64,000 nucleotides of DNA from Tetraselmis striata. Its lineage: Eukaryota > Chlorophyta > Chlorodendrophyceae > Chlorodendrales > Chlorodendraceae. Made by a program: the position numbers and the translations under genes. Positions 1-64,000 of this stretch are shown here, one piece after another (the stretch's first letter is position 1; each line of letters starts with the position of its first letter). Below the pieces are notes generated by a model, which ran no database searches, was not told the origin of the DNA, and saw nothing but the letters and a program-made list of their open reading frames with translations. The DNA is taken from positions 62,001-126,000 of the forward strand of contig VCJN01001123.1 in NCBI GenBank assembly GCA_006384855.1. The letters run 5' to 3'.

Positions 1-2
1 AT

Positions 3-2300
3 ACCTGTGCGTGGGCGGCCAATGGCGGGAACCTTGAACTGCTGCAGTGGGCGAGAGAGCAGGGCTGCCCATGGGACGAAAGCACCTGCACGGCAGCAGC
101 CTGTGAAGGGCACCTGGCGGTACTTCAGTGGGCGAGAGCACGCGGCTGCCCCTGGGATGAGATGACATGCGGTGAGGCCGCCAGGGGAGGGCATCTGTCG
201 GTGCTGCAGTGGGCAACAGAACATGGCTGTCCCTGGGATCTGAGACGCACTTGCGCTCCAGCAGCGGAAGGAGGGCACCTGGTGGTACTTCAGTGGACCA
301 AGGCGGAAGGTTTTCCTTGGGATCAGTACACCTTGACAATCAGCGCGGGAACGGCAGGGCGTGGAGGGCAGCAAGCAGTGCTGCGCTGGCTCGAGGAGCA
401 GCCTGGCTGCCTTTGGAACAAATTCATCTGTGCCATGATAGCTAGTGGAGGCCATCTGGCCACGCTCAAATGGGCGAGGGAGCAGGGCTGCCATTGGGAT
501 GAGCGGACATGTGCGTATGCAGCCAAGGAAGGTCATCTGGCGGCGCTGCAGTGGGCGAGGGAGCAGGCCTGCCATTGGAGTGCAGACACGTATGCTGGTG
601 CAGCCTTCGGAGGTCATGTGGAGGTGATGCAGTGGGCCAGGGAGCGCGGCTACCCCTGGAACGCGGAGACATGCAGGGTGGCTGCCTGAGGAAGGTCACC
701 TGGCTGTGCTGCAGTGGGCACGCGCTCAAGGCTGCCCCTGGGATGAACGAGCTTGCGTTGCTGTGGCTGTCCAGGCCGGGCACCTGGCGGTGGTCCAGTG
801 GTGCGTGGAGCAGGGCTGCCACTACGATGCGAGAGCCTGTGCTGCTAGGGCAGCTGCGGAAGGCCACCTGACAGCGCTTCAATGGCTGAGGGAGCGGGGC
901 TGCCCCTGGGATGCCGAGACCTGCATGATGGCAGCCAGGCGTGGGCACCTGCAGGGGCTGCAGTGGTGCCACCAGCAGGGCTGCCCTTGGGATGCGCGCA
1001 CCTGCATGGCCGCCGCCCACGAAGGTCAACTGACAGTTGTGCAGTGGGCGCGGGCGCAAGGCTGCGCCTGGGATGAGGAGACCTGCAAGTCAGCAGCGGA
1101 GGTCACCTGCATGTCTCATGTCTCATGTCTCATGCAGTGGTGTAAGCAGCATGGCTGTCCCTGGGATGGAGACACCTGCAGCACTGCAGCCGGTAAAGGG
1201 CACCTGGAGGTTCTGCAGTGTGCGAGCAGGCAAGGCTGCCCCTGTGATGAATCAACATGCACATCCGCAGCCCAAGGAGGGCACTTGGAGGTGCTACAGG
1301 ACCTGAGGGAGCAAGGCTGCCCCTGGGATGATACTAGTTGCGTCAGGGCCACCGCGAAAGGACATCTCGAGGTGCTTCAGTGGGCTGAGGGGCAAGGCTG
1401 CCCCATGGGATCGACGAATGCCCTGCATGCTGGCAGCCCTGGGCGGACACTTGGCGGTGCTGCAGTGGTGCTAGCAGCAGGGCTGCACCTTGGATGGAGG
1501 CACTTGCATGGCGGCCGCCTGGGGACGAAACGACTTGGCGAGGGTGCACCAGCAGGGCTGCTCCTTGGATGAGAGCCCCCGCATGCCGCTGAGAGTGGTC
1601 ACCTGGAAGTGCTGGAGTGGGCACGACAGCATGGCTGCCCTTGGGATGGGCGCACTTGCACGGTGGCAGCCCAAGGGGGACACCTGGCGGTGCTGCAGTG
1701 GTGTAAGCAGCACCACTGCCCCTGAAATGAAGACACCTGCATGGCCGCAGCTGAGGGTGGTCACCTGGAAGTGCTTCAGTGGGCACAGCAGCAACGCTGC
1801 CCCTGGGATGAGCGCAGTTGCACGGCGGCAGCCCAATAAAGGCACCTGGCGGTGCTGCAGTGATGTAAGCAGCACCACTGCCCCTGAAATGAGGACACCT
1901 GCGTCGCAGCGGCAGCCCAATAAGGGCACCTGGCGGTGCTGGAGTGATGTAAGCAGCACCACTGCCCCTGGAATGAGGACACCTGCGTCGCAGCGGCAGG
2001 CGGAAGACACCTGGCGGTGCTGCAGTGATGTAAGCAGCACCACTGCCCCTGGAATGAAGACACCTGCGTCGCAACGGCAAGCGGAAGGACACCTGGCGGT
2101 GCTGCAGTGGGCCAAGGAGCAAGGCTGCCCCTGAGATGAGCGCACTTGTGATGGAGCCGCCGAGGGTGGCCACTCGGAGGTGCTACAGTGGGTGGTGGAG
2201 AATGGCTGTCCCTGGGACGTAGGCTCCTGTCTCGACCGCGCCACTGAGAACGGACACACTGCGGTGGCCGAGTGGGTGGGGGAGACCCTTCGCCCGTGAT
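3..2300 (+). pseudogene. Ankyrin-type repeat array (LQWAREQGCPWD family), 5' end outside window, decayed
   Basis: About 27 units of 27-28 residues follow the pattern GHLxVLQWAREQGCPWDExT with a C(A)AA turn. This is a diverged ankyrin-like repeat abundant in prasinophyte algae and is presumed to bind proteins. The frame is open from base 3 to a TGA at 687-689, where one extra base shifts it. Frame +1 continues from about 691 to about 1410, where another extra base (CCCATGGGAT) shifts it again. From about 1440 on, the repeats can be followed only across stops: a TAG near 1470, TGA at several Trp positions, and TAA twice. The last recognisable unit ends near 2283. The 5' part of the gene lies outside the window, so the left half could still be an expressed exon. 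The right half looks dead. Confidence 0.75.
1680..2130 (+). repeat. Recent tandem amplification of stop-containing ankyrin units
   Basis: Four or more near-identical units of about 81-84 bases share the core CKQHHCP. They also share the same nonsense codons, CAG-TGA-TGT and CCC-TGA-AAT, where neighbouring units read CAGTGG and CCCTGG. The shared stops show that these units multiplied after the mutations had arisen. Confidence 0.7.
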
Positions 2301-2839
2301 GTGGAGCCGGTGCGTGCACATATGCGACACGAACAGCTTGCCTGCTGTCTCGCAACAGTCATCAGCGTGGATGTCTGGCTGAGGTTCATTACTGGCTACC
2401 AGCACATCCTCTCACTCTCACGACTCAGCTGCCTTCCTTGTCGGTAAATCAGCATGTCGCAATCTTCGCTCTCCCTCCACCCCTTCCAAGAGACAAATAC
2501 CATAAGGCCAACACCCTCCCACCTCCTTCCAGCCCCGAATTCCATTCCAGCAGAGCCAGCAGCCAAGGAAAGGTGTTGTAGACAGAGTGGGCCCCACAAG
2601 CCCCCCTTCAAAGGCGCGTCCATCGGCGCATCCGCTATGACCCGGAGTTGTCTCAAAGTGATCTTGCGCTTCCCTCACGACATCCAGCCGCGTCTAGCAT
2701 TGAATCTGGGTGTATCAGTTGAGCTTCTGACGGCTCGCATTGACGGCGGGCGGTGCATGGAACATCCAACCTGCTACACTAGCATGGCACATCTATGTCT
2801 TTTTTTTAATTTTGTTTATGTTCTTTCCTGCCAGTCTCC

Positions 2840-2960
2840 CAACGACAATGGCGAGCTGTCTCACGGCCCGGCTGCATGAACCCGCACAGGGCCCGCCGTA
2901 GCCCGTAGCGTGCAGCTCTCTGAAGGCCAGGCCTATCAAGGTGTGCGAGGCTATGACCGC
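2840..2960 (-). repeat. Dispersed repeat, copy 1 (LQRAARYGL peptide)
   Basis: Read on the minus strand, about 85 bases match 49100-49195 on the plus strand at roughly 78-80% identity. Both copies translate in the same frame to LQRAARYGL followed by a segment ending in GRxTA. The parent sequence is unknown; it could be a coding fragment carried by a mobile element. Confidence 0.55.
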
Positions 2961-3718
2961 CTCCTGTATGGAGCTGAAAGGTTGCGATGGGATAACGCCG
3001 ACTCGCTTCCGTGCAAAGTTGCACATATGCGGTGCAAATCGTGGGAGAGATGGGGGTGAAGGCGTAGCAGAAGCAGAGATCGCCGTCAGGGGGCACTAGC
3101 CATGGATAGGCCCTCTGCATCGACATGTTGAATATCTATGCTGCCCACCGTACCCACCAGACAAGAAAATTGACAAATTTCTGTGTGTTTGAGCAAGTAG
3201 ATTCGGAAAACACTGTCAGCCAAAGCCGCTTCCCCGACAGGCACCCTCACCTAGAATGCCGTGTGTCAAGGCCACGCCGATTCTCCATCGACACAAAATG
3301 AACCGTACCAGGCAGAGGGCGAGCACTGGGTAGTGCGGGCTACTTACGCACCGCCGAGTGAGAGAGATCGCGCGCAAACACAATCTACTCCCATTAAAAA
3401 ATAGCTATCTCTTGCAGCAGGTGTATCCACATAGCTAGCGCAGATGCGCGAAGGGAGCGCAGTGGCGAAAGATGCGGGTGAGGTGGGGCCAATGACGGCG
3501 CGTATGCTGCGTGGCTGCTCCCCCGGCCGATTCCACAGGGGTTTAAACGTGGCGCAAGCGACGGCCAGGCGAGCAAAGGCGACTCTCGCTGACCAATTGC
3601 GCACGCTACGGCGGAAAGGGCAATATAAAATGCTGATCATTGACAACTTTCGTCACGCGACTTCGCATTTCTCTCACATCATCTGGCTCGGATTAGCTAT
3701 CACTGCCGACGGGCGTCA

Positions 3719-3731
3719 TTACATACTTACA
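3719..3731 (-). terminator. Polyadenylation-type signals TGTAA (two overlapping)
   Basis: Two TGTAA motifs on the minus strand lie 155-167 bases after the NADPH oxidase stop codon. TGTAA is the usual green-algal nuclear polyadenylation signal. Confidence 0.4.
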
Positions 3732-3885
3732 TGTAGAATGTGTGGCAGATCCTACAGCTAAAAACTACGCATGCCCAAGTATCAGTACGGATTGACTCCC
3801 AGGATGAGCTTGGCAGCGGCTCTGAGTGCGTGAGCGGAAGCACTCCATGGCTGGGTTACTGGAAGGGGGCAGCGACCCTGGATGC

Positions 3886-6800
3886 CTAAAAGTGCTCCTG
3901 GTAGAAGTCAAACTTGGCTGGGAGGGCCTTTTCTGTGTTGAGCGTTGCGCAGGTTTGATTGATGCTTTTCGCCAGCACGACTGGCCCACAGTAGAAGACG
4001 CCCACCCTCCCCGAGCGCCCCCCCTCCGGCTGGCCCTCACTGTGCGCCTGTGCCACCTTGGTCAGCTCGCCGTTCCAGTCCGGGCGCCCAAACTTGGTGA
4101 TGAAGTTGGTCTCCATGCCTGTCATGACGTCCTTCCCGTGCACCAGGTGGCTGGTCATCTGGCCCAGTTTCAGAAAGTTGGGCGTCAGGCCGCTGTCGCT
4201 CTTGAGCGAGGTGATGTGGATGTTGATGTCCAGCACCTGGTTGACGTCGATCAATGCGATGCTCTCGAGCTCGTGGCGGAACCACGTGGCCTCCTCCCTG
4301 TCCCGCGTGCACCAGAAGAAGTGCACCTTTTGAGTGGCGCACCGCCGGCCCTTTGCGCCGGATACGGGCTGCTTGATGTTGTTCAGCACGTCCCGGAGCA
4401 CCGAGGCGCAGGGCGTGACACCGATGCCCGCGCCGACCATCACCACCGTCCGGTACTGCTGCCAGGTCTGCGCGGGCGCGCCAAAGGGGCCGTCCACGTG
4501 GACCCTCGGAAACGGCGGCAGACCGGGCAAGGGGCTGTTTGCGGCATGCAGCGGGTTGGAGGCAGCGCCGGCCTCCAGGTCGACGTCCAGTGCTCTCTCC
4601 CGCCGATCCGTGACGTCTTGAATCATACTCTGCAGCGCGCAGGTCCAGTCGCCCACGGCGCGGATCTGCAGGCTGATGAACTCGTCGTCCGGGGCGGACG
4701 TCAAGGTGAAAGGGTGCCACTCCATCCGGGCCAGCTCCGGAAAGTTGATGAATACGTACTGGCCCGACAGGTAGGTGAAGCCCGAGGGCTTTGACATCTT
4801 GAGGTGAATCGTGCTTCCGGGCATGAGAGCCGCCTCCAGAATCTGGCTCGCACAGTCGGCAGCCGATGTGCGTCATCAGCTGGCTAAAATAGCAGTCAGA
4901 GGCACGGCACCAATCACAGAATACGCGAGCGCCGGCAACAGCCATGCATACTGGTCAGTGATTCAAGCTCTGGCGGACGAACCTCAACGTTTGGCGTCCT
5001 CCGCCTCCAGCACTTGATCACCTTCTCCACCAGGTAGATGCCAACGGGGATCGCCACCCAGCACCACATGTCTCCGTAGCCGTAGGGCTTTGGGAAGGCA
5101 TGGAAGATGAAGCACAGGTAGAACACCAGAAAGAGGCAGTGAGTCATTGCAAAGTTGTTGAAATTGTTCAGAACCTTGCCGACCGCCGTGTCCTTCAGCC
5201 AGCTTGCCCGCCGCGGCCATTCCGCCGCAAAGAGGTAGGCCACCAGCAGGATCGAGCACATCACCAGGCCAGTAATGGCGGGGGCAGTGCTCCACAGCGC
5301 CGCCGCGGTGGGCTGCGGCTCGCGCCAGCCAAACACCCACTGAAACTCCCTCTTGTAGGCCTCGCTGCTGAGGCGGTGGAAGTTGGAGACATGAGCAAAG
5401 GTATGCATGGCGGAGAAGAGGAGCCCAAAGCCAGCAATGATCTTGTGCCATGTGATCGCGTCGTCAAAGGGGATGAGCTTGCGGAGGAACGTCTCGCGCA
5501 GAACGGTGATGGTGTTGCGGCATACCGGGAAGATAATGATCGCAAACGCCACCTTGGTGGCCCCGGCACTGCCCTTGGCGATGGCCAGGCCCGGGCCGAA
5601 AAGGGCGTACAGGTCCGTGTTGGTGTGGTCGCAGTTCATCCCCTGGAAGACGCAAAAAGTCTCGGCGGTGATGTAGAACGCCGCCGCAAACATGGCCAGA
5701 ATCACCAGCATGCAGCCGATCTGCTGCGGATTGTTACGTGCCCAATACCATCCTGCGCTCATCCAGGAGTCCTTACGCTGCCGGACCTGGCAGAACACCC
5801 CACACCCACATCAGCCCTCCATCTGGCAGTCGATGCTTTCGCGCAAGTCAGCAAGCAATGCGTGCCGCTGATCATTCACGCCTACCTGTGGCCTGTTCGA
5901 GCTGGCGGGTGTGGGGGCTGAGAAGCCCTTGGATATCTTCGCCAGAATGCGGGATGAAGGCGTGCCCGCGGCTCCCGGGGTCTTCGGTGTCTTCGGGGTC
6001 CGTGCGTCCACGAGCATTGGCGGGGGCTTCAAGGGCCCGACGTGAAGAAGCGCCAGCCCCGGATACTTGGACTCAATCTGTGCAAAATCCGATGGCGACA
6101 GTGCGCCATCGTGGTCCGCGTCAAGGGTGTTCATCATGCCGCTCGCCATGCGGGCCAGCTGCTCATCGTCAAGCTTCATGCGATTCTCCTCCAGGCAAAC
6201 CTGTACGGTGCGCCATTCAGTGCATGTTTATCAGCGATGTGAACTCCAGCTTATGGGCGTCTACACAGCAAATCTGAGCTGCGCTCACCCTCAACATCTT
6301 CACAATGTCCGCTTTCTCGATGGCGCCGGACTGATCGATGTCGTACAGTCGGAAGGCAAAGCTGAGGCGGTCGTCCACCGTGCCGTGGCGGAGAATCAGC
6401 ATGCTGTCCACGAAGTCATCGCAGCTGAGCGTGTTGGTGGACTTGTGATCCATGCGCTCAAACAGAATGGTCGCAAGGAACTGGCTCTTGGTTTGGAGCG
6501 CTTTCGCGAATTCGAGCGGTGTCATGGGCGTGCCCACCGACCCGGTGACGGCGGCAAACTCTTTCCTTAAAGACTGCATGTCAATCGAAATCCGAGTCAG
6601 CACATATATTTGCAGCGGAAACACGCATTTAATACGATAAACTGCCCAGTAACATGAAGGGCTCTTCACCGTACCTGAACGTGCGGCGCGTTCACATCTC
6701 TGCTGCGCTGGCGAGGTTTGTAGGACCCCGTCCAGTCCGAGACGTCATCCAGCGTTAGCCTCTCGCCCTTCACCGACAGCTGGTGGGCCAGAGTGAGCGC

Positions 6801-6892
6801 GTCCGCCATCGCCTGCACTCTGCTGGCCTCGGCCACCTCAGCACTGGGGGCCTCTGCATACTTGCTGGCGTTAGCGACAGCCACTGCCGGGT
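3886..6892 (-). CDS. EF-hand NADPH oxidase (NOX/RBOH type), 5' end not identified
   Basis: A membrane flavocytochrome that passes electrons from NADPH through FAD and two hemes to oxygen, making superoxide outside the membrane. Modelled exons with GT-AG borders and matching phase are 6892-6675, 6573-6289, 6200-5886, 5786-4983 and 4842-3886 (stop TAG). Exons 2 and 3 each carry an EF-hand loop (DIDQSGAIEKAD and DADHDGALSPSD), implying calcium control. Exon 4 has the transmembrane core with heme-ligand histidines in WHK...MHTFAH and in the pair THC...IFHAF. Exon 5 has the FAD motif HPFTLTSAP, NADPH-site motifs GAGIGVTP and FYCGP, and the family ending FDFYQEHF. About 858 residues are visible. 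The first exon needs one carried base from an upstream exon I could not find. Exon 3 also has a TPKTP-rich linker. Confidence 0.9.
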
Positions 6893-6896
6893 CTGC

Positions 6897-6914
6897 GGGG
6901 GGGGGGGGGGGGGG
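6897..6914 (-). promoter_or_regulatory. C18 homopolymer serving as polypyrimidine tract
   Basis: On the minus strand, 18 consecutive C residues are followed directly by GCAG and then the first recognised NADPH oxidase exon. The homopolymer sits exactly where a splice-acceptor pyrimidine tract is expected. Confidence 0.5.
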
Positions 6915-7077
6915 TGAGAGGGAGGGGCCAGCGTCAGTGGAGTTGAGCGACCCTCGTCAAATTAAGGAGGTGTCGGGGCTCTCGCCGCCGCCCCTGTCAA
7001 TAGAATCCTCCAGGACGATTCGCGACTACGTGACATTCGTCAATTCAGGCCCAACGGGGCACCGCTGCTCTATTTAG

Positions 7078-8671
7078 AACCCGCGACAAAGACAGGCCGC
7101 CATGTCGGCTGCTGTGCCGGCCAGTAGAGCTGGGGTCACCTGAGCCAGACATCGTAGCGGTGTTTCTTTGGCGGTGATTTTCTTTGGCGATCATGAACGC
7201 CAAGCCAGGGTCGATGAGCTGATGTCTCTTGTCAGCGATCCGTTGCCCTATCGCAGTCGATAGGTCGCGAGAGGATTTGCGACGTGCCTTGGCGAGTCTT
7301 CAAGTAGGTTCGTCCGTGCGGTTTCGTCTGCACTGTGCACTCGGGCATCGAGAGGTTATGTGGTTATGCGGTTATATGTGGCGCTGGTTCGAAACACCGA
7401 ACTTGAAACAACAGTGTGCGAGGGTTGGCATCGGAAGAGTGGAGCTACCAGCAGTACTGTTGCTACCGGCACCAGCAGAGCAGCGATATCGTGCGTGTGG
7501 TTGGGTACAAGTACCCGTACCAGTACTACGCATCACTCATGAGTCCCGCCTTATGCGGGATGCGGGCCGCTTTTAGGCGGCTTTCTGTGTTGATTTTCTA
7601 ATTCTGGGTAACTGCCCATTTTGTAATTCACACCAGTACTACGGGTATAACGGTAGACGATATCTTCGATCGTATCACACCGGTTCGCGTAGGTACTCGT
7701 TTCTGAAGACCGTAAACGGGTCTCAAATCCGAGATGTGTAGCTGGCAACGCTTTTTGGCTACGTGGCACACGCTACGTGCGTGATATTAGCACGTGACCG
7801 CTCGCACTCCTCCCTCATCATCCCGCCGCCAGCCCCATCCCTGCCCGCGACACACAAGACGAGGCACCTGAACGCCCCCGTATGCCTACGTTAGCGCGCT
7901 GCTACCGCGGTATGTGCGTGATGGTGCCGGCCGGTGTGTTCGATTGGCAGCGGTGGGGCGGGATGGGTTGGCGAGACGGGTGGTCACGTGGGCTCTGAGT
8001 TTTCATCAAATGACGTTATATTTGACTGTATCAACCGGATACTAATCACTATTCGCTCTCGTTTCGGTAGTTGCATCTCAGGATTGTGACCCCGCTATAC
8101 ACAGCTTAAACCCCGGGAGGATTTCATTTAGCGAGTACCCGGGGAACCGGTGTGATAGTGATGCACGGCGCCAGTATCGTCAGTACCTGTACTGGTACTG
8201 CATCGTTCAGCAGTCGTACGAGTATAGCACTTCCGCTGTTCAGCAGCAGCGGGTAATCGTGGGTTTATATAAGCCCTGCTCGTACGACTGCTAAGCGCTA
8301 GCGCTACAATACTCCGTGGTTTTCAACCGACCGCGACGGGAAAACCCACATCGTACGACACCTGTAGTTTGTATGGATGGTAGTCACACCAGCATCACTG
8401 GATGTATTCATGTAGCGATTATCATCAGGGCCAATCACGTATATTATGAAATATAGTAACAACCGGTACGAGTATCGTACGAGTACGAGTTTCGGGCTAC
8501 AAGCAGCCGTATGGTCCCTTGGCGTACCCGGGTAGTGCAAGATGATATTGTAGTGCTCGTATTTCGATGGATGACGGGTTTGGTTACACGGGGTAGAGTC
8601 TGTTCTTTGATCCTCCGCTATTATTTATTTCATGTCAGCGTTGTAGTGTACTGGTACGATTTGGTCATGTG
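7078..8671. other. Intergenic, rich in GTAC-type palindromes; no gene seen
   Basis: AT-rich stretches alternate with clusters of GTACC, GGTAC and CGTAC words (for example 7507-7535, 8186-8225, 8461-8487). One copy of a double-hairpin repeat lies at 7530-7640. No ORF shows family resemblance. Confidence 0.5.
7530..7640 (+). repeat. Double-hairpin dispersed repeat, copy 1
   Basis: Contains CCCGCCTTATGCGGG directly followed by GCCGCTTTTAGGCGGC, two small stem-loops, then CTGTGTT and a tail ending near TGTAATTCACACCAGTAC. The same arrangement is found at 20800-20930, and a diverged relative at 52545-52665. Confidence 0.6.
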
Positions 8672-10260
8672 GTTTGGAGCCGGGTTGGGCAGCCATGGGT
8701 AGGGTAGGCCCAAACCTGGCAGACCCGAGGGCAGACCTGGTCTGCCCGATTAGGTTGGTGAGAATCGCGACAGGCATACCCGACCCGGGTAGCATGGGTC
8801 TGCCCGAAGGTTTGCCCGGCGGACGTTTACTCGGATGGCAGACCCGTCTAGCATACCATGGGCGGACCGCCGCCCGGCCGTTGCGTAACCGACCCAGCGC
8901 GCCGTCGCGAGCCTAAAACCGGGGTGACTGAGAGCAACCCCATCGTTCGCATGCCATTGTCCTCCAACTGATGAGGACGTTGGTAGTTCATGTGATATTG
9001 ACTGTTGAAAATTTGCGTTTTCCATTGCCCAATACTAACTTTTTCATCCATGTTTAACGTACGCAATTCACCAACGAGCTCATTCCTGGCATGCGGAAGA
9101 AGGTTGCAACCCAGTCCACCAAATCAATGGCTAAAGCCATATATAGCCATTGTGCTGTGCTATGATCTTTGGATGTCGCGCAAGGGAGAGGATGTGATGA
9201 GTCTGCTAGATGCTCACTATATGTATACACATTTAGGATATTGATGAGGACTGGGAGCCGCGTTGTCAGCATATGGGCCTTGTTGATAACTCACAAGACA
9301 CCGGTGGTTTATCTATTGCCAAGAAAACACGCATGTGATATTTTCTACTTTCACATGGGTGAGCATGTATGTTGTTATTGTGTTGAATTTCAATAAATGA
9401 TATGTGATATGCACTTTGTTGAATAGTTAGCACTTTGTTTTGAAGCGGGCTGGTGCGCATAAAAAATGCGCTGTGGTTGTGAAGGATGGTGGAGCCAATC
9501 CAGAGATTGTCACTCGTGCTCTACGAAACGGCGTCGATGGTGTGCCTCCGTTGATCTGCGCGCCGCTTGGTGGGGCGCGAGTTTTATTGTCAACATGCTG
9601 GGCTCGTACGACTGCTAAGACGGGCTACTAAGGCGGTACGGACTGCGGCTAAGAACCCTGCTGTTGGTTTGGTCACTGGGCATCTTCCCACAAGAATGCC
9701 ATTGGCACGTTTGGGGGATAGATGTCGTTATCCAGATGAAGAGCACCAACTAGGAGCAATATTCCGTGAGATCCTCAAGACGATGGGCATCGGATGACAA
9801 GGCCATCGCAGGTGGAGACTGGACTCCCACCGGTGATTTGCTTTCTGACGAGTCCATCATGGAAATGGCCTACGCTCGCTTGGAGGATGATGATGCCGAC
9901 GCTTCATCTGATGAAAAGGCATTCACACACATAGGCAATGACATGTCCTCCCTAACTTCTTGATGATGGCTCTGCTGAGTTATATTTGCAAGCATTGCAT
10001 GGATGTGTAAATACACGGCATGTTTCGCGCATGAAATGGAATCCCCCCCCTCCCCCCCAGTGCTAACATGAAGAAGAAATATGACAAGGGTATGGCTGAG
10101 GTATGCCCTACCAGGTAGGGGTATGCCATGTAGGCCTACTTGGTCTGCCATGGTATGCCCAACCCGGGTCTGCTCTATCCAAATAAAGTAGGCCTACCGA
10201 GCAATGTCCTACCATGGTCTGCCAGAGCAACTCTTGGGTCTGCCCAACCCTGGTTTGGAG
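8672..10260. mobile_element. hAT-type DNA transposon, decayed, with 8-bp target duplication
   Basis: The ends are CCGGGTTGGGCAG (8680-8692) and CTGCCCAACCCTG (10240-10252), inverted with 12 of 13 bases matching and beginning with the hAT-like CAGGG. Both flanks carry the identical 8-mer GTTTGGAG (8672-8679 and 10253-10260), the target-site length of the hAT superfamily. Both subterminal regions are dense in GGCAGACC/GGTCTGCC words, plausible transposase-binding sites. Inside, the plus strand keeps broken transposase-like segments: CYDLWMSRKGEDV near 9160-9200 and VVKDGGANPEIVTRAL near 9475-9515. Stops and frameshifts separate them. The 1573-bp element is almost certainly non-autonomous now. 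Confidence 0.75.
9125..9963 (+). pseudogene. hAT-like transposase remnant
   Basis: Fragments in different frames read YDLWMSRKGEDVMSL with an HY a few residues on (about 9161-9225), DEDWEPRCQHMGLVDNSQ (about 9240-9300), VVKDGGANPEIVTRAL (about 9475-9515) and an acidic tail ending near 9963. The DLWxS block and the KDGGAN block resemble the catalytic region of hAT-related transposases. At least three stops or frame changes separate them, so no functional protein can be made. Confidence 0.55.
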
Positions 10261-11240
10261 TGAATCGTTGTTGTTAGGGGGTGGGTTGTCTTGTAGTTGA
10301 GCGCTTTACATCGAGCGATATATATTTTGCGGTGGTCACGGTCGTTTGAGAACCGGAACATATACAGATGCAGTGATATTCACATGAATAACATCCTTTT
10401 TAATTGTGCACTGTATTTATAGCGACAATACACAATTATATGTGTATGTAACGATATAAATAATACCCCTTTGCGGTTGAGGACCGCGGGCGCCTCGGAA
10501 AATCCGCTTTAACGGTGGTCTAGCTACATCTTCGCGGTGTTACTTGCCGTGCCCAACTTCCCTGGCGGTCCTTCCGCCCCGATTTCATGCGCCCTCCGCG
10601 GTCAATCCGCCCAGACTCTTCGGAACTTTGTTGCCAACCAACGTCCTGAGTTCCGCCATCACTTGTCGCGCACGCGGCGGGGGTTGTTGCGGCGAGTCTG
10701 TGCTTGCGTGCATGGTGCCTTGGGCGGCATCCTCTCTGCCGGAGTGCAGACGGCCAAGTCTGATGCGTCTGCCCGTGCTCATTCCGCACCCTCTTTTGGT
10801 GATGCCACCCAATTGTTGTAGTGGACGTTTCCTATTGTCTTTTCGGGTGGTTTCCTGATCGCCTTTTGCGGCTAGCTCATGCAACTATATATATAACAAT
10901 GTAATGATAACATATTATACCAATATCAATATGTAATAACCACAATAGTCACTACGTACAATGAATACTTCTTACCACAAACTACGCGGTATCAAAAGCC
11001 AGCGTGTATTTTTTTCAGGTACATGTACCGGTACTCTTAGTTAGTAATATTGCAAATAAAGGCTAGTGTAAGGATACCGCGCAAAACGCACCAAGCACTA
11101 GGTACCCACTAGGGATTTGTGTGGTGCATATATCCTTACACTCCACCCCCCCCCCCCCCCCCCCCCCATAGGATGGAGGACCTCCTCCATCAACGTTTCG
11201 ACTTGGATTCGGTGGCGATCCGTATTGGCCGGGTCCGCCA
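10261..11240. other. Intergenic; one dispersed repeat and a C homopolymer
   Basis: No recognisable gene. It contains an 80-base repeat also present at 43597-43677, and a C tract of about 20 bases ending at 11167. Confidence 0.5.
10810..10885 (+). repeat. Dispersed 80-base repeat, copy 1 (ends GCTAGCTCATGCAA)
   Basis: The segment starting TTGTAGTGGACGTTTC and ending GCTAGCTCATGCAA recurs at 43597-43677 in the same orientation at about 75-80% identity, with the end motif exactly conserved. It may be the 3' terminus of an unrecognised element. Confidence 0.55.
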
Positions 11241-11248
11241 ACATGCGG

Positions 11249-11636
11249 GATATCATATCATATCATATCATATCACATCATATCATATCATATCACATCA
11301 TATCATATCATATCATATCATATCATATCATATCATATCATATCATATCATATCATATCATATCATATCATTCATATCATATCACATCATATCATATCAT
11401 ATCATATCATATATATCCATATCATATCATATCACTATCATATCATGTCATATCATGTCAAATCATATCATATCATATCATATCATGTCATATCATATCA
11501 TATCATATCATATCATATCATATCATATCATATCATGTCATATCATGTCATATCATGTCATATCATATCATGTCATATCATGTCATATCCTGTCATATCA
11601 TATCATGATGATTTGGTATAATATGATGACATGATA
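11249..11636. repeat. (ATATC)n pentanucleotide satellite
   Basis: Roughly 75 copies of ATATC, with scattered ATGTC variants that become frequent after 11430. It begins just downstream (minus strand) of a splice donor at 11726 and so may lie inside an intron. Confidence 0.95.
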
Positions 11637-11726
11637 TGATGTTATGTCATTTGGTTTGATCAGGAGCCTAAGCACGCACACGGCGCCGGGGAGGCAAATT
11701 GCACCGGTGGCCATTGACCGTCTCAC

Positions 11727-14305
11727 CTGGCAGCGCTGCAGCACGTCAAGCTTGGCACGGTCCAGCACGGAGCATTGCAGCTGCCCGACGACCTGCAGCT
11801 CCTGCAGCGGGCCGCTCAGCTCCCGGAGCTCCATGAACGCGGCGAGCGAGAACCGCCGCCCAAAGTCGAGCTCGATGCGCATCCACAGCTCCTGAACGCC
11901 CGCCAGTCGCCCGGCGAGCCCGGTGTCCAGCGCCACCAGTTTGGTCGCGTCCCGAGGCTTCCACAAACAGCATCTCTTCGAACCAGTGCACGCCCTCCTT
12001 GTCGACGCCGACACAGAGGTAGTAGCTGCCGCTGCCGTATGCAAAGTAGACGCGACCAAGCTCGGCAGCGTGAACCCCAAACGTGGCGGCCACCTCAGCG
12101 GCACGCAGCGCCATGGTCTTCTCCGCACACGTGGAGCAGCTGTCCTTCTTGAACAGGTGGCCGCCGTGGTCCGGCAGGTAGGCATGGTAAACGCCGCGCG
12201 CGTCCTTGCCATCCTCGCCGGCCGCCACAAAGTACGCCACGCCCTCCTGGAAGAAGGCGGCAGGCACGTGCTGCTTCGACTCCTGCGCGATCATGGCGTC
12301 CAGCCGGCGCCGCACCCGCTCGCGCCGCACCAGCTGCAGCAGCCGCCCGTGCAGCGCCGCGTACGCCTCGCTGCCCTGCTCCCCCATCGCCTGCAGGCAC
12401 GCAAACGTGGCGGCGTCCTCCGGGCCCAGAGCCTCAAGGGCAGCGCTCGTGGCGTCTATGCTCTGCATCTGGATCAGCTCCGCCAGCGCGCCGTCGCTGA
12501 GGTCAGGCGAGGCGGCGTAGTCCGCCAGCTGCGCCGCCAGCGTGACGCCGCTTGCGATGGTTCGGCGCACCTCCACAGTCAGGAGCTCGTCCAGCCGGCG
12601 GGCCTCAGCGGCCAGCTCATCCAGCGCCGCCGCAATGAGGTCGCACCACTTGGTGAAGAACTTGTGAAACAGGGAGGAGCCGCCCGCGAGGCTCCGGGCG
12701 GCGTCCTTCAGGCGGCGGCACAGGGCGGCCGCGGCGCCCGTGCTGCTGCCGTCCAGGGTCTGGCAGTCGGCCAGCAGGCCGGCCAGGCGGCGCGAGTCCC
12801 CGGGGACGAGGCTCTGAGAGCTGGCGCGGGTGCTCACGACCGCCGGCACCAGCAAGCGCAGTGCGCACACGGGGTCCAGCTGCTCTTGCCGATGGTGCGA
12901 AAAGTTGCCGGCCGGCCTGAGGTTCTCCTCCCAGTGGCGCACCACCACCGCGAGGCAGTGCTCCGGCCCATTGCTGAGCATCGCCGAGCTGGGCGAGGCG
13001 TTGAAGGCGCGGATGACAGCCTCGTCCGTCGGCAGCCGCAGCTGCTCCTGGATGTTGGCAACCGCCTTGCGGCCGTTCAGCGTGCCCGGTGACCCGGATG
13101 GCACAGTCCTCCACGCCGCCAGCGGCGAGGTTGACCACGTCCTCATTGGCTGCCAGGTCCTCCCGCCCACTGGGGACCCAGCGCTGGGATGCGGCGCCGG
13201 GGCCCAGAAGCGAGGCAATGACCTTGTTCTGCCGATGCGGCGCGAGGTCCAGGCCATCCTCCGTGGTCAACACGCCGCCCAGCAGCTCCTGGTACCACTT
13301 CGCATGCAGGTTCTGCTGCGTGTGCCAGAGGTACGGCACCTGCGTGATGGCCTGCATCAGTGCGCGCGCCACGTTGGGGCAGGCCAGCCCTGCCTTGACC
13401 ACCTTCTTGAAGTCCTGGTCGTGCACGTCGATGCTCTTGCAGACCTGGAGGAGCATCCACCCCTCCTCTGGCGCCAGCACTGGCAGCGACGTCCACAGCC
13501 GCCGCCGCATGCGGTGCTTGTTGATGCGGTCCGCGCGCACAGTGACCAGCAGGTTGATCACCGCAGCCACCAGCTTCCCGTCCATCTGCTGCTCTGGCTG
13601 GCAGGTGCCGGCAACCGTCCTGCTGCTCGCTTTGCTGGCGCTGAGCGGACTGAGCAGCTTGGCCGCGCGCTTGCTGCCTTTGGGGGGAGTCGTGTTGCCT
13701 ACGGCAGCCCCTGCCACCGGCGATATCAACCCCTGCACCTCCGCGATCAACGCCGCGTAGTCCTCCGGCCGGCCGCCCACAAAGGCGGCGCTGGAGCCAA
13801 CGCTCCGGCTGGATCCGCCGTCCTCGACGCTGGCAGCCATCCTCTTGAGAGAGGCCATCAACCTGGCCATAACGTGGGGCGACGGCTTGGAGTAGCCCTC
13901 CTGCAGCATCAGGCGGAAACTTTCGTGCTGCCCGTGCAGCGCGGCGAACTCCAACGCTCACAGCTTTAGCGTCTCCACCTCGCTCCCAAACCAAATGGGG
14001 ACCTTCACCTCCCGCTCAAAGTTTGCTTGGAACTTGCGCAGCTTGGCCATCATCACCTGGCCCTGGGGCGCGAGCACCGCCTGCATGAGCACAGTGTGCC
14101 GCGTGGCGGGGTGGACGGCCTCGACATCCGCACGCCTCCGCGACTTCCCCGACAGCAAGCGCTCCGCCTCCTCTGTGTCGCCCTCCTCAACGGCCTGGAA
14201 GAGTGCTTGGTCGGCATCGCTTAGGCCCTGGGTCACCTTGGACAGCAGCCTGGAGGGGCCGGTAGACACCGTCGAGAAGGAGCTCGACGGCTGCTTTGGC
14301 AACAT
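11727..14305 (-). pseudogene. Ankyrin-type large protein interrupted by a TGA and two +1 frameshifts
   Basis: Reading starts at ATG 14305. The N-terminal part has ankyrin-like segments (ALFQAVEEGDTEEAERLL, then ALEFAALHGQHESFRLML), but an in-frame TGA at 13960-13958 falls directly before ALEFAALHG. The frame then continues to about 13100, where GTCACCGGGCACG needs one base skipped to continue as VTGTLNGRKAV. A second skip, at CTCGGGACGCG near 11960, leads into ATKLVALDTGLAG. Both skips fall on a GGG run. The recognised part ends at 11727 in CAG followed by donor GTGAGA. The long middle (about 700 residues) is helical and Ala/Leu-rich with no family I recognise. It may be a pseudogene, a gene damaged by homopolymer sequencing errors, or recoded. 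The C-terminus is not established. Confidence 0.6.
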
Positions 14306-15810
14306 GGCTCTGGGGAGGACGGTTGGTCCAGCTCAAACCAGCCGCACCGCCGGGCCGGCCGCTGGCTGGGGCAAGCCACAACCAGGAAGCTCTCAGTACA
14401 ACCCTGGGGGACTCAACCTTGCGTGTAAACTTGTCGTCTGGCGGGTACCTTTCTCAGCTCAGTTCACCAGCATCTACCGCTGAGCTCACAGCGCCGACGC
14501 GCACTCAAGGACACCCTCTACCGGTATCCACATGCCGCATGCGAGTCGAGTAGGATCCAGGTGTATCGCAATCGAACCGCCCGCTGCCATTTCAACAGCA
14601 GGCATACGCTTCCCGGCGCGGAGATGCCGACAAAAAGAAAAACATGTCCCGCCATCGGCGGCGCATGCTTGCGCTCTCACTATGAGTTTGTCACTGCCAG
14701 GTTGAAATGTGACCGCAGTATCTTTCCCAGGCAGGGGTCAGCCGTATACATCAGAGTACACCTGATATCACCTGTCATCCGACGGCATCCGGCTTGTAGG
14801 TGAGGTGAATACGCAATATGATATATTGGGCAACCACAACATCCACCTGATGATGGGGATCTACACACCCCGTGGCAGATCCCCGCAGGCCCCAGGGGGG
14901 GGGGGGGGGGGGGGCGTCAGGGGGACAGCCGGAGAGTGCGCATGGCTCCTATCTTATCTTTGGGATCAGTGATGCGGGCTTTTAAAGTATGCATCTGAGC
15001 TCGCTGCTCGTCTGTCAACTAGACGATGACAACGGCGGCGTGATGGGATGCGCTCCAGTGCTGTAAGCTATGCTCGCTCTGTTACTGATTTATGTGTTAG
15101 GGACTATGTGGCTAGGTTGGTGAGAAGCGGTTTGGGGGGAAGGGGGGGGTGGGTAGATGGGTGCATCGCAGAATGGACGTTGGGCATCCGACAGGCAGAA
15201 AATCGAATGGGCTGCGCCGCATGTATAAGGTGGATATCAGTCATACTTTCTTGTGTCAGGGTGCTGGCGGCTGATGTAATATCACCCTGACAACTTGTGA
15301 AGGCAATTTCTCAGTTCAGGCTCATTTAATCTGAAACGCCCCCGCCGCCGCCAACATGAGGAGGTGTGTATGCTGGTATGTAAACGTCGATATATATCGC
15401 AGCCAGTGGAGTTTTCAGAAAACCATGCACGAGTGTCGAAGCTAAGGGTGGAGGGGTGAGTCCAGCCTCACCGAAGGACACGCGAGCCTGCCGGTTTTCC
15501 AAGCACCGCCGGAATAAGTTGCTTCGCGGGTATGCGAGTGGGGGCCGGATGCCGTGAGAAACGGCCCGGAGGCAGTGACAAGAGTGGCACGTCACTGCCG
15601 GGTTTGCGGGTGAGCTCTGCTAGGCAACGGCGGAGCACTGCCGGATATGCCCAGGGGCTCTGCGGGAAGCGGGTAGATACTTTCTCCTGCGGACTAAGGA
15701 TTAGCTGTGAGCGATGCTGTCGTTCGTCAGCACACTGTCAGCACAGGTGGCATGCCGCGACAATCACGAGCGTAATTGCACGGCGGCATCAGCGCACAGC
15801 AACCCCCGCG
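14306..15810. other. Intergenic; no gene seen
   Basis: Contains a G18 homopolymer (about 14897-14914) and no ORF with a recognisable product. The right end runs into the A-tailed retroposon cluster. Confidence 0.5.
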
Positions 15811-15950
15811 CCATTTGCTTGATGACTGTAACGGAGCGTCGCCTACCCAGGGCTTTCCGTAACTGGATTGCTGCCCAAACGGCCGTCGTAGAGACGCTGC
15901 AAGGGTTTCACTGGTGCCAGTCCTGTCCCGGGGGCGGGGGGAAAAAAAAA
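15811..15950 (+). mobile_element. A-tailed short retroposon, copy 1
   Basis: About 130 bases match the inverse of 47934-48064 almost base for base. The copy ends in CCTGTCCCGGGGGCG plus a G/A-rich tail with nine A residues. Six segments in the window share this 3' end and differ in how far they reach 5', the pattern left by target-primed reverse transcription with 5' truncation. Confidence 0.65.
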
Positions 15951-15960
15951 CCCCCGCGCC

Positions 15961-15990
15961 AAGTCCTTTCCCGGGGGCGAAAAAAAATCC
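15961..15990 (+). mobile_element. A-tailed retroposon 3' end, copy 2 (minimal)
   Basis: Only the terminal block TTTCCCGGGGGCG and eight A residues are present. It sits between copies 1 and 3 in the loop of the inverted pair. Confidence 0.4.
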
Positions 15991-16021
15991 TGCGCCCGAT
16001 CCGGCGCGCTGGTTGGTCGTC

Positions 16022-16114
16022 CTTTTTTTTTCCCCGCCCCCGGGACAGGACTGGCACCAGTGAAACCCTCTCTACGACGGCCGTTTAGGCAGCAATCCAG
16101 TTACGGAAAGCCCT
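16022..16114 (-). mobile_element. A-tailed short retroposon, copy 3 (inverted)
   Basis: This is the reverse complement of 15849-15950, with a 7-base deletion around the GTCGTAGAGA block. It ends (minus strand) in CTGTCCCGGGGGCGGGG and an A tail. Copies 1 and 3 face each other tail to tail and form a near-perfect hairpin with arms of about 90 bases. Confidence 0.65.
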
Positions 16115-18061
16115 ATCGTCGTCCTATCGTCGTTGTGCTGATAGCTACAATATATATATTACGTATATTTACCATTAGTAGTTATTGGGGTAGGTTATTT
16201 TCTTTACCTAGTAGTCTAAGTAGTAAATAATAAGTAGTCTACTTATTATTTAGCGGGGGCCGTACGGCCTAAATACGGTGCTAGTACGCCGTACCGCCCG
16301 AGGGGCTGCATCGACCCCGTAGCGCCTCCATGGCTGCATCGACATCATGCCCCCGTACGACACCATCCGCGAGCGGTTCCCGACGCAGCCATCCCGGGCA
16401 GCGCTGCTCCCACGTGTGCATAAAAGCATCAGGGGGCTTGTCTGTCCCCACCTTCCTTTGTCGCGGCACACCCACCATGGGGTCGCGCGTGACAGCCACG
16501 CCCACCCTCCCCTCTGAGGTATTTTAAAGGGTTCAGTTCCCCGGTATTTTAAAGGGTTTAGAAGAAGATAGGACAAAGCAACAAATAATCCATCGCGCTG
16601 AAAACGAACCCGCCCTGGCTATAAATAAAAGCAGGTGGCAGTAGCGACGACGACTAAGGATAAAAATGCAGGGCATGTGTGGTCGCTGCCTATCGATACA
16701 AGCGCGGTGGCCGCAGCCTTGATTCGTAGAGGCGAGCTGCAGCTGCAAATAAGGCGTCACTGGTGACAGTCCTGTCCCGGGGGCGAAAAATTCATGTATG
16801 CTGGAGTTGTGGTTTGATTGCGAAATCCACCAAATATCAGATCGTCCATGCATATGGCGGATCTGCTGATGAATATTATGATGCTGGACATATGTACTGG
16901 ACTGATCCACCGTCCGCAAATCCGCGCCCAGTCCAGCAGCTGGGCCGCCATGGGTACCGTACCTACGCCGGCCATTGACATTTTAAATTGAAAGTGGTGA
17001 CAACGTGCTAGTCTACCGCTCTCCACTGCTGCCCAGACTGAGTTGTTCTGTACGCCTGTAATCTGACTAGGTAATCCATGCTTACTGCAGAACCACCACC
17101 AAAAGCCCCAAAAATCGAACATCGCTATCATGAGCAGCAGAAATGCACGAAACCAAATCAGCATAAATGACACCAAGACGCGCTGTTGTGTGATTGAAAT
17201 AAGTGAAACACATAATGCATATACTCACATGTTGTCGTACGAAACTCGTTTCTCCTGTGAGTGATGGCCTGCAATGCTGTACCAGCAAATGAGCAAACTC
17301 CTACTCTAAGTGCAGCTCCGGATGCGATAGGATGCAGTACGTGGTAAAATCCAGCCATTTCACAACTCCACCCAATAGCCACTGGACTAGGTGCATTCCT
17401 AAAGAATCCACTCCGCATCAGCTCTGGTGCTCGTACAAAAGCAAATTGTATAAAAAGGGGGGGCCTGAAGATGTGATGAGTTGGTGTCTAGCAGAACAGG
17501 GCGGAAACACGGGTTCCGCAGAATAGGATGGAAGCGGTAATCCAGTGCGGTGGCAGATTGCAAAACATGATGGAGTGGCAACGACGGGGTGGAAACCGGG
17601 ATGTGGCAGATTGCAGAAGAACAGGACAAATGAAGAGCGAAAAGTATTCACACTAAATAAGGATAGGTGGACAGCAGAGCGGTTTTGGTTGTTATTGTCT
17701 GGCGACCTTCCTCGGACGACAGGCTTTTTTCAAACGTGAGAATCATTAAAGCCGCGTTGGCACTCACCGCCGTACATGTACGATGTACATGTACAGCTGC
17801 ACCTAAAAGATATGCACTCTCTAGGTCTGCCACTCTCTAGGTCTGGGTGCGACTTGTGCTGAAGCGGTGTGAAGCAAGCGCGCACATTCTGATTGTCTTT
17901 TGCGGAATATGTCATATACTCACAGCAGGCAGGGGCTGTAGGTGTATTCATTGATCAGTCTACGTCAGTCGGGTTAACGGGATGGAACCCTGACAGGCGG
18001 GCTGCGGCGGAGTCGATGCCATGCCTGCTGCGCTCGCTTGAGTGCGGGCGACCTGGCCTCC
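16115..18061. other. Intergenic; no convincing gene
   Basis: Contains AT-rich palindromic sequence (16140-16255), a short duplicated GGTATTTTAAAGGGTT (about 16519-16560) and retroposon copy 4. The ORFs present show no family resemblance. Confidence 0.45.
16746..16796 (+). mobile_element. A-tailed retroposon 3' end, copy 4
   Basis: TCACTGGTG-CAGTCCTGTCCCGGGGGCG followed by AAAAA matches the last 40 bases of copies 1 and 5. It is 5' truncated. Confidence 0.55.
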
Positions 18062-19963
18062 CTATTGCTCATGGATGTCGCGAGTGGCGTCGAAAATAAC
18101 GAGATCCGGCATGCAGCCTCGCAGCTGTGCTCGCTCGGGCATGCCGACTTTCATGCAGCCGGTGAGGTCCAGCGAGGTGAGGAACGGCAAGGACTCCAGG
18201 GGAGCGACCCCCGCGCCGGTGAGCTTGGCGCAATAGCTCAGGTCGAGGTCGGTGAGGGCGGGCATGCACTGCAGCGCGGCGACCCCGGTGTCGGTGCTCT
18301 CCCGGCAGAACTTCAGGGTGAGCGCCCGGAGCTTGGGCAGATCCGGCAGCGCCGCGAGCGTCAGGCCATTCACGCAGGCGCAGGAGCTGAGGTTGAGACT
18401 GGTGAGGGCCGGCAGCCCCCTGAGCTGCGAGATGCCTTGCTCCGTGGCGCAGTCGCAGTAGCTCAGATCCAGCTCCGACAGGCCCGGCATCCCCAGCAGC
18501 GCGCTCAGCCCCGCCGGGCTGACGCGCTTACAGTAGCTCAGCTTCAGGACAGCGATGCGGGACAGGGGCGCGAGCTTGTGCAGGCCATCGTCGCCCACAT
18601 GGGCGCATCCCGACAGATCCAGGTTGACAAGGCCGGTGAGGGGGGCCAAGTGGGCCAGCCCCTTGCTCGTCAGGTTGCGGCACACCGCCAGGTTGAGAAC
18701 CTCCAGAGCCGTCAAGTCATGCAGCGCCGCAAGGTCCTCATCCTGCAGCGCCTGCCAGTTGGAGAGATCGAGGCGTCGCAGCTTCGTGAGGCGTCGCAGC
18801 GAGCGCAGCTCGGCGCCCGTCGCGTGGTAGCAGTTCGCGAGTGAGAGGGACGTCAGGCCCGTGAAGGGCTCCAGCGAGGCGAGGCCCGGCCCGCGATGGT
18901 CCTGGTACTCCATGAAAAACTGCAGGTGCAGGCTGGTCAGGGACACGAGGTTGGAGATGCTCGAGAGGCCGGCGTCCGTGATGTGCCGGATGTAATCGAG
19001 GTTGAGCTCCGTGAGGTTAGTCAGCCGAGAGAGCACCGCGAGGCCGTCATTGTCCAGCTTTACGCACGACGCGATGTTGAGGTGGGTGAGGCTGCCGGCG
19101 AGAGGTTGCAGCGCCGACAGCCCTGCGTTAGTCACGTTCCGGCAGCCCTCCAACACCAGGATCGCTAGGGCTGCCAGCGGCCGGAGCGCCGCCACACCGG
19201 CGTCCGTAATCTGGGGGCAGTAGCTGATGTCCAGAGCGGTCAGTGTCGGCAGGGAGCTAACGCGGCGCAGCGCCTCGTCCGACAGCTCCGGGCAGCTTCG
19301 GCAGCTGAGGGCGCGAATGCTGGGCAGGCCGCCCGCCGCCAGGTCGCGCACGCTGGAGCCGTCCAGGCACAGTGTCCGCAGACTGGCGAAGGATGGCATG
19401 GACATTAGGGTCGAGAACCAGGCGTCGCTGCATCCAGGGCAGCCGGTGAGCTTGAGGTCGGCCAAAGAGGCGGAGCGGCGAGCCTCCTTGCGAGCCAGGA
19501 TATGCGTGGCGAGGCCGTCCCGGCGAGGCACCGCTGACGGCGCTGACCGAGCGATGGAACCCAGCTCCACCGCCAAGTCCGCCGGCCCTTCCAGCCAGGC
19601 CGGGCTCTCATAGTACGCGAGGTCGCCGGAGCGGCGGCGGCGTGGCCCGCACGCGAGGGACACAGCGTTGGGGAAGCGCGCGGGCCAGCCGGGCGGGCCG
19701 GGCCAGCACGCCGGCTGGAGCTCGCTCACAGCCGCGCCCACCCCCGCGGCAAACCAGCTGCTGACGAGCCGCGCGCGCGCCACGCCGCGGCTGCTGTGGC
19801 CGTCCGTGGCTCTAGTCGTCGTAGGAGGGGTCAGTGTCCACAGGTGGAGGAAGATATGGGCCCACAGTTCGGCCGGGAGCTGCTCCCAGCAGCAGTCGAC
19901 AGCCGCGGTAGCCGTTGTGGTCGGCTCGCTCGGCGGTGCTGCCATCTTCGCACAGCCAACCAT
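18062..19963 (-). CDS. F-box-like leucine-rich-repeat protein (AMN1/FBXL type)
   Basis: A single-exon reading frame of 633 residues from ATG 19963, or 627 from ATG 19945 (AAGATGG, the stronger initiation context), to a TAG at 18062. Residues about 20-45 hold an F-box-like segment, LPAELWAHIFLHLW. Most of the rest is about 17-19 leucine-rich repeats of the cysteine-containing type, for example LTSLDLTGC, LTALDISYCPQITDAGV and LSELDLSYC. Proteins of this layout usually act as substrate receptors in SCF ubiquitin ligases, with the repeats binding the target. The F-box is weak, so the ligase role is an inference. The reading frame extends upstream to 20197 without a stop, but that part lacks family resemblance. 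No intron is needed, unlike the neighbouring genes. Confidence 0.88.
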   Translation of the reverse strand: MVGCAKMAAPPSEPTTTATAAVDCCWEQLPAELWAHIFLHLWTLTPPTTTRATDGHSSRGVARARLVSSWFAAGVGAAVSELQPACWPGPPGWPARFPNAVSLACGPRRRRSGDLAYYESPAWLEGPADLAVELGSIARSAPSAVPRRDGLATHILARKEARRSASLADLKLTGCPGCSDAWFSTLMSMPSFASLRTLCLDGSSVRDLAAGGLPSIRALSCRSCPELSDEALRRVSSLPTLTALDISYCPQITDAGVAALRPLAALAILVLEGCRNVTNAGLSALQPLAGSLTHLNIASCVKLDNDGLAVLSRLTNLTELNLDYIRHITDAGLSSISNLVSLTSLHLQFFMEYQDHRGPGLASLEPFTGLTSLSLANCYHATGAELRSLRRLTKLRRLDLSNWQALQDEDLAALHDLTALEVLNLAVCRNLTSKGLAHLAPLTGLVNLDLSGCAHVGDDGLHKLAPLSRIAVLKLSYCKRVSPAGLSALLGMPGLSELDLSYCDCATEQGISQLRGLPALTSLNLSSCACVNGLTLAALPDLPKLRALTLKFCRESTDTGVAALQCMPALTDLDLSYCAKLTGAGVAPLESLPFLTSLDLTGCMKVGMPERAQLRGCMPDLVIFDATRDIHEQ

Positions 19964-20944
19964 GCCGCAGGAGCGGATCAGCCAGAGTAGGCCAACGATC
20001 AAAATTAACTCCAAAAGGGGGGGGGGCGCAGTCTCACACCCAACTATGCTGGTATCAACTCTTCTTGCGTATCGTGTGTGGGATGCCTCCACCTGAACTT
20101 GGTGAAGTGGCACTAAATGCCGGCAGCCAACCCCCACCGCACACAGGCGGGTGATACTCCGCCCCGGCCCTGGTTGCGCGTCTTCAGCGGCCCACATGAA
20201 ATATACGTCGAGTCCGCGCGTATTAATATAATATCGATCGCGTGGTGGTACAGAATCGGCGTATTTAGTCGCTAATTGTTAACATGTATGTTGTGGCATC
20301 AGCACGAGATCTGATGCGCTAGAATGAATTAAAAAGGCCAGTTACCAAGCCCCGCTGAAAGCAGTACTACAATATCAACATAGCAAGCCGACTAAACGCG
20401 GCCCGCATGCGCTCGTACCGCCTTGAAATCGGTTGCTACGGGAAACAACTCGTAGAAACACGGATCTGCTGCCAGGTAGGCGGATATTTGCATACCTTTT
20501 TTAGCTTTCCGCTGGATGTTGTGTTGAATTGCAAACTTGCAGACGCGCTTTATTCATGATCCTGCCCCGGATGCACTCCATACTTGCTCGTGCAGAGTGC
20601 CGGTGCCGGTGCCGGTGCCGGTGCCGGTGCCGGCACAGCAAGAATACTGGGGTTCGCTTCTATATTATTTGGATGCCAGGTACCAGTATAGGTGCGCAGA
20701 TTCGTCTGCCATCCAGTTGCCTAAGCTGCACAGCACGTCCGAGGATCACCCTCACACACACGTGCACGGGTGGCCCGGACTCTGAACCGTGCACGCATCA
20801 CTCATCCATCCCGCCTCATGCGGGATGCGGGCCGCCTTTAGGCGGCTTGCTGTGTTTTTATTTCTTAGTACTACATTTAGCAGTAGGTGGATTTATTACT
20901 GCCTGTCTTGTAATCCACACAGTACAGGTAAGCGTGCGATATGA
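19964..20944. other. Intergenic between the LRR gene and the recombinase element
   Basis: Holds seven GCCGGT hexamers (about 20598-20638) and the second double-hairpin repeat (20800-20930). No gene was seen. Confidence 0.5.
20800..20930 (+). repeat. Double-hairpin dispersed repeat, copy 2
   Basis: CCCGCCTCATGCGGG then GCCGCCTTTAGGCGGC, followed by TGCTGTGTT and an AT-rich tail to CCACACAGTAC. It matches 7530-7640 and ends just before the recombinase element begins. Confidence 0.6.
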
Positions 20945-20946
20945 CC

Positions 20947-21114
20947 TAAACTAGTTTATGGGGTTTCCCTCCTTGACCTAACCGCTTTTTAGCTACAAGT
21001 GCTGCTCAGTGGTACGGGAACTAGGCATCTGTTGGTGCAGCACGAGTAGACATAAAAGCAGCCAGAACAGCTGAGCCTGCCATCTTCCAGTTTTCGCTGC
21101 GTTCCACGCAGCGA
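20947..21114 (+). repeat. Left terminal direct repeat of the recombinase element
   Basis: About 90% identical to 23855-24035. The main difference is a short insertion (TGTTGCGCCCTTTTCAGG) in the right copy. Confidence 0.8.
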
Positions 21115-21197
21115 TGTAAATTAAAACTGTCTCGTAACCAGTTGCGAGCAAGGTCACCCCAGGTTGTTCAAGACCACACCCGGCTCACCACCCGAGT

Positions 21198-22109
21198 GTG
21201 ATATTCTCGTCCGTACGTCCGTGCGTTACCATGCCAGATGGAGAAGAACCCGTCGCCGAGCCGACGTTGGAGTCGCTGAACGCAGATATGAGGGCCCAGT
21301 CTTCATTACTGCGAGAGTTGGCTACAGTTGTGGCGCAATTGACGGCTCGTGATCGCGTTGTTGATGGGGAAGGGGCACATGGCTCCGGCTTCGGGCAGCG
21401 CTTCGCGGGACAGCCGACAGGCAGCGGGGGAGCCGCAGAGCGCCCCGACTTGCTAGAGCTAGCCCAGAGCGGCCGTGTCGGAGCAAAATCCGTGAGTGCC
21501 GAGGATGACTACCTCGCGGTGCCAGAGCTACTGCAGAGAGCAGAGTCTGGTTACGAGGCCGTTCGACCGGTCAGCCGAGTGCCTGGACTCTTCCCCCTGA
21601 GCACCGACCTAACGAACGAGTACCTCAAGCAGGACGACCGGCGTCTGCCGGCCCAGGAGGAGTACTTGTGGATGTCGTGTTTCGGGGCCCACATGGCCGC
21701 ACTTTTCGTGGCTCTCGACAAGCTGCTACCTTACGTCCCTGCCGCTAACCATGACTTCACCCCCTACCTCGCGAGAGCTCGGAATCACGCCGAGGCCATC
21801 GACAAGGCGTTTCGTTTTCGTTTGGCTTTCCTGCGGAGGCTAAATGAGATCAAGCGTGTGCACGGTGACCAAGGTGTTCTGGACGTGCAGCTGCGAGCCC
21901 AGCATTTTCAGCCTGCTTCGGAGCATCTGGGTTCCGCGATTTTTGGGGACCTCATGAAGGACTACGAGCGTCGTGTCTTCGAGGCGACCGTTGCCAGCAG
22001 CGCAAAGGCAACCGCTACTGCCCGAGTAGCGGTTGCAGCTGCAGGTCGCGGGCGTGGGCGAGGACGTGGCGGCGGGCGTGGACGTGGCCGTGAAGGTGAG
22101 CACGAGTGA
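21198..22109 (+). CDS. Element ORF1, Gag-like protein with Gly-Arg-rich tail
   Basis: A 303-codon frame. The likely start is ATG 21231 (MPDGEEP), because no stop or splice signal separates it from the 5' repeat; the frame is open from 21198. It has a short coiled-coil-like N-terminus, a helical middle without a recognised fold, and an Arg-Gly tail (GRGRGRGGGRGRG) of the kind that binds nucleic acid. By position it corresponds to ORF1/gag of tyrosine-recombinase retroelements; that role is inferred. The stop is a single TGA (22107-22109) followed in the same frame by the recombinase ORF, so readthrough would give a fusion of about 876 residues. Confidence 0.6.
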   Translation: MIFSSVRPCVTMPDGEEPVAEPTLESLNADMRAQSSLLRELATVVAQLTARDRVVDGEGAHGSGFGQRFAGQPTGSGGAAERPDLLELAQSGRVGAKSVSAEDDYLAVPELLQRAESGYEAVRPVSRVPGLFPLSTDLTNEYLKQDDRRLPAQEEYLWMSCFGAHMAALFVALDKLLPYVPAANHDFTPYLARARNHAEAIDKAFRFRLAFLRRLNEIKRVHGDQGVLDVQLRAQHFQPASEHLGSAIFGDLMKDYERRVFEATVASSAKATATARVAVAAAGRGRGRGRGGGRGRGREGEHE

Positions 22110-22145
22110 CGGTGTAGGGCGCCTTTCGTCGGAGCTGCTGGAGCT

Positions 22146-23858
22146 TTGCGAGGCCACCTTTCGGTGACCGCCGCAAGACGCACCCTTGCAGCGCAACGGC
22201 GAGATGAGCGCCCTGTGTCAGGACCTTACCCCCCCACCTTACAGACTTCCTTTAGACCTTCCTCGGTGCGGCGCTTCTTACAGCTACAGCCGAGTGCGGC
22301 TCAGCCATCCGCACACCTGCACATGGCGGCTCAACCAACCGCTTTTCTTACCACCCCATCTCTGCGTCCGTCGGTTGTTACACTACGTGTCACAACTGGT
22401 TCGCAACGACCAAGTTTCGCGCGTGTACGTTATGCACGGGACAGGCGCTACGAGCGCGAAGGGCGCGCGGGGCGGCCCTCTTACCTGAACCTAGCCCCGC
22501 AAACCCGTACTGAAGCTACTGCAAACCCGTCCAACAGCTACCGGCCAACCGCCGGGAACCTAACCGCTGCTGCCAAGTACTTTGCGAACAGTAGTCGTAC
22601 CGGTGGAACTCTGTCGGTAAAACGACGCACGTACGTAATTGACGAGCCCGCAGCTGTCGCGCCGTGGGCTGAGTCACTGCGATCCCGGTTGCAGGACGCG
22701 TTCGGCTCGGACGAGCTGGGCCAGCGAACGCTCGACCTGCTCTCCAGCTCCCTCAGCGCTCAGACACTCAAGAGCTACGCCGGCAGACTGTCTCAGTTCG
22801 CGGAGTTCTGCCACGACTCTGAAAACATCAGTCCGCTGGAGGCGACTACCGCTACTGTCGTTCGGTATGTTGCCTGGATTGGGGAGCGAGGGCACATCGC
22901 AGCTAAGTCGCTGCAACCCTACTTGTCTGCAATCAACACGTTCTTCGAGCTGCACAACCTCGTCCCAATCGCCAAGGACAGTCTGCACCTAACTTCAGCA
23001 AGGCGTGGGCTGATGCTGCGTCAGCGCCGGCTGGACGCTGCCCCTTTGCGTGTCCCTCTGCCTGCTGATGTAGCCTATCGCTTCGTCACAAAGGCCGAGC
23101 TAATTGTGTCTGCTCCTTACCCAGAGTACCACCTCGACTTCCGAGCTCTCTTGGCCTCGGTTGTCAACTTCATGTTCTTTGCTTGGGGCCTTACTGGCGT
23201 CTCCTGTCGAGTGCGAGATGTGCATGTCGACACCTACAACATCACCTTGCAAGTGTACCGCGAGAAGGGTCGCGCTGGCCGACGGGGGCCCGACGACCTG
23301 CGCGTACTTCTCCTTCCGGTGTCCGAGCACCCTCGAGTGGCACGTCTCTTGCACCACTTCATCGACAACGTCCAATCTGTCCCCCTGGTTATTGTTGGCT
23401 TGGCTGCATCAAACTTCTGGGCTGTCACTGCGGCCGAGCAGTCAAAACCTTGGACTGCGGCTACAATGACAGACTGGTTGTCTGCAGCCATCAATCTAGT
23501 CAACGCTGCCCCCCCTGCTGGCACTTCCTGGACTTCACACAGTCTTCGCAAGGGCGCAGCCTCTGCAGCGAATGCCATCGGAGTGCCATTGTCCCACATT
23601 CGCTACCAAGGCGGTTGGGCCACTAACTCTGACGTCGTTCTGGACTACATCGACCCCAACGTTCTTCCTTCACCTGGCGCATGGTTCTTCTTTGGACACA
23701 TCGCCCCCCTCCGCCACTTCCAAGTCCAACAGGACTCCGCAGCGGTGGCCTTCCCAGTGCCTCCTTCACGACTTGGCGCTACCTCTTCTCCGTCAATCCA
23801 CCGCTCTCTCCGTTCGCTCAAGACTGGCAAAACCAGACTCAACTTTGAAATGATCTAA
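22146..23858 (+). CDS. Tyrosine recombinase (phage-integrase family)
   Basis: Catalyses site-specific strand exchange through a tyrosine-DNA bond. The frame is open from about 22110 to TAA 23858; the first ATG is 22323 (MAAQPT), giving 511 residues. The N-terminal part is a low-complexity linker, followed by a SAM-like core-binding domain (TLKSYAGRLSQFAEFC, about 22765-22812). The catalytic domain shows the first Arg in GVSCRVRDV (near 23200), HSLRKGAASAANAIG (His-x-x-Arg, near 23540), GGWATNSD, and the nucleophile Tyr in DYIDPN (near 23645). All expected catalytic residues are visible. The stop codon lies inside the first bases of the right terminal repeat. Translation may depend on readthrough of the ORF1 TGA or on an internal start. 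Confidence 0.88.
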   Translation: MRGHLSVTAARRTLAAQRRDERPVSGPYPPTLQTSFRPSSVRRFLQLQPSAAQPSAHLHMAAQPTAFLTTPSLRPSVVTLRVTTGSQRPSFARVRYARDRRYEREGRAGRPSYLNLAPQTRTEATANPSNSYRPTAGNLTAAAKYFANSSRTGGTLSVKRRTYVIDEPAAVAPWAESLRSRLQDAFGSDELGQRTLDLLSSSLSAQTLKSYAGRLSQFAEFCHDSENISPLEATTATVVRYVAWIGERGHIAAKSLQPYLSAINTFFELHNLVPIAKDSLHLTSARRGLMLRQRRLDAAPLRVPLPADVAYRFVTKAELIVSAPYPEYHLDFRALLASVVNFMFFAWGLTGVSCRVRDVHVDTYNITLQVYREKGRAGRRGPDDLRVLLLPVSEHPRVARLLHHFIDNVQSVPLVIVGLAASNFWAVTAAEQSKPWTAATMTDWLSAAINLVNAAPPAGTSWTSHSLRKGAASAANAIGVPLSHIRYQGGWATNSDVVLDYIDPNVLPSPGAWFFFGHIAPLRHFQVQQDSAAVAFPVPPSRLGATSSPSIHRSLRSLKTGKTRLNFEMI

Positions 23859-24135
23859 ACTAGTTATGGGATTTCCCTCCTTGACCTAACCGCTTTTTAG
23901 CTACAAGTGCTGCTCAGTGGTACGGGAACTAGGCATCTGTTGTTGCGCCCTTTTCAGGTGCAGCGCGAGTAGACATAAAAGCAGCCAGAACAGCTGAGCC
24001 TGCCATCTTCCAGTTTTCGCTGCGTTCCACGCAGCGCCCCCCCTGACTCCGTTTTCCCTCCACGCTTTCGCTAAACCATCCTGCCAATTTCGGCTCTTGA
24101 CCGTGTAAAACAGCCTGCGCGACCTTTTTGGCATA
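23855..24135 (+). repeat. Right terminal repeat and tail of the recombinase element
   Basis: Repeats 20947-21114, then adds a 90-base tail (CTGACTCCGTTTTCCCTCC through GACCTTTTTGGCA) that is missing from the left end but present in the inverted copy at 48430-48785. Confidence 0.75.
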
Positions 24136-24582
24136 TGTGCTAGCGGCAAAATTCAAGATATATCAATATCTCAGAAGATCGCCATACTATTTACACGAGC
24201 GCGTCGGAGTATTTGTGCCTATGTATTTATGATATAAATTCATCCTCACAGTGTCCTTTCTCCTAGGACTAACTCCGCCTTGCCCGAATGGCTGTCTCGG
24301 CCCGCGTCTCGCAGCAGGCCACCTCCCCTTCCAGTATGTTGTCCCTCTAGACCTGCTTGAGGTCCTACGGGCGGGGCATGGTCGGCGTTGCAGCGGGTTG
24401 TAGCGTATATGGCCGCGCGCACCGGCGCCTCTGGCTGATCCCGACTCTGCATCCGCACCTTTACCATCGGAACACGTCAGCCGGTGCTCACCACTGGCGT
24501 CACCGTACCCGGCACATACTCCTTTTTGGAGTTGGTGCAGTTTGCCTTGCAGACAAGCAGCAACTGAGGGTGGCTTAGAATA
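24136..24582. other. Intergenic between two mobile elements
   Basis: No gene recognised. The segment lies between the recombinase element and the copia 3' LTR. Confidence 0.5.
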
Positions 24583-25035
24583 TGTTACAGTTCTCAGGGC
24601 TCAACAGAGCCCTTAGTACTATCAGCAGCTACACCTGCTGGCTATGGGCTCAACTGGGGATGCTAGCTGATGCACCTTGGCACTGCTGTAGTCTAGTATA
24701 TAAAGCATGTTGAGCCGCCATTTTGGCGGCTCCTGTCTCTAAACTACTGGCTGAGGTGGTGCCCAGAGTTGCATGACCATCTGAGGTCATTCTAGAGTGG
24801 GCATGTTCGCCTCATGCCTGCTGATGGCTCTCTAGGAACTAGGCTCCTGGTGGAGCTCTCAGCTCCTTAATATATTATGCCATGTATGTACTATACCTAA
24901 GTACTACTGCCAAATATCGGCGCAACACATGCAGCTCTCAGTGGGCAGTGCAGTCTGCCTAACACTGCAGCTGGTGGCCTTACAGTCAAATCAGTAGATC
25001 AGTAACCGACCAGTGTAATCTATTACTACTCAACA
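24583..25035 (-). repeat. 3' long terminal repeat of the copia element
   Basis: 453 bases starting TGTTGAGTAG and ending CTGTAACA on the minus strand, with the canonical TG...CA ends. It is directly preceded by the polypurine tract GAGGAGGGG. Its first 67 bases recur at 31946-31880. Confidence 0.8.
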
Positions 25036-26789
25036 CCCCTCCTCACTGGTTGCTGCAACTTGCACATCATTCATGACCTCAGCCCTGAGTGCCTCAAACT
25101 GAAGTCGCGGCAGTGCTTTGGTAAACATGTCTGCAAGCATCTCATGAGTGGGCACATAGTGGATGTGCACGGCACCTGCTTGATGGGCGTCGCGCACAAA
25201 GTGAAGTCGGATGTCCAAATGCTTGGTGCGCGCTGACGTCACATCCGTGCGTGGTGGCGATGACTATGCACGCCTGGTTGTCCTCACCGACGGGAGTGGG
25301 TGCTGTCTGCTGGAAGCCCAGTTCTTCTAACATTTGGCGCAGGAACACTGCCTCTTGCACTGTCATGCAGAGAGCGATGTACTCTGCCTCTGCTGTGGAC
25401 AGGGCCACTAGTGCCTGTAATTTCGACAGAAAGCTTATTGCTCCTCCGCAAAGGAAGAAAACGTAGCCGGTAGTAGACTTGCATTGACTGGGGTAGGTCG
25501 TCGGGAAGTTGGCGTCACTGTATCCATGTAGTGCCAGCTTGTCGTCGCCACCAAAGGTGATTCCACGGCTGTGTGTCCCCTTGAGGTACCTCAGACAGTG
25601 TCGTGCGTCCTCCATGTGTGCCTTGCTTGGTGGGGGTAGATATGAATCGGCACAGTCGGGCGACTGACTCAGCGATATCTGGCCGAGTGGCGATTGCGGC
25701 GTAGAGAAGAGCTCCCACAAGGCTGCGGTAGGTGCTGACCTCAGTCTCGGTGCACTGTTCGGACTCGCGGGGGTCGTTGGCCACACTGGGAACCTTGGTT
25801 GCACAGCACTGCTCCATTCCAAATCGAGCGACCAGGTCATGGATGTACTTTGACTGATGAATGGTGATGGTGCGTGCTGCTCGGTCTCGCTCAACCTTGA
25901 CTCCCAATAGCCATGAGCAACTGAACCACAGTAATGAGAGCTCATCATGTACGGGGCACTCGCCAGTCATCACCGCTGCTGCATAGGACTGAGTCTGCCA
26001 CGAACCATCATCTGGGTTGTACACTATGCGGTGTCTGTTGTGCACTCCTCGGGTGCCCTGTCGGGTACGCGTTGCTGCAGCTGGCGTTGGCGCGGTTGAT
26101 GAAGACGGTGCGGTCGCAGGTACAGTGCCGGATTGCAGTGGCTGGTTGGGGACGATCGGCGCGCGAATGACTGGTGTCGGGGGCAGTGGGGTGATAATAG
26201 GGGGCTGAGCTCCTGGCATAGGAGGAGGGGGAGTGATTTCTCTGCTCGGAGGCGGAGGTGTTGCTTCGCGAGGCGCTGTAGGCTCTGAGGAACTGGGCGC
26301 CGGGGGTAAGGTGCTGTCAGGAGTGTCACTGTGGTTGCTGTCGTCGCAGCCGCTGTCGCTGTCGCTGTTGCTGTGGATACGGTTGCAGCTCCGGGTAGAG
26401 CCCAGGCAAGAGGTAGCGGGTCGACTCACGGGCTGCGGTGGTGCGCATGTGGGGCAGCAGGGATTCGGGGCTTTTCTAGGGGCGGATGCCCCTCCTGAGG
26501 TGGACGCCCCTCCTGAGGTGGACGGCCATCCTGAGGCTGATGGTGGTCTCAACCCCTCTTGAGTGGCAGCATGCCACTCATATGGCACTTCAGTCGCCAC
26601 GGCGGGACCATGGGGCGTCTCATCGAAGGCGACGGACCGGCTGGCGATGACGGTGCGTGTGTCGGCCATGTAGACTAGCCACGCTGGGGAGTCGGGCGAG
26701 TAGGCAGGCAACGAAAATGCCCTTGCGGGGTGAGTGAGCGAGTTTGCGCCGATTCTCTCGGGGGGTGTGGACATAGGCTGGACATCCAA
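25036..26789 (-). pseudogene. Copia reverse transcriptase/RNase H region, internally deleted and frameshifted
   Basis: From about 26789 the frame has the low-complexity linker after integrase. Near 25930 it jumps from the start of the polymerase region (MTGECPVHDELSLL) straight to the post-catalytic segment LLGVKVERDRAARTITIHQ. The roughly 150-residue core holding the YVDD active site is missing. RNase H follows in other frames: YSDANFPTTY (Asp), STAEAEYIAL (Glu) and EDNQACI (Asp), then RTKHLDIRLHFVRDA and the terminal PTHEMLADMFTKALP. Frame changes fall near 25650 and 25240. The copy cannot make an active polymerase. Confidence 0.85.
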
Positions 26790-27504
26790 ACACTCGCAGG
26801 TAGGACAGGTCGGGCACGGCGCCCGTGATTTTCCGCAGTGGGATATCCGCGACGCCTTGCCGCATTGTGCGGTTGTGGATATGGACAGCGACCATCATAC
26901 CAAACTCCCAGTACGAGTCCGCGAAGGCGGCATGGGTAAGCATGCAGCGCGTCCAGGTATTGAGAGTGCGCCACGAGCGTTCAGAGAGGCCATTCTGGAA
27001 CTGGCTGTAGGGGGCTGCATATGTGCGACGCACTTGTAACTCGTCACAGGCGGCAATGTATGATGCGCTCCGGAACGCGGTGTCATTGTCAAGTCGCAGG
27101 GCTTGTACAGTGAATTCGAGGTTGACAACCATTATGTTGAAGGCGCGGAGACAGGTAACTGGCGCAAAGCAAGAGTGCACAAAGTACAGGCACGCCATGG
27201 ACGAGGCGTAGTCGAAGGCGCCACAGCAGTAGGTATTGCCTTGCAAAGATGGAGTACTGGTTTCCTAGAAGTCCCAGCCCACCAGTGAGAAGAAGACAGT
27301 GGGTTTATCGTGGCATCGGCGCGGCATCGGTGCAATAGTCGACTTGACCAGTGCACATGCCTCACATAACGGCAAGCTGATGTGCTGGAGGTGACCATAG
27401 CGCGGGACATCGTGGTCTGCCAAGGCGGCATCCATTGCACGCTCATGGAGATGACCGAGACGAGCGTGCCACAGCATCTTGATATGTTCCTTCGGCAAGC
27501 GCAC
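26620..27504 (-). pseudogene. Copia integrase region
   Basis: The His-Cys zinc region starts at about 27475 (LWHARLGHLHERAM...CEACALVK). The catalytic core follows in ORF 27246-26620, with Asp in LRLDNDTAF, Glu in NGLSERSWRTL and the copia signature YLRVFGCPAYVH. The first catalytic Asp region is blurred by a frame change at about 27265. It would join new cDNA to the genome if intact. Confidence 0.8.
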
Positions 27505-27549
27505 GGCCAGCAGGCCTGTGGAGCTAGACGTGTCGGCGGACAGCGATGA

Positions 27550-27945
27550 CTAAGCGGTAGTGATTGTTGTGTTCAGCACAAAGAGCTGACCATTGATCTC
27601 AATGGGGACAGATATAGCATCGGATAGCTGCATGGCATTGCGCTGAGCTGTCATCAGCACTTTGAAATCTGGGTTGGCTATCTCAGCGGCTCGCGCACTG
27701 AACAGCCGAAGTACACGTCCATTTGATTTCAATGCTAGGTCGGGGACGTTTAGGCAGTTGCGGACCATGGAAGACACAGAGCGTCCATCCTCAGTCTGCA
27801 CTACGGTAAGGTGGATTGTGCCCACACCCACTGCGTACGCGCCAAGCCCACTGATCCATCGTCGGGTTGTAGATCGGTAATCACCGGCGTTGGCGTAGTC
27901 TGCGAAGCAAGCGGCCATATGGGACGTGGCGCCGGTGTCGAACAC
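27550..27945 (-). pseudogene. Copia aspartic protease domain
   Basis: Begins with FDTGATSHM, the catalytic Asp motif of copia proteases, and continues as a compact domain of about 130 residues. An in-frame TAG lies one codon before VFDTGATSHM, separating it from the upstream polyprotein. Confidence 0.75.
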
Positions 27946-28053
27946 CTACTGGTCAGGAAAGGTGTGGATGCTGGGCAAGGCTGTTTCATCCTTCCATGAT
28001 GTCATGGAGATAGCGAGAGCCAACCAGCGAGCAACGTTGGCATCAATACACGC

Positions 28054-29185
28054 TCAAAGTGCACGACGTCGTAGGTCCTCATATATGCCAGCGAGGTTGA
28101 GCGTGGACTGATCGAAGCCCATGCTTTCGCAGCGGATGTCGCAGTCAGGTTCCGTCCAGATTCCATCGAGGAGCAGCATGTCGCGGCCCGGGGTTGGGCC
28201 GTGCATCCTATATGCCCGGGTTCCCTTGCGAGACATGAGTTTTGGAAGGACGCTGTCTTTCAGGTGCGGGGAATCCGCCCATGCAGGCGAGAAGTTGCCA
28301 CGGGTAAGCATGTCATCCACTATCACTGGTGGTCTCACACATCGCTGATAGTGTCGTCGCAGGTCAGCAAGGCTGTGAATGTTGGTCCAGAAAAGAGTGT
28401 CACGTCGTGCAGTGGGGCCCAGTTCGTGCGCTCGTGCAAGCATGGGCTGCCCAAGGGATGCGCGGATCTGTGGTGACCGAGCCGCGCCACTGACATTTTC
28501 AGCCACATAGTTGAGACCACGCGGCTGTTGGCGCTGGATCCCATAAATGATTCTGGTCGTCGCATAGAATGCATGTGCTCGGTCATCGCGCATGCCTAAA
28601 CCGAGCCCCGCAGCAGAGAACGGTTGACACGGTGGGGAGCTGACCACCATGTCGACAGATGGCAGAGATTGGAAGTCCTCAGCCGAGAGTTGGTTGACAT
28701 CTTGTGATGGGAGGCGATCAAACGCATTGTCCACGGCCGCACGTGGCAAGCTGTGAGACCATTTGCTTTGCAGAGTATGTAGCTCCGACTGAGCTGCTGT
28801 TGCGATTGCACGGTCGTTCTCTACTAGTGTCACCATACTGAAACGATGCCCTAATGAGCACAGCTCACCAAGGATGGCGAAAGTTGCTCCGCTGCAGAGG
28901 CCAACGTAGTGAATAGGCCGTGACTTGTTGAAGGCTGTGCTATCGGGTTTCAGGTGTTGAATCTCTGTGAGAGGGGCAATGCTGTCCTGGATGTCACGCT
29001 CTTGCTGTTGGTATGCAGCCCATGCTGATTGTTGGTCTGTAGCGTCAGTGCGGGTGCACCAATGCTGCGCGCGGCGGCGAGCTCGGCGGCGTTGACGCTG
29101 TGTGCGGCGTCGCCAACGTCGCTTGGCATCGCGGTCAATCAGCCCATTGTCATGGTGACGAGCTTCATCGTGATGTAATTCTGCG
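28054..29185 (-). CDS. C5-cytosine DNA methyltransferase carried inside the copia element
   Basis: Transfers a methyl group from S-adenosylmethionine to carbon 5 of cytosine. The minus-strand frame is open from about 29185 to the TGA at 28054 and is presumably part of a polyprotein. An Arg-rich leader is followed by motif I (HYVGLCSGATFAILGEL, about 28910-28860) and the acidic SAM contact VEND. Motif IV is SPPCQPFSAAG, with the catalytic Cys near 28629. Motif VI is VAENVSG, with the Glu near 28500. A motif VIII-like ARRDTLFWTN follows. The order I-IV-VI-VIII is the usual one, so it is not a rearranged plant DRM type. The C-terminal motif X is not evident, and the protein ends with RCESMGFDQSTLNLAG. 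This is the only long domain of the element without a visible stop. Confidence 0.85.
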
Positions 29186-30013
29186 AGGCAGCGCCGTTAG
29201 CGCACGCCTCAGGTAAGCACCTCCAGGAGAATCATCATCGTAGTCCGGACCACTGCTGTCATTGGTGGAGCCAAGAGCGAGAGACGGGATGTTTCCCTCG
29301 GTGTGCGCGGTGTGGGCAGAGCGCTCATGCTCATCCTCAGCAGAGTCATCTGGCGTGTCAGAGTTGGATTCGAGGCGAGGCGTGTCTCCATCACTGTCTG
29401 TTTGGATAGTGTAGGTATCGCTGACATGCATCAGGTTGCCTAGGCATGGAGTGCTGCGCAGCCGTCTGGGGTGCGTCGACAGTGGATACCGTGCCGGGCG
29501 CGGGATGTTCATGGCGGATGCCGAGCGCATCGAACCGCCCCTCGGCTGTCTCGCGAGCATGTGAGACCCATAGAAGTCGTAGTCCTGAGGTGTGCTCTGA
29601 AACGCTTCAACAGCCGTAACTGCAGCTGAGCTCTCCATCTGTTCTGTGTGGGACTGGCGAGCCATATGGGTCTTGTCCGGTTGAGCAGCCGTTTTGGGCA
29701 GGGGCTGGTGTCTGCCCCGCATGCGGCTGAAGGCCTGACACATATGGCGCTTGGTGCGACGGCCACTCGGCGGTAGGGCTGTTAGATGCGGCGATGCAGC
29801 TGGTACATGCTTGAGGTAACATTCGAACACATACTGATGTAGCCATTTGAGCTCCTCGTCACGGCGTTCCGAGGAGCTGAGGATTGCTGGCTCCGAAACC
29901 AACTCCTTGATTTCCATGACAGGTGTTGCGGCCACTTCCTCCATGGCGGCTTGTGTGGCCCGTTCTTCCACTGCGAGGGCATGCGCTCGCGCGAGTGTCT
30001 CACGCTGCCGCAC
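29165..30013 (-). CDS. Unknown copia-borne ORF between gag and the methyltransferase
   Basis: About 282 residues with no family I recognise. The N-terminal part is helical and charged (AVEERATQAAMEEVAA), the middle is Ser/Pro/Arg-rich, and the C-terminal part is strongly acidic (DSDGDTPRLESNSDTPDDSA). It stops in a frame one base away from the methyltransferase frame at about 29190, so a frameshift would be needed to join them. It may be the C-terminal part of gag or a domain gained along with the methyltransferase. Confidence 0.45.
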   Translation of the reverse strand: MRQRETLARAHALAVEERATQAAMEEVAATPVMEIKELVSEPAILSSSERRDEELKWLHQYVFECYLKHVPAASPHLTALPPSGRRTKRHMCQAFSRMRGRHQPLPKTAAQPDKTHMARQSHTEQMESSAAVTAVEAFQSTPQDYDFYGSHMLARQPRGGSMRSASAMNIPRPARYPLSTHPRRLRSTPCLGNLMHVSDTYTIQTDSDGDTPRLESNSDTPDDSAEDEHERSAHTAHTEGNIPSLALGSTNDSSGPDYDDDSPGGAYLRRALTALPRRITSR

Positions 30014-30422
30014 AAGGAGAGGCTCTTCGTCGGGGCCACCAAGGCCACGCCCTGCCTCCTGCCAATGCTTGGCACGGGTTGACTGTGGTCGTTGTCAGCG
30101 GAGTGGTTGCCGCACTTGTCGCGCTGATGCCGTGACGAGTATCGGCTGGCACCCACTGCCACATGCCTGCATCCCCTCCATGCGCGATGGGACTGCGCGC
30201 ATCAGGCATGGGCGCCGGACCTTTGCCCTTGGCACGCGCTGACAAGCGGCGTGCCACAGGAGGGCTTGAGCCCGCATATATGGGCTCGGGTGTGGGTGAG
30301 CGGGCAGGTGCAGAGATTATGAGCGGTCTGCTCTAGTCGACAAAGGTGAGAGTGCCAAACGGGCTCTGTGGCAGGGACACTGGGGAGCTGCGCATTAATT
30401 TGACACCGGAGCTATCAACCGA

Positions 30423-31718
30423 CTAGGCTTGCGACGGCATTGGAGGCAGTGGGGTCTCAGCAGGTGGGAGACTCGCGTCATCTGCAAGGAAGCTAAATGA
30501 CAGTGCGCCAAAGTCGTGAGTAGCTGCGGTAGCTGCTGGAACAGCGTCCGCTGCAACATGGGCCTTGGCACGACATTCTGATTCACGGTGCCCCTGACGC
30601 CCGCAGGTCCAACACTTGCCAATGAACGGACGAGAGGTGCGGGGGCCACTAGGACCGGTGTGGTGGCCCCGGAGTCTGGTGAGTTCCTGTGACTGAGCTT
30701 GGATCTCAGATTGCATCTGCTCCAGCTTCGCCATCAGGGCTGCAATGTCACCTGATGGAGCGGTCGGCGGTGATGAAACGGCTGCCGGTGGGGGTGCGGA
30801 TGTCCGAGCAGACACTGCGGTGAAGGCTCCAGTCGGGTCCGTGCTGGGATTTGGGAGTGATTGAAAGAGCGCTGCTTTGTAGCGAGCAAAAGTGGTGAGT
30901 GAGGTGTCCATTCGCAGTGCAACGCGGTACATCTCCATCTTGGGATTCATGCCATGTTTGAAGAGGGTCAACATTTCACGATCTGTGATGTGACCACCTG
31001 CATCCAAGAGCGCACTGCGGCATTGCTCCAGACGGCGAGCGTAGTCACGCACCGACTCGGTTGAGCGCTGCTTCTCATCCAGGTCACGACGCCGCTCGAG
31101 GGCTTCACCTTCATGACTCGGGATGAACTCGAGACGCAGAGCTTCCAAACAGTGGTAAGCTTGCTGACCATGTATTGGGCCCAGAATCCTCACGGGCTGT
31201 CAGAATCGCATTGACCGCGATTGGGTGCTTGTCAAGCATTGACAAGCACAGCTGGGAGACCTGCTGGTGGTGATACGCGCTGCATGTGTCATCGGCATCC
31301 CTGGGCTCGAAGATGGTACGATAGCCCTGCACATTCTTGATGGATTGCTTGAATTGCACGAGGAACATGCGGAAGGCTGCGATATCATGACAGTCTCACA
31401 CTAGGAGGTATGTGAACTGCTTGGGCCTGAGTTCAGCGTAACGGCGCTGATGGCGGTCATCTGCTGCAGCTTGGGCAGCAGCTGCAGCACGAGCTGCAGT
31501 TGTTGCCGCATGAGCCTCTGCAGCAGCAAGAGCGGTTGCAACATCACTAGGCGGGGCTTGTAGCCCGGCTGCGGCGGCAGCGGCAGCAAGAGCCTGGTGA
31601 TGTTGCGCAGCAGCCTGGGCCTCCGCAGCAGTGACAGCAGCGGATGCGTCAGCAGACACAGAGTGTTTTGCTCCAAAGGCAGCACCATCAGTGATATATC
31701 GATGATGCCACTGGTCAC
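30423..31718 (-). pseudogene. Copia gag with CCHC zinc knuckle, frameshifted
   Basis: The N-terminal part is Ala-rich (31659-31396), then a TGA interrupts at about 31396. The capsid-like region continues in the same frame to about 31190 and, after a frameshift, from 31193 to 30423. The knuckle CWTCGRQGHRESEC lies near 30610-30570. The protein would package the element RNA. The damage makes this copy non-functional. Confidence 0.8.
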
Positions 31719-31879
31719 AGGTAGGTGCTGGCGGGTTAGCGTCCGCTATGATGAAGGTGGCGAAGGTTAGCGAGTTACGCTGACTAAGGGGTAATTCCTA
31801 GTATATGCCCGCAAGGTGAGGCCTGGAGCCACTGCGCCCGCCTCTCTGTTAGACTTGGGCACCTTGCTCCGACACAACC

Positions 31880-31946
31880 AGATGATGGCCTTACAGTCAG
31901 ATCAGTAGATCAGTAACATACCAGTGTAATTTATTACTACTCAACA
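31880..31946 (-). repeat. 5' LTR remnant of the copia element
   Basis: The 67 bases from TGTTGAGTAG to GGCCATCA match the start of the 3' LTR at about 92%. The remaining 385 bases of the LTR are absent. Confidence 0.75.
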
Positions 31947-32574
31947 CTCCTAACATGAACTTTAATTAAGGAAGTATTCAGGCACGGTGTGTGGGTTGTC
32001 TTAGGCTGCCCGTGCGGGTCGAGCGGGCTCGTCGGTTCCGGATAGCGTCCTACCGAAGGACACCAAAAATATACTCGTAAATTCGTCGGCAGAACACAGG
32101 TCGCGCCGACGCAACAAACCGACACCCGCAGCGGCGCCCCTTGCGACCCTGGTGGTCACAAAAGCCGCCACCACACAGTGTTGAGCGCTTTGGCTCCTTC
32201 TTCCCGTCTGGGCCCGGTGGGACGGGCGGAGCATCGCTAGCGAGCTGTAGCGGCCGGTGCTTGAAGGTAAATCGCGCTTGTCGAGCGAGAATTGAGCAAC
32301 TCTGCTTTCTACCCACGCGACGGGCAGCAGCATGAAGTCTCGCTTGCAGGGGTCGCAGCCCGCGGCGAACTGGACTTAGCGCGGGCTAGCGCAGGGATAG
32401 GCAGCGGCAACCCGCTCTTGCCGCTAGCTCCTAGGGTCGGCGTCGGAGCATGCGAGTATGACACTAGTAGTCGATAGCATAATGACATAAGCCAAGGTAA
32501 CACAATTCACTCAAGCCTTTTGCCACGCTGCCACGGCACCTACTTGCATGAATTAGGATCCATTTACATGCAAT
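31947..32574. other. Intergenic; no gene seen
   Basis: No ORF with recognisable content between the copia element and a piggyBac-like fragment. Confidence 0.45.
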
Positions 32575-33051
32575 TTACATCGCTAGCGTTGCCGCTTGGC
32601 AGCATTCGTATTTCCTTGGGAACGCTCGTCGTGGTGATCGTTGATGCACACCAGTGGCACATAGCTTGTCGCATGCGCTTCTCGTGCATGAGTTCCTCTG
32701 GGCAGCCATTGCTTGGGGGGCGTCCCCACAAGAGCATAACCAAGATGTCTTCATGGTGCATGTCATACACCTGCGCTAAGGCTTGTCCTTGGGCTTGAGC
32801 ATCAGCATGTGGCCGGGGCGAGAGCCAGAAGCTGCAGCCCTGCTCTGGACGCGTCCTCTGCCTTCAGCCGCACCGACCTGAGGATTTTGCATGAGATGCT
32901 TTGCCAGGCGGCGCATGAACTTATGCTGAGGCACAAATTCCTTATTTCCAGCATTGAAGTGTTTCCATGCCAAGTAGGCATTGACATGTGACGCGCCGAG
33001 CAAGCATTGGAAGTCTCGGACCCACCACACTGTGAGATTCAGATGTGACAT
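32575..33051 (-). pseudogene. piggyBac-like transposase, C-terminal fragment
   Basis: The frame 33051-32776 reads VWWVRDFQCLLGASHVNAYLAW, then FMRRLAKHLMQNP. This matches the end of piggyBac/IS4-type transposases, where a conserved NAY block precedes the terminal zinc-binding region. In a shifted frame, Cys-rich sequence (ACDKLCATGVHQ, KYECCQAATLAM) follows to 32575 and resembles that region. The N-terminal and catalytic Asp segments are absent, so only a 3' remnant is present. Confidence 0.45.
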
Positions 33052-33980
33052 ACGGGTGACGAAGCACTACTACTAGCGACTATTATTTATCCGTGAAGGC
33101 TGCTGCTGGATGGTGGCGGCACGTCCATCCGGTTACGTGCGAGTACATCCGGCGTTATTGCCGGCGGGCGATAAATCCTTTTTGTAATCATTCTGGTAGT
33201 CGTACAAGCCCGGTGATGTGTTACATGGCACTGACGTATAAGGTACAAGGTTGTCCGTGTAGTACCGGGTAGTACGCGATATATTTATTAAGCCGGTACC
33301 GGGTATCTAGTACGAACCCGGGCGCGATGACGAGTCGTCCTGTGGATAACTACGACTATTAGTACATGGGAGCGCAAATCGCAGCCTTACGTATTTGGTA
33401 ACACTGGGGAATTTTGTGTACATTATAGCTAGTACTGCTGAACGGGCCTGCCAGCCGTCCGATCAAAGGTCATCAGATGGGCGGTTTGGCTGCCATGTTT
33501 TGCCAAAGAGTGCTCACGTTACATAAATATTCGCGAGGGGGAGGGCGGGGGCAGGCAGCGGTTTGCCGAAGAATGTTTGAATTACAATATTCGCGACAGC
33601 TGCCATCGGGGAATGTGGCCCGGGGGGGGGGGGGGGGGGGGGGGAGGCGGGCGGGCGTGGTCCCCCCCCCCCCCCCCCCCCCCCGCCGCCCGCCGCTCCC
33701 GCCGGGGGAGTGAGGGGAGGGGGGTAAGGGGGCGGGGGCTACTCCTTGTTCTTGTTCTTGCCTCCGCCTCCGCCTCCGCCTGCGCCTCCGACTCCGCCTC
33801 CGACTCCGCGAACTTACCTCGGCGCTTCTTTACTGGCCTCTTCCGCTTCTTGTCATCCGTCAGTGTCTTCACCACCCCGGGAGGCTGTGCCGTCGACGAC
33901 GCCGCCATGAGCTTCCTTACCTTGGCGTCGGGACGCCCCCTGTGCCCAGACGCCCACAACAAGCCACAATCGTTTCGCCT
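33052..33980. other. Intergenic with G and C homopolymers and (GCCTCC)n microsatellite
   Basis: Contains a G tract (about 33619-33643) and a C tract (33663-33684) only about 20 bases apart, able to pair as a hairpin, and a GCCTCC/GACTCC repeat (33760-33815). No firm gene. Confidence 0.5.
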
Positions 33981-34276
33981 TTAAGCGGCTGAGGATGCGG
34001 CCTCCTCGGCCACCACGAGTTGCGCCGCTGGCACTGTGGAAGCCTTGGCGTTGAGGTGGGCCTTACGGCGCTCCCGGACGAACCTGCGCGCGGCACAAGT
34101 TAGCCACGAGTGGGTGCGTGCTAATGTGGAGGGTGGAGTGTTTTGTTGCGCGCCCACCTTGTCACGCGTTTCCTCATGTCTTTCTCGTCCTCCTCGATGC
34201 CGGCGGCGCGGACACGCGAGACAACAAGGCTCGCCGCCCACTTTTGCCCGGGGGGCGAGGTCTGCCATGGCGCTGT
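33981..34276 (-). CDS. Small basic protein, last two exons (unknown family)
   Basis: Two exons agree in phase. About 34276-34158 reads SPPGQKWAASLVVSRVRAAG through DMRKRVTR to donor GTGGGC. Then 34083-33981 follows acceptor GCGCAG and reads FVRERRKAHLNAKAS to stop TAA. The upstream acceptor CTCACAG at about 34277 is preceded by a C homopolymer. The product is basic and helical, perhaps nucleic-acid binding. Upstream exons were not identified and I recognise no family. Confidence 0.4.
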
Positions 34277-35049
34277 GAGCGGTGAAGGGGGGGGGGGGGG
34301 GGCGGCCGAGGTGGAGAAACTAACACCCAGTCGACGACCGCCTTCCGCAGCAGTCAACGACACATCGGAGGCGAGGAGCAGCGCGCCACTACTATTTACA
34401 TGCACGTATTGTCAAGAGCTAGTCGGTGCGGCATTGTGTCGGTGTAATTTCGCAATGTTTATTGTTGAAGTAGCACGGCGTAATGAATACGCGGTTTCAC
34501 CGAGTGAATCCGGGATAAAATGTGCGGTAGGGCGCGCGTATATGTGCGCGACGAATGTGCGCGCGCAGCGTTGTGCGGCGGTGTGCGGCGGTGTGCGGCG
34601 GTGTGCACCGATGTTAATATAGTGTGAATATTATATCGGCCGTAGACGATCGGGTCTGGCAGCACCGCCCGTGCTTGTAAATAAGCGACAATGGATCACG
34701 TCATGCTCCGGTTGTACTCCTACACTTCCTCCACTTTGGCGGGTGGGGGCGGGGGGGGGTCCTGTCCTTATTACTTGCATCGGTGGACGTGCTGGATATG
34801 GAGGTCACCGGGCACATCGCGTGGTTTCGGAGCAGTTCATTCGCGCCTCCTCGTCTTGTTTGCAATCGTCGCCCTAATCCAGTGCAGGGTGAGTAGCGGG
34901 ACACTGTGCCCCCCCCCCCCCCGGTTTATGCAAACAAATATCTAGCCGTGCATGCGCCGCAATCGGTACCCAATGAGCGGGGTATGTGACAGTGGTTTCG
35001 GAGCAGTGCAAGCATTCCGTGCGTGTGCACAAGCACGTACGACTGGGAA

Positions 35050-36420
35050 TGAGGCGGGGGTTGCGGATGGAGTGCATTGGCGGTGCATAGAATAGCGTGT
35101 TGCTGGGGTTTTGGCTGCATCAGACGCCGTATTCCCATCCATCCGGCACGGAATGTCCGGGTTTCACACATTTGTGTATTAATATCGTGTGAATATTACG
35201 CGTCTTTTCCGCCGGGTGGATGGGCATCCGGCGTCCGATGCACCCCAATTATTTGCAGCACGCTACTCTACGCACCCCCAACGCACTCCGCAAGCCCCGC
35301 CTCCATCCGCGTCGGAACCGATAGTAAGTGTTGTTGTTTGCGCACATCGTGACAACATTACACGGTGGCAATTGCAATTAGCGGTGGATAATGTGAAGGC
35401 GTTTTCGAAATCGACAGAGAATGAGGCGGTGCTGGCGGAGTGCATTGGCGGTGCATAGAATAGCGTGTTGCTGGGGTTTTGGCTGCATCGGACGCCGTAT
35501 TCCCATCAATCCGGCACGGAATGTCCGGTTTTCACACATTTGTGTGTTAATATAGTGTGAATATTACGCGTCTTTTACGCCGGGTGGATGGGCATCCGGC
35601 GTCCGATGCACCCCATTATTTGCAGCACGCTAGTCTGTGCACCGCCAGTGCACTCCGCAAGCCCCGCCTCCATCCGCGTCGGAACCGGTAGTAAGTGTTG
35701 TTGTGTGCGCACATCGTGACAACATTACACGGTGGCAATTGCAATTATTAGCGGTGGATAATAATGTGAAGGCGTTTTCGAAATCGACAGAGAATGAGGC
35801 GGTGCTGGCGGAGTGCATTGGCGGTGCATAGAATAGCGTGTTGCTGGGGTTTTGGCTGCATCGGACGCCGTATTCCCATCCATCCGGCACGGAATGTCCG
35901 GTTTTCACACATTTGTGTGTTAATATAGTGTGAATATTACGCGTCTTTTACGCCGGGTGGATGGGCATCCGGCGTCCGATGCACCCCAATTATTTGCAGC
36001 ACGCTACTCTACGCACCCCCAACGCACTCCGTCCGCAAGCCCCGCCTCCATCCGCGTCGGAACCGATAGTAAGTGTTGTTGTGTGCGCACATCGTGACAA
36101 CATTACACGGTGGCAATTGCAATTAGCGGTGGATAATGTGAAGGCGTTTTCGAAATCGACAGAGAATGAGGCGGTGCTGGCGGAGTGCATTGGCGGTGCA
36201 TAGAATAGCGTGTTGCTGGGGTTTTGGCTGCATCGGACGCCGTATTCCCACCCATCCGGCACGGAATGTCCGGTTTTCACACATTTGCGTGTGAATATAG
36301 TGTGAATATTACGCGTCTTTTACGCCGGGTGGATGGGCATCCGGCGTCCGATGCACCCCGAATCTCACCAACACGCTACTCTACGCACCCTCAACGCACT
36401 CCGTAAGCCCCGCCTCTTTC
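35050..36420. repeat. Tandem array of about 370-bp units, each a long palindrome
   Basis: Landmark GTGCATTGGCGGTGCATAG occurs at 35072, 35440, 35813 and 36185 (spacing 368, 373, 372), giving 3.6 units. Within each unit about 100 bases, from that landmark through CATCGGACGCCGTATTCCC, are repeated inverted as GGGCATCCGGCGTCCGATG through CCAACGCACTCCG. The arms surround an AT-rich centre of about 70 bases. A spacer of about 130 bases separates neighbouring palindromes. Units differ by small indels (ATT duplications in unit 2). Confidence 0.85.
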
Positions 36421-37344
36421 CGCGCAGGTCCTACGTTCCATTGTATGTATATACATACGTACATGTACTGCTCCGAAACCAGCCCAAACTTAATGAGTGC
36501 ACAAGTGTAAATGGGGGGGGGGGGGGGGGGGGGGAGGGGATGGATGTGGCGGCGGGGCATCCACTCACACATACCCCGGCGATGCATGACAGATATTACA
36601 TGCCGTGGCGGGTCGGCGGGCCGACCCGGCGGGCCGACCCGGCGGGGGGTGGGGGGGGGGGGGGTCTATTCAACTACACGTGCGACAGTGTCGTTTCGTG
36701 GAGCAGTATATGTGCCCGGCCTCATTTATACCGCCCCCTACCTGCGCTGCATGGTCCACCCCTACGAATTACTTAGCACAAACCGCCATTACTTAATAGG
36801 AACCTAGCACAGCCAGGCTTATATGCCCGCTTTGCCGATCAACTTCTACGCACTTTCCGTCCCTCAACCGCCGGACATGGGGGTTAAGCCGCCAGCCTCG
36901 GCAGTTGCTTAGCCAGACTTGGCATCCCGTACCGTGTCCATGGCTTCGCAGCTCTGCCGCCGGCACACGCCGAGTCCGGCGCTTGCTGCCGCGGGGTTGC
37001 GCACGCATGCACGCACGGTAATACGCCGCCGACGCCGCGACGCTTACTTCCACCACCTTCGCCAGCCGCAGCTTCGCGCGCCTTTCCGCCGACATACGAA
37101 ACGCACGAATCCCCCCCCCCCCCCCCCCCCCCCCCCCCCGTCCCCGCGTCATGTATAATATATTCGAGGCGACTATGTGGGGCGCAGCACACGCCGCGGC
37201 GTGGGTCGGCGGAGCGGCAGGCGGCGGGAGCCCTAATGGCCGGGCAGTATCCACACCCACACAGGCACCGCCGCTCACCTCCGACGCGGATGAACCGCCT
37301 CCCAAAGGAAACATGCCGGTTGGTGGTAAGCCCAGCAGGCGTGC
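36421..37344. other. Homopolymer-rich stretch, no firm gene
   Basis: Carries G tracts (about 36512-36533, 36648-36663) and a C29 tract (37111-37139). A minus-strand basic segment, MSAERRAKLRLAKVVE ending at a GTAAGC donor (about 37100-37050), may be an isolated exon. Confidence 0.35.
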
Positions 37345-38046
37345 GTGGGGTGCCGGCGCCGGTACTGGTGCGACGGAGCTGTCGCGTCAGGAACCGCACC
37401 GCATGTGGAGCAACACATGGCGGTGCCGGCCCCACCTATGTCTAGGGCCACCTTCTCACAACACCCCGCCACGACGGCGTCGGCCACCGCCGACGGCGCC
37501 GTTGCGGGGGGGGACGCCCTGCCAGGCGACGATGATGCGCCTGGTGCGCCGCGTCAGGAGGCGGAGGAGGCCGTGGTCGAGGCGACTGATCGGGCTGAGG
37601 GGGTTGTCGAGGCGAGCGAGGCTGCGCTCGCGCCACCCGCCCCGCAGCCACCTGCGGGACATGCCGACTTGCTCGTCGCCATGTTGACCGGAGCACTACG
37701 AGCAGTGGCGGGAGGCGGCCACATGCACTATCATGTGCGTGTCCTGGCCGGACGCCCGTCATGCGTGGACTGCGGCCAACGGACGGACTGGGAGTGTTGC
37801 TGCGACGGCACCCCGGCTTTGTGCGGCCCCAAGTACCCATGCATGGCGACCCATCAGCGGGCAGTCCCCTGCCCGACCACGGCCACGGTGAGGGCGGAGT
37901 TCCGCCATGTCAGGGACGCGTTCCACGACGCGACTCGCGCCGCCGTGTGTGAGGCCTCCGAGAAGGCACGCGCGGCTGGTAGGGTGCGCAGGGTGAGGCG
38001 GCGGATGGCCCAGGAGCTGAAGGAGAGCGAGACATGCCGTCAGTGA
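37345..38046 (+). CDS. Cys-rich ORF resembling a piggyBac C-terminal zinc domain
   Basis: A 233-codon frame on the plus strand. The first two thirds are Ala/Pro/Glu-rich low complexity. The C-terminal part has CVDCGQRTDWECCCDGTP, LCGPKYPC and a following HQR. The C-x2-C / C-x2-C / C / C-H spacing resembles the zinc region that ends piggyBac-type transposases. No DDE catalytic core precedes it, so it is either an exon of a larger gene or a remnant. The start (ATG) is not fixed. Confidence 0.4.
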   Translation: MGCRRRYWCDGAVASGTAPHVEQHMAVPAPPMSRATFSQHPATTASATADGAVAGGDALPGDDDAPGAPRQEAEEAVVEATDRAEGVVEASEAALAPPAPQPPAGHADLLVAMLTGALRAVAGGGHMHYHVRVLAGRPSCVDCGQRTDWECCCDGTPALCGPKYPCMATHQRAVPCPTTATVRAEFRHVRDAFHDATRAAVCEASEKARAAGRVRRVRRRMAQELKESETCRQ

Positions 38047-38176
38047 GGTCGGGCGCAATGTCATTGGGTGGGGCACACGGACGTGTAACACTTGCACTTT
38101 GCGCGTACTGCTGGGTTACATCCAGGCTGCGTCACACTATGCAACCGGAAAGGCTGCGTTGCTACTGCAAACGATG

Positions 38177-39749
38177 CTACGCCTCACTCGGTAGCAACCG
38201 CTGCCCCGCCCATCCCACTCGCGTTGGCGCCGCGCTGCCCCGCCCATCCCACTCGCGTTGGCGCCGCGCTGCCCCGGCCGCCGCGCGTTGGCGCCGCGCT
38301 GCCCCGGCCGCCGCGCGTTGGCGCCGCGCTGCCCCGGCCGCCGCGCGTTGGCGCCGCGCTGCCCCGGCCGCCGCGCGTTGGCGCCGCGCTGCCCCGGCCG
38401 CCGCGCGTTGGCGCCGCGCTGCCCCGGCCGCCGCGCCTTGGCGCCGCGCTGCCCCGGCCGCCGCGCCTTGGCGCCGCGATGCCCCGGCCGCCGCGCCTTG
38501 GCGCCGCGCTGCCCCGGCCGCCGCGCCTTGGCACCGCGCTGCCCCGGCCGCCGCGCCTTGGCGCCGCGCTGGGTATCGAGTCCTCCCCTCCCTGGTGAGC
38601 GCGTCCACCTGCGCCTTGCGCTCGGGGCCGTCCTCCTCCGTCACCACATTCTGCAACCCCCACCGCGTGACGAACCACGCAGCTCCTTGCAGGCGCTTGT
38701 ACATGTGCCCAAGCACCGCCAGTCGCGACACCGAACGCACCACCGCTGGGGACGCGAGCTCCTTCTCGGTCATGATCGCCTTCACCCGGGCCTCCTCGAA
38801 CATTGGACCGGCGTTAAGAATGGAAAACGTTTCCATGTGGTGCAAGCAGTCCTCCATGACCCAGCCGGACTGCACCGTCACCTTGCCTGACCCTGCAGTC
38901 ATGGAGGGGAATGCCGTCACGCCCACGCCCACGCCCACGCCCGGGGGGGGGGGGGGGGGGGGGGTTACCTTTCGACTTCTTGGACACCGCAAACAAAGGG
39001 CGCAACCTGCGTCCAAAGTTGCTGGGTATCGGGACTAAAGCCTGGCGCCGGTCTTCCTGCTTCATAGCTCGGAATCCAATGTGGCCCCGCACGGTGACAA
39101 ATTTCCTCCAGAAGTCCCTTTCCAAGCCAAAAAAAAACAGGTGGAACGGCGCGAGGGGGAAGAGGTTGACCATGCTGACATAGCCCAGGACCACATGCAC
39201 ATGGCACACGCCATGGCAGCCAGTGTTCTGCTTGGCCTCCGCCAGCCGGGTTGTGTTGAACGCACGCCGGGCAAGGTGCGTGATTCACTGGACAAATCAT
39301 CGCCTTCATGGACGGTTACCAAGCGAGCCTCCCCGTCCGCATCCACAGGGGGGTGCTCCTGGGCAGCCGCCATAGCCTCCACAACCTGCCACGCCGACCG
39401 GGCGGGTGCGTGTGATTCCATACAACCGCAGTTGAGTGGTGCCACCAGCACGCAGGCCGGGCCCACTCACCTCTGAACGCAGAAGGTCCACAATGTCACC
39501 GTCCTCGAAAACAGCGCGCCACTGGGTCGCCCCGCCGTAGTCCTCCAACACCCACTCGGTAACGACGCCGGTTATCACGCCGTAGTGCCATACTCCCCGG
39601 AACTTCTTGGCGATGACCTTCATGTAGAAGTCACCGGGATCGCATTTCCGTATCACGCCCTCATCGGCAGCTTCCACGTCCGCCGGCGGCCACGCGGGCG
39701 CGTCGATGTCCATACCGCCTTCGCCAACGGGGTCCTCCCCCACACCCAT
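38177..39749 (-). CDS. DGD/Tudor-like domain protein with minisatellite-encoded tail (candidate)
   Basis: A phase-consistent four-exon model is 39749-39471, 39385-39266, 39227-38969 and 38892-38177 (457 residues). Exon 1 contains KKFRGVWHYGVITGV and FEDGDIVDLLRSE, the pattern of a Tudor-like barrel ending in a DGD loop. Such domains sit at the N-terminus of some transposase-derived and chromatin proteins. The later exons (GYVSMVNLFPLAPF, FEEARVKAIMTEKELASPAVV) are unrecognised. Intron 3 is 76 bases and about a third of it is a C homopolymer next to the donor. Intron 2 would be only 38 bases and is the weakest junction. The last exon reads in frame through a 30-bp minisatellite, giving a tail of about ten RRQRAAAGAA repeats. 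Confidence 0.45.
38200..38572. repeat. 30-bp GC-rich minisatellite, about 11 units
   Basis: Units of CGCGTTGGCGCCGCGCTGCC plus CCGGCCGC and two further bases repeat every 30 bases with single-base variants (CGCG or CGCC before TTGG). The length is a multiple of three, so all frames stay open. Confidence 0.95.
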
Positions 39750-39819
39750 CAGAACGTCCTCCGAGACCGGCGCCGGCGGGCCATTTCCGACGGCTGCAGC
39801 TACTCCTGCTGCCGCCCCT

Positions 39820-39870
39820 GCCGCTGCTGCTGCTGCTGCTGCTGCTGCCGCCCTGCTGCTGCTGCTTGTT
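39820..39870. repeat. (GCT)n trinucleotide microsatellite
   Basis: A run of about nine GCT units followed by interrupted GCC/GCT. It can code for Ala, Ser or Gln tracts, depending on frame. Confidence 0.8.
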
Positions 39871-40612
39871 ATAAGGCGGCCTTGCGGTGCAACTTAGCCG
39901 CACGCTTCAACGAGTGGCTACAGTTCGGGTATTTCCGGAAGTGCCGCTCTCGCGCCGTCCTTTCACTACTGCCCGTCACGATGCCGTGGCAGTGCTTGCA
40001 TGTGTACACGCCATTCTTCGACACACTCGATATCCATCCCTCTCCCGGCATGCCTGCTGCCGCGCGCGCTGGGGGGGGGGGGGGGGGGTTGAGAGTTGGG
40101 GTGGATGTAGCCCACCACCGGCAGGGAGCACAAATGCGAGTGCGCGGCTGTCCGCGCTTGGTTCAGCGGTGAGCGGCGGTGACCGCCAGGCGACCCCGTA
40201 CTTCATGCGCGTGCTGGGGCGTTACACAATCATCAGCAGTTAGGGCGGCTGCATTAAAACGCGCACCTACGAACACCACCTACCGCCTACCACCTACCGT
40301 ACCACCTACATCCGCCCACACCTCCGCCCGTCGTGCCGCACATCGCCGCACACCGCGGGGTCAGCGATGTGCAGCGATGTGCAGCGAGTACGTGCAGCCG
40401 CCTGTACTTAGCCCGGGTACTCCGCGTCGGCGCGCGACAGGCGAGCCCGCGTGGGCATATCAATTTGATGAAATTATCGAAACGAGAAATTCATATAGTA
40501 CTTTACAGGTCGCGCGCGATAGTCGTCGCTATTCGGTATGAAATCCACGTCCCTCGTCCGTCCCGTATCGTCCCCGTATGTCGTCGTTCGTCACCAGTAG
40601 GGCACACTTGCG

Positions 40613-41040
40613 TCAAATCTGAATCTCACAGTGCCAGCGATGTGTCCTCATGTCCTCGATGCACGCACCCCTTTGCCTCAGCGCATTGTGCCGGTCCACT
40701 GTGTTGAAATGACGGCGGTACTTGGAGTGAATGTCCATGTGTTGCAAAGTATATTTGCGCACATCATAGTGGCCCAAATTCTTCTTTGTAGTTACACGTC
40801 GCTCCACAGGTGCTCCTTCCATAAGTACCAGCGGTGCCCAGCAAACACATCGGCTAGCTGCTTCTCCACGTATTCAGCGGCCAGCAGGGAAATATGCAGG
40901 TTATTCACTGTCACGGTTACAGTCGCTGTGGCTCGCTTGCCACGGCCAAGTTGCTTATTGCCATCCACTGTCTCGCTAATCTGATCAAGCAGCCACGCCT
41001 TTCCGAAGAACTTCTGCCCAGTCTTAAGGTTCCCGATCAT
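40613..41040 (-). pseudogene. Transposase-like fragment (piggyBac/IS4 type)
   Basis: The frame 41040-40792 (MIGNLKTGQKFFGKAWLL) and, one base out of frame, 40822-40613 with YRRHFNTVDRHNALRQ and IEDMRTHRWHCEI. The FNxVDxxN...T..W block is the kind found near the end of piggyBac/IS4-family transposases after the last catalytic Asp. The frameshift near 40800 and the missing catalytic region suggest a decayed copy. Confidence 0.4.
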
Positions 41041-41124
41041 GTACGTGCCATGTACACGCCCAGCGCCACGATCGGCGCCACGACCAGCGCCACGCCCAGA
41101 ACACCCATGACCTTGAGAAGGAGC

Positions 41125-41653
41125 TCAAGGATCTCGAGGGTTGCGATTTATTGATGCGTTGGGCCTCCCTCGTCTCCTAGCAGCCGGCTGCTGGGCTGCA
41201 GGGGGTTGCGCATTTGAGAGCGTCTGTGCGGGTGAAGGGGCCGCGAGAACAGCAGCACCCCCAGCTTCGCCAACAAGCTCACCTACATCGGCACGAACGA
41301 GGGTGGAAACGATATGTCAACAGCATCATATGGGCCCATAGTGACGTGCTAGGGTAGTTTGGGGACTTACATGTCCCGTGGCCGCCGCTCAGACGTGGGA
41401 TCGTGCTGCTCACGGTGGCGGCCCCTTCGCGAATGACGGTAATCCCGCGAGTTGCCTCTAGCGCGGCCCACAGGTTGGCTGCACTTGAGACAGCCCGCGA
41501 TCCCGCCGCGTCGAAAGCACCCTCAATACGTATAGACTCAGCCTGAACCAAAGTTGGAGGTGGTTCGGCCGGTGGGGCTTGAGGGAGCCCTCCATCGTGA
41601 TGGTACCGGTACCGCGTGCGGGTGATCGCCGCGCCGATGACGAATTTTGACAT
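41125..41653 (-). CDS. Small AT-hook-like protein, two exons (candidate)
   Basis: Exons 41653-41371 (donor GTAAGT) and 41282-41125 (acceptor GATGTAG, stop TGA) agree in phase and give 146 residues. The C-terminal RRRGRPNAS is an AT-hook-like motif that binds the DNA minor groove. The rest is Ala/Pro-rich with no recognised fold. It lies directly upstream of a transposase-like fragment on the same strand and could be part of the same decayed element. Confidence 0.4.
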
Positions 41654-41999
41654 GTCGAAAAGGCGCTATCGTCGGGCAACCAACTACACTCGACCGCCCC
41701 ATCCACGCACCCCGCAAATAGTATTTTTATTACATCACGGCTTTCACAAAGGCGCACTACAAACAAAACTAACAAAACTAACAGCAACTATGAAAGGTTG
41801 CCAGCAAAAGAGAGACATAAGTCTGAAACCAATGTCGAGCAGGAGGCCATGGAGCCAAGACCCAAGGAAGAGCCAAGGGAACCACGAAGTCGCCAAGCTG
41901 CAAGGAACCAAAGGGACCACCGCCCCGGGGTAGGCTGTCAGCCGCGGCGAGGACGCTTGCAGCCAATGACCCGGGTCATAGCAACACATGCCAACGAGC

Positions 42000-43170
42000 G
42001 ACGCGACGTAGGCGCAAGAGCACCACGTACGTGCCGCCCGCGCGGCCGCGACCCCGCCAAGAACGTTGTCTACATGAGCCATGTTGATGAGCAAGGAGAA
42101 ACGGCGGCGCGACGCAGACAAGAGCTGGCCGATTGTTTGGCCGGTGTGTGTGTGGCTAGCTTTCGCGAGCTCCACCAAGAAGGCCTCAGCGTGCGGGGCC
42201 AGCGAACCAAACTCGGTAACGGCGAAAGGAACAAAGCGAAGCATGCCGGCGGCCGCGTTTCGGACACCCTCGTCATACTTCTGGATTTTGTGGCGCTCTG
42301 CAGCCCGCAAAGCAGTCGTTGGATCCGAGCTTGACACGCCGAGGATAGGGGCAATGGTGGTATCGACAACACCCGTGTTCCCGCGGATACCACCATACCC
42401 AAAAAGCCCAACATCGGCCGGCCGGCCGTCGCTGCCCTTCGGAAGAAAAACAAGCACCGACGGGTCCGTGAGGATTTGGACACCCACGCCCATCGCGGAC
42501 TTCACGTCGTGGCAAACGTCGGAAAGGCCATGTGCCGCCCACTTGTGTGCGGCGTGATTGGAGTCGAGCAACGTGCCGCGTGATCAACGTACGCGACCGC
42601 CCAAGTTGAAGGAGTGAAATCCACGCCAACATCCTCAAAACGGGCCAGCATACCTTGTACCGAGGAGGAACAAAAAGCACAAGGGCGTGGCTTGCCAAGG
42701 GAGAGGAGGGGAGCCGCTGGATGGCCAAATGGGCGGCAAGCGGCAACGCGGAACATGGAATCGTAGTACTCAGGGGAACGCTCACGGACTTCACCAAGGC
42801 AACCCTCACTTGAAGGATCAGTCACCATGAACGCTGTCACATCGCGTTAGAGGCGGCCCCAGAAGCGATTGCTGTCAGGGCCGCTTGTAGGCATACGCGC
42901 AGCAGGCTTTGCGAAGCGGACCGTGTGAATGCGGTGGCTCGGGCGGGTTTCCTGTACTTTCCGCATGGAGTGCAAGGGGAAGTCCGAGTAATGCGGGATA
43001 GCTTGGAGGTCGGCCGCCGAGCGCATTGCAGACGCCGGCTCAGCCCCGGCGGCCGAGCAGCCGGCACGGGCAACGTGGGAGCGCTTGGAGGGGAGCAACT
43101 TTAGGGCAAAGGCCAACGGCCCCGCTAGATCCTCGAGCACCGCGCGCGTCTCTAGACTCGTCAACGGCAC
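42000..43170 (-). pseudogene. Retroelement C-terminal fragment with restriction-like endonuclease pattern
   Basis: Frames 43170-42847, 42840-42502 and 42571-42000 follow one another with frame changes. The last carries GRPADVGLFGYG, GVVDTTIAPI, then ERHKIQKYDEG and FVPFAVTEFGSLAPHAEAF. The pattern RPADV, VDxT, K-x2-KY and then FxPF...G is seen in the C-terminal endonuclease-like region of some algal and protist retroelements. The middle frame carries PCAFCSSSVQGM. The reverse transcriptase itself is not in the window. I infer the family from pattern alone. Confidence 0.4.
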
Positions 43171-44573
43171 GGGTCTGAGCAGCGCGAAGCTCGACTTATG
43201 GGCCCAATATTAGACCTGTCTAGGCCTCCCTTGGGGTAATGGTTGCCCTGCCAGGCTATTTCGAATATCTTACTGCCTTACTTACAGGTCCAGTGTCCTT
43301 GGAAGGCGGGCGGTTAGTCCTAGATAGTCCTCCAAAAAGGACAAAGAAACAATAGACATTATATACTGCAGAATATTGAATGTTGCAGCTAAGGCCGGTT
43401 CAGTTAAATGTTACGTTTTAGTACTCATCTACTTTCCGCAGAAACAGAGGAAGGGAGGGGGTTCACTTTGTCAGTGGCCTCACCTTAATGTTTACTTACT
43501 CGGCGGCTGGGAGCGGTGCATGAGCGGCTGGCGAGGGCTCAGCCCCGCATCACCGTTTTTAAATAGTCGCTAACAGTATGAGATACCCGTACTCACAGCA
43601 GTCGTTGTAGAGGACCTTTCTGATTGCCTTTTATTTTGGTGATTTCCGATATGGCCTTCTGCTGCTAGCTCATGCAATAGTCTGCTTTCAGTCTGAACGT
43701 CTGAACGGAGCTCGGCACAAGGTGTTCATTCAAGGAGCTGAATATCAGGCCAGTTTTATCAGGCTGAATTCCGGCCGGGAATTCCGTTCAGTTCGGGGGC
43801 CCGGGGGGTTGGGGGGGGGGGGGGAATTTTGCCAGAAGTTCCAGCGGGACAAAATTTTGCTTGCAGTCGTCCCGGAATCCCGTTCCATCGGAACCGCATC
43901 CTGAAAATCCGACTTCTGCGCAACGCTGGCGTTAACGTGGGGCATCCGTGCTGTTGCGCGAGATACCGGTAGGAAGTTAGGGATTCATCAGTGCGCCTTA
44001 CCCCATCACGGGGGGGGGGGGCAACCTCCTCACCAGCCACGTCATGTCATTTGTGCCGGCGCAGAGGCCTGCATTCAAAATTGCCAGGTTGTAGTCGCTC
44101 GGGTTGCCGACGAGATGTTCGAACTTTTTCTCAAGGCACAGCCTGCCCTCACAGCTCAACATCGAAAGCAACGATCACGAATTCACTACGTAGTTATTGT
44201 TGAAGTGCCGGCAGCGGGATTCTGGGAGAAAAATAGGTGTTCTCAACGTCGTGTCGGCACACGTCCTCTCTCACACACGATTATCGTCTGCGGTGTCGGT
44301 CCTCTTCCCAGTGTATAGTGGCGTGATGGCTGTCCGTGAAGACCACAACCGGTATACTGAATAAGCCTGCTCCCGGGCCCAAAAGCCGGCATGAGCCGAG
44401 GTGTCCTCGACGCAGCATAATTGTGACAAGGGAGGGGTGGAGTGGTCAGACCCCTCCACCCCTCTTCCCCCCCCCCCCCCCCCCCCCCCCCCCTTTTCAG
44501 TACCGGGCAAACAACGTAGCTTGAGCGGGGGTGTCGAGCGCGGTGCCGTGCATGGTCTGGACCGGGCTGCTCC
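43171..44573. other. Intergenic; one dispersed repeat, no gene
   Basis: Holds the second copy of the 80-base repeat (43597-43677) and G/C homopolymers. No recognisable coding sequence. Confidence 0.5.
43597..43677 (+). repeat. Dispersed 80-base repeat, copy 2 (ends GCTAGCTCATGCAA)
   Basis: TTGTAGAGGACCTTTCTGAT through GCTAGCTCATGCAA matches 10810-10885. Confidence 0.55.
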
Positions 44574-44578
44574 TTACA
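44574..44578 (-). terminator. Polyadenylation-type signal TGTAA of the coatomer zeta gene
   Basis: TGTAA on the minus strand, 73 bases after the stop codon. Confidence 0.5.
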
Positions 44579-44650
44579 TGCGTAGGAATGAAGAAGTGGG
44601 GGGAGGGGGGGGGGGGGGGAAGGAACCCATGCAAAGTGGGGGTGAGGGCG

Positions 44651-45271
44651 CTACTTGAGCAGGGACCGGGCCAACTGCTCCCTGGCGCTGGCAAAGGCTT
44701 GAGAAAAGGTCTGCAAACAAGCCGCGGGGGGGGAGGGGGGGGGGGGGGATGGGAGTGAGTGAATGAGCTGCTGCAACCCCAGCTGGCAGCGCAGGCAGGA
44801 AAAAAGACCAAGTGCATACCTTGGTCGGGGAATGCGCTGTGGCCCGCAACCATTTACGCAACTCATAGATCGATCGAGAAGACCGCAGCTGAGCGGCTCA
44901 TGTTATACCGCATTATCAATAGTAATCCCCTGATTGATACTGACTGCGCTGTGTGATGTAAACCCATACCCCCCCCTTTCCCCTGACGATAGAATCATTC
45001 GGTGCGGTTTAATAACCCCCGATGTTCTGCAACACAAAACTAACATATTGTGCAGCTCCGTATCACGCCTTCCATGCTGTGTTCGAATGCATTTTGCTAA
45101 GTATCCCAAGCTGCGATGGAGGTCCTACACTGAACACCAAACCCCTACAAGCATGCACAGACCAAACAAAGCGTATCTGCGGTACCTGCAAAGTCGTGCT
45201 GCAGCCACATAGTAAGGTCTTCCCCCATCCTCAATCCGGAGGGACAGCCAGGCGTTGGTCGCTTGTTTGGG

Positions 45272-45303
<32 letters not shown>

Positions 45304-47537
45304 AAGAGGGAGGGAAGGGGGCAGGCGGGGTGGGTGGGGGGGAAGGGTCCGGGCAGACACCGACCTTTTCGGCGTTGCCGAATTTCAGTACCTGCTCGGA
45401 CAGTGGCATCTCAGTGTCCGCGCCGCGCATCGCCACCCGGCCCGCCACCACGCTGGCCTCCGTCTCCAAGATTACCCTGCGCCGCGGGGCCAAACGCCCC
45501 TCTGTCAGCCCCCTCCCCTCCCCCACTCCCAGCAGGGGCAGTGGCGGGCAAACCCCTCGCCGCGAAAGCCGCCCGAGAAAGAAGGATCCCCTGTACCAAA
45601 TCCGTGATCCCCAAACACTGACGCCTTTTGAGGCAAGTTTCGAGATAGCCCTAAAACAGCCCTAGATATCAGACCCTGGATCCAGATCGGCTCAAAACTG
45701 ACGGGTCTCTCCAAGGGGGAGGGAGGGCTAACAGCTGCCGCAGGCTTGGTGGTGGCTCTTGATCGGTCCATGCCAGTAGCGTGTCACTACATGGTGCGAT
45801 ATCGTCCGCCCAGTTGAGTGCGCCCTCTGCTTACCGCGCAGACCCCCAAACCCCGCGCGACCCGCGTGCATGACCGCACCAGGCACTGTTGACCTGCATT
45901 GACGTGATTGCGGTTTATCAAGAGCTGGCACGGTGCCTGAGGAGCCGCCACGGGCCGCACACCGCCCGGCAGCCACCGATCACCGCCATCCCCCCCCCCC
46001 CCCCCCATTTACCCCGCCTCCGCAGGAATAGGATGCCACGCACCCGCCGTCGATGATCTCGTCCATGGCCAGCAGCACGAGGTCCAGGTTCTCCAGCACC
46101 GTCTTCTTCTCCACCGCGTCCCTATGGCGAATGGAGAGGGTGGGGGTTGAGAGGCGTCGAGGGAGGGAACAAGTGGGCGTGTGTTTGGGAAGAGGGGGGG
46201 GGGGGGGCATTCTATCGGAAAAACACAATGAGACCTCGACAGAGGAATATGACTGCAACCCAGACATCAGAGCTTCAGCTTTGAGTGGCACTGTGAATTT
46301 CATTGCTGTGACCCCCGCTTGATGGCTCGGGTATCTGCCTGGTTTGACTATTGGCCATCTATCAACAAATGATGTTCTGGAAGGATGTGTGGAATAGTAT
46401 GCATACCCCTTGTAGGACCTGTGCAGAATGCAACGTAGCGCCAGGCAGCGGGGGAGCTCACCGCAGGAGCAGGCTGACCGACTCGTAGAAGGCCTGGAGC
46501 ACGGTGTACATGATGATCTCGTTCTCGTCGCTGCCACCCGTGACGTAGAACATGAGGTCCCCGATGAACTTGTACACCACCACCACGTCGTCAAACATGA
46601 TGATCTCGGCTGCGGGGTTGGCGAGCCAGAGGAGGCGCCGGGGAGGTTGGCGGAGGCGGGGGGGGGGAGGGCGCTGGGTCTCAAAGAAAAGAAATGAGGA
46701 GGCAAAAAGAGACAGATACTCCCAAACGGCCATCACAATTTCTCTACAAACAGATCGCTCCTCTGGTTGTAGGGGTAGGACTGACATGGAAAGGGTGTGG
46801 AAGAAATAAGGGCAGGGGGGCAAATTGTGGGCTGCATGTCGGTGGCTCAGCCGCAAGGCCCATCGCGCGCTGGACCAAAGTCGAGGCTGCCGAGGCCGGG
46901 CAGTCGGGCCTGCCCCGGCCTCTGCTCTCCTCTCCCCCCCTCCCCCCCCCCCCCCCCCCCCCCCCCATCCAACACCAAGGGCGGCCTATAGGCGCCCGGC
47001 GCGCGGCTGCGCGCACCTTCCCCGCGCGCGTTGGTGCGGCTGGTCTTCGCAAACACGGACTTCTCGTAGTTTGCCTGCGCCTGCACGTTGGGGCTGCGGC
47101 CGCGGGCGGGGAGAGAGGGGTGGTCAGTGAGGCTGGTTCATGGCGCGGGGCCATGGTGCTGGCGGAAGTACCCGTAGTGAGGCTGCCCAGGGGAAGCCGG
47201 GGCGGGGGGGGGGGGGGGGGGGGGGGGGGGAGAGGCTGATCCGGCGCCTGCCCAGATCTGACCCGCGCGTGGCGCGCTCCGAGGCACGCCGACGACCCGC
47301 CCGTGCTGTGCGAATATAGCGTGCCTGGGGAAAACGAGTGCCGCCTCGTGACAGTGGTCCGCAGAGGTCCGGGGTGGGGCCGGAGATGGCGGGGCTGCCG
47401 CGGAGAGGGGGGGGGGGGGGGGGGGGGGGAGGGGGGGGTCACCATTCATCGCCAAAGTATTTGACTGCTATCCGCTTCCCTTCGCTGTCCAGCAGCAGCA
47501 TGTTCCGCACCACCGGGCACGTCGGATCCGCGTCCAT
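44651..47537 (-). CDS. COPZ: Coatomer subunit zeta (COPI), complete, six exons
   Basis: Small subunit of the COPI coat that carries vesicles from Golgi to endoplasmic reticulum; it pairs with gamma-COP. Exons are 47537-47443, 47093-47017, 46609-46462, 46121-46044, 45476-45392 and 44710-44651. All have GT-AG borders and agree in phase, totalling 543 bases (180 residues plus TAG), the normal family length. Recognisable blocks in order are [104 protein letters not shown] and the terminal [19 protein letters not shown]. Every one of the five introns carries a G/C homopolymer of 14-29 bases. A SINE-like repeat begins about 110 bases upstream of the start codon. Confidence 0.96.
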
Positions 47538-47649
47538 GACTCCCACGTTGCGCGCGCGTGTGTGTGTGGGGAGGGGGGGGGGGGGGTTCTGAAGCTGTTG
47601 TTTGAGTTTGAACAGCGTCGCGCGCTCGGTCCAGGAGACCAGGACTCGG

Positions 47650-47933
47650 CCTTGTGAGTAGAAGTTCGTCCTGGACACCGGCCGAAGCCGCCCCAGCACT
47701 GGACTTCTTGCGCCAACGGCAGGCGCAGGTCTGGCATAGCCCGTAGATAATTGCGTCATCCGAACCCCGAAGGGCCAGTCACTACTTAAAAAAATGCGTC
47801 AACTGAGTTAACCCAGCTCCGGGCACACCGGCCCGGGACGATATTTTTTTTTTCCGAGAATACATCGGCCAGGAACCCATACCGGGACCTTTCGCGGACG
47901 AGACGACCGCTCAACCGAGCGGACAGGGGATGT
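47650..47933 (-). mobile_element. tRNA-like SINE, copy A, split by a later retroposon
   Basis: On the minus strand the head reads ACATCCCCTGTCCGCTCGGT and continues TGAGCGGTCGTCTCG, then a T-arm-like GGTCCCGGTATGGGTTCC. This resembles the internal promoter region of a tRNA. The body matches copy B (50164-50410) for about 240 bases. The head's first 14 bases also stand at 48388-48401, because an A-tailed retroposon has landed in them. Confidence 0.5.
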
Positions 47934-48387
47934 TTTTTTCGCCCCCGGGACAGGACTGGCACCAGTGAAACCCTTGCAGCGTCTCTACGACGGCCGTTTA
48001 GGCAGCAATCCAGTTACGGAAAGCCCTGGGTAGGCGACGCTCCGTTATAGTCATCAAGCAAATTGCCGAAGCATTTCGCAAGACTAATTAGAGGCCAGTG
48101 ACGGAATTTCCAACACTGTTGGATCACCGTCTAAAACACTGCCATCAAAATACCCGGCACTGACCACGAAAGGTCCGCCCTACCCGTTTGGGCGTCGGCC
48201 CATTCGAGTAATGCGAGTTGGGGCAAGCCCCAACCCGCGGAGCAAAGCATTTCGGGAGTGCGATACATGTGCAACAAAAAAGGCAATGTGAGGGAGGGCC
48301 CGACGCCATAGCTGGAAAAATTTCCCATTCCCAGTAAAATCCAGGGCGCCGTGAAGGGAGGGGGGGACCCCGCCCAAAATAAATCGG
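47934..48387 (-). mobile_element. A-tailed retroposon, copy 5 (longest), with 14-bp target duplication
   Basis: On the minus strand it ends CCTGTCCCGGGGGCG plus seven A residues. Identical 14-mers CGGACAGGGGATGT (plus strand) flank it at 47920-47933 and 48388-48401, the target duplication expected of retroposition. The 3' part matches copy 1 (15811-15950). The 5' part (about 48065-48387) has no second copy in the window. Confidence 0.65.
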
Positions 48388-48429
48388 ACAGGGGATGTAC
48401 CTTGTAAAGAGCCCAGTCCTAGCCTGAAT

Positions 48430-48785
48430 CACGCGCCTGCGATTTCAAAGTTGAGTCTAGTTTTGCCAAAAAGGTCGCGCTGGCTGTTTTTCACGGACAA
48501 GAGCCGAAATTGGCAGGAAGGTTAAGTGAAAACGTGGAGAGAAAACGGAGTAGAGAGGGGAGGGGGGGGGGGGGGGGGGGTGGCTGCGTGTAACGCATCG
48601 AAACAGGATGGCATGTGAAGATGGCAGGCTCCGCTGTTACGGCTGCTTTTATTTATGTCTACTCGTGCTGCACCCAAAAGGGCGCATCGATGGGTGACCT
48701 AGTAACCCGTACCATTGAGCAGCACGCGGTAGCCGGAAAAGCGGTAAGGAAAGGAGGAAACCCCATAAACGAGTTTAGATCATAT
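48430..48785 (-). mobile_element. Solo terminus of the tyrosine-recombinase element, inverted and diverged
   Basis: Read on the minus strand it starts ATGATCTAAACTCG and follows the terminal repeat at 23855-24035, with a G/C homopolymer insertion (about 48557-48580). It continues with the tail ending GACCTTTTTGGCA and then repeats GGCAAAACTAGACTCAACTT, which is the last part of the recombinase gene (compare 23826-23851). No ORFs accompany it. Confidence 0.7.
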
Positions 48786-49348
48786 TCAGATCCGCCGAAA
48801 CGGAGGTCAGATCCGCCGGATGAGCCGGAACTGAAGTAGTGACAATGTTCCTCGCAACTCTGGGTTACGCGTGAGATCGTGAGGCACACTGATTCTCTCT
48901 AAATCGCAATTGACATTACAAAAAACCGTCCGGATGGCGGTCAGGGTCGGCCTCAAGACCAAAACACCAAATTGCTGTCAAGCGTTCTGTGGATGGTGTG
49001 TATTACCACTGCGGATGATGCCACAAGACCAACCAGGAGGCCAACGTCATGCCGGATTGTTAACGGGCAATGGTGCCGATGCTGCTGCGGCATCCCAATG
49101 TAGCACTCGCAATCCCTGGCCTTCAGAGGGCTGCACGCTACGGGCTACTGCCGACCCTATGCAGGTACTTGCACCCGGGCCGTGACACAGCTGGCCTGCG
49201 TAGCCTTGAAAACACTAGCAGGAATACTTCAAATGAAGTCTCAATGAAGTTTCAAATGCTCGCAAGCGGGGACATGCTCGATCGGAGTGGTCGCGGGACG
49301 ACAGCCAGCCAGCAGCGGCAGCAGCAGCAGCAGCACTCCCAGTGCTTC
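48786..49348. other. 3' flank of the RuBisCO-like gene; contains dispersed repeat copy 2
   Basis: The only structure seen is the LQRAARYGL-type repeat at 49090-49200. Confidence 0.4.
49090..49200 (+). repeat. Dispersed repeat, copy 2 (LQRAARYGL peptide)
   Basis: CTGGCCTTCAGAGGGCTGCA and the following 65 bases match the reverse complement of 2850-2950. Confidence 0.55.
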
Positions 49349-50841
49349 TCACGACCGGCCGGCAAGCCTGGCGAATTTCCTGGCGTTGGCCTCCAGGTCG
49401 GGGGACTCGGTCAGCAGGCTGCCCCCGATCAGGAGCATCACGTCCTGGCCGTACACGGAGACCTGGTGCTGCGTGCTGTCCAGCGCCATGCCGCCCGCGG
49501 GGCAGGGGAACATGGGCCGGCACTCGCCCAGCGGCGCGGCGCAGGCCTGCGCGATGGAGAGGCACTCCGCCTGCGTCATGGCGAAGCGGCTGCCGGTGTT
49601 GAGGAAGATGGTGACGTCGCAGCCGGCGATGCGCGGCAGCAGCGCCTGCTGCACGCGGTGCGCGAAGCCGTGCACGGGCGTGCCGGGCGTGTTGCTGCCG
49701 CCCACCATGCCGAGGTAGGCAGGGTGGCACAGGATGGGCAGCCCAAAGTCGGCGTTGGCGGCGAGCAGGCGGACGCCGTCGAAGCCGGTGATGCCGGGCA
49801 GCATCAGCACGGCGCCCGCGCCCGCGCGCTTGGCGTACATGGCGCGCTCCAGCAGCAGGTGCGCCGGGCTGTTGAGGCACGGCGCGTACAGGCAGCGCCG
49901 CCCCGTCTCCGCGTTGGCCTTGGCCACCGCGCGAGCCACGGCCGTGATGCGCGCCTCGAACGGCGCCCACCGCTGGTTCTGCAGCCCATCGTCGTCCTGC
50001 CGCGCGGGTCGGCGCAACCCCTATCCGTCAGAGCGCTGCGGGCACCGCAGCAGCGGGGAGCCACGAATGGGGTCTGAACTCGGCTGGCCACCCTACCCCC
50101 ACAACAGTCATCAATCCATGGGGTGGTAATAACAAGAACAAAGCGAATATCAGCGACAATAGCTACATCCCTTGTCCGCTCGGTTAAGCGGTCGTCTCGT
50201 ACGCGAGAGGTCCCGGTATCGATTCCTGGCCGATGTATTTCGGCAATATCGTCCCAGCGTTTCCTGGGTGTACCCGGCTGATGTATTTGCCCTTCCTGGT
50301 TCGAATGAGGCAATGGGCTACGGGCTATGCCAGACCTACGACTGCAATTGGCGCAAGAGGTAAAGCACTGGGGCGGCTTCGGCTGATGTCCAGGGGCAAA
50401 CTTTACTTTACCAGCGACAAGTATTTGGGATCGCGGGTCTCAAACACAATAAGAGAGTTGCCGTGCGCCATCAAAGTCCGTCGGAGATTCCGTGTGCTGT
50501 TCGTGATGTGTCCTGGACACGCATCCGACATCATCGATGGCAACGCCATGGAAGGCCAATGCTCTGGCAACATCAGCCACATCGGCCTGATGGGTCGGCA
50601 GCATCAAATCATCCGGGTCATGCAGCCCCTCTTCCTGGTGGTCTTCTACTCTGAGCGCATCTACCAGCCAGGGTATGATCGCTGAGCAACGTGCCAGCTG
50701 ACATGGCGTACCGCCCGGTGTTTAGAACTGGCGACATAGCACGCGTACGCTGTCTCCTGTACCCCGTACGAGACCACCTCCATCCCACCCATGAATCGGC
50801 CACAAGCAGTGCACACGATGGTGCAAACGATGTTGCAAACG

Positions 50842-50873
<32 letters not shown>

Positions 50874-52363
50874 TCTTGACATGAAATCTTAGGTGTGTTA
50901 TCCCGACTTTTCAGATATAAATAGCTTTGCTCTGTGCGGGAGGTTGGGGGGGAAGGCGGGGGGAAGGGGGGGGGGGGGGGGTTCAGTAGCTAATAATAGA
51001 TGGCAAACCCAAAGTACGGTTACGGTAACAAGCTGCCCAGCATGTGAGAGGTCAAATGCCGACCATTCTGTTATGCTGCTCGAGTGTCCGTTCGGGTTGC
51101 CCTGTTATGGTTTGCCCTTAAGATAGGAAACCTATAACAAAACCGGTGCTATGAGCCGCAGATACGGCTCGCACGCTCCCAACCTACAGGGGCAGTCGAT
51201 ACATCTGCGCTGTTAGTTGGCCCGTCTGCATTTGGCCTCTCACATGTAGCGCACGTGTCGCCCTTGTTCCCGGAGTTCTTATCAACGCGGCACCGGCACA
51301 TGTGGGCCGCACGCAACCATAGTTGGAGGCTTGCCTATCATATCGTGGGCTCCTCTAGGCGCCCGTTGAACATAAGAATCCTAACTTCCGGTGCCGATGA
51401 GGTGATATGAACACTGCGAAGGAGGTCAACAAGACCCTGCCATGCCTGTCAAGAGGTCAAACGTACACGACACCATAGCGACGTTTCTTGTTGCTGCATG
51501 CAGGCCCAACGTGAGGCTTAAACTAAGAGTTATATATGTCCTGTCCCGGGGGCGAAAAAAATGGGGATTCAGTATGTGCGTAGGCACCCATAGATGGCTG
51601 ATATCAAGCCGCTGGCAGCGCTGCCTTGCGGCACTGCTGCTTCGTCACCCGCTTGCATTCAGTCTGCACCGCTCACCTTGATGATGTCGATGCCGCCCAT
51701 CGCAAAGGAGTAAGCCATGGCCGCCAGCTCCTCCACGCTCCGTCCCATCGGCTTGAGCGCAGTGCACAGCATGGGGCCCGCCGGCACGCCGCACAGCCGG
51801 CGGAGCCCCTCGATGCCGAAGCGCGGGCCGGGCAGCCAGGCGCTCATGCCCGGGCTGGGCTGGAAGTCCACCAGCTGGACCTCCGCGTGCTGGCAGGTTA
51901 GCCCGAACAGCACGTTCATCAGCTGCGGGAGCTCCTCCCCCGCCGCGTCCTCGGGGTAGCTGATCATGACGCGCCACACGTTGGCCGCCGCGTCCCTGCG
52001 TGCATTGGCAGCAGCGCAGGATGGGGACGCCTCTGTCATACCTGTTATCCTGTCATCATGATATCTGTCATACCAAACAATCTTCGCCTCGCCACCCATG
52101 GCGAGATGATTTGCCCGCGTGAAACCGTGAAGGGTTCTCCTATGTATGATGCGGGCAGTCGCTGAAGCGAGTGGGTACACGTACTTCAGCTCCAGCTTGT
52201 CGATCCGCCCGACGATCTGCTCCTCGATCCATGTCCCAGCCACGATCTGTTCAGGTACCTCGACAGTCTGCTCGATGCATATGTCCCGAGCTTTGCTGCG
52301 GGCGGCTCCTTCGTCCAGGGCCACCAGGTGGTACTCCACCGTGAAGCGCGCCGGGCTTGCCAT
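49349..52363 (-). CDS. RuBisCO-like protein (form IV large-chain homologue), three exons
   Basis: Exons 52363-52185, 51995-51677 and 49996-49349 have GT-AG borders and agree in phase, giving 381 residues and a TGA stop. N-terminal domain: FTVEYHLVALDE and IEQTVEVPEQIVAGTW. Barrel: LPQLMNVLFGLT, GPRFGIEGLRRLCGV, CTALKPMGRSVEELA, then GGIDIIK joined across intron 2 to DDDGLQNQRWAPF. That junction recreates the KDD motif of the RuBisCO active-site lysine region. Exon 3 continues with AGAGAVLMLPGITGFDGVRL, then HPAYLG and DVTIFLNTGSRF. Such proteins do not fix CO2; characterised bacterial relatives act as enolases or isomerases in methionine salvage and related pathways. The substrate here is unknown. 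There is no obvious transit peptide. Intron 2 (1.68 kb) holds the second SINE copy. Confidence 0.92.
50164..50410 (+). mobile_element. tRNA-like SINE, copy B, inside intron 2 of the RuBisCO-like gene
   Basis: The head TACATCCCTTGTCCGCTCGG continues TTAAGCGGTCGTCTCGTACG and CGAGAGGTCCCGGTATCGAT, then TCCTGG. A D-arm-like hairpin and a T-arm-like block mimic a tRNA with a shortened anticodon arm. The body (GGGCTATGCCAGACCT, GGGGCGGCTTCGGC) matches copy A. It lies antisense to the host gene. Confidence 0.5.
51525..51562 (+). mobile_element. A-tailed retroposon 3' end, copy 6
   Basis: GTCCTGTCCCGGGGGCG plus seven A residues, 5' truncated to about 20 bases, within intron 2 of the RuBisCO-like gene. 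Confidence 0.45.
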
Positions 52364-53779
52364 TGCCCGCCGGGGGTACTGCTCGGCGGATGGCTCTCAG
52401 ACCGAGCTGCCGGCTGTACGTGGGGCTGAGTGATGTACACCTCCGGGCAGCGCACGCGGTAGGCTGCTTATTGGGCAGGGGATAACCTGCTGCGTGTGTG
52501 TTTGTGTGCTGTAACTGCTGACTGAGAGTCTGAGAGTCAGCAATAATGGGCAGTCCCGCCTTATCCCGATCGTCGCCCCGCGGCGGCGGTTCTGCCGACT
52601 GTGTTGTGTCCTTGTGTGCGGATAGATTTTTCGTATTTTTTTAATCCACAGCCAGTAGGGATATGGATATGAACACTACCGGTACGAAGCTTTCGATATT
52701 ACCCCGGTGTAGGTAATTGTAGATATTTTCGTGGTGATCTGTGAAATTATTAATGCTCGTATGTCGACTAGAAGTTGTAGTATACATATTTTTGATCCAG
52801 AACTCTATAGCGACCTAGGCTGAGCGACTACCTGTATAAATTAATGCGTCATAACTATGCGTGAATGCTTAAAACGATGGAAAATTTGATAGCGATCTTG
52901 TCGCGCGTTAGCGCGGCGGGCGGGGCGTTTATTTTGATACTTATTTATTTATATTATTATTCAACGGGTGGGGTCCGCGTACAACATACTGAACAGTAGT
53001 TACCATTGAATCTACTGATGAAAAACAGACCTGCCGGCGGTGCCAGTTGCTATATGTATGCTGAGGCTGAATTTAGCTCTATCGCGGGTCATTTCATAGC
53101 CCCTGCCAAGCATGAGCAAGCCCACAAATTCCAAAGTTGGCAGCTTTATGCCCAAGCGGTGATGCAGTGCGCACTGGGCTCATAAGTCCCCCCGCCGCCC
53201 ACTGCGCTCCCGAGCACGGAGAGCTGGCGGTCCATGTGGCCTATCAGTCATCCAGTTTTGGGTTGCTGTGGCATGGTGTTAGCTGCTGAAACCATGCAAT
53301 CGCGTTGCCAAGACCAGCATGGAACCATGCATGCAGACACCATAGGCAATGAGTAAGCATTCTATGTTCATTCATGGGAAGCGAGATATTACAAATAAAA
53401 AAGGTTGACGTCAAACATGCGCCTGTCAAACTAACAGGCAATCAATAGTTTTGATGTCGTCAAGTCTTACGCTTGTGGGGCGTCCCAAGAGTACGGTGAT
53501 TCATGCACGGGGTAAGGAGGGGGGGGGGGGGGGGGGGGGCAGCTATTCCAAGTATATGTAGTATATACGGCGTGCTGCCCGGCTTGGAAAGACGTGCCTT
53601 CTCATCTGGCTTGGTACGAGCCATGCCACACACCCGTGCAAGGAACACGCGGCATGGTGGATGCTCAGGTGAGTAGGCGGCTGTCACATGTGTCTGCCTC
53701 TCTATCTCTCTTCGCCCTCATCAGTCATCGCAGGGATGCACCACGTCCGAAGACGACCTGACAGAGACACCGCAAACAA
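52364..53779. other. Intergenic; weak third double-hairpin copy, no gene
   Basis: A diverged relative of the double-hairpin repeat lies at 52545-52665 (CCCGCCTTAT, CTGCCGACTGTGTTG, AATCCACA). A G homopolymer lies at about 53518-53539. No coding resemblance. Confidence 0.4.
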
Positions 53780-53784
53780 TTACA
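53780..53784 (-). terminator. Polyadenylation-type signal TGTAA of the membrane-protein gene
   Basis: TGTAA on the minus strand, 94 bases after the stop codon. Confidence 0.5.
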
Positions 53785-53877
53785 CATTTCAGCTGATGCA
53801 TGCAAGAACGACATAGGCCCTGTGCAGCAGTCGAGTGGCTCGTTTGGGGAATGCTGTGATTGCGCACTGCTCGCACA

Positions 53878-56800
53878 CTACCTTGACCGTGGCATCACTG
53901 CCGCACTCCTCCGGCGGCGGACGATGACAACAGCCAGAATCGTGAGGAGCGCCAGACACACGACTCCCAGGGCAGTCACGGAAGCTGGGCGTTTCCACAC
54001 GCACACGGTACTTACTCGTTAGTGGTACCCTCATGATGCGAAATGGCATGTTGGGCAGCCCGTTCTGCTCGCAGAAAGCGGGGCCCTTACCGATGAGGGT
54101 GGTTGCGTTTCCGCCGGTGCCATCATCGCTGTCACTGTTGCTCAGTGAATTGATGTACACCTCTTGGAAGGTGGCCATGTCAGTCTCCCGCACGACGATG
54201 TTGTACTGGATCGTGATTCATCCCAGCAGCAGTAGCACGAAAGGGTGTCAGAGCTCTGGATCAAATGGCACATGTAGCGGAACGCGCAGCCAGCACGATG
54301 CGGAGCAAGCAAGGCGCTGCAGGGCTGACACTGCCGGGGACACTAAAAGCACAAGAGGTTGGCCTGACACCTCGTTACTACTACAAGTACAATGAGATAG
54401 GCAGATACCTTGGAAATGTTTCTGCTTGCTACGGGTGCTGATGGGATTTGTAGCAATACAGAGCTCAACTCGTGCAGATTGATAAACACTTGCTGCTCTC
54501 GAGAGATAAAAATGCAAGGGCTCCGAAACCACTGTGTACTACCCCCCCCCCCCCCCCCCCCCCCCCCCAACCCACCCACACACACACACACACATGCATC
54601 GTTGGCATGCTCTCACCGCTGTCAAATCCCGCAGCACATCTTGCTCCACCTCTGAATCCGCAAGGCTGTAGATTCCCTCTTGGCCAATGACGGTGCGCTC
54701 GAAGATGGTAGCGAACTGCCTGAAGTTGAATCCAATCACTGTCTGGAAGACATACGTCACCTGGTCTGATAGCTCGACGGTGGTAAGAGACACTTCCACC
54801 TTCTCTGGGCCCATCCGGGTGACGTTTGCAAGAGCCTGCTGCACAAAGTCCTGAGCGAAAGCACCACACACACACACAAACCAGTCAGTCAATCAGTCCT
54901 TACACGGCCACGTACACTCAAGGGATACAGCTCTTAGAGCCTTTGGTTCAGTGCAGGGGCATGTTAAAGTTTTGACATTCAATCAAAATACACCCGAAGG
55001 ACAACCAGACATTCCCGTATTGTAGTAAGCATGTAACACTGTTACTAAAACGTTATAGTAGTGGCGTGTACATGGCTGCAGAAGGCCACGTAGCGGACTG
55101 ACAGGGTCGATTATTGACTGACCGAATCGCATGACAAATGCAGAATTAGGCCCTGATTGGGCCGATGAAATTCATCATGGCATCGCGCATAGTCATTTGT
55201 GTCCCAATTGTTAAGACCGGTGGTGGAGAATGCCGATGGGTCGGCTTGCGCCGAGGCAACCCGGCATGTCGATGGTGGGAGCACCAGCACCTGCCATAAT
55301 ACAAGCGCTGCAGCGTCGGTTTTCAATCCCTTTATTATAATATTGTAGCCGTACACAAGGCCCATTTCCAGTACACCAGGTTCTACCTACGACTTCCAGT
55401 ACTCGTCAAAGGTGTATGTATGGGTCCTGTATTTCGATCACGTGTGCCGGAAATCGCGTAGCAATAACAGACATCGGCGTCGTCAGGGCGTCGTCCGATA
55501 TTGCAACAAATGATCTTGAGTTCGTAGTTCTAATAAAATCACGTTGTATCGCCGCGATAGATGCACTACCGGTACTGGCTTGCGAGGATACTCCCGTACC
55601 AGTACGGGTATTGCGACTGGCAAAAGATATGGCAGTTTCACTATAGTCGTCCTGGAATAAATGTCGGTGAATACCCGTTGCGTAAGGTTACCCGCGCTGC
55701 GCCCGCCGACGGCGGCGCAAGTGGACCGGCAAAGCGCAGCATAATATACATTTTCTCTCATCCCTCTCCTGCTGAATGTAAGCTTATGTATGTAGGTATT
55801 CATGCATCGTTGTATGCCTTCGTATGTGTACTCCTATTGATGAGTATGGAAGTACAGTATGCATGTATATCGCCGAGATACTGAAATTGCCCGATCTTGC
55901 GCTTAAACTTGTCACAAGTCACAATTTGAAGTTGTTGCCACCCACCTCTGCAGCAGACTCTCCAAACAGTTGTAAGGCTTGCCAGACGCGGGCACCCGTG
56001 CGCGGGGTGAAGCCGAGATCGAGCGTCATCACATGAACCTGTGAAGCAGCAGCATCAATCCCGTGAGAGGGCGAGTGATTCACATAACAGTCACTTTCTG
56101 TCCACGTCATAGGTCCTCACAAAGAGCAACATCTAGGCGATCAGAACTAGTGACCAACTGTGACAAATGCTAGTGACAATGATAAGAATACAAGGCTGCA
56201 GTGACTAGCAGTAGCGACAGCATTAGCCACAGTGGCCGGGCTTTACAGAGGATGCCGGAATAATATAGTAATGTGGGAACCAGTCCAATGTTATATACTG
56301 CTCCATTTAATTCGGTTCTAAATACAACATTAATTCTGAAGTGCGCCCTCAAGATTCCGTTTGCCATGTTCTGGAGGTATAGCTTGTACGGAATATTACG
56401 CATATATATGCTATGGTGTGCGTGTGTTTTTTTGCATTTGAAATCAGCACACAATTCAACGTGCGGCTACTACGCAGACCTTGCCTAAGCGGGGGAGCCA
56501 TGGAAATGCGGAGCATAGCTCGCCGAAGTGCACTTTGAGGTAGCGACGTGCTGAGGGCTCCGGACTATGCATGCGTGTGTGACCGCACCGTGTCTTGGGG
56601 GAACGCATTGCAGTAGGCCTGCATCCCACGTGGCTCCCGCAGCAGCGCTCCGACAATGGCCTCGTCTTCTTCGTAGCAGCACGGCAGGGGCACGGGTGGA
56701 GGCGGCGATGCCGGGGCGCAAGGCGGGGGTGGTGGTGGCGGCGAAGGCGGGGGAGGTCGGCTGCACACGGCAAGCACGCGATGAAGAAATGGAACGTGTT

Positions 56801-59683
56801 AGCAACACAATAAGTCATTGGGATTTGAAGCTGTCGCATTACCACAAGGAGCACCAATAGAATCTACGACACTCTTACTCGTTAAAGTTGTATCTAGTGG
56901 GATAACTATTTTAAATATGAACGAAGAATCCTGACTGTAAGCACGCTTTTGGTTTGCGGCGTTTTATCATTTTTGAGCCCCCCCCCCCCCTTCCCCCACA
57001 AACAGACACAAACAAAGACATTAAAATACTCTGTTTATCTGAAAACATATCGGAATACACCACGAAAAAAATAGACTATCCGACTAATTGCAGCAGAAGG
57101 ATGCACGAATTTTCCGACCCGCTAACCAAATTAAATCTTACGGTAATCTTCGAGGAGTTGGATGAAAAATGCAGTTAATAAGGCATAATTGCTTGGTTTG
57201 GGGTTTTGGGTTTAATGGCCAAGATAATGGCCAGAGATTATAGTAATGATGTGTCTTTCAATATCGCAGCTTTTCTTCAGGGGGGTATTTACTCAAACAA
57301 ATCGTCAACGAAAAAGAAAGATGAGCGCATCAGAAAAGGCGCGGCGAGTTACCTTGGTGGCGGGCTCGGGGCCGGTGGGCTTGAAGCGGCGGCGGGGCGG
57401 GGGGCTGGGTGGGGGCGGACTTGGGTGGGGCGGCGGACTGGGTGGAGGCGGACTGGCTGGAGGAGGCTGGGCGGCGGTGGTGGCTGGGTGGGGGCTGGGT
57501 GGGGCGGACTGGGCGGAGGCGGGGTGGGCTTGGGGCGGGGGGCTGGGTGGGGTGGACCGGGTGGGGACTCGGGAAAGGCGGACTGGGGAAGGCGGGGTGG
57601 CTGGGTGGAGGCGGGCTCGGTGGCGGAGGAGAGGGCGGAGGTGGAGGCGGACTGGGTGGAGGTGGGCTCGGCGGAGGCGGGGTGGGCTGGGTGGAGGCGG
57701 GCTGGGTGGGGGTGGGCTGGGTGGGGCGGGCTTGGTGGCGGAGGAGAGGGCGGAGGTGGAGGCGGACTGGGTGGAGGCGGGCTGGGCGGAGGCGGGGGTG
57801 GGCTGGGCGGAGGCGGGCTCGGTGGGGAGGGCTGGGTGGGGGGGGCTTGGTGGCGGAGGACTGGGCGGAGGAGGAGGTGGGCTAGGTGGAGGCGGACTCG
57901 GCGGAGGCGGGGGTGGGCTGGGTGGAGGCGGGCTAGGTGGAGGAGGTCTGGGTGGGGAGGACTGGGTGCGTGGACTCGGCGGAGGCGGAGGTGGACTGGG
58001 TGGAGGCGGACTCGGCGGAGGCGGTGAAGGGCTGGCGGGGGTGGTCTGGGCGGAGGCGGACTCGAGGGGGCGGGGTGGCTGGCCGGCGGAGGCGGACTCG
58101 GAGGAGGCGGCGGTGGGCTGCGCCGGGGGAGGGCTGGAGGAGGCGGCGGTGGTGGCCGGCGGGGGAGGGCTGGCAGGGGGACTGGGTGGAGGCGGTGGTC
58201 TGGAGGTGGTGGACTTGGGGAGCGGGCTTGGGGGCGGGCTGGGTGGTGGAGGGCTGCACAGCACACGCACGCACAATAATTCAGCAGTGCCGTTAATTTC
58301 ATCAGCAGGCAGGCAGTTCATCTAATTGCGCCTCTCGGCAAATCGAATCAGCCTGAAGGAATCCTTCACATTCGCAATCAGAGGCAAACAAAAAAGGTGC
58401 AATCCACCGACTTAATCGCAATAGTAGTACAGCCCCGCAGTCGCACAGGCTTCAAGCTGGCATGTGATGCGTCACAAACCTTGCAGGTGGCGGCGACGGC
58501 GGAGGCGGAGGGCTGCGAGACAGCAACGGCACCACGAGTTAGTCATGATAGTGAAGGTGACACCCAAGCACTTGATGTTCCATCGGAGCATATGGAAGAA
58601 ATACAATCTAGATTCCCCGCCCCCCCCCTGTCTTAGCTATTACAACGGGGATGATACTCACCAGTGTCTACATGGATCTTACTGCCAGCGATCAACCGTG
58701 CAACCAATGTACATATCTAGGTGCGCGCATGATCATTGCGAGGAATATCGGTCCACATACCTTGGCGGAGGTGGAGATGGAGGCTCGGCGGCGGCGGGCT
58801 GGGCGGTGGCGGCGGCGGCGGTGGGGACGGTCTGCGGCAGGCGCAAGCTGTTAGTCGTGCGCTGCCCTGTGAATCGTGACGCCGTTTTGTCAATGTTGAC
58901 AGCAAAAGGCGGCACAACTCAACATATAAAAATGCATCAATATACATTTATTTATTCAAATATTTATATACCTATATGTACATGTATATGTATCTATCAT
59001 ATATATATATATATGTGTGTGTGTGTGTATATGTATATATTTCTGTATATTTACAGATGTGTGTACATATAAGTATGCATATATGTATGTATACCTATAT
59101 ATATATATATATATATATACATATATATATGCATATATATTTATGTATTGGTGAACTTGGGTTGCCAAAGGCAGGGGTACTTTGATTTTTCGCAATGGTG
59201 ATGTCATGTTGTCATTTGGAGTGGGACTCACGGCGGCGGGCTTGCAGGCGGAGCTGCAGGAGCCAGTGGGGACGGCGGCGGCGGGAAGAAGCATGCAGCC
59301 GCTCGGACACAGTATTGCATTTGAGCGAGACGATCGAGTGCTGCCAGGCACTGCTCAGCGCAGATGTTTTGATTGGCCAGCACTCCATCCGGCCCAAAGA
59401 GGCCACTTCTGAATACTTGGGTGTACAAGTCATCGGAGTCCGATGGCAGCGTCAGCTGGCACGCTTCTTGAATGACTGCCCTTGCGACATTCTCTGAAGT
59501 GGTGTAGAATCCCGGAGGCGGCGGCGATGGCGCTGGGGCGTAGTAGCATCCTTCGTCATTGACAGCCTGAGCCGCTACTGGGAGCTGCTGGCCGCTGGGA
59601 GCGAGCACCAACGCTGTAATGAAAAAGAGGCGAAGCATTGGCATCCAATGGGAGGAACGGGAGTGACGAGATGATGCCGCCAT
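53878..59683 (-). CDS. Pro-rich type I membrane protein with modular SPPPP exons, nine exons
   Basis: Exons: 59683-59232, 58831-58761, 58512-58480, 58253-57353, 56760-56589, 56038-55946, 54850-54617, 54205-54016 and 53984-53878. All junctions are GT-AG, and the total is 2253 bases with phase conserved (750 residues, stop TAG). Order: a signal peptide (MPMLRLFFITALVLAP; an inner ATG at 59644 is possible); a Cys-containing module with ENVARAVIQEACQL and CAEQCLAALDRL; a long Pro/Ser-rich stalk ([12 protein letters not shown]) built by exons 2-5; a second module with AIVGALLREPRGMQAYCNAF; an unrecognised ectodomain (EVSLTTVELSDQVTYVFQTV); one transmembrane helix (ALGVVCLALLTILAVVIV); and a short RRRR tail. 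The stalk is typical of extracellular-matrix proteins of green algae. The stalk frame is set by exon phase; two other frames are also Pro-rich. Confidence 0.8.
56982..57240. other. Intron 4 of the Pro-rich gene, AT-rich
   Basis: A C10 tract and AT-rich sequence lie between the stalk exon and the second Cys module. The plus-strand ORF here has no family resemblance. Confidence 0.3.
58970..59145. repeat. (TA)n/(TATG)n microsatellite in intron 1 of the Pro-rich gene
   Basis: Alternating TATA, TGTG and CATA runs over about 175 bases. Confidence 0.85.
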
Positions 59684-60694
59684 GGGACTGGGCGCAGTAG
59701 CTGAGACTCTTACGGCACCGTGGTACGGTTTCGAGTCCGCCTGGCGCATGATGGCGGCCTGCAATTTCAAGTACAATTGAAATGTGTCAGTGAGGCTCCT
59801 CCGTATGACAGGCATAGCGATACACAGGGCATTCCAAAATTAAATACAAATCATGCATATCGCCCCAGGGCACTCAGAGGACTTTGATTCCTTCGGCAGC
59901 CTTAATTGGGAAGCACGTCGTGCGTCTCTGACAAGTCCTCTGACAAGCAAGATACTTTTGAGTACCTGGAAGAAAACCTTTGCGAGATCCCTATTGGTCC
60001 CAAAGTTGCTTAGTAGCTCTCAAAGACACGAATGTAGCATGGACACTGGACCGCTGAAGGCGTTGGTGCTGAGGCTGAGACTGTTAGCAGATGCGACTGA
60101 TTGTACGAAGTACTACGAGTGCACTTGCACTGCGGCTTTGGAATGAGATGGCGACGACTCCCGACGACATGCGCTGCACTACGCGACATGTTACTACCCG
60201 TGGTGGAAATAGCGTGCGAGGTGCCAAGGCTGCTGGGCAACGTGCGACGAGAGTTCGGGATTTGAGGGATGCGTTTAGTATAGTACGTCAATTAAGTGGC
60301 AGCGTTCTTGGTGCCAGCCAGCTTCGTGTCGCGCAGAGTTTCATTAATCCAAGATGATGATATGCACTACGACTCGGTTGGTATGTTACACTGCACGCCA
60401 CGGAGACGTGCATCGAACCAAGTCGTCGCGGACACTGCATAGTTTAGCGCATCGAAGCCTAACATCGAAAGCCTCCGTCACCCCCAGCGAGGCACCATCT
60501 TGATACAGCACCGTCAGGCGCATTGTGTTTTGATAAGCCCGAGCAGGCGACAATTGCTGACGCCGCCGCCGGGGATCAGGTAGTCTTAGCCTGCCGGGAT
60601 TGGGACTATCTCGTCGTGGCACCACATGTCGCGGGGTGAGAGTGACGTTGGCCGGGTTGTCTATAGTGTCACACTACACTGTGTCAAATACACA

Positions 60695-60864
60695 AGCAGA
60701 CACACACACACACACACACAGACACACACAGACACACACAGACACACACACAAAGACACACACACACACACAGAGACAGACACACGCGCGCGCGCACGCA
60801 CACGCACACGCAAACATATGCACGCACGCACACACACGCACGCACACGCACACACGCACGCACG

Positions 60865-60905
<41 letters not shown>
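60695..60905. repeat. (CA)n microsatellite
   Basis: About 210 bases of ACAC with interspersed GACA and GCAC; all ORFs across it are low-complexity artefacts. Confidence 0.95.
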
Positions 60906-62079
60906 TACCATGAGCGTGCGCTTTGACGAGAAGACCTGAGATTGTAGTATCAGAATGGGTTTTGAATAAATATTGCTTCAGCAGCCTGTTACTGGTGTAG
61001 TGAAGTAGTCGCTCGCCGAGTCGCAGGATTATTGCCAGAAATAGCACAGAGGCGGCGATCCCTGATACTGTGTACGCTGTTACATCCCTGAAGAGCGATG
61101 AGTCCCAGTCTCAGTGCCACAAGGGTTGCAATACGTGTCCAGATCACAGTGTACCGCGTTCGGTGGCGGGCGGTCGGTCGCCAAGATGCAGCCAGCGCAG
61201 CAGGATATCGATACATGTAGCATTCGGGAAGAAACACAGCGGAGGCTGCAGATCCGCGCCGACATTGCCGACTACTGTAACGTCCGTGAAAGTTGCCCCG
61301 TCGGGAACGGCGCGCCATTGTGCTCGTTCTCGTGTGCGTGTGGTACTACCCGAGTGCCGGTCACGCACTGGCGCTACGTTGTGTTACTGGTGCGGCAGAG
61401 ATCGACGTCCAAGGCAGACCGCACCTTCGAGAGCTCCGGCGGATGATGCGGGAAGGCCGCCGGCCGCTTTGGTGTTGGGCACGGCAGAATGGGAAGGGTT
61501 CGTCTCCGCACACCGACGTGTATGTGAAGATGATGCATGCTGGAACAGTACAGGTATGTGAAGAATAACCCGCGGCCATGTGGCGAACCTATGTGTGAAA
61601 CCCGGGCTGGGTAACTGGTACCTAACTGACCACATCAAGATTTCTTCAGTACTCTATTACCTGTGCAGCAGAACGACTGTAGGCGACGACGCTGGCCTCC
61701 CCGCGCGCCCGCGAGCGACGTGGAACGAAGCGGCATCCCCATGCTACCAGTACGGAATACGAGGTACGGGACAGGTACTCGTGTGAATGAATTGCAAATA
61801 AACGGCCAAGCAACAGATCCACCGCGATAAAGGCAGTTTAGTCTTACAAAAAGATCGACAGCATAAGCCGCTTGTATTTATAGATTTAAGGCGGTCAATC
61901 ACCCCGCACGAGTACATCCCGCACGAGTACCGCCCCGTTAATTTAGTGATGTCCGGCGTGTCCAACTTCAACTCACGACCTCGTCCGGTAGCGATCGCTG
62001 ATGAACGGCCTCAGCACCACAGACAGACCTCACAGCTCATCAAGATATTCGTCTTGTTAGATGCCGGTCCCGGGCGTAA

Positions 62080-62170
62080 GCTAACAAGGTAGACAAGGTA
62101 AACTAACAAGGTGACCGCACGTTGCTAACAAGGTGACCGCACGTGCTAACAAGGTGAATCGCACCTTGAG
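62080..62170. repeat. Short tandem repeat GCTAACAAGGTGACCGCAC
   Basis: Four diverged units of about 19-20 bases, each containing CTAACAAGGT. Confidence 0.7.
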
Positions 62171-62429
62171 GTCGTCCATGATCACGTGTTACATGCCCCG
62201 CCCCGCCCGCCCGGTGTGTCGGTGTAGTCCGGTCACCTCATAGTGCGTCGCGGATGCAACCCGCCCGGACTTGCTCGACCCCGCTTGTGCCGCGCCGGCG
62301 CGCTTTCCCAGGCGCACCTCTGCCCAGCCCGGCCTCTGCAGTTACCCACTCTCCGCCCCCGCGATGCTTCAAGCTAGACTTCCGTGTTCCAGCATCCGTG
62401 AAGCCCCCCCTCCCGTTCTCCCATTCGTC

Positions 62430-62470
62430 TTTCCAGTATCGTACCAATATCGGGACATGTTGTTCCGGAA

Positions 62471-62501
<31 letters not shown>

Positions 62502-63425
62502 GGAATGGCGCATCGCCTGTATTGCACGTGATCTCCGCAGCGCCGGCGCTGGCGCCGACGACCTGCCGACCCTCCCACCGCACCCCAGCATCATGGCCGC
62601 GCGGGCAAGCAGTCGCTAAGTTTTGAATTGCCCATACGCATGGGCGTATGTCTGGTGGGTGATATGGGGAGTCGCGGCCTAATGCGTCAACTGATGGCCC
62701 GTCAGCGCAGCACTGCCGGCTCGGCCTGTCCACTACCCGTTTCCGCACTGCGCTGCTGAAACTATACATCCTTTGCCAGTACCTGGAAGCCTCCCTCCCC
62801 CTTCTTCCCCTTCGTCTTCCAGTGTCTGGCCTGTCTACCAATATGGATTGTGTTCGCGGGTGGGGGGGAGGGCTTGTCGGACGGCGCGTGTGTAGGTTCG
62901 TGGTGTCCGTGGTGCCTACGTCCTGCCGACCTCCTCCCCGCACCTCGGCATTACGCACGCGCGGACACGCAGTTACAAAATTTGATTAGCCTATACGTAT
63001 GGGCGTATATCTGGTGGGAGATGTGGGGAGTAGCGGCCTATTGCGTCTACTGATGGCCCGTCGGCGGGTCGTGCTCGGATCATATGCGCAGTATTTTCCG
63101 ACTTGACGCTGGGGCGGGAAAGCGTGGGTGGAGCGGCGCATACTGCGCGGTGCGCGTGGTCGCTGCCCGCGGGAGTGGAGCTACCTACCAGCCGGTGGGA
63201 GTCGGGATGTCGCACCGCGGATGGCATGGGGCTGTGTTCAATGGGCCCGGGCGGCATTTTCCGCGCCGGCGGGAGGGCCGCGGCGGGTGTCAGTCGTCCG
63301 AATACGCCCCACGCCGATAGGGGCAGGGGGTGGGGCCTCTCCTATGTCTGGTGGGCGATGTTGATGAGTCGCGGCCTATTGCGTTAACTGATGGCCCGCC
63401 GGCGGGTCATCCTCGGATAGATGAG
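62430..63425. repeat. Tandem duplication of about 350 bases, 2.5 units
   Basis: The landmark TGGGCGTATGTCTGGTGGG, with GCGGCCTAATGCGTCAACTG after it, recurs at about 62640, 63000 and 63340 (diverged). The upstream half (CTTCCAGT...CTGCCGACC) is present in the first two units. A G tract (about 62470-62500) interrupts unit 1. Confidence 0.65.
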
Positions 63426-63479
63426 CGCACGCCATAAGACCGACCCTGCTATCGGAGGGCTTGCAGGGACTTTCAGGGA

Positions 63480-64000
63480 GATTGCCTATGGAAGGGGCAC
63501 GAGCTTTCACACTTGGTGATTGCAGTTGCGCGAGCGGGTCATGTCGATGTGCTTGGGTGGTTGTGACACGTAGAATATTGTGCCCCCATCGACACTAGGT
63601 ACCCGATGACTACCCTCCAGCATGTGCTGCGGAAGGGGGCCACATCCGTGTATTGGACTGGATGTGGCTGATGAAGCATGATGTGGACATTTCGGATGCG
63701 ATCCACTATGGACTACGCGCCAGGTAGGGGACAAACCATAAGATGGGGCATCCATCGCAGGCCTGAACACTTGGAATCCAGAATTGCTGCACGGCTGCTG
63801 GAAGCAACTTGCGTTGTCTGGGGACTTGCATTTTTTGCAGTACGCCCGTGCCGCTGGAGTTCCGATGGGTTCTGGGTTACTTGCGGCTGCAACAAGGCAA
63901 GGCCATGCATGTGCTGTGGTGTCGTGGTTAATGAAAGCGGCAGGCATGCAGGTGGATATAGACACGACTGAAGAGGCGGCGCGTGGTGGACACATGTTGT
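63480..64000 (+). pseudogene. Second ankyrin-type gene fragment, runs off the window
   Basis: Segments in changing frames read LVIAVARAGHVDVLGWL followed by TGA (about 63500-63570), CAAEGGHIRVLDWMWLMKHD (about 63624-63690) and, from about 63785, LALSGDLHFLQYARAAGVP, then AAATRQGHACAVVSWLMKAAG and EEAARGGHML to the end. These follow the same GHxxVLxW pattern as the array at the left edge but are more diverged. At least one stop and two frame changes separate the segments, so this part is probably a pseudogene or crosses introns I cannot place. The long minus-strand ORF here is its shadow. Confidence 0.55.

Follow-up and report, generated by a model that had tools for sequence, protein, structure and literature searches.

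Does a cytosine methyltransferase (MTase) found inside a decayed retrotransposon of a green alga belong to the element, or did it land there by chance? The locus lies in a window, by which we mean the whole stretch of 64,000 nucleotides that was analysed, from Tetraselmis striata (contig VCJN01001123.1, positions 62,001 to 126,000, of assembly GCA_006384855.1). An original prediction, made from the sequence alone, had described a C5 MTase built into a Copia element of what appeared to be a chlorophyte, and NCBI does list Tetraselmis striata under Chlorophyta, Chlorodendrophyceae. Based on the analyses presented here, we consider it almost certain that the MTase is a selected cargo domain of a Copia family, encoded in the gag-pol polyprotein.

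The window contains one dead Ty1/Copia element of family A, on the minus strand at 24524..31946, delimited by blastn against the intact copy L031, to which its two main pieces are 93.6% and 96.3% identical. The 3' LTR is complete (512 nt, 24524..25035, minus strand; 96.3% identity to the L031 LTR). Of the 5' LTR a remnant of 68 nt survives (31879..31946, minus strand), recognized by blastn to L031 and by a 73-nt direct repeat at 90%; a deletion took the remainder together with some of the leader. Given that a 5-bp target duplication, AGGAG on the minus strand, lies directly outside both ends (31947..31951 on the 5' side of the element and 24519..24523 on its 3' side), this is one genuine Copia insertion.

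All domains of the element are on the minus strand. The gag region (30423..31797) is split into several broken frames and was assigned by homology to the intact polyprotein P0002, with a Retrotrans_gag match of 0.0028, below cut-off. Within it is a CCHC zinc knuckle, CWTCGRQGHRESEC, at 30570..30620 (zf-CCHC_5 0.00023 and zf-CCHC 0.0033, both below their cut-offs), and a low-complexity linker from NC to the MTase follows (28921..30422, from frame comparison with P0002). Downstream of the MTase are a copia aspartic protease with the motif DTGATSHM (27550..27945; Pol_BBD 0.0031, below cut-off), which adjoins the MTase in intact polyproteins, a gag_pre-integrase domain (27265..27549; PF13976, 1.8e-7), and the integrase core with the start of an SH3-like domain (26620..27264; rve 0.0013, below cut-off, and SH3_retrovirus 1.9e-12). 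A deletion of about 755 nt removed most of the reverse transcriptase (RT), as L031 positions 6709 to 7464 are missing in blastn. Its junction is near 25922, and the RT end and RNase H that remain (25142..25966) were placed by blastn to L031, with no Pfam match in that interval. The order is gag, CCHC, linker, MTase, protease, gag_pre-integrase, integrase-SH3, the lost RT and RNase H, so that the MTase sits between gag/NC and protease, as had been proposed. Elsewhere in the window (21138-23858, plus strand), two successive frames of 323 aa and 582 aa, the second encoding a tyrosine-recombinase domain (Phage_int_SAM_1 7.4e-8, Phage_integrase 0.0045), may belong to a DIRS- or Crypton-like element.

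The MTase of the window copy is read from an open frame of 380 aa (28054-29196, minus strand), which matches Pfam DNA_methylase (PF00145) at 1.4e-10, above the cut-off, and NCBIfam dcm at 1.2e-13, below the cut-off of that model. What we take to be motifs I, IV (PPCQPFS), VI (ENV) and VIII (RRDTLFWTN) occur in this frame in the canonical order that the prediction gave. The frame differs from the domain core, which alignment with intact relatives places at 28009-28920 (minus strand, motifs I to X). An in-frame stop at 28054-28056 ends the window MTase just before motif X, which the intact relatives carry.

The genome (a 224-Mb assembly of 2903 contigs that includes the window) has at least 111 match rows for the window MTase, of which at least 19 lie in frames that run for 2000 aa or more without interruption; both counts are lower bounds, from a search that scored 108 of 562 candidates. 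One complete copy was read for each of five Copia families, and all five encode an open gag-MTase-pol polyprotein flanked by LTRs that are 98.5-100% identical. These are A (L031, 2483 aa, LTR identity 99.8%), B (L032, 2299 aa, 100%), C (L034, 2147 aa, 100%), D (L035, 2164 aa, 98.5%) and G (L056, 2162 aa, 99.2%). A family B copy without most of its RT (L033) also has LTRs that are 100% identical. The LTR pairs of L031 to L035 and L056 measure 512, 469, 470, 447, 324 and 492 nt, respectively, and identity near 100% indicates recent insertion. Target duplications of 5 bp were read by eye in six of the eight elements inspected (L031 to L035 and the window element, but not L056 and L058), in some cases with the BLAST edge shifted by a base or two, L035 being the least clear.

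The MTase lies between gag and protease in all five families (by Pfam, with the protease of G seen by eye). Pfam searches at E 0.01 detected DNA_methylase, gag_pre-integrase, SH3 and RVT_2 in every family, the DNA_methylase of family C being below the Pfam cut-off (0.0015; 18.5 of 22 bits). Of the five, D alone gives no match to the integrase-core model and G alone none to the protease model. The zinc-knuckle model misses both D and G, although G has a CCHC by eye. The polyproteins have the Ty1/Copia order of protease, integrase, RT (RVT_2) and RNase H, the last assigned by homology only. In the relatives, C5 MTase motifs I, IV (with its Cys), VI (ENV), VIII and IX-X are ordered, with motif I of G degenerate. 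Families A and B are 53% identical in the MTase, compared with 72% in RT, 68% in integrase, 60% in protease and 26% in gag. Used as a query, the whole polyprotein found four homologues. The proteins P0006 and P0007, whose label Tetstr1 we read as Tetraselmis striata, are 98-99% identical to family B, piece by piece.

It had been argued beforehand that family copies without the domain would count against a built-in MTase, and a search for intact gag-MTase-pol copies had been proposed; the intact copies carry the MTase. The expectation of another case of a captured MTase holds in part: this is a Copia in an apparent chlorophyte, but it is not a single case, as several Copia families and a LINE are involved.

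A relative of family G, L068 (G000:C427:322000-329500), is non-autonomous. It has LTRs that are 99.8% identical and an open 1235-aa frame with gag, is without protease, integrase core and most of RT, and retains a remnant of the MTase from which the catalytic Cys and ENV have been lost. This copy inserted recently with a dead enzyme and was presumably mobilised in trans. Among 129 matches of another MTase search, 39 end at residue 204-206 with 59-72% identity, as does L068, the one such copy that was read.

Selection on the domain was estimated for families A and B with a Nei-Gojobori script, without a significance test. The most informative pair, L018 and L033 of family B, indicates purifying selection on the MTase: 24 nonsynonymous and 40 synonymous differences give a dN/dS of 0.18, compared with 0.24 for protease-integrase (the comparison with pol that had been suggested) and 0.68 for the linker. 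L020 and L028 against the same reference, L033, give 0.21 and 0.22 for the MTase. Closer pairs, with few differences, range among those listed from 0.17 to 0.85 for the MTase and from 0.06 to 1.26 for protease-integrase. For family A, intact copies give 0.23 and 0.24 against L004, and 0.44 against the older L007.

The decay of the window copy itself is a separate matter. The suggestion that late selection may have spared its MTase found no support: changes specific to its lineage comprise seven nonsynonymous and four synonymous substitutions plus one stop, and pairs that include the window copy have dN/dS from 0.33 to 0.82. The MTase has none of the 11 frame-breaking indels and one of the eight listed stops (one indel and one stop of this copy sit right at the alignment edge). 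Of the roughly 18 lesions in the aligned frame, chance would by our estimate place about 2.5 in the MTase, so the single lesion observed is unremarkable. The context of C-to-T changes relative to L031 has a CHG excess, but transversions are also in excess at the same sites, and we treat the former as alignment noise. In the decayed family A copies (L004, L005, L006, L011, L014 and the window copy), 15 of 34 indels are 4-base insertions, compared with one 4-base deletion. The window copy contributes eight of its 14 indels, three of the eight being exact tandem duplications, and the more diverged L007, L009 and L012 have none among 45 indels. These insertions look like fill-in repair of 4-nt staggered breaks.

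One Copia family of this genome appears to manage without the enzyme. In the only family F copy that was read (L058, 1561 aa, LTR identity 100%), gag, a knuckle (seen by eye), protease, integrase and RVT_2 are present and the MTase is absent. In a comparison that took a family A RT as query and entered 80 of 82 RT rows and 91 of 111 MTase rows, 47 of the 56 RT rows with at least 54% identity (families A/B/C) have an MTase row no more than 8.5 kb upstream in the same orientation, compared with none of the 24 family F rows (48% identity). Some of the nine A/B/C rows that have none may reflect the scoring limit of the MTase search, and in one case (C2171) an MTase row does exist at a distance of about 9.5 kb. 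In an integrase-RT tree of seven elements, rooted at the midpoint, F is the sister of A+B+C+E, and D+G branch off outside that group. Each of the four inner branches is starred, but D and G are long branches that join. Either the MTase disappeared from F, or there were separate gains in D/G and in A/B/C/E. We favour loss, short of proof, because the Copia MTases form one clade. Since family-F-length frames make up 45 of the best 150 RVT_2 rows, the MTase is not needed for success. These frames are clustered (at least 45 rows spread over 29 contigs, with as many as three on a single contig; the contigs include C776, C1435, C1776, C1303, C1190 and C406), which could be the result of centromeric or otherwise targeted insertion.

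Related MTases are found outside Copia as well. A LINE in the same genome (G000:C2687:12680-23197; L067 and L057) has a 3505-aa frame, the last 2565 aa of which match RVT_1, PCIF1_WW (8e-15), DNA_methylase (1e-8) and RNase_H in Pfam, with the MTase between RT and RNase H; related loci are on C653, C2172 and C596. The frame therefore holds two different methyltransferase-type domains. PCIF1 is an adenine-N6 RNA methyltransferase, at whose site the motif NPPF is expected, and the LINE has NPEY there, by eye. Judged by title, none of the papers listed in a literature search fits PCIF1 within retrotransposons. Among ENA records, P0008 is a Copia polyprotein with a related MTase (50% identity), and P0009 is a Ty3/Gypsy element (35% identity) in which the MTase lies, by eye, between RNase H and integrase. 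Copia A, B, C, D, E and G, the LINE and the Gypsy element all retain the motif IV catalytic Cys and the motif VI ENV, although the residues flanking the Cys are variable in C, D and E.

A tree of 27 MTase sequences brought together nine retrotransposon rows, 12 of 20 viral loci, three database C5 MTases, two of eight other loci from this genome, and DNMT3A. The nine retrotransposon MTases form one clade (99/96), and the Copia rows form one clade inside it (96/90). DNMT3A, entered as three pieces totalling 197 aa and with no other eukaryotic DNMT family knowingly included, is next to the retrotransposon clade (88/84, not starred). Viral contigs have no match to the single MTase sequence; the MTase profile found 20 distant C5 MTases in them, and the 12 that were placed in the tree are outside the retrotransposon clade. 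The profile also matched seven proteins among 8000 candidates scored, of which four (Tetstr1 or ENA) look like retrotransposon pieces and three are other C5 MTases (best 4e-9).

In the PDB, the profile matches HaeIII and DNMT3A best, DNMT3A being the top eukaryotic structure. DNMT3A aligns in three co-linear segments, a strong central one and two weak outer ones (about 2 bits each). By eye, motif VIII of copia G (AAHRDTLLWTN) resembles that of DNMT3A (AAHRARYFWGN), and a C-terminal stretch, GF...RxxLG, aligns with DNMT3A too. From the tree position and the PDB matches we consider the enzyme DNMT3-like, and it is likely, if not proven, that the retrotransposon MTase belongs to DNMT3. We lean slightly towards the view that a dedicated DNMT3-like retrotransposon lineage spreads between Copia, LINE and Gypsy elements as a selfish accessory domain, with one green alga as host to at least five Copia families and a LINE with a PCIF1-like domain.

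Standalone C5 MTases of about 325-341 aa also occur in several copies in this genome (G000:C1993:505-1440, C776, C1647, C2337, C355, C1455 and C1230), two of them on contigs that hold family-F-length frames (C776 and C1230), and are perhaps from viral insertions. No host DNMT3 gene came up in the genome, in a search that would overlook a gene split by introns. Another contig, G000:C2009 (L061), has a 630-aa frame for a bacterial-looking C5 MTase and is possibly a contaminating bacterial contig.

What would a retrotransposon do with such an enzyme? In the scenario we prefer, the MTase, as part of Gag-Pol, would be packaged in the virus-like particle with the RNA, RT and integrase. There, while reverse transcription is under way or shortly afterwards, it may methylate cytosines (probably those in CG) in the cDNA of its own element, and new copies would reach the nucleus already methylated. 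A possible benefit is protection from foreign-DNA sensing or nucleases; alternatively, methylation could serve self-limitation, marking the copies so that the host can tolerate them. To the observed architecture, recurrence, conserved catalytic residues and recent insertion, this scenario adds packaging and cDNA methylation, which we infer. A DNMT3-like cargo domain combined with cDNA self-methylation has, as a whole, a little better than an even chance of being right in our judgement, and for the element's own DNA as the main target we would put the chances at even. CpG content does not separate MTase carriers from the MTase-free family F, either over whole elements or at codon positions 3-1. 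Observed/expected ratios, from one or two elements per family, are 0.75 (A), 0.81 (B), 0.84 (C), 0.89 (F), 0.89 (G) and 0.96 (D) for whole elements, and 0.65 (A), 0.69 (F), 0.78 (B), 0.78 (G), 0.82 (C) and 0.95 (D) at codon positions 3-1.

A host or viral MTase gene that inserted once into a copia copy, unrelated to the life cycle of the element, would explain the window taken by itself, which shows one dead copy only, and standalone C5 MTases of about 325 aa do exist in the genome. However, intact gag-MTase-pol copies rule out such chance nesting: position and reading frame are identical in five families with open polyproteins, the standalone L059 and L063 are outside the retrotransposon clade, and the MTase has signs of purifying selection, so that we regard it as extremely improbable. 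If the domain is indeed cargo, it could still be kept for binding or assembly rather than catalysis, and L068 keeps its frame open through a remnant that is without catalytic residues; given the catalytic Cys and ENV in five open autonomous families, we think this improbable. The enzyme may instead methylate RNA, for example the packaged genomic RNA or the tRNA primer. DNMT2-type C5 MTases act on tRNA, DNMT2 structures are matched by the single sequence as well as by the profile, and the MTase is positioned next to the NC knuckle. However, the profile fits DNMT3A better than DNMT2 (7.8e-9 vs 2.3e-7), and an RNA target seems to us rather unlikely, if a shade less so than a non-catalytic role.

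The most serious competitor places the target elsewhere, in host chromatin or in rival elements: the MTase would alter the host methylome or silence other copies, and selection would have favoured the resulting self-limitation. De Mendoza et al. (2018, PMC5890265) considered this possibility for Symbiodinium. With more than 100 MTase match rows, many of which lie in long open frames, the dose of enzyme could be large. Synthesis inside Gag-Pol would nevertheless favour action in the particle, and we consider this explanation unlikely, though the least so of the four. Methylation of the element's own cDNA by a packaged enzyme remains the scenario that we prefer.

Retrotransposons that carry DNMTs are already known in LINE, DIRS and Gypsy elements, and in Copia from one sentence of 2025. 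In the text available of de Mendoza et al. (PMC5890265), DNMTs are reported in LINE and DIRS elements of Symbiodinium and in a Gypsy of Klebsormidium, and Symbiodinium Copia elements are without one. In yeast, de novo CG methylation was observed for the SymbioDIRS DNMT3s; the enzymes of the Gypsy and LINE elements had no activity in the same assay, a result the authors call inconclusive. CpG depletion of carriers is reported there for SymbioLINE only. KnitGypsy-Dnmt3 of Klebsormidium nitens is similar to the elements described here in being an LTR element of the green lineage with a DNMT3-type MTase in its polyprotein, several copies and purifying selection. It differs in being a Gypsy with the MTase in the Pol ORF of a charophyte, whereas ours are chlorophyte Copia elements with the MTase at the gag-protease position. 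SymbioDIRS-Dnmt3 and SymbioLINE-Dnmt are likewise retrotransposon-borne, in DIRS or LINE rather than Copia elements. The SymbioLINE MTase is of an orphan type and mostly in a separate upstream ORF, unlike the LINE here, where it is between RT and RNase H.

The 2025 sentence (PMC12344493) places some DNMT3s within LTR Copia and DIRS elements, the same combination of Copia and DNMT3 as here. As far as the available text goes, it gives no architecture, family count, chlorophyte copy or relation between Copia, LINE and Gypsy, and it is the sole mention of a Copia DNMT that we found in the open-licence literature. In that literature we found no description of chlorophyte Copia families with an MTase or of a Copia/LINE/Gypsy MTase clade. 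What is new is that several chlorophyte Copia families and a LINE have in common one retrotransposon MTase clade. Like DNMT-bearing retrotransposons elsewhere, these elements have the MTase in the ORF of intact elements, in several copies and, in families A and B, under purifying selection.

Cytosine methylation is normally a weapon of the host against retrotransposons. An enzyme with its catalytic residues kept, and common to Copia, LINE and Gypsy elements, raises the question of what use methylation is to a retrotransposon. The genome of Tetraselmis striata offers a natural experiment on this question, in which the recent carriers A, B, C, D and G can be set against the sister family F without an MTase and against L068 with its dead enzyme.
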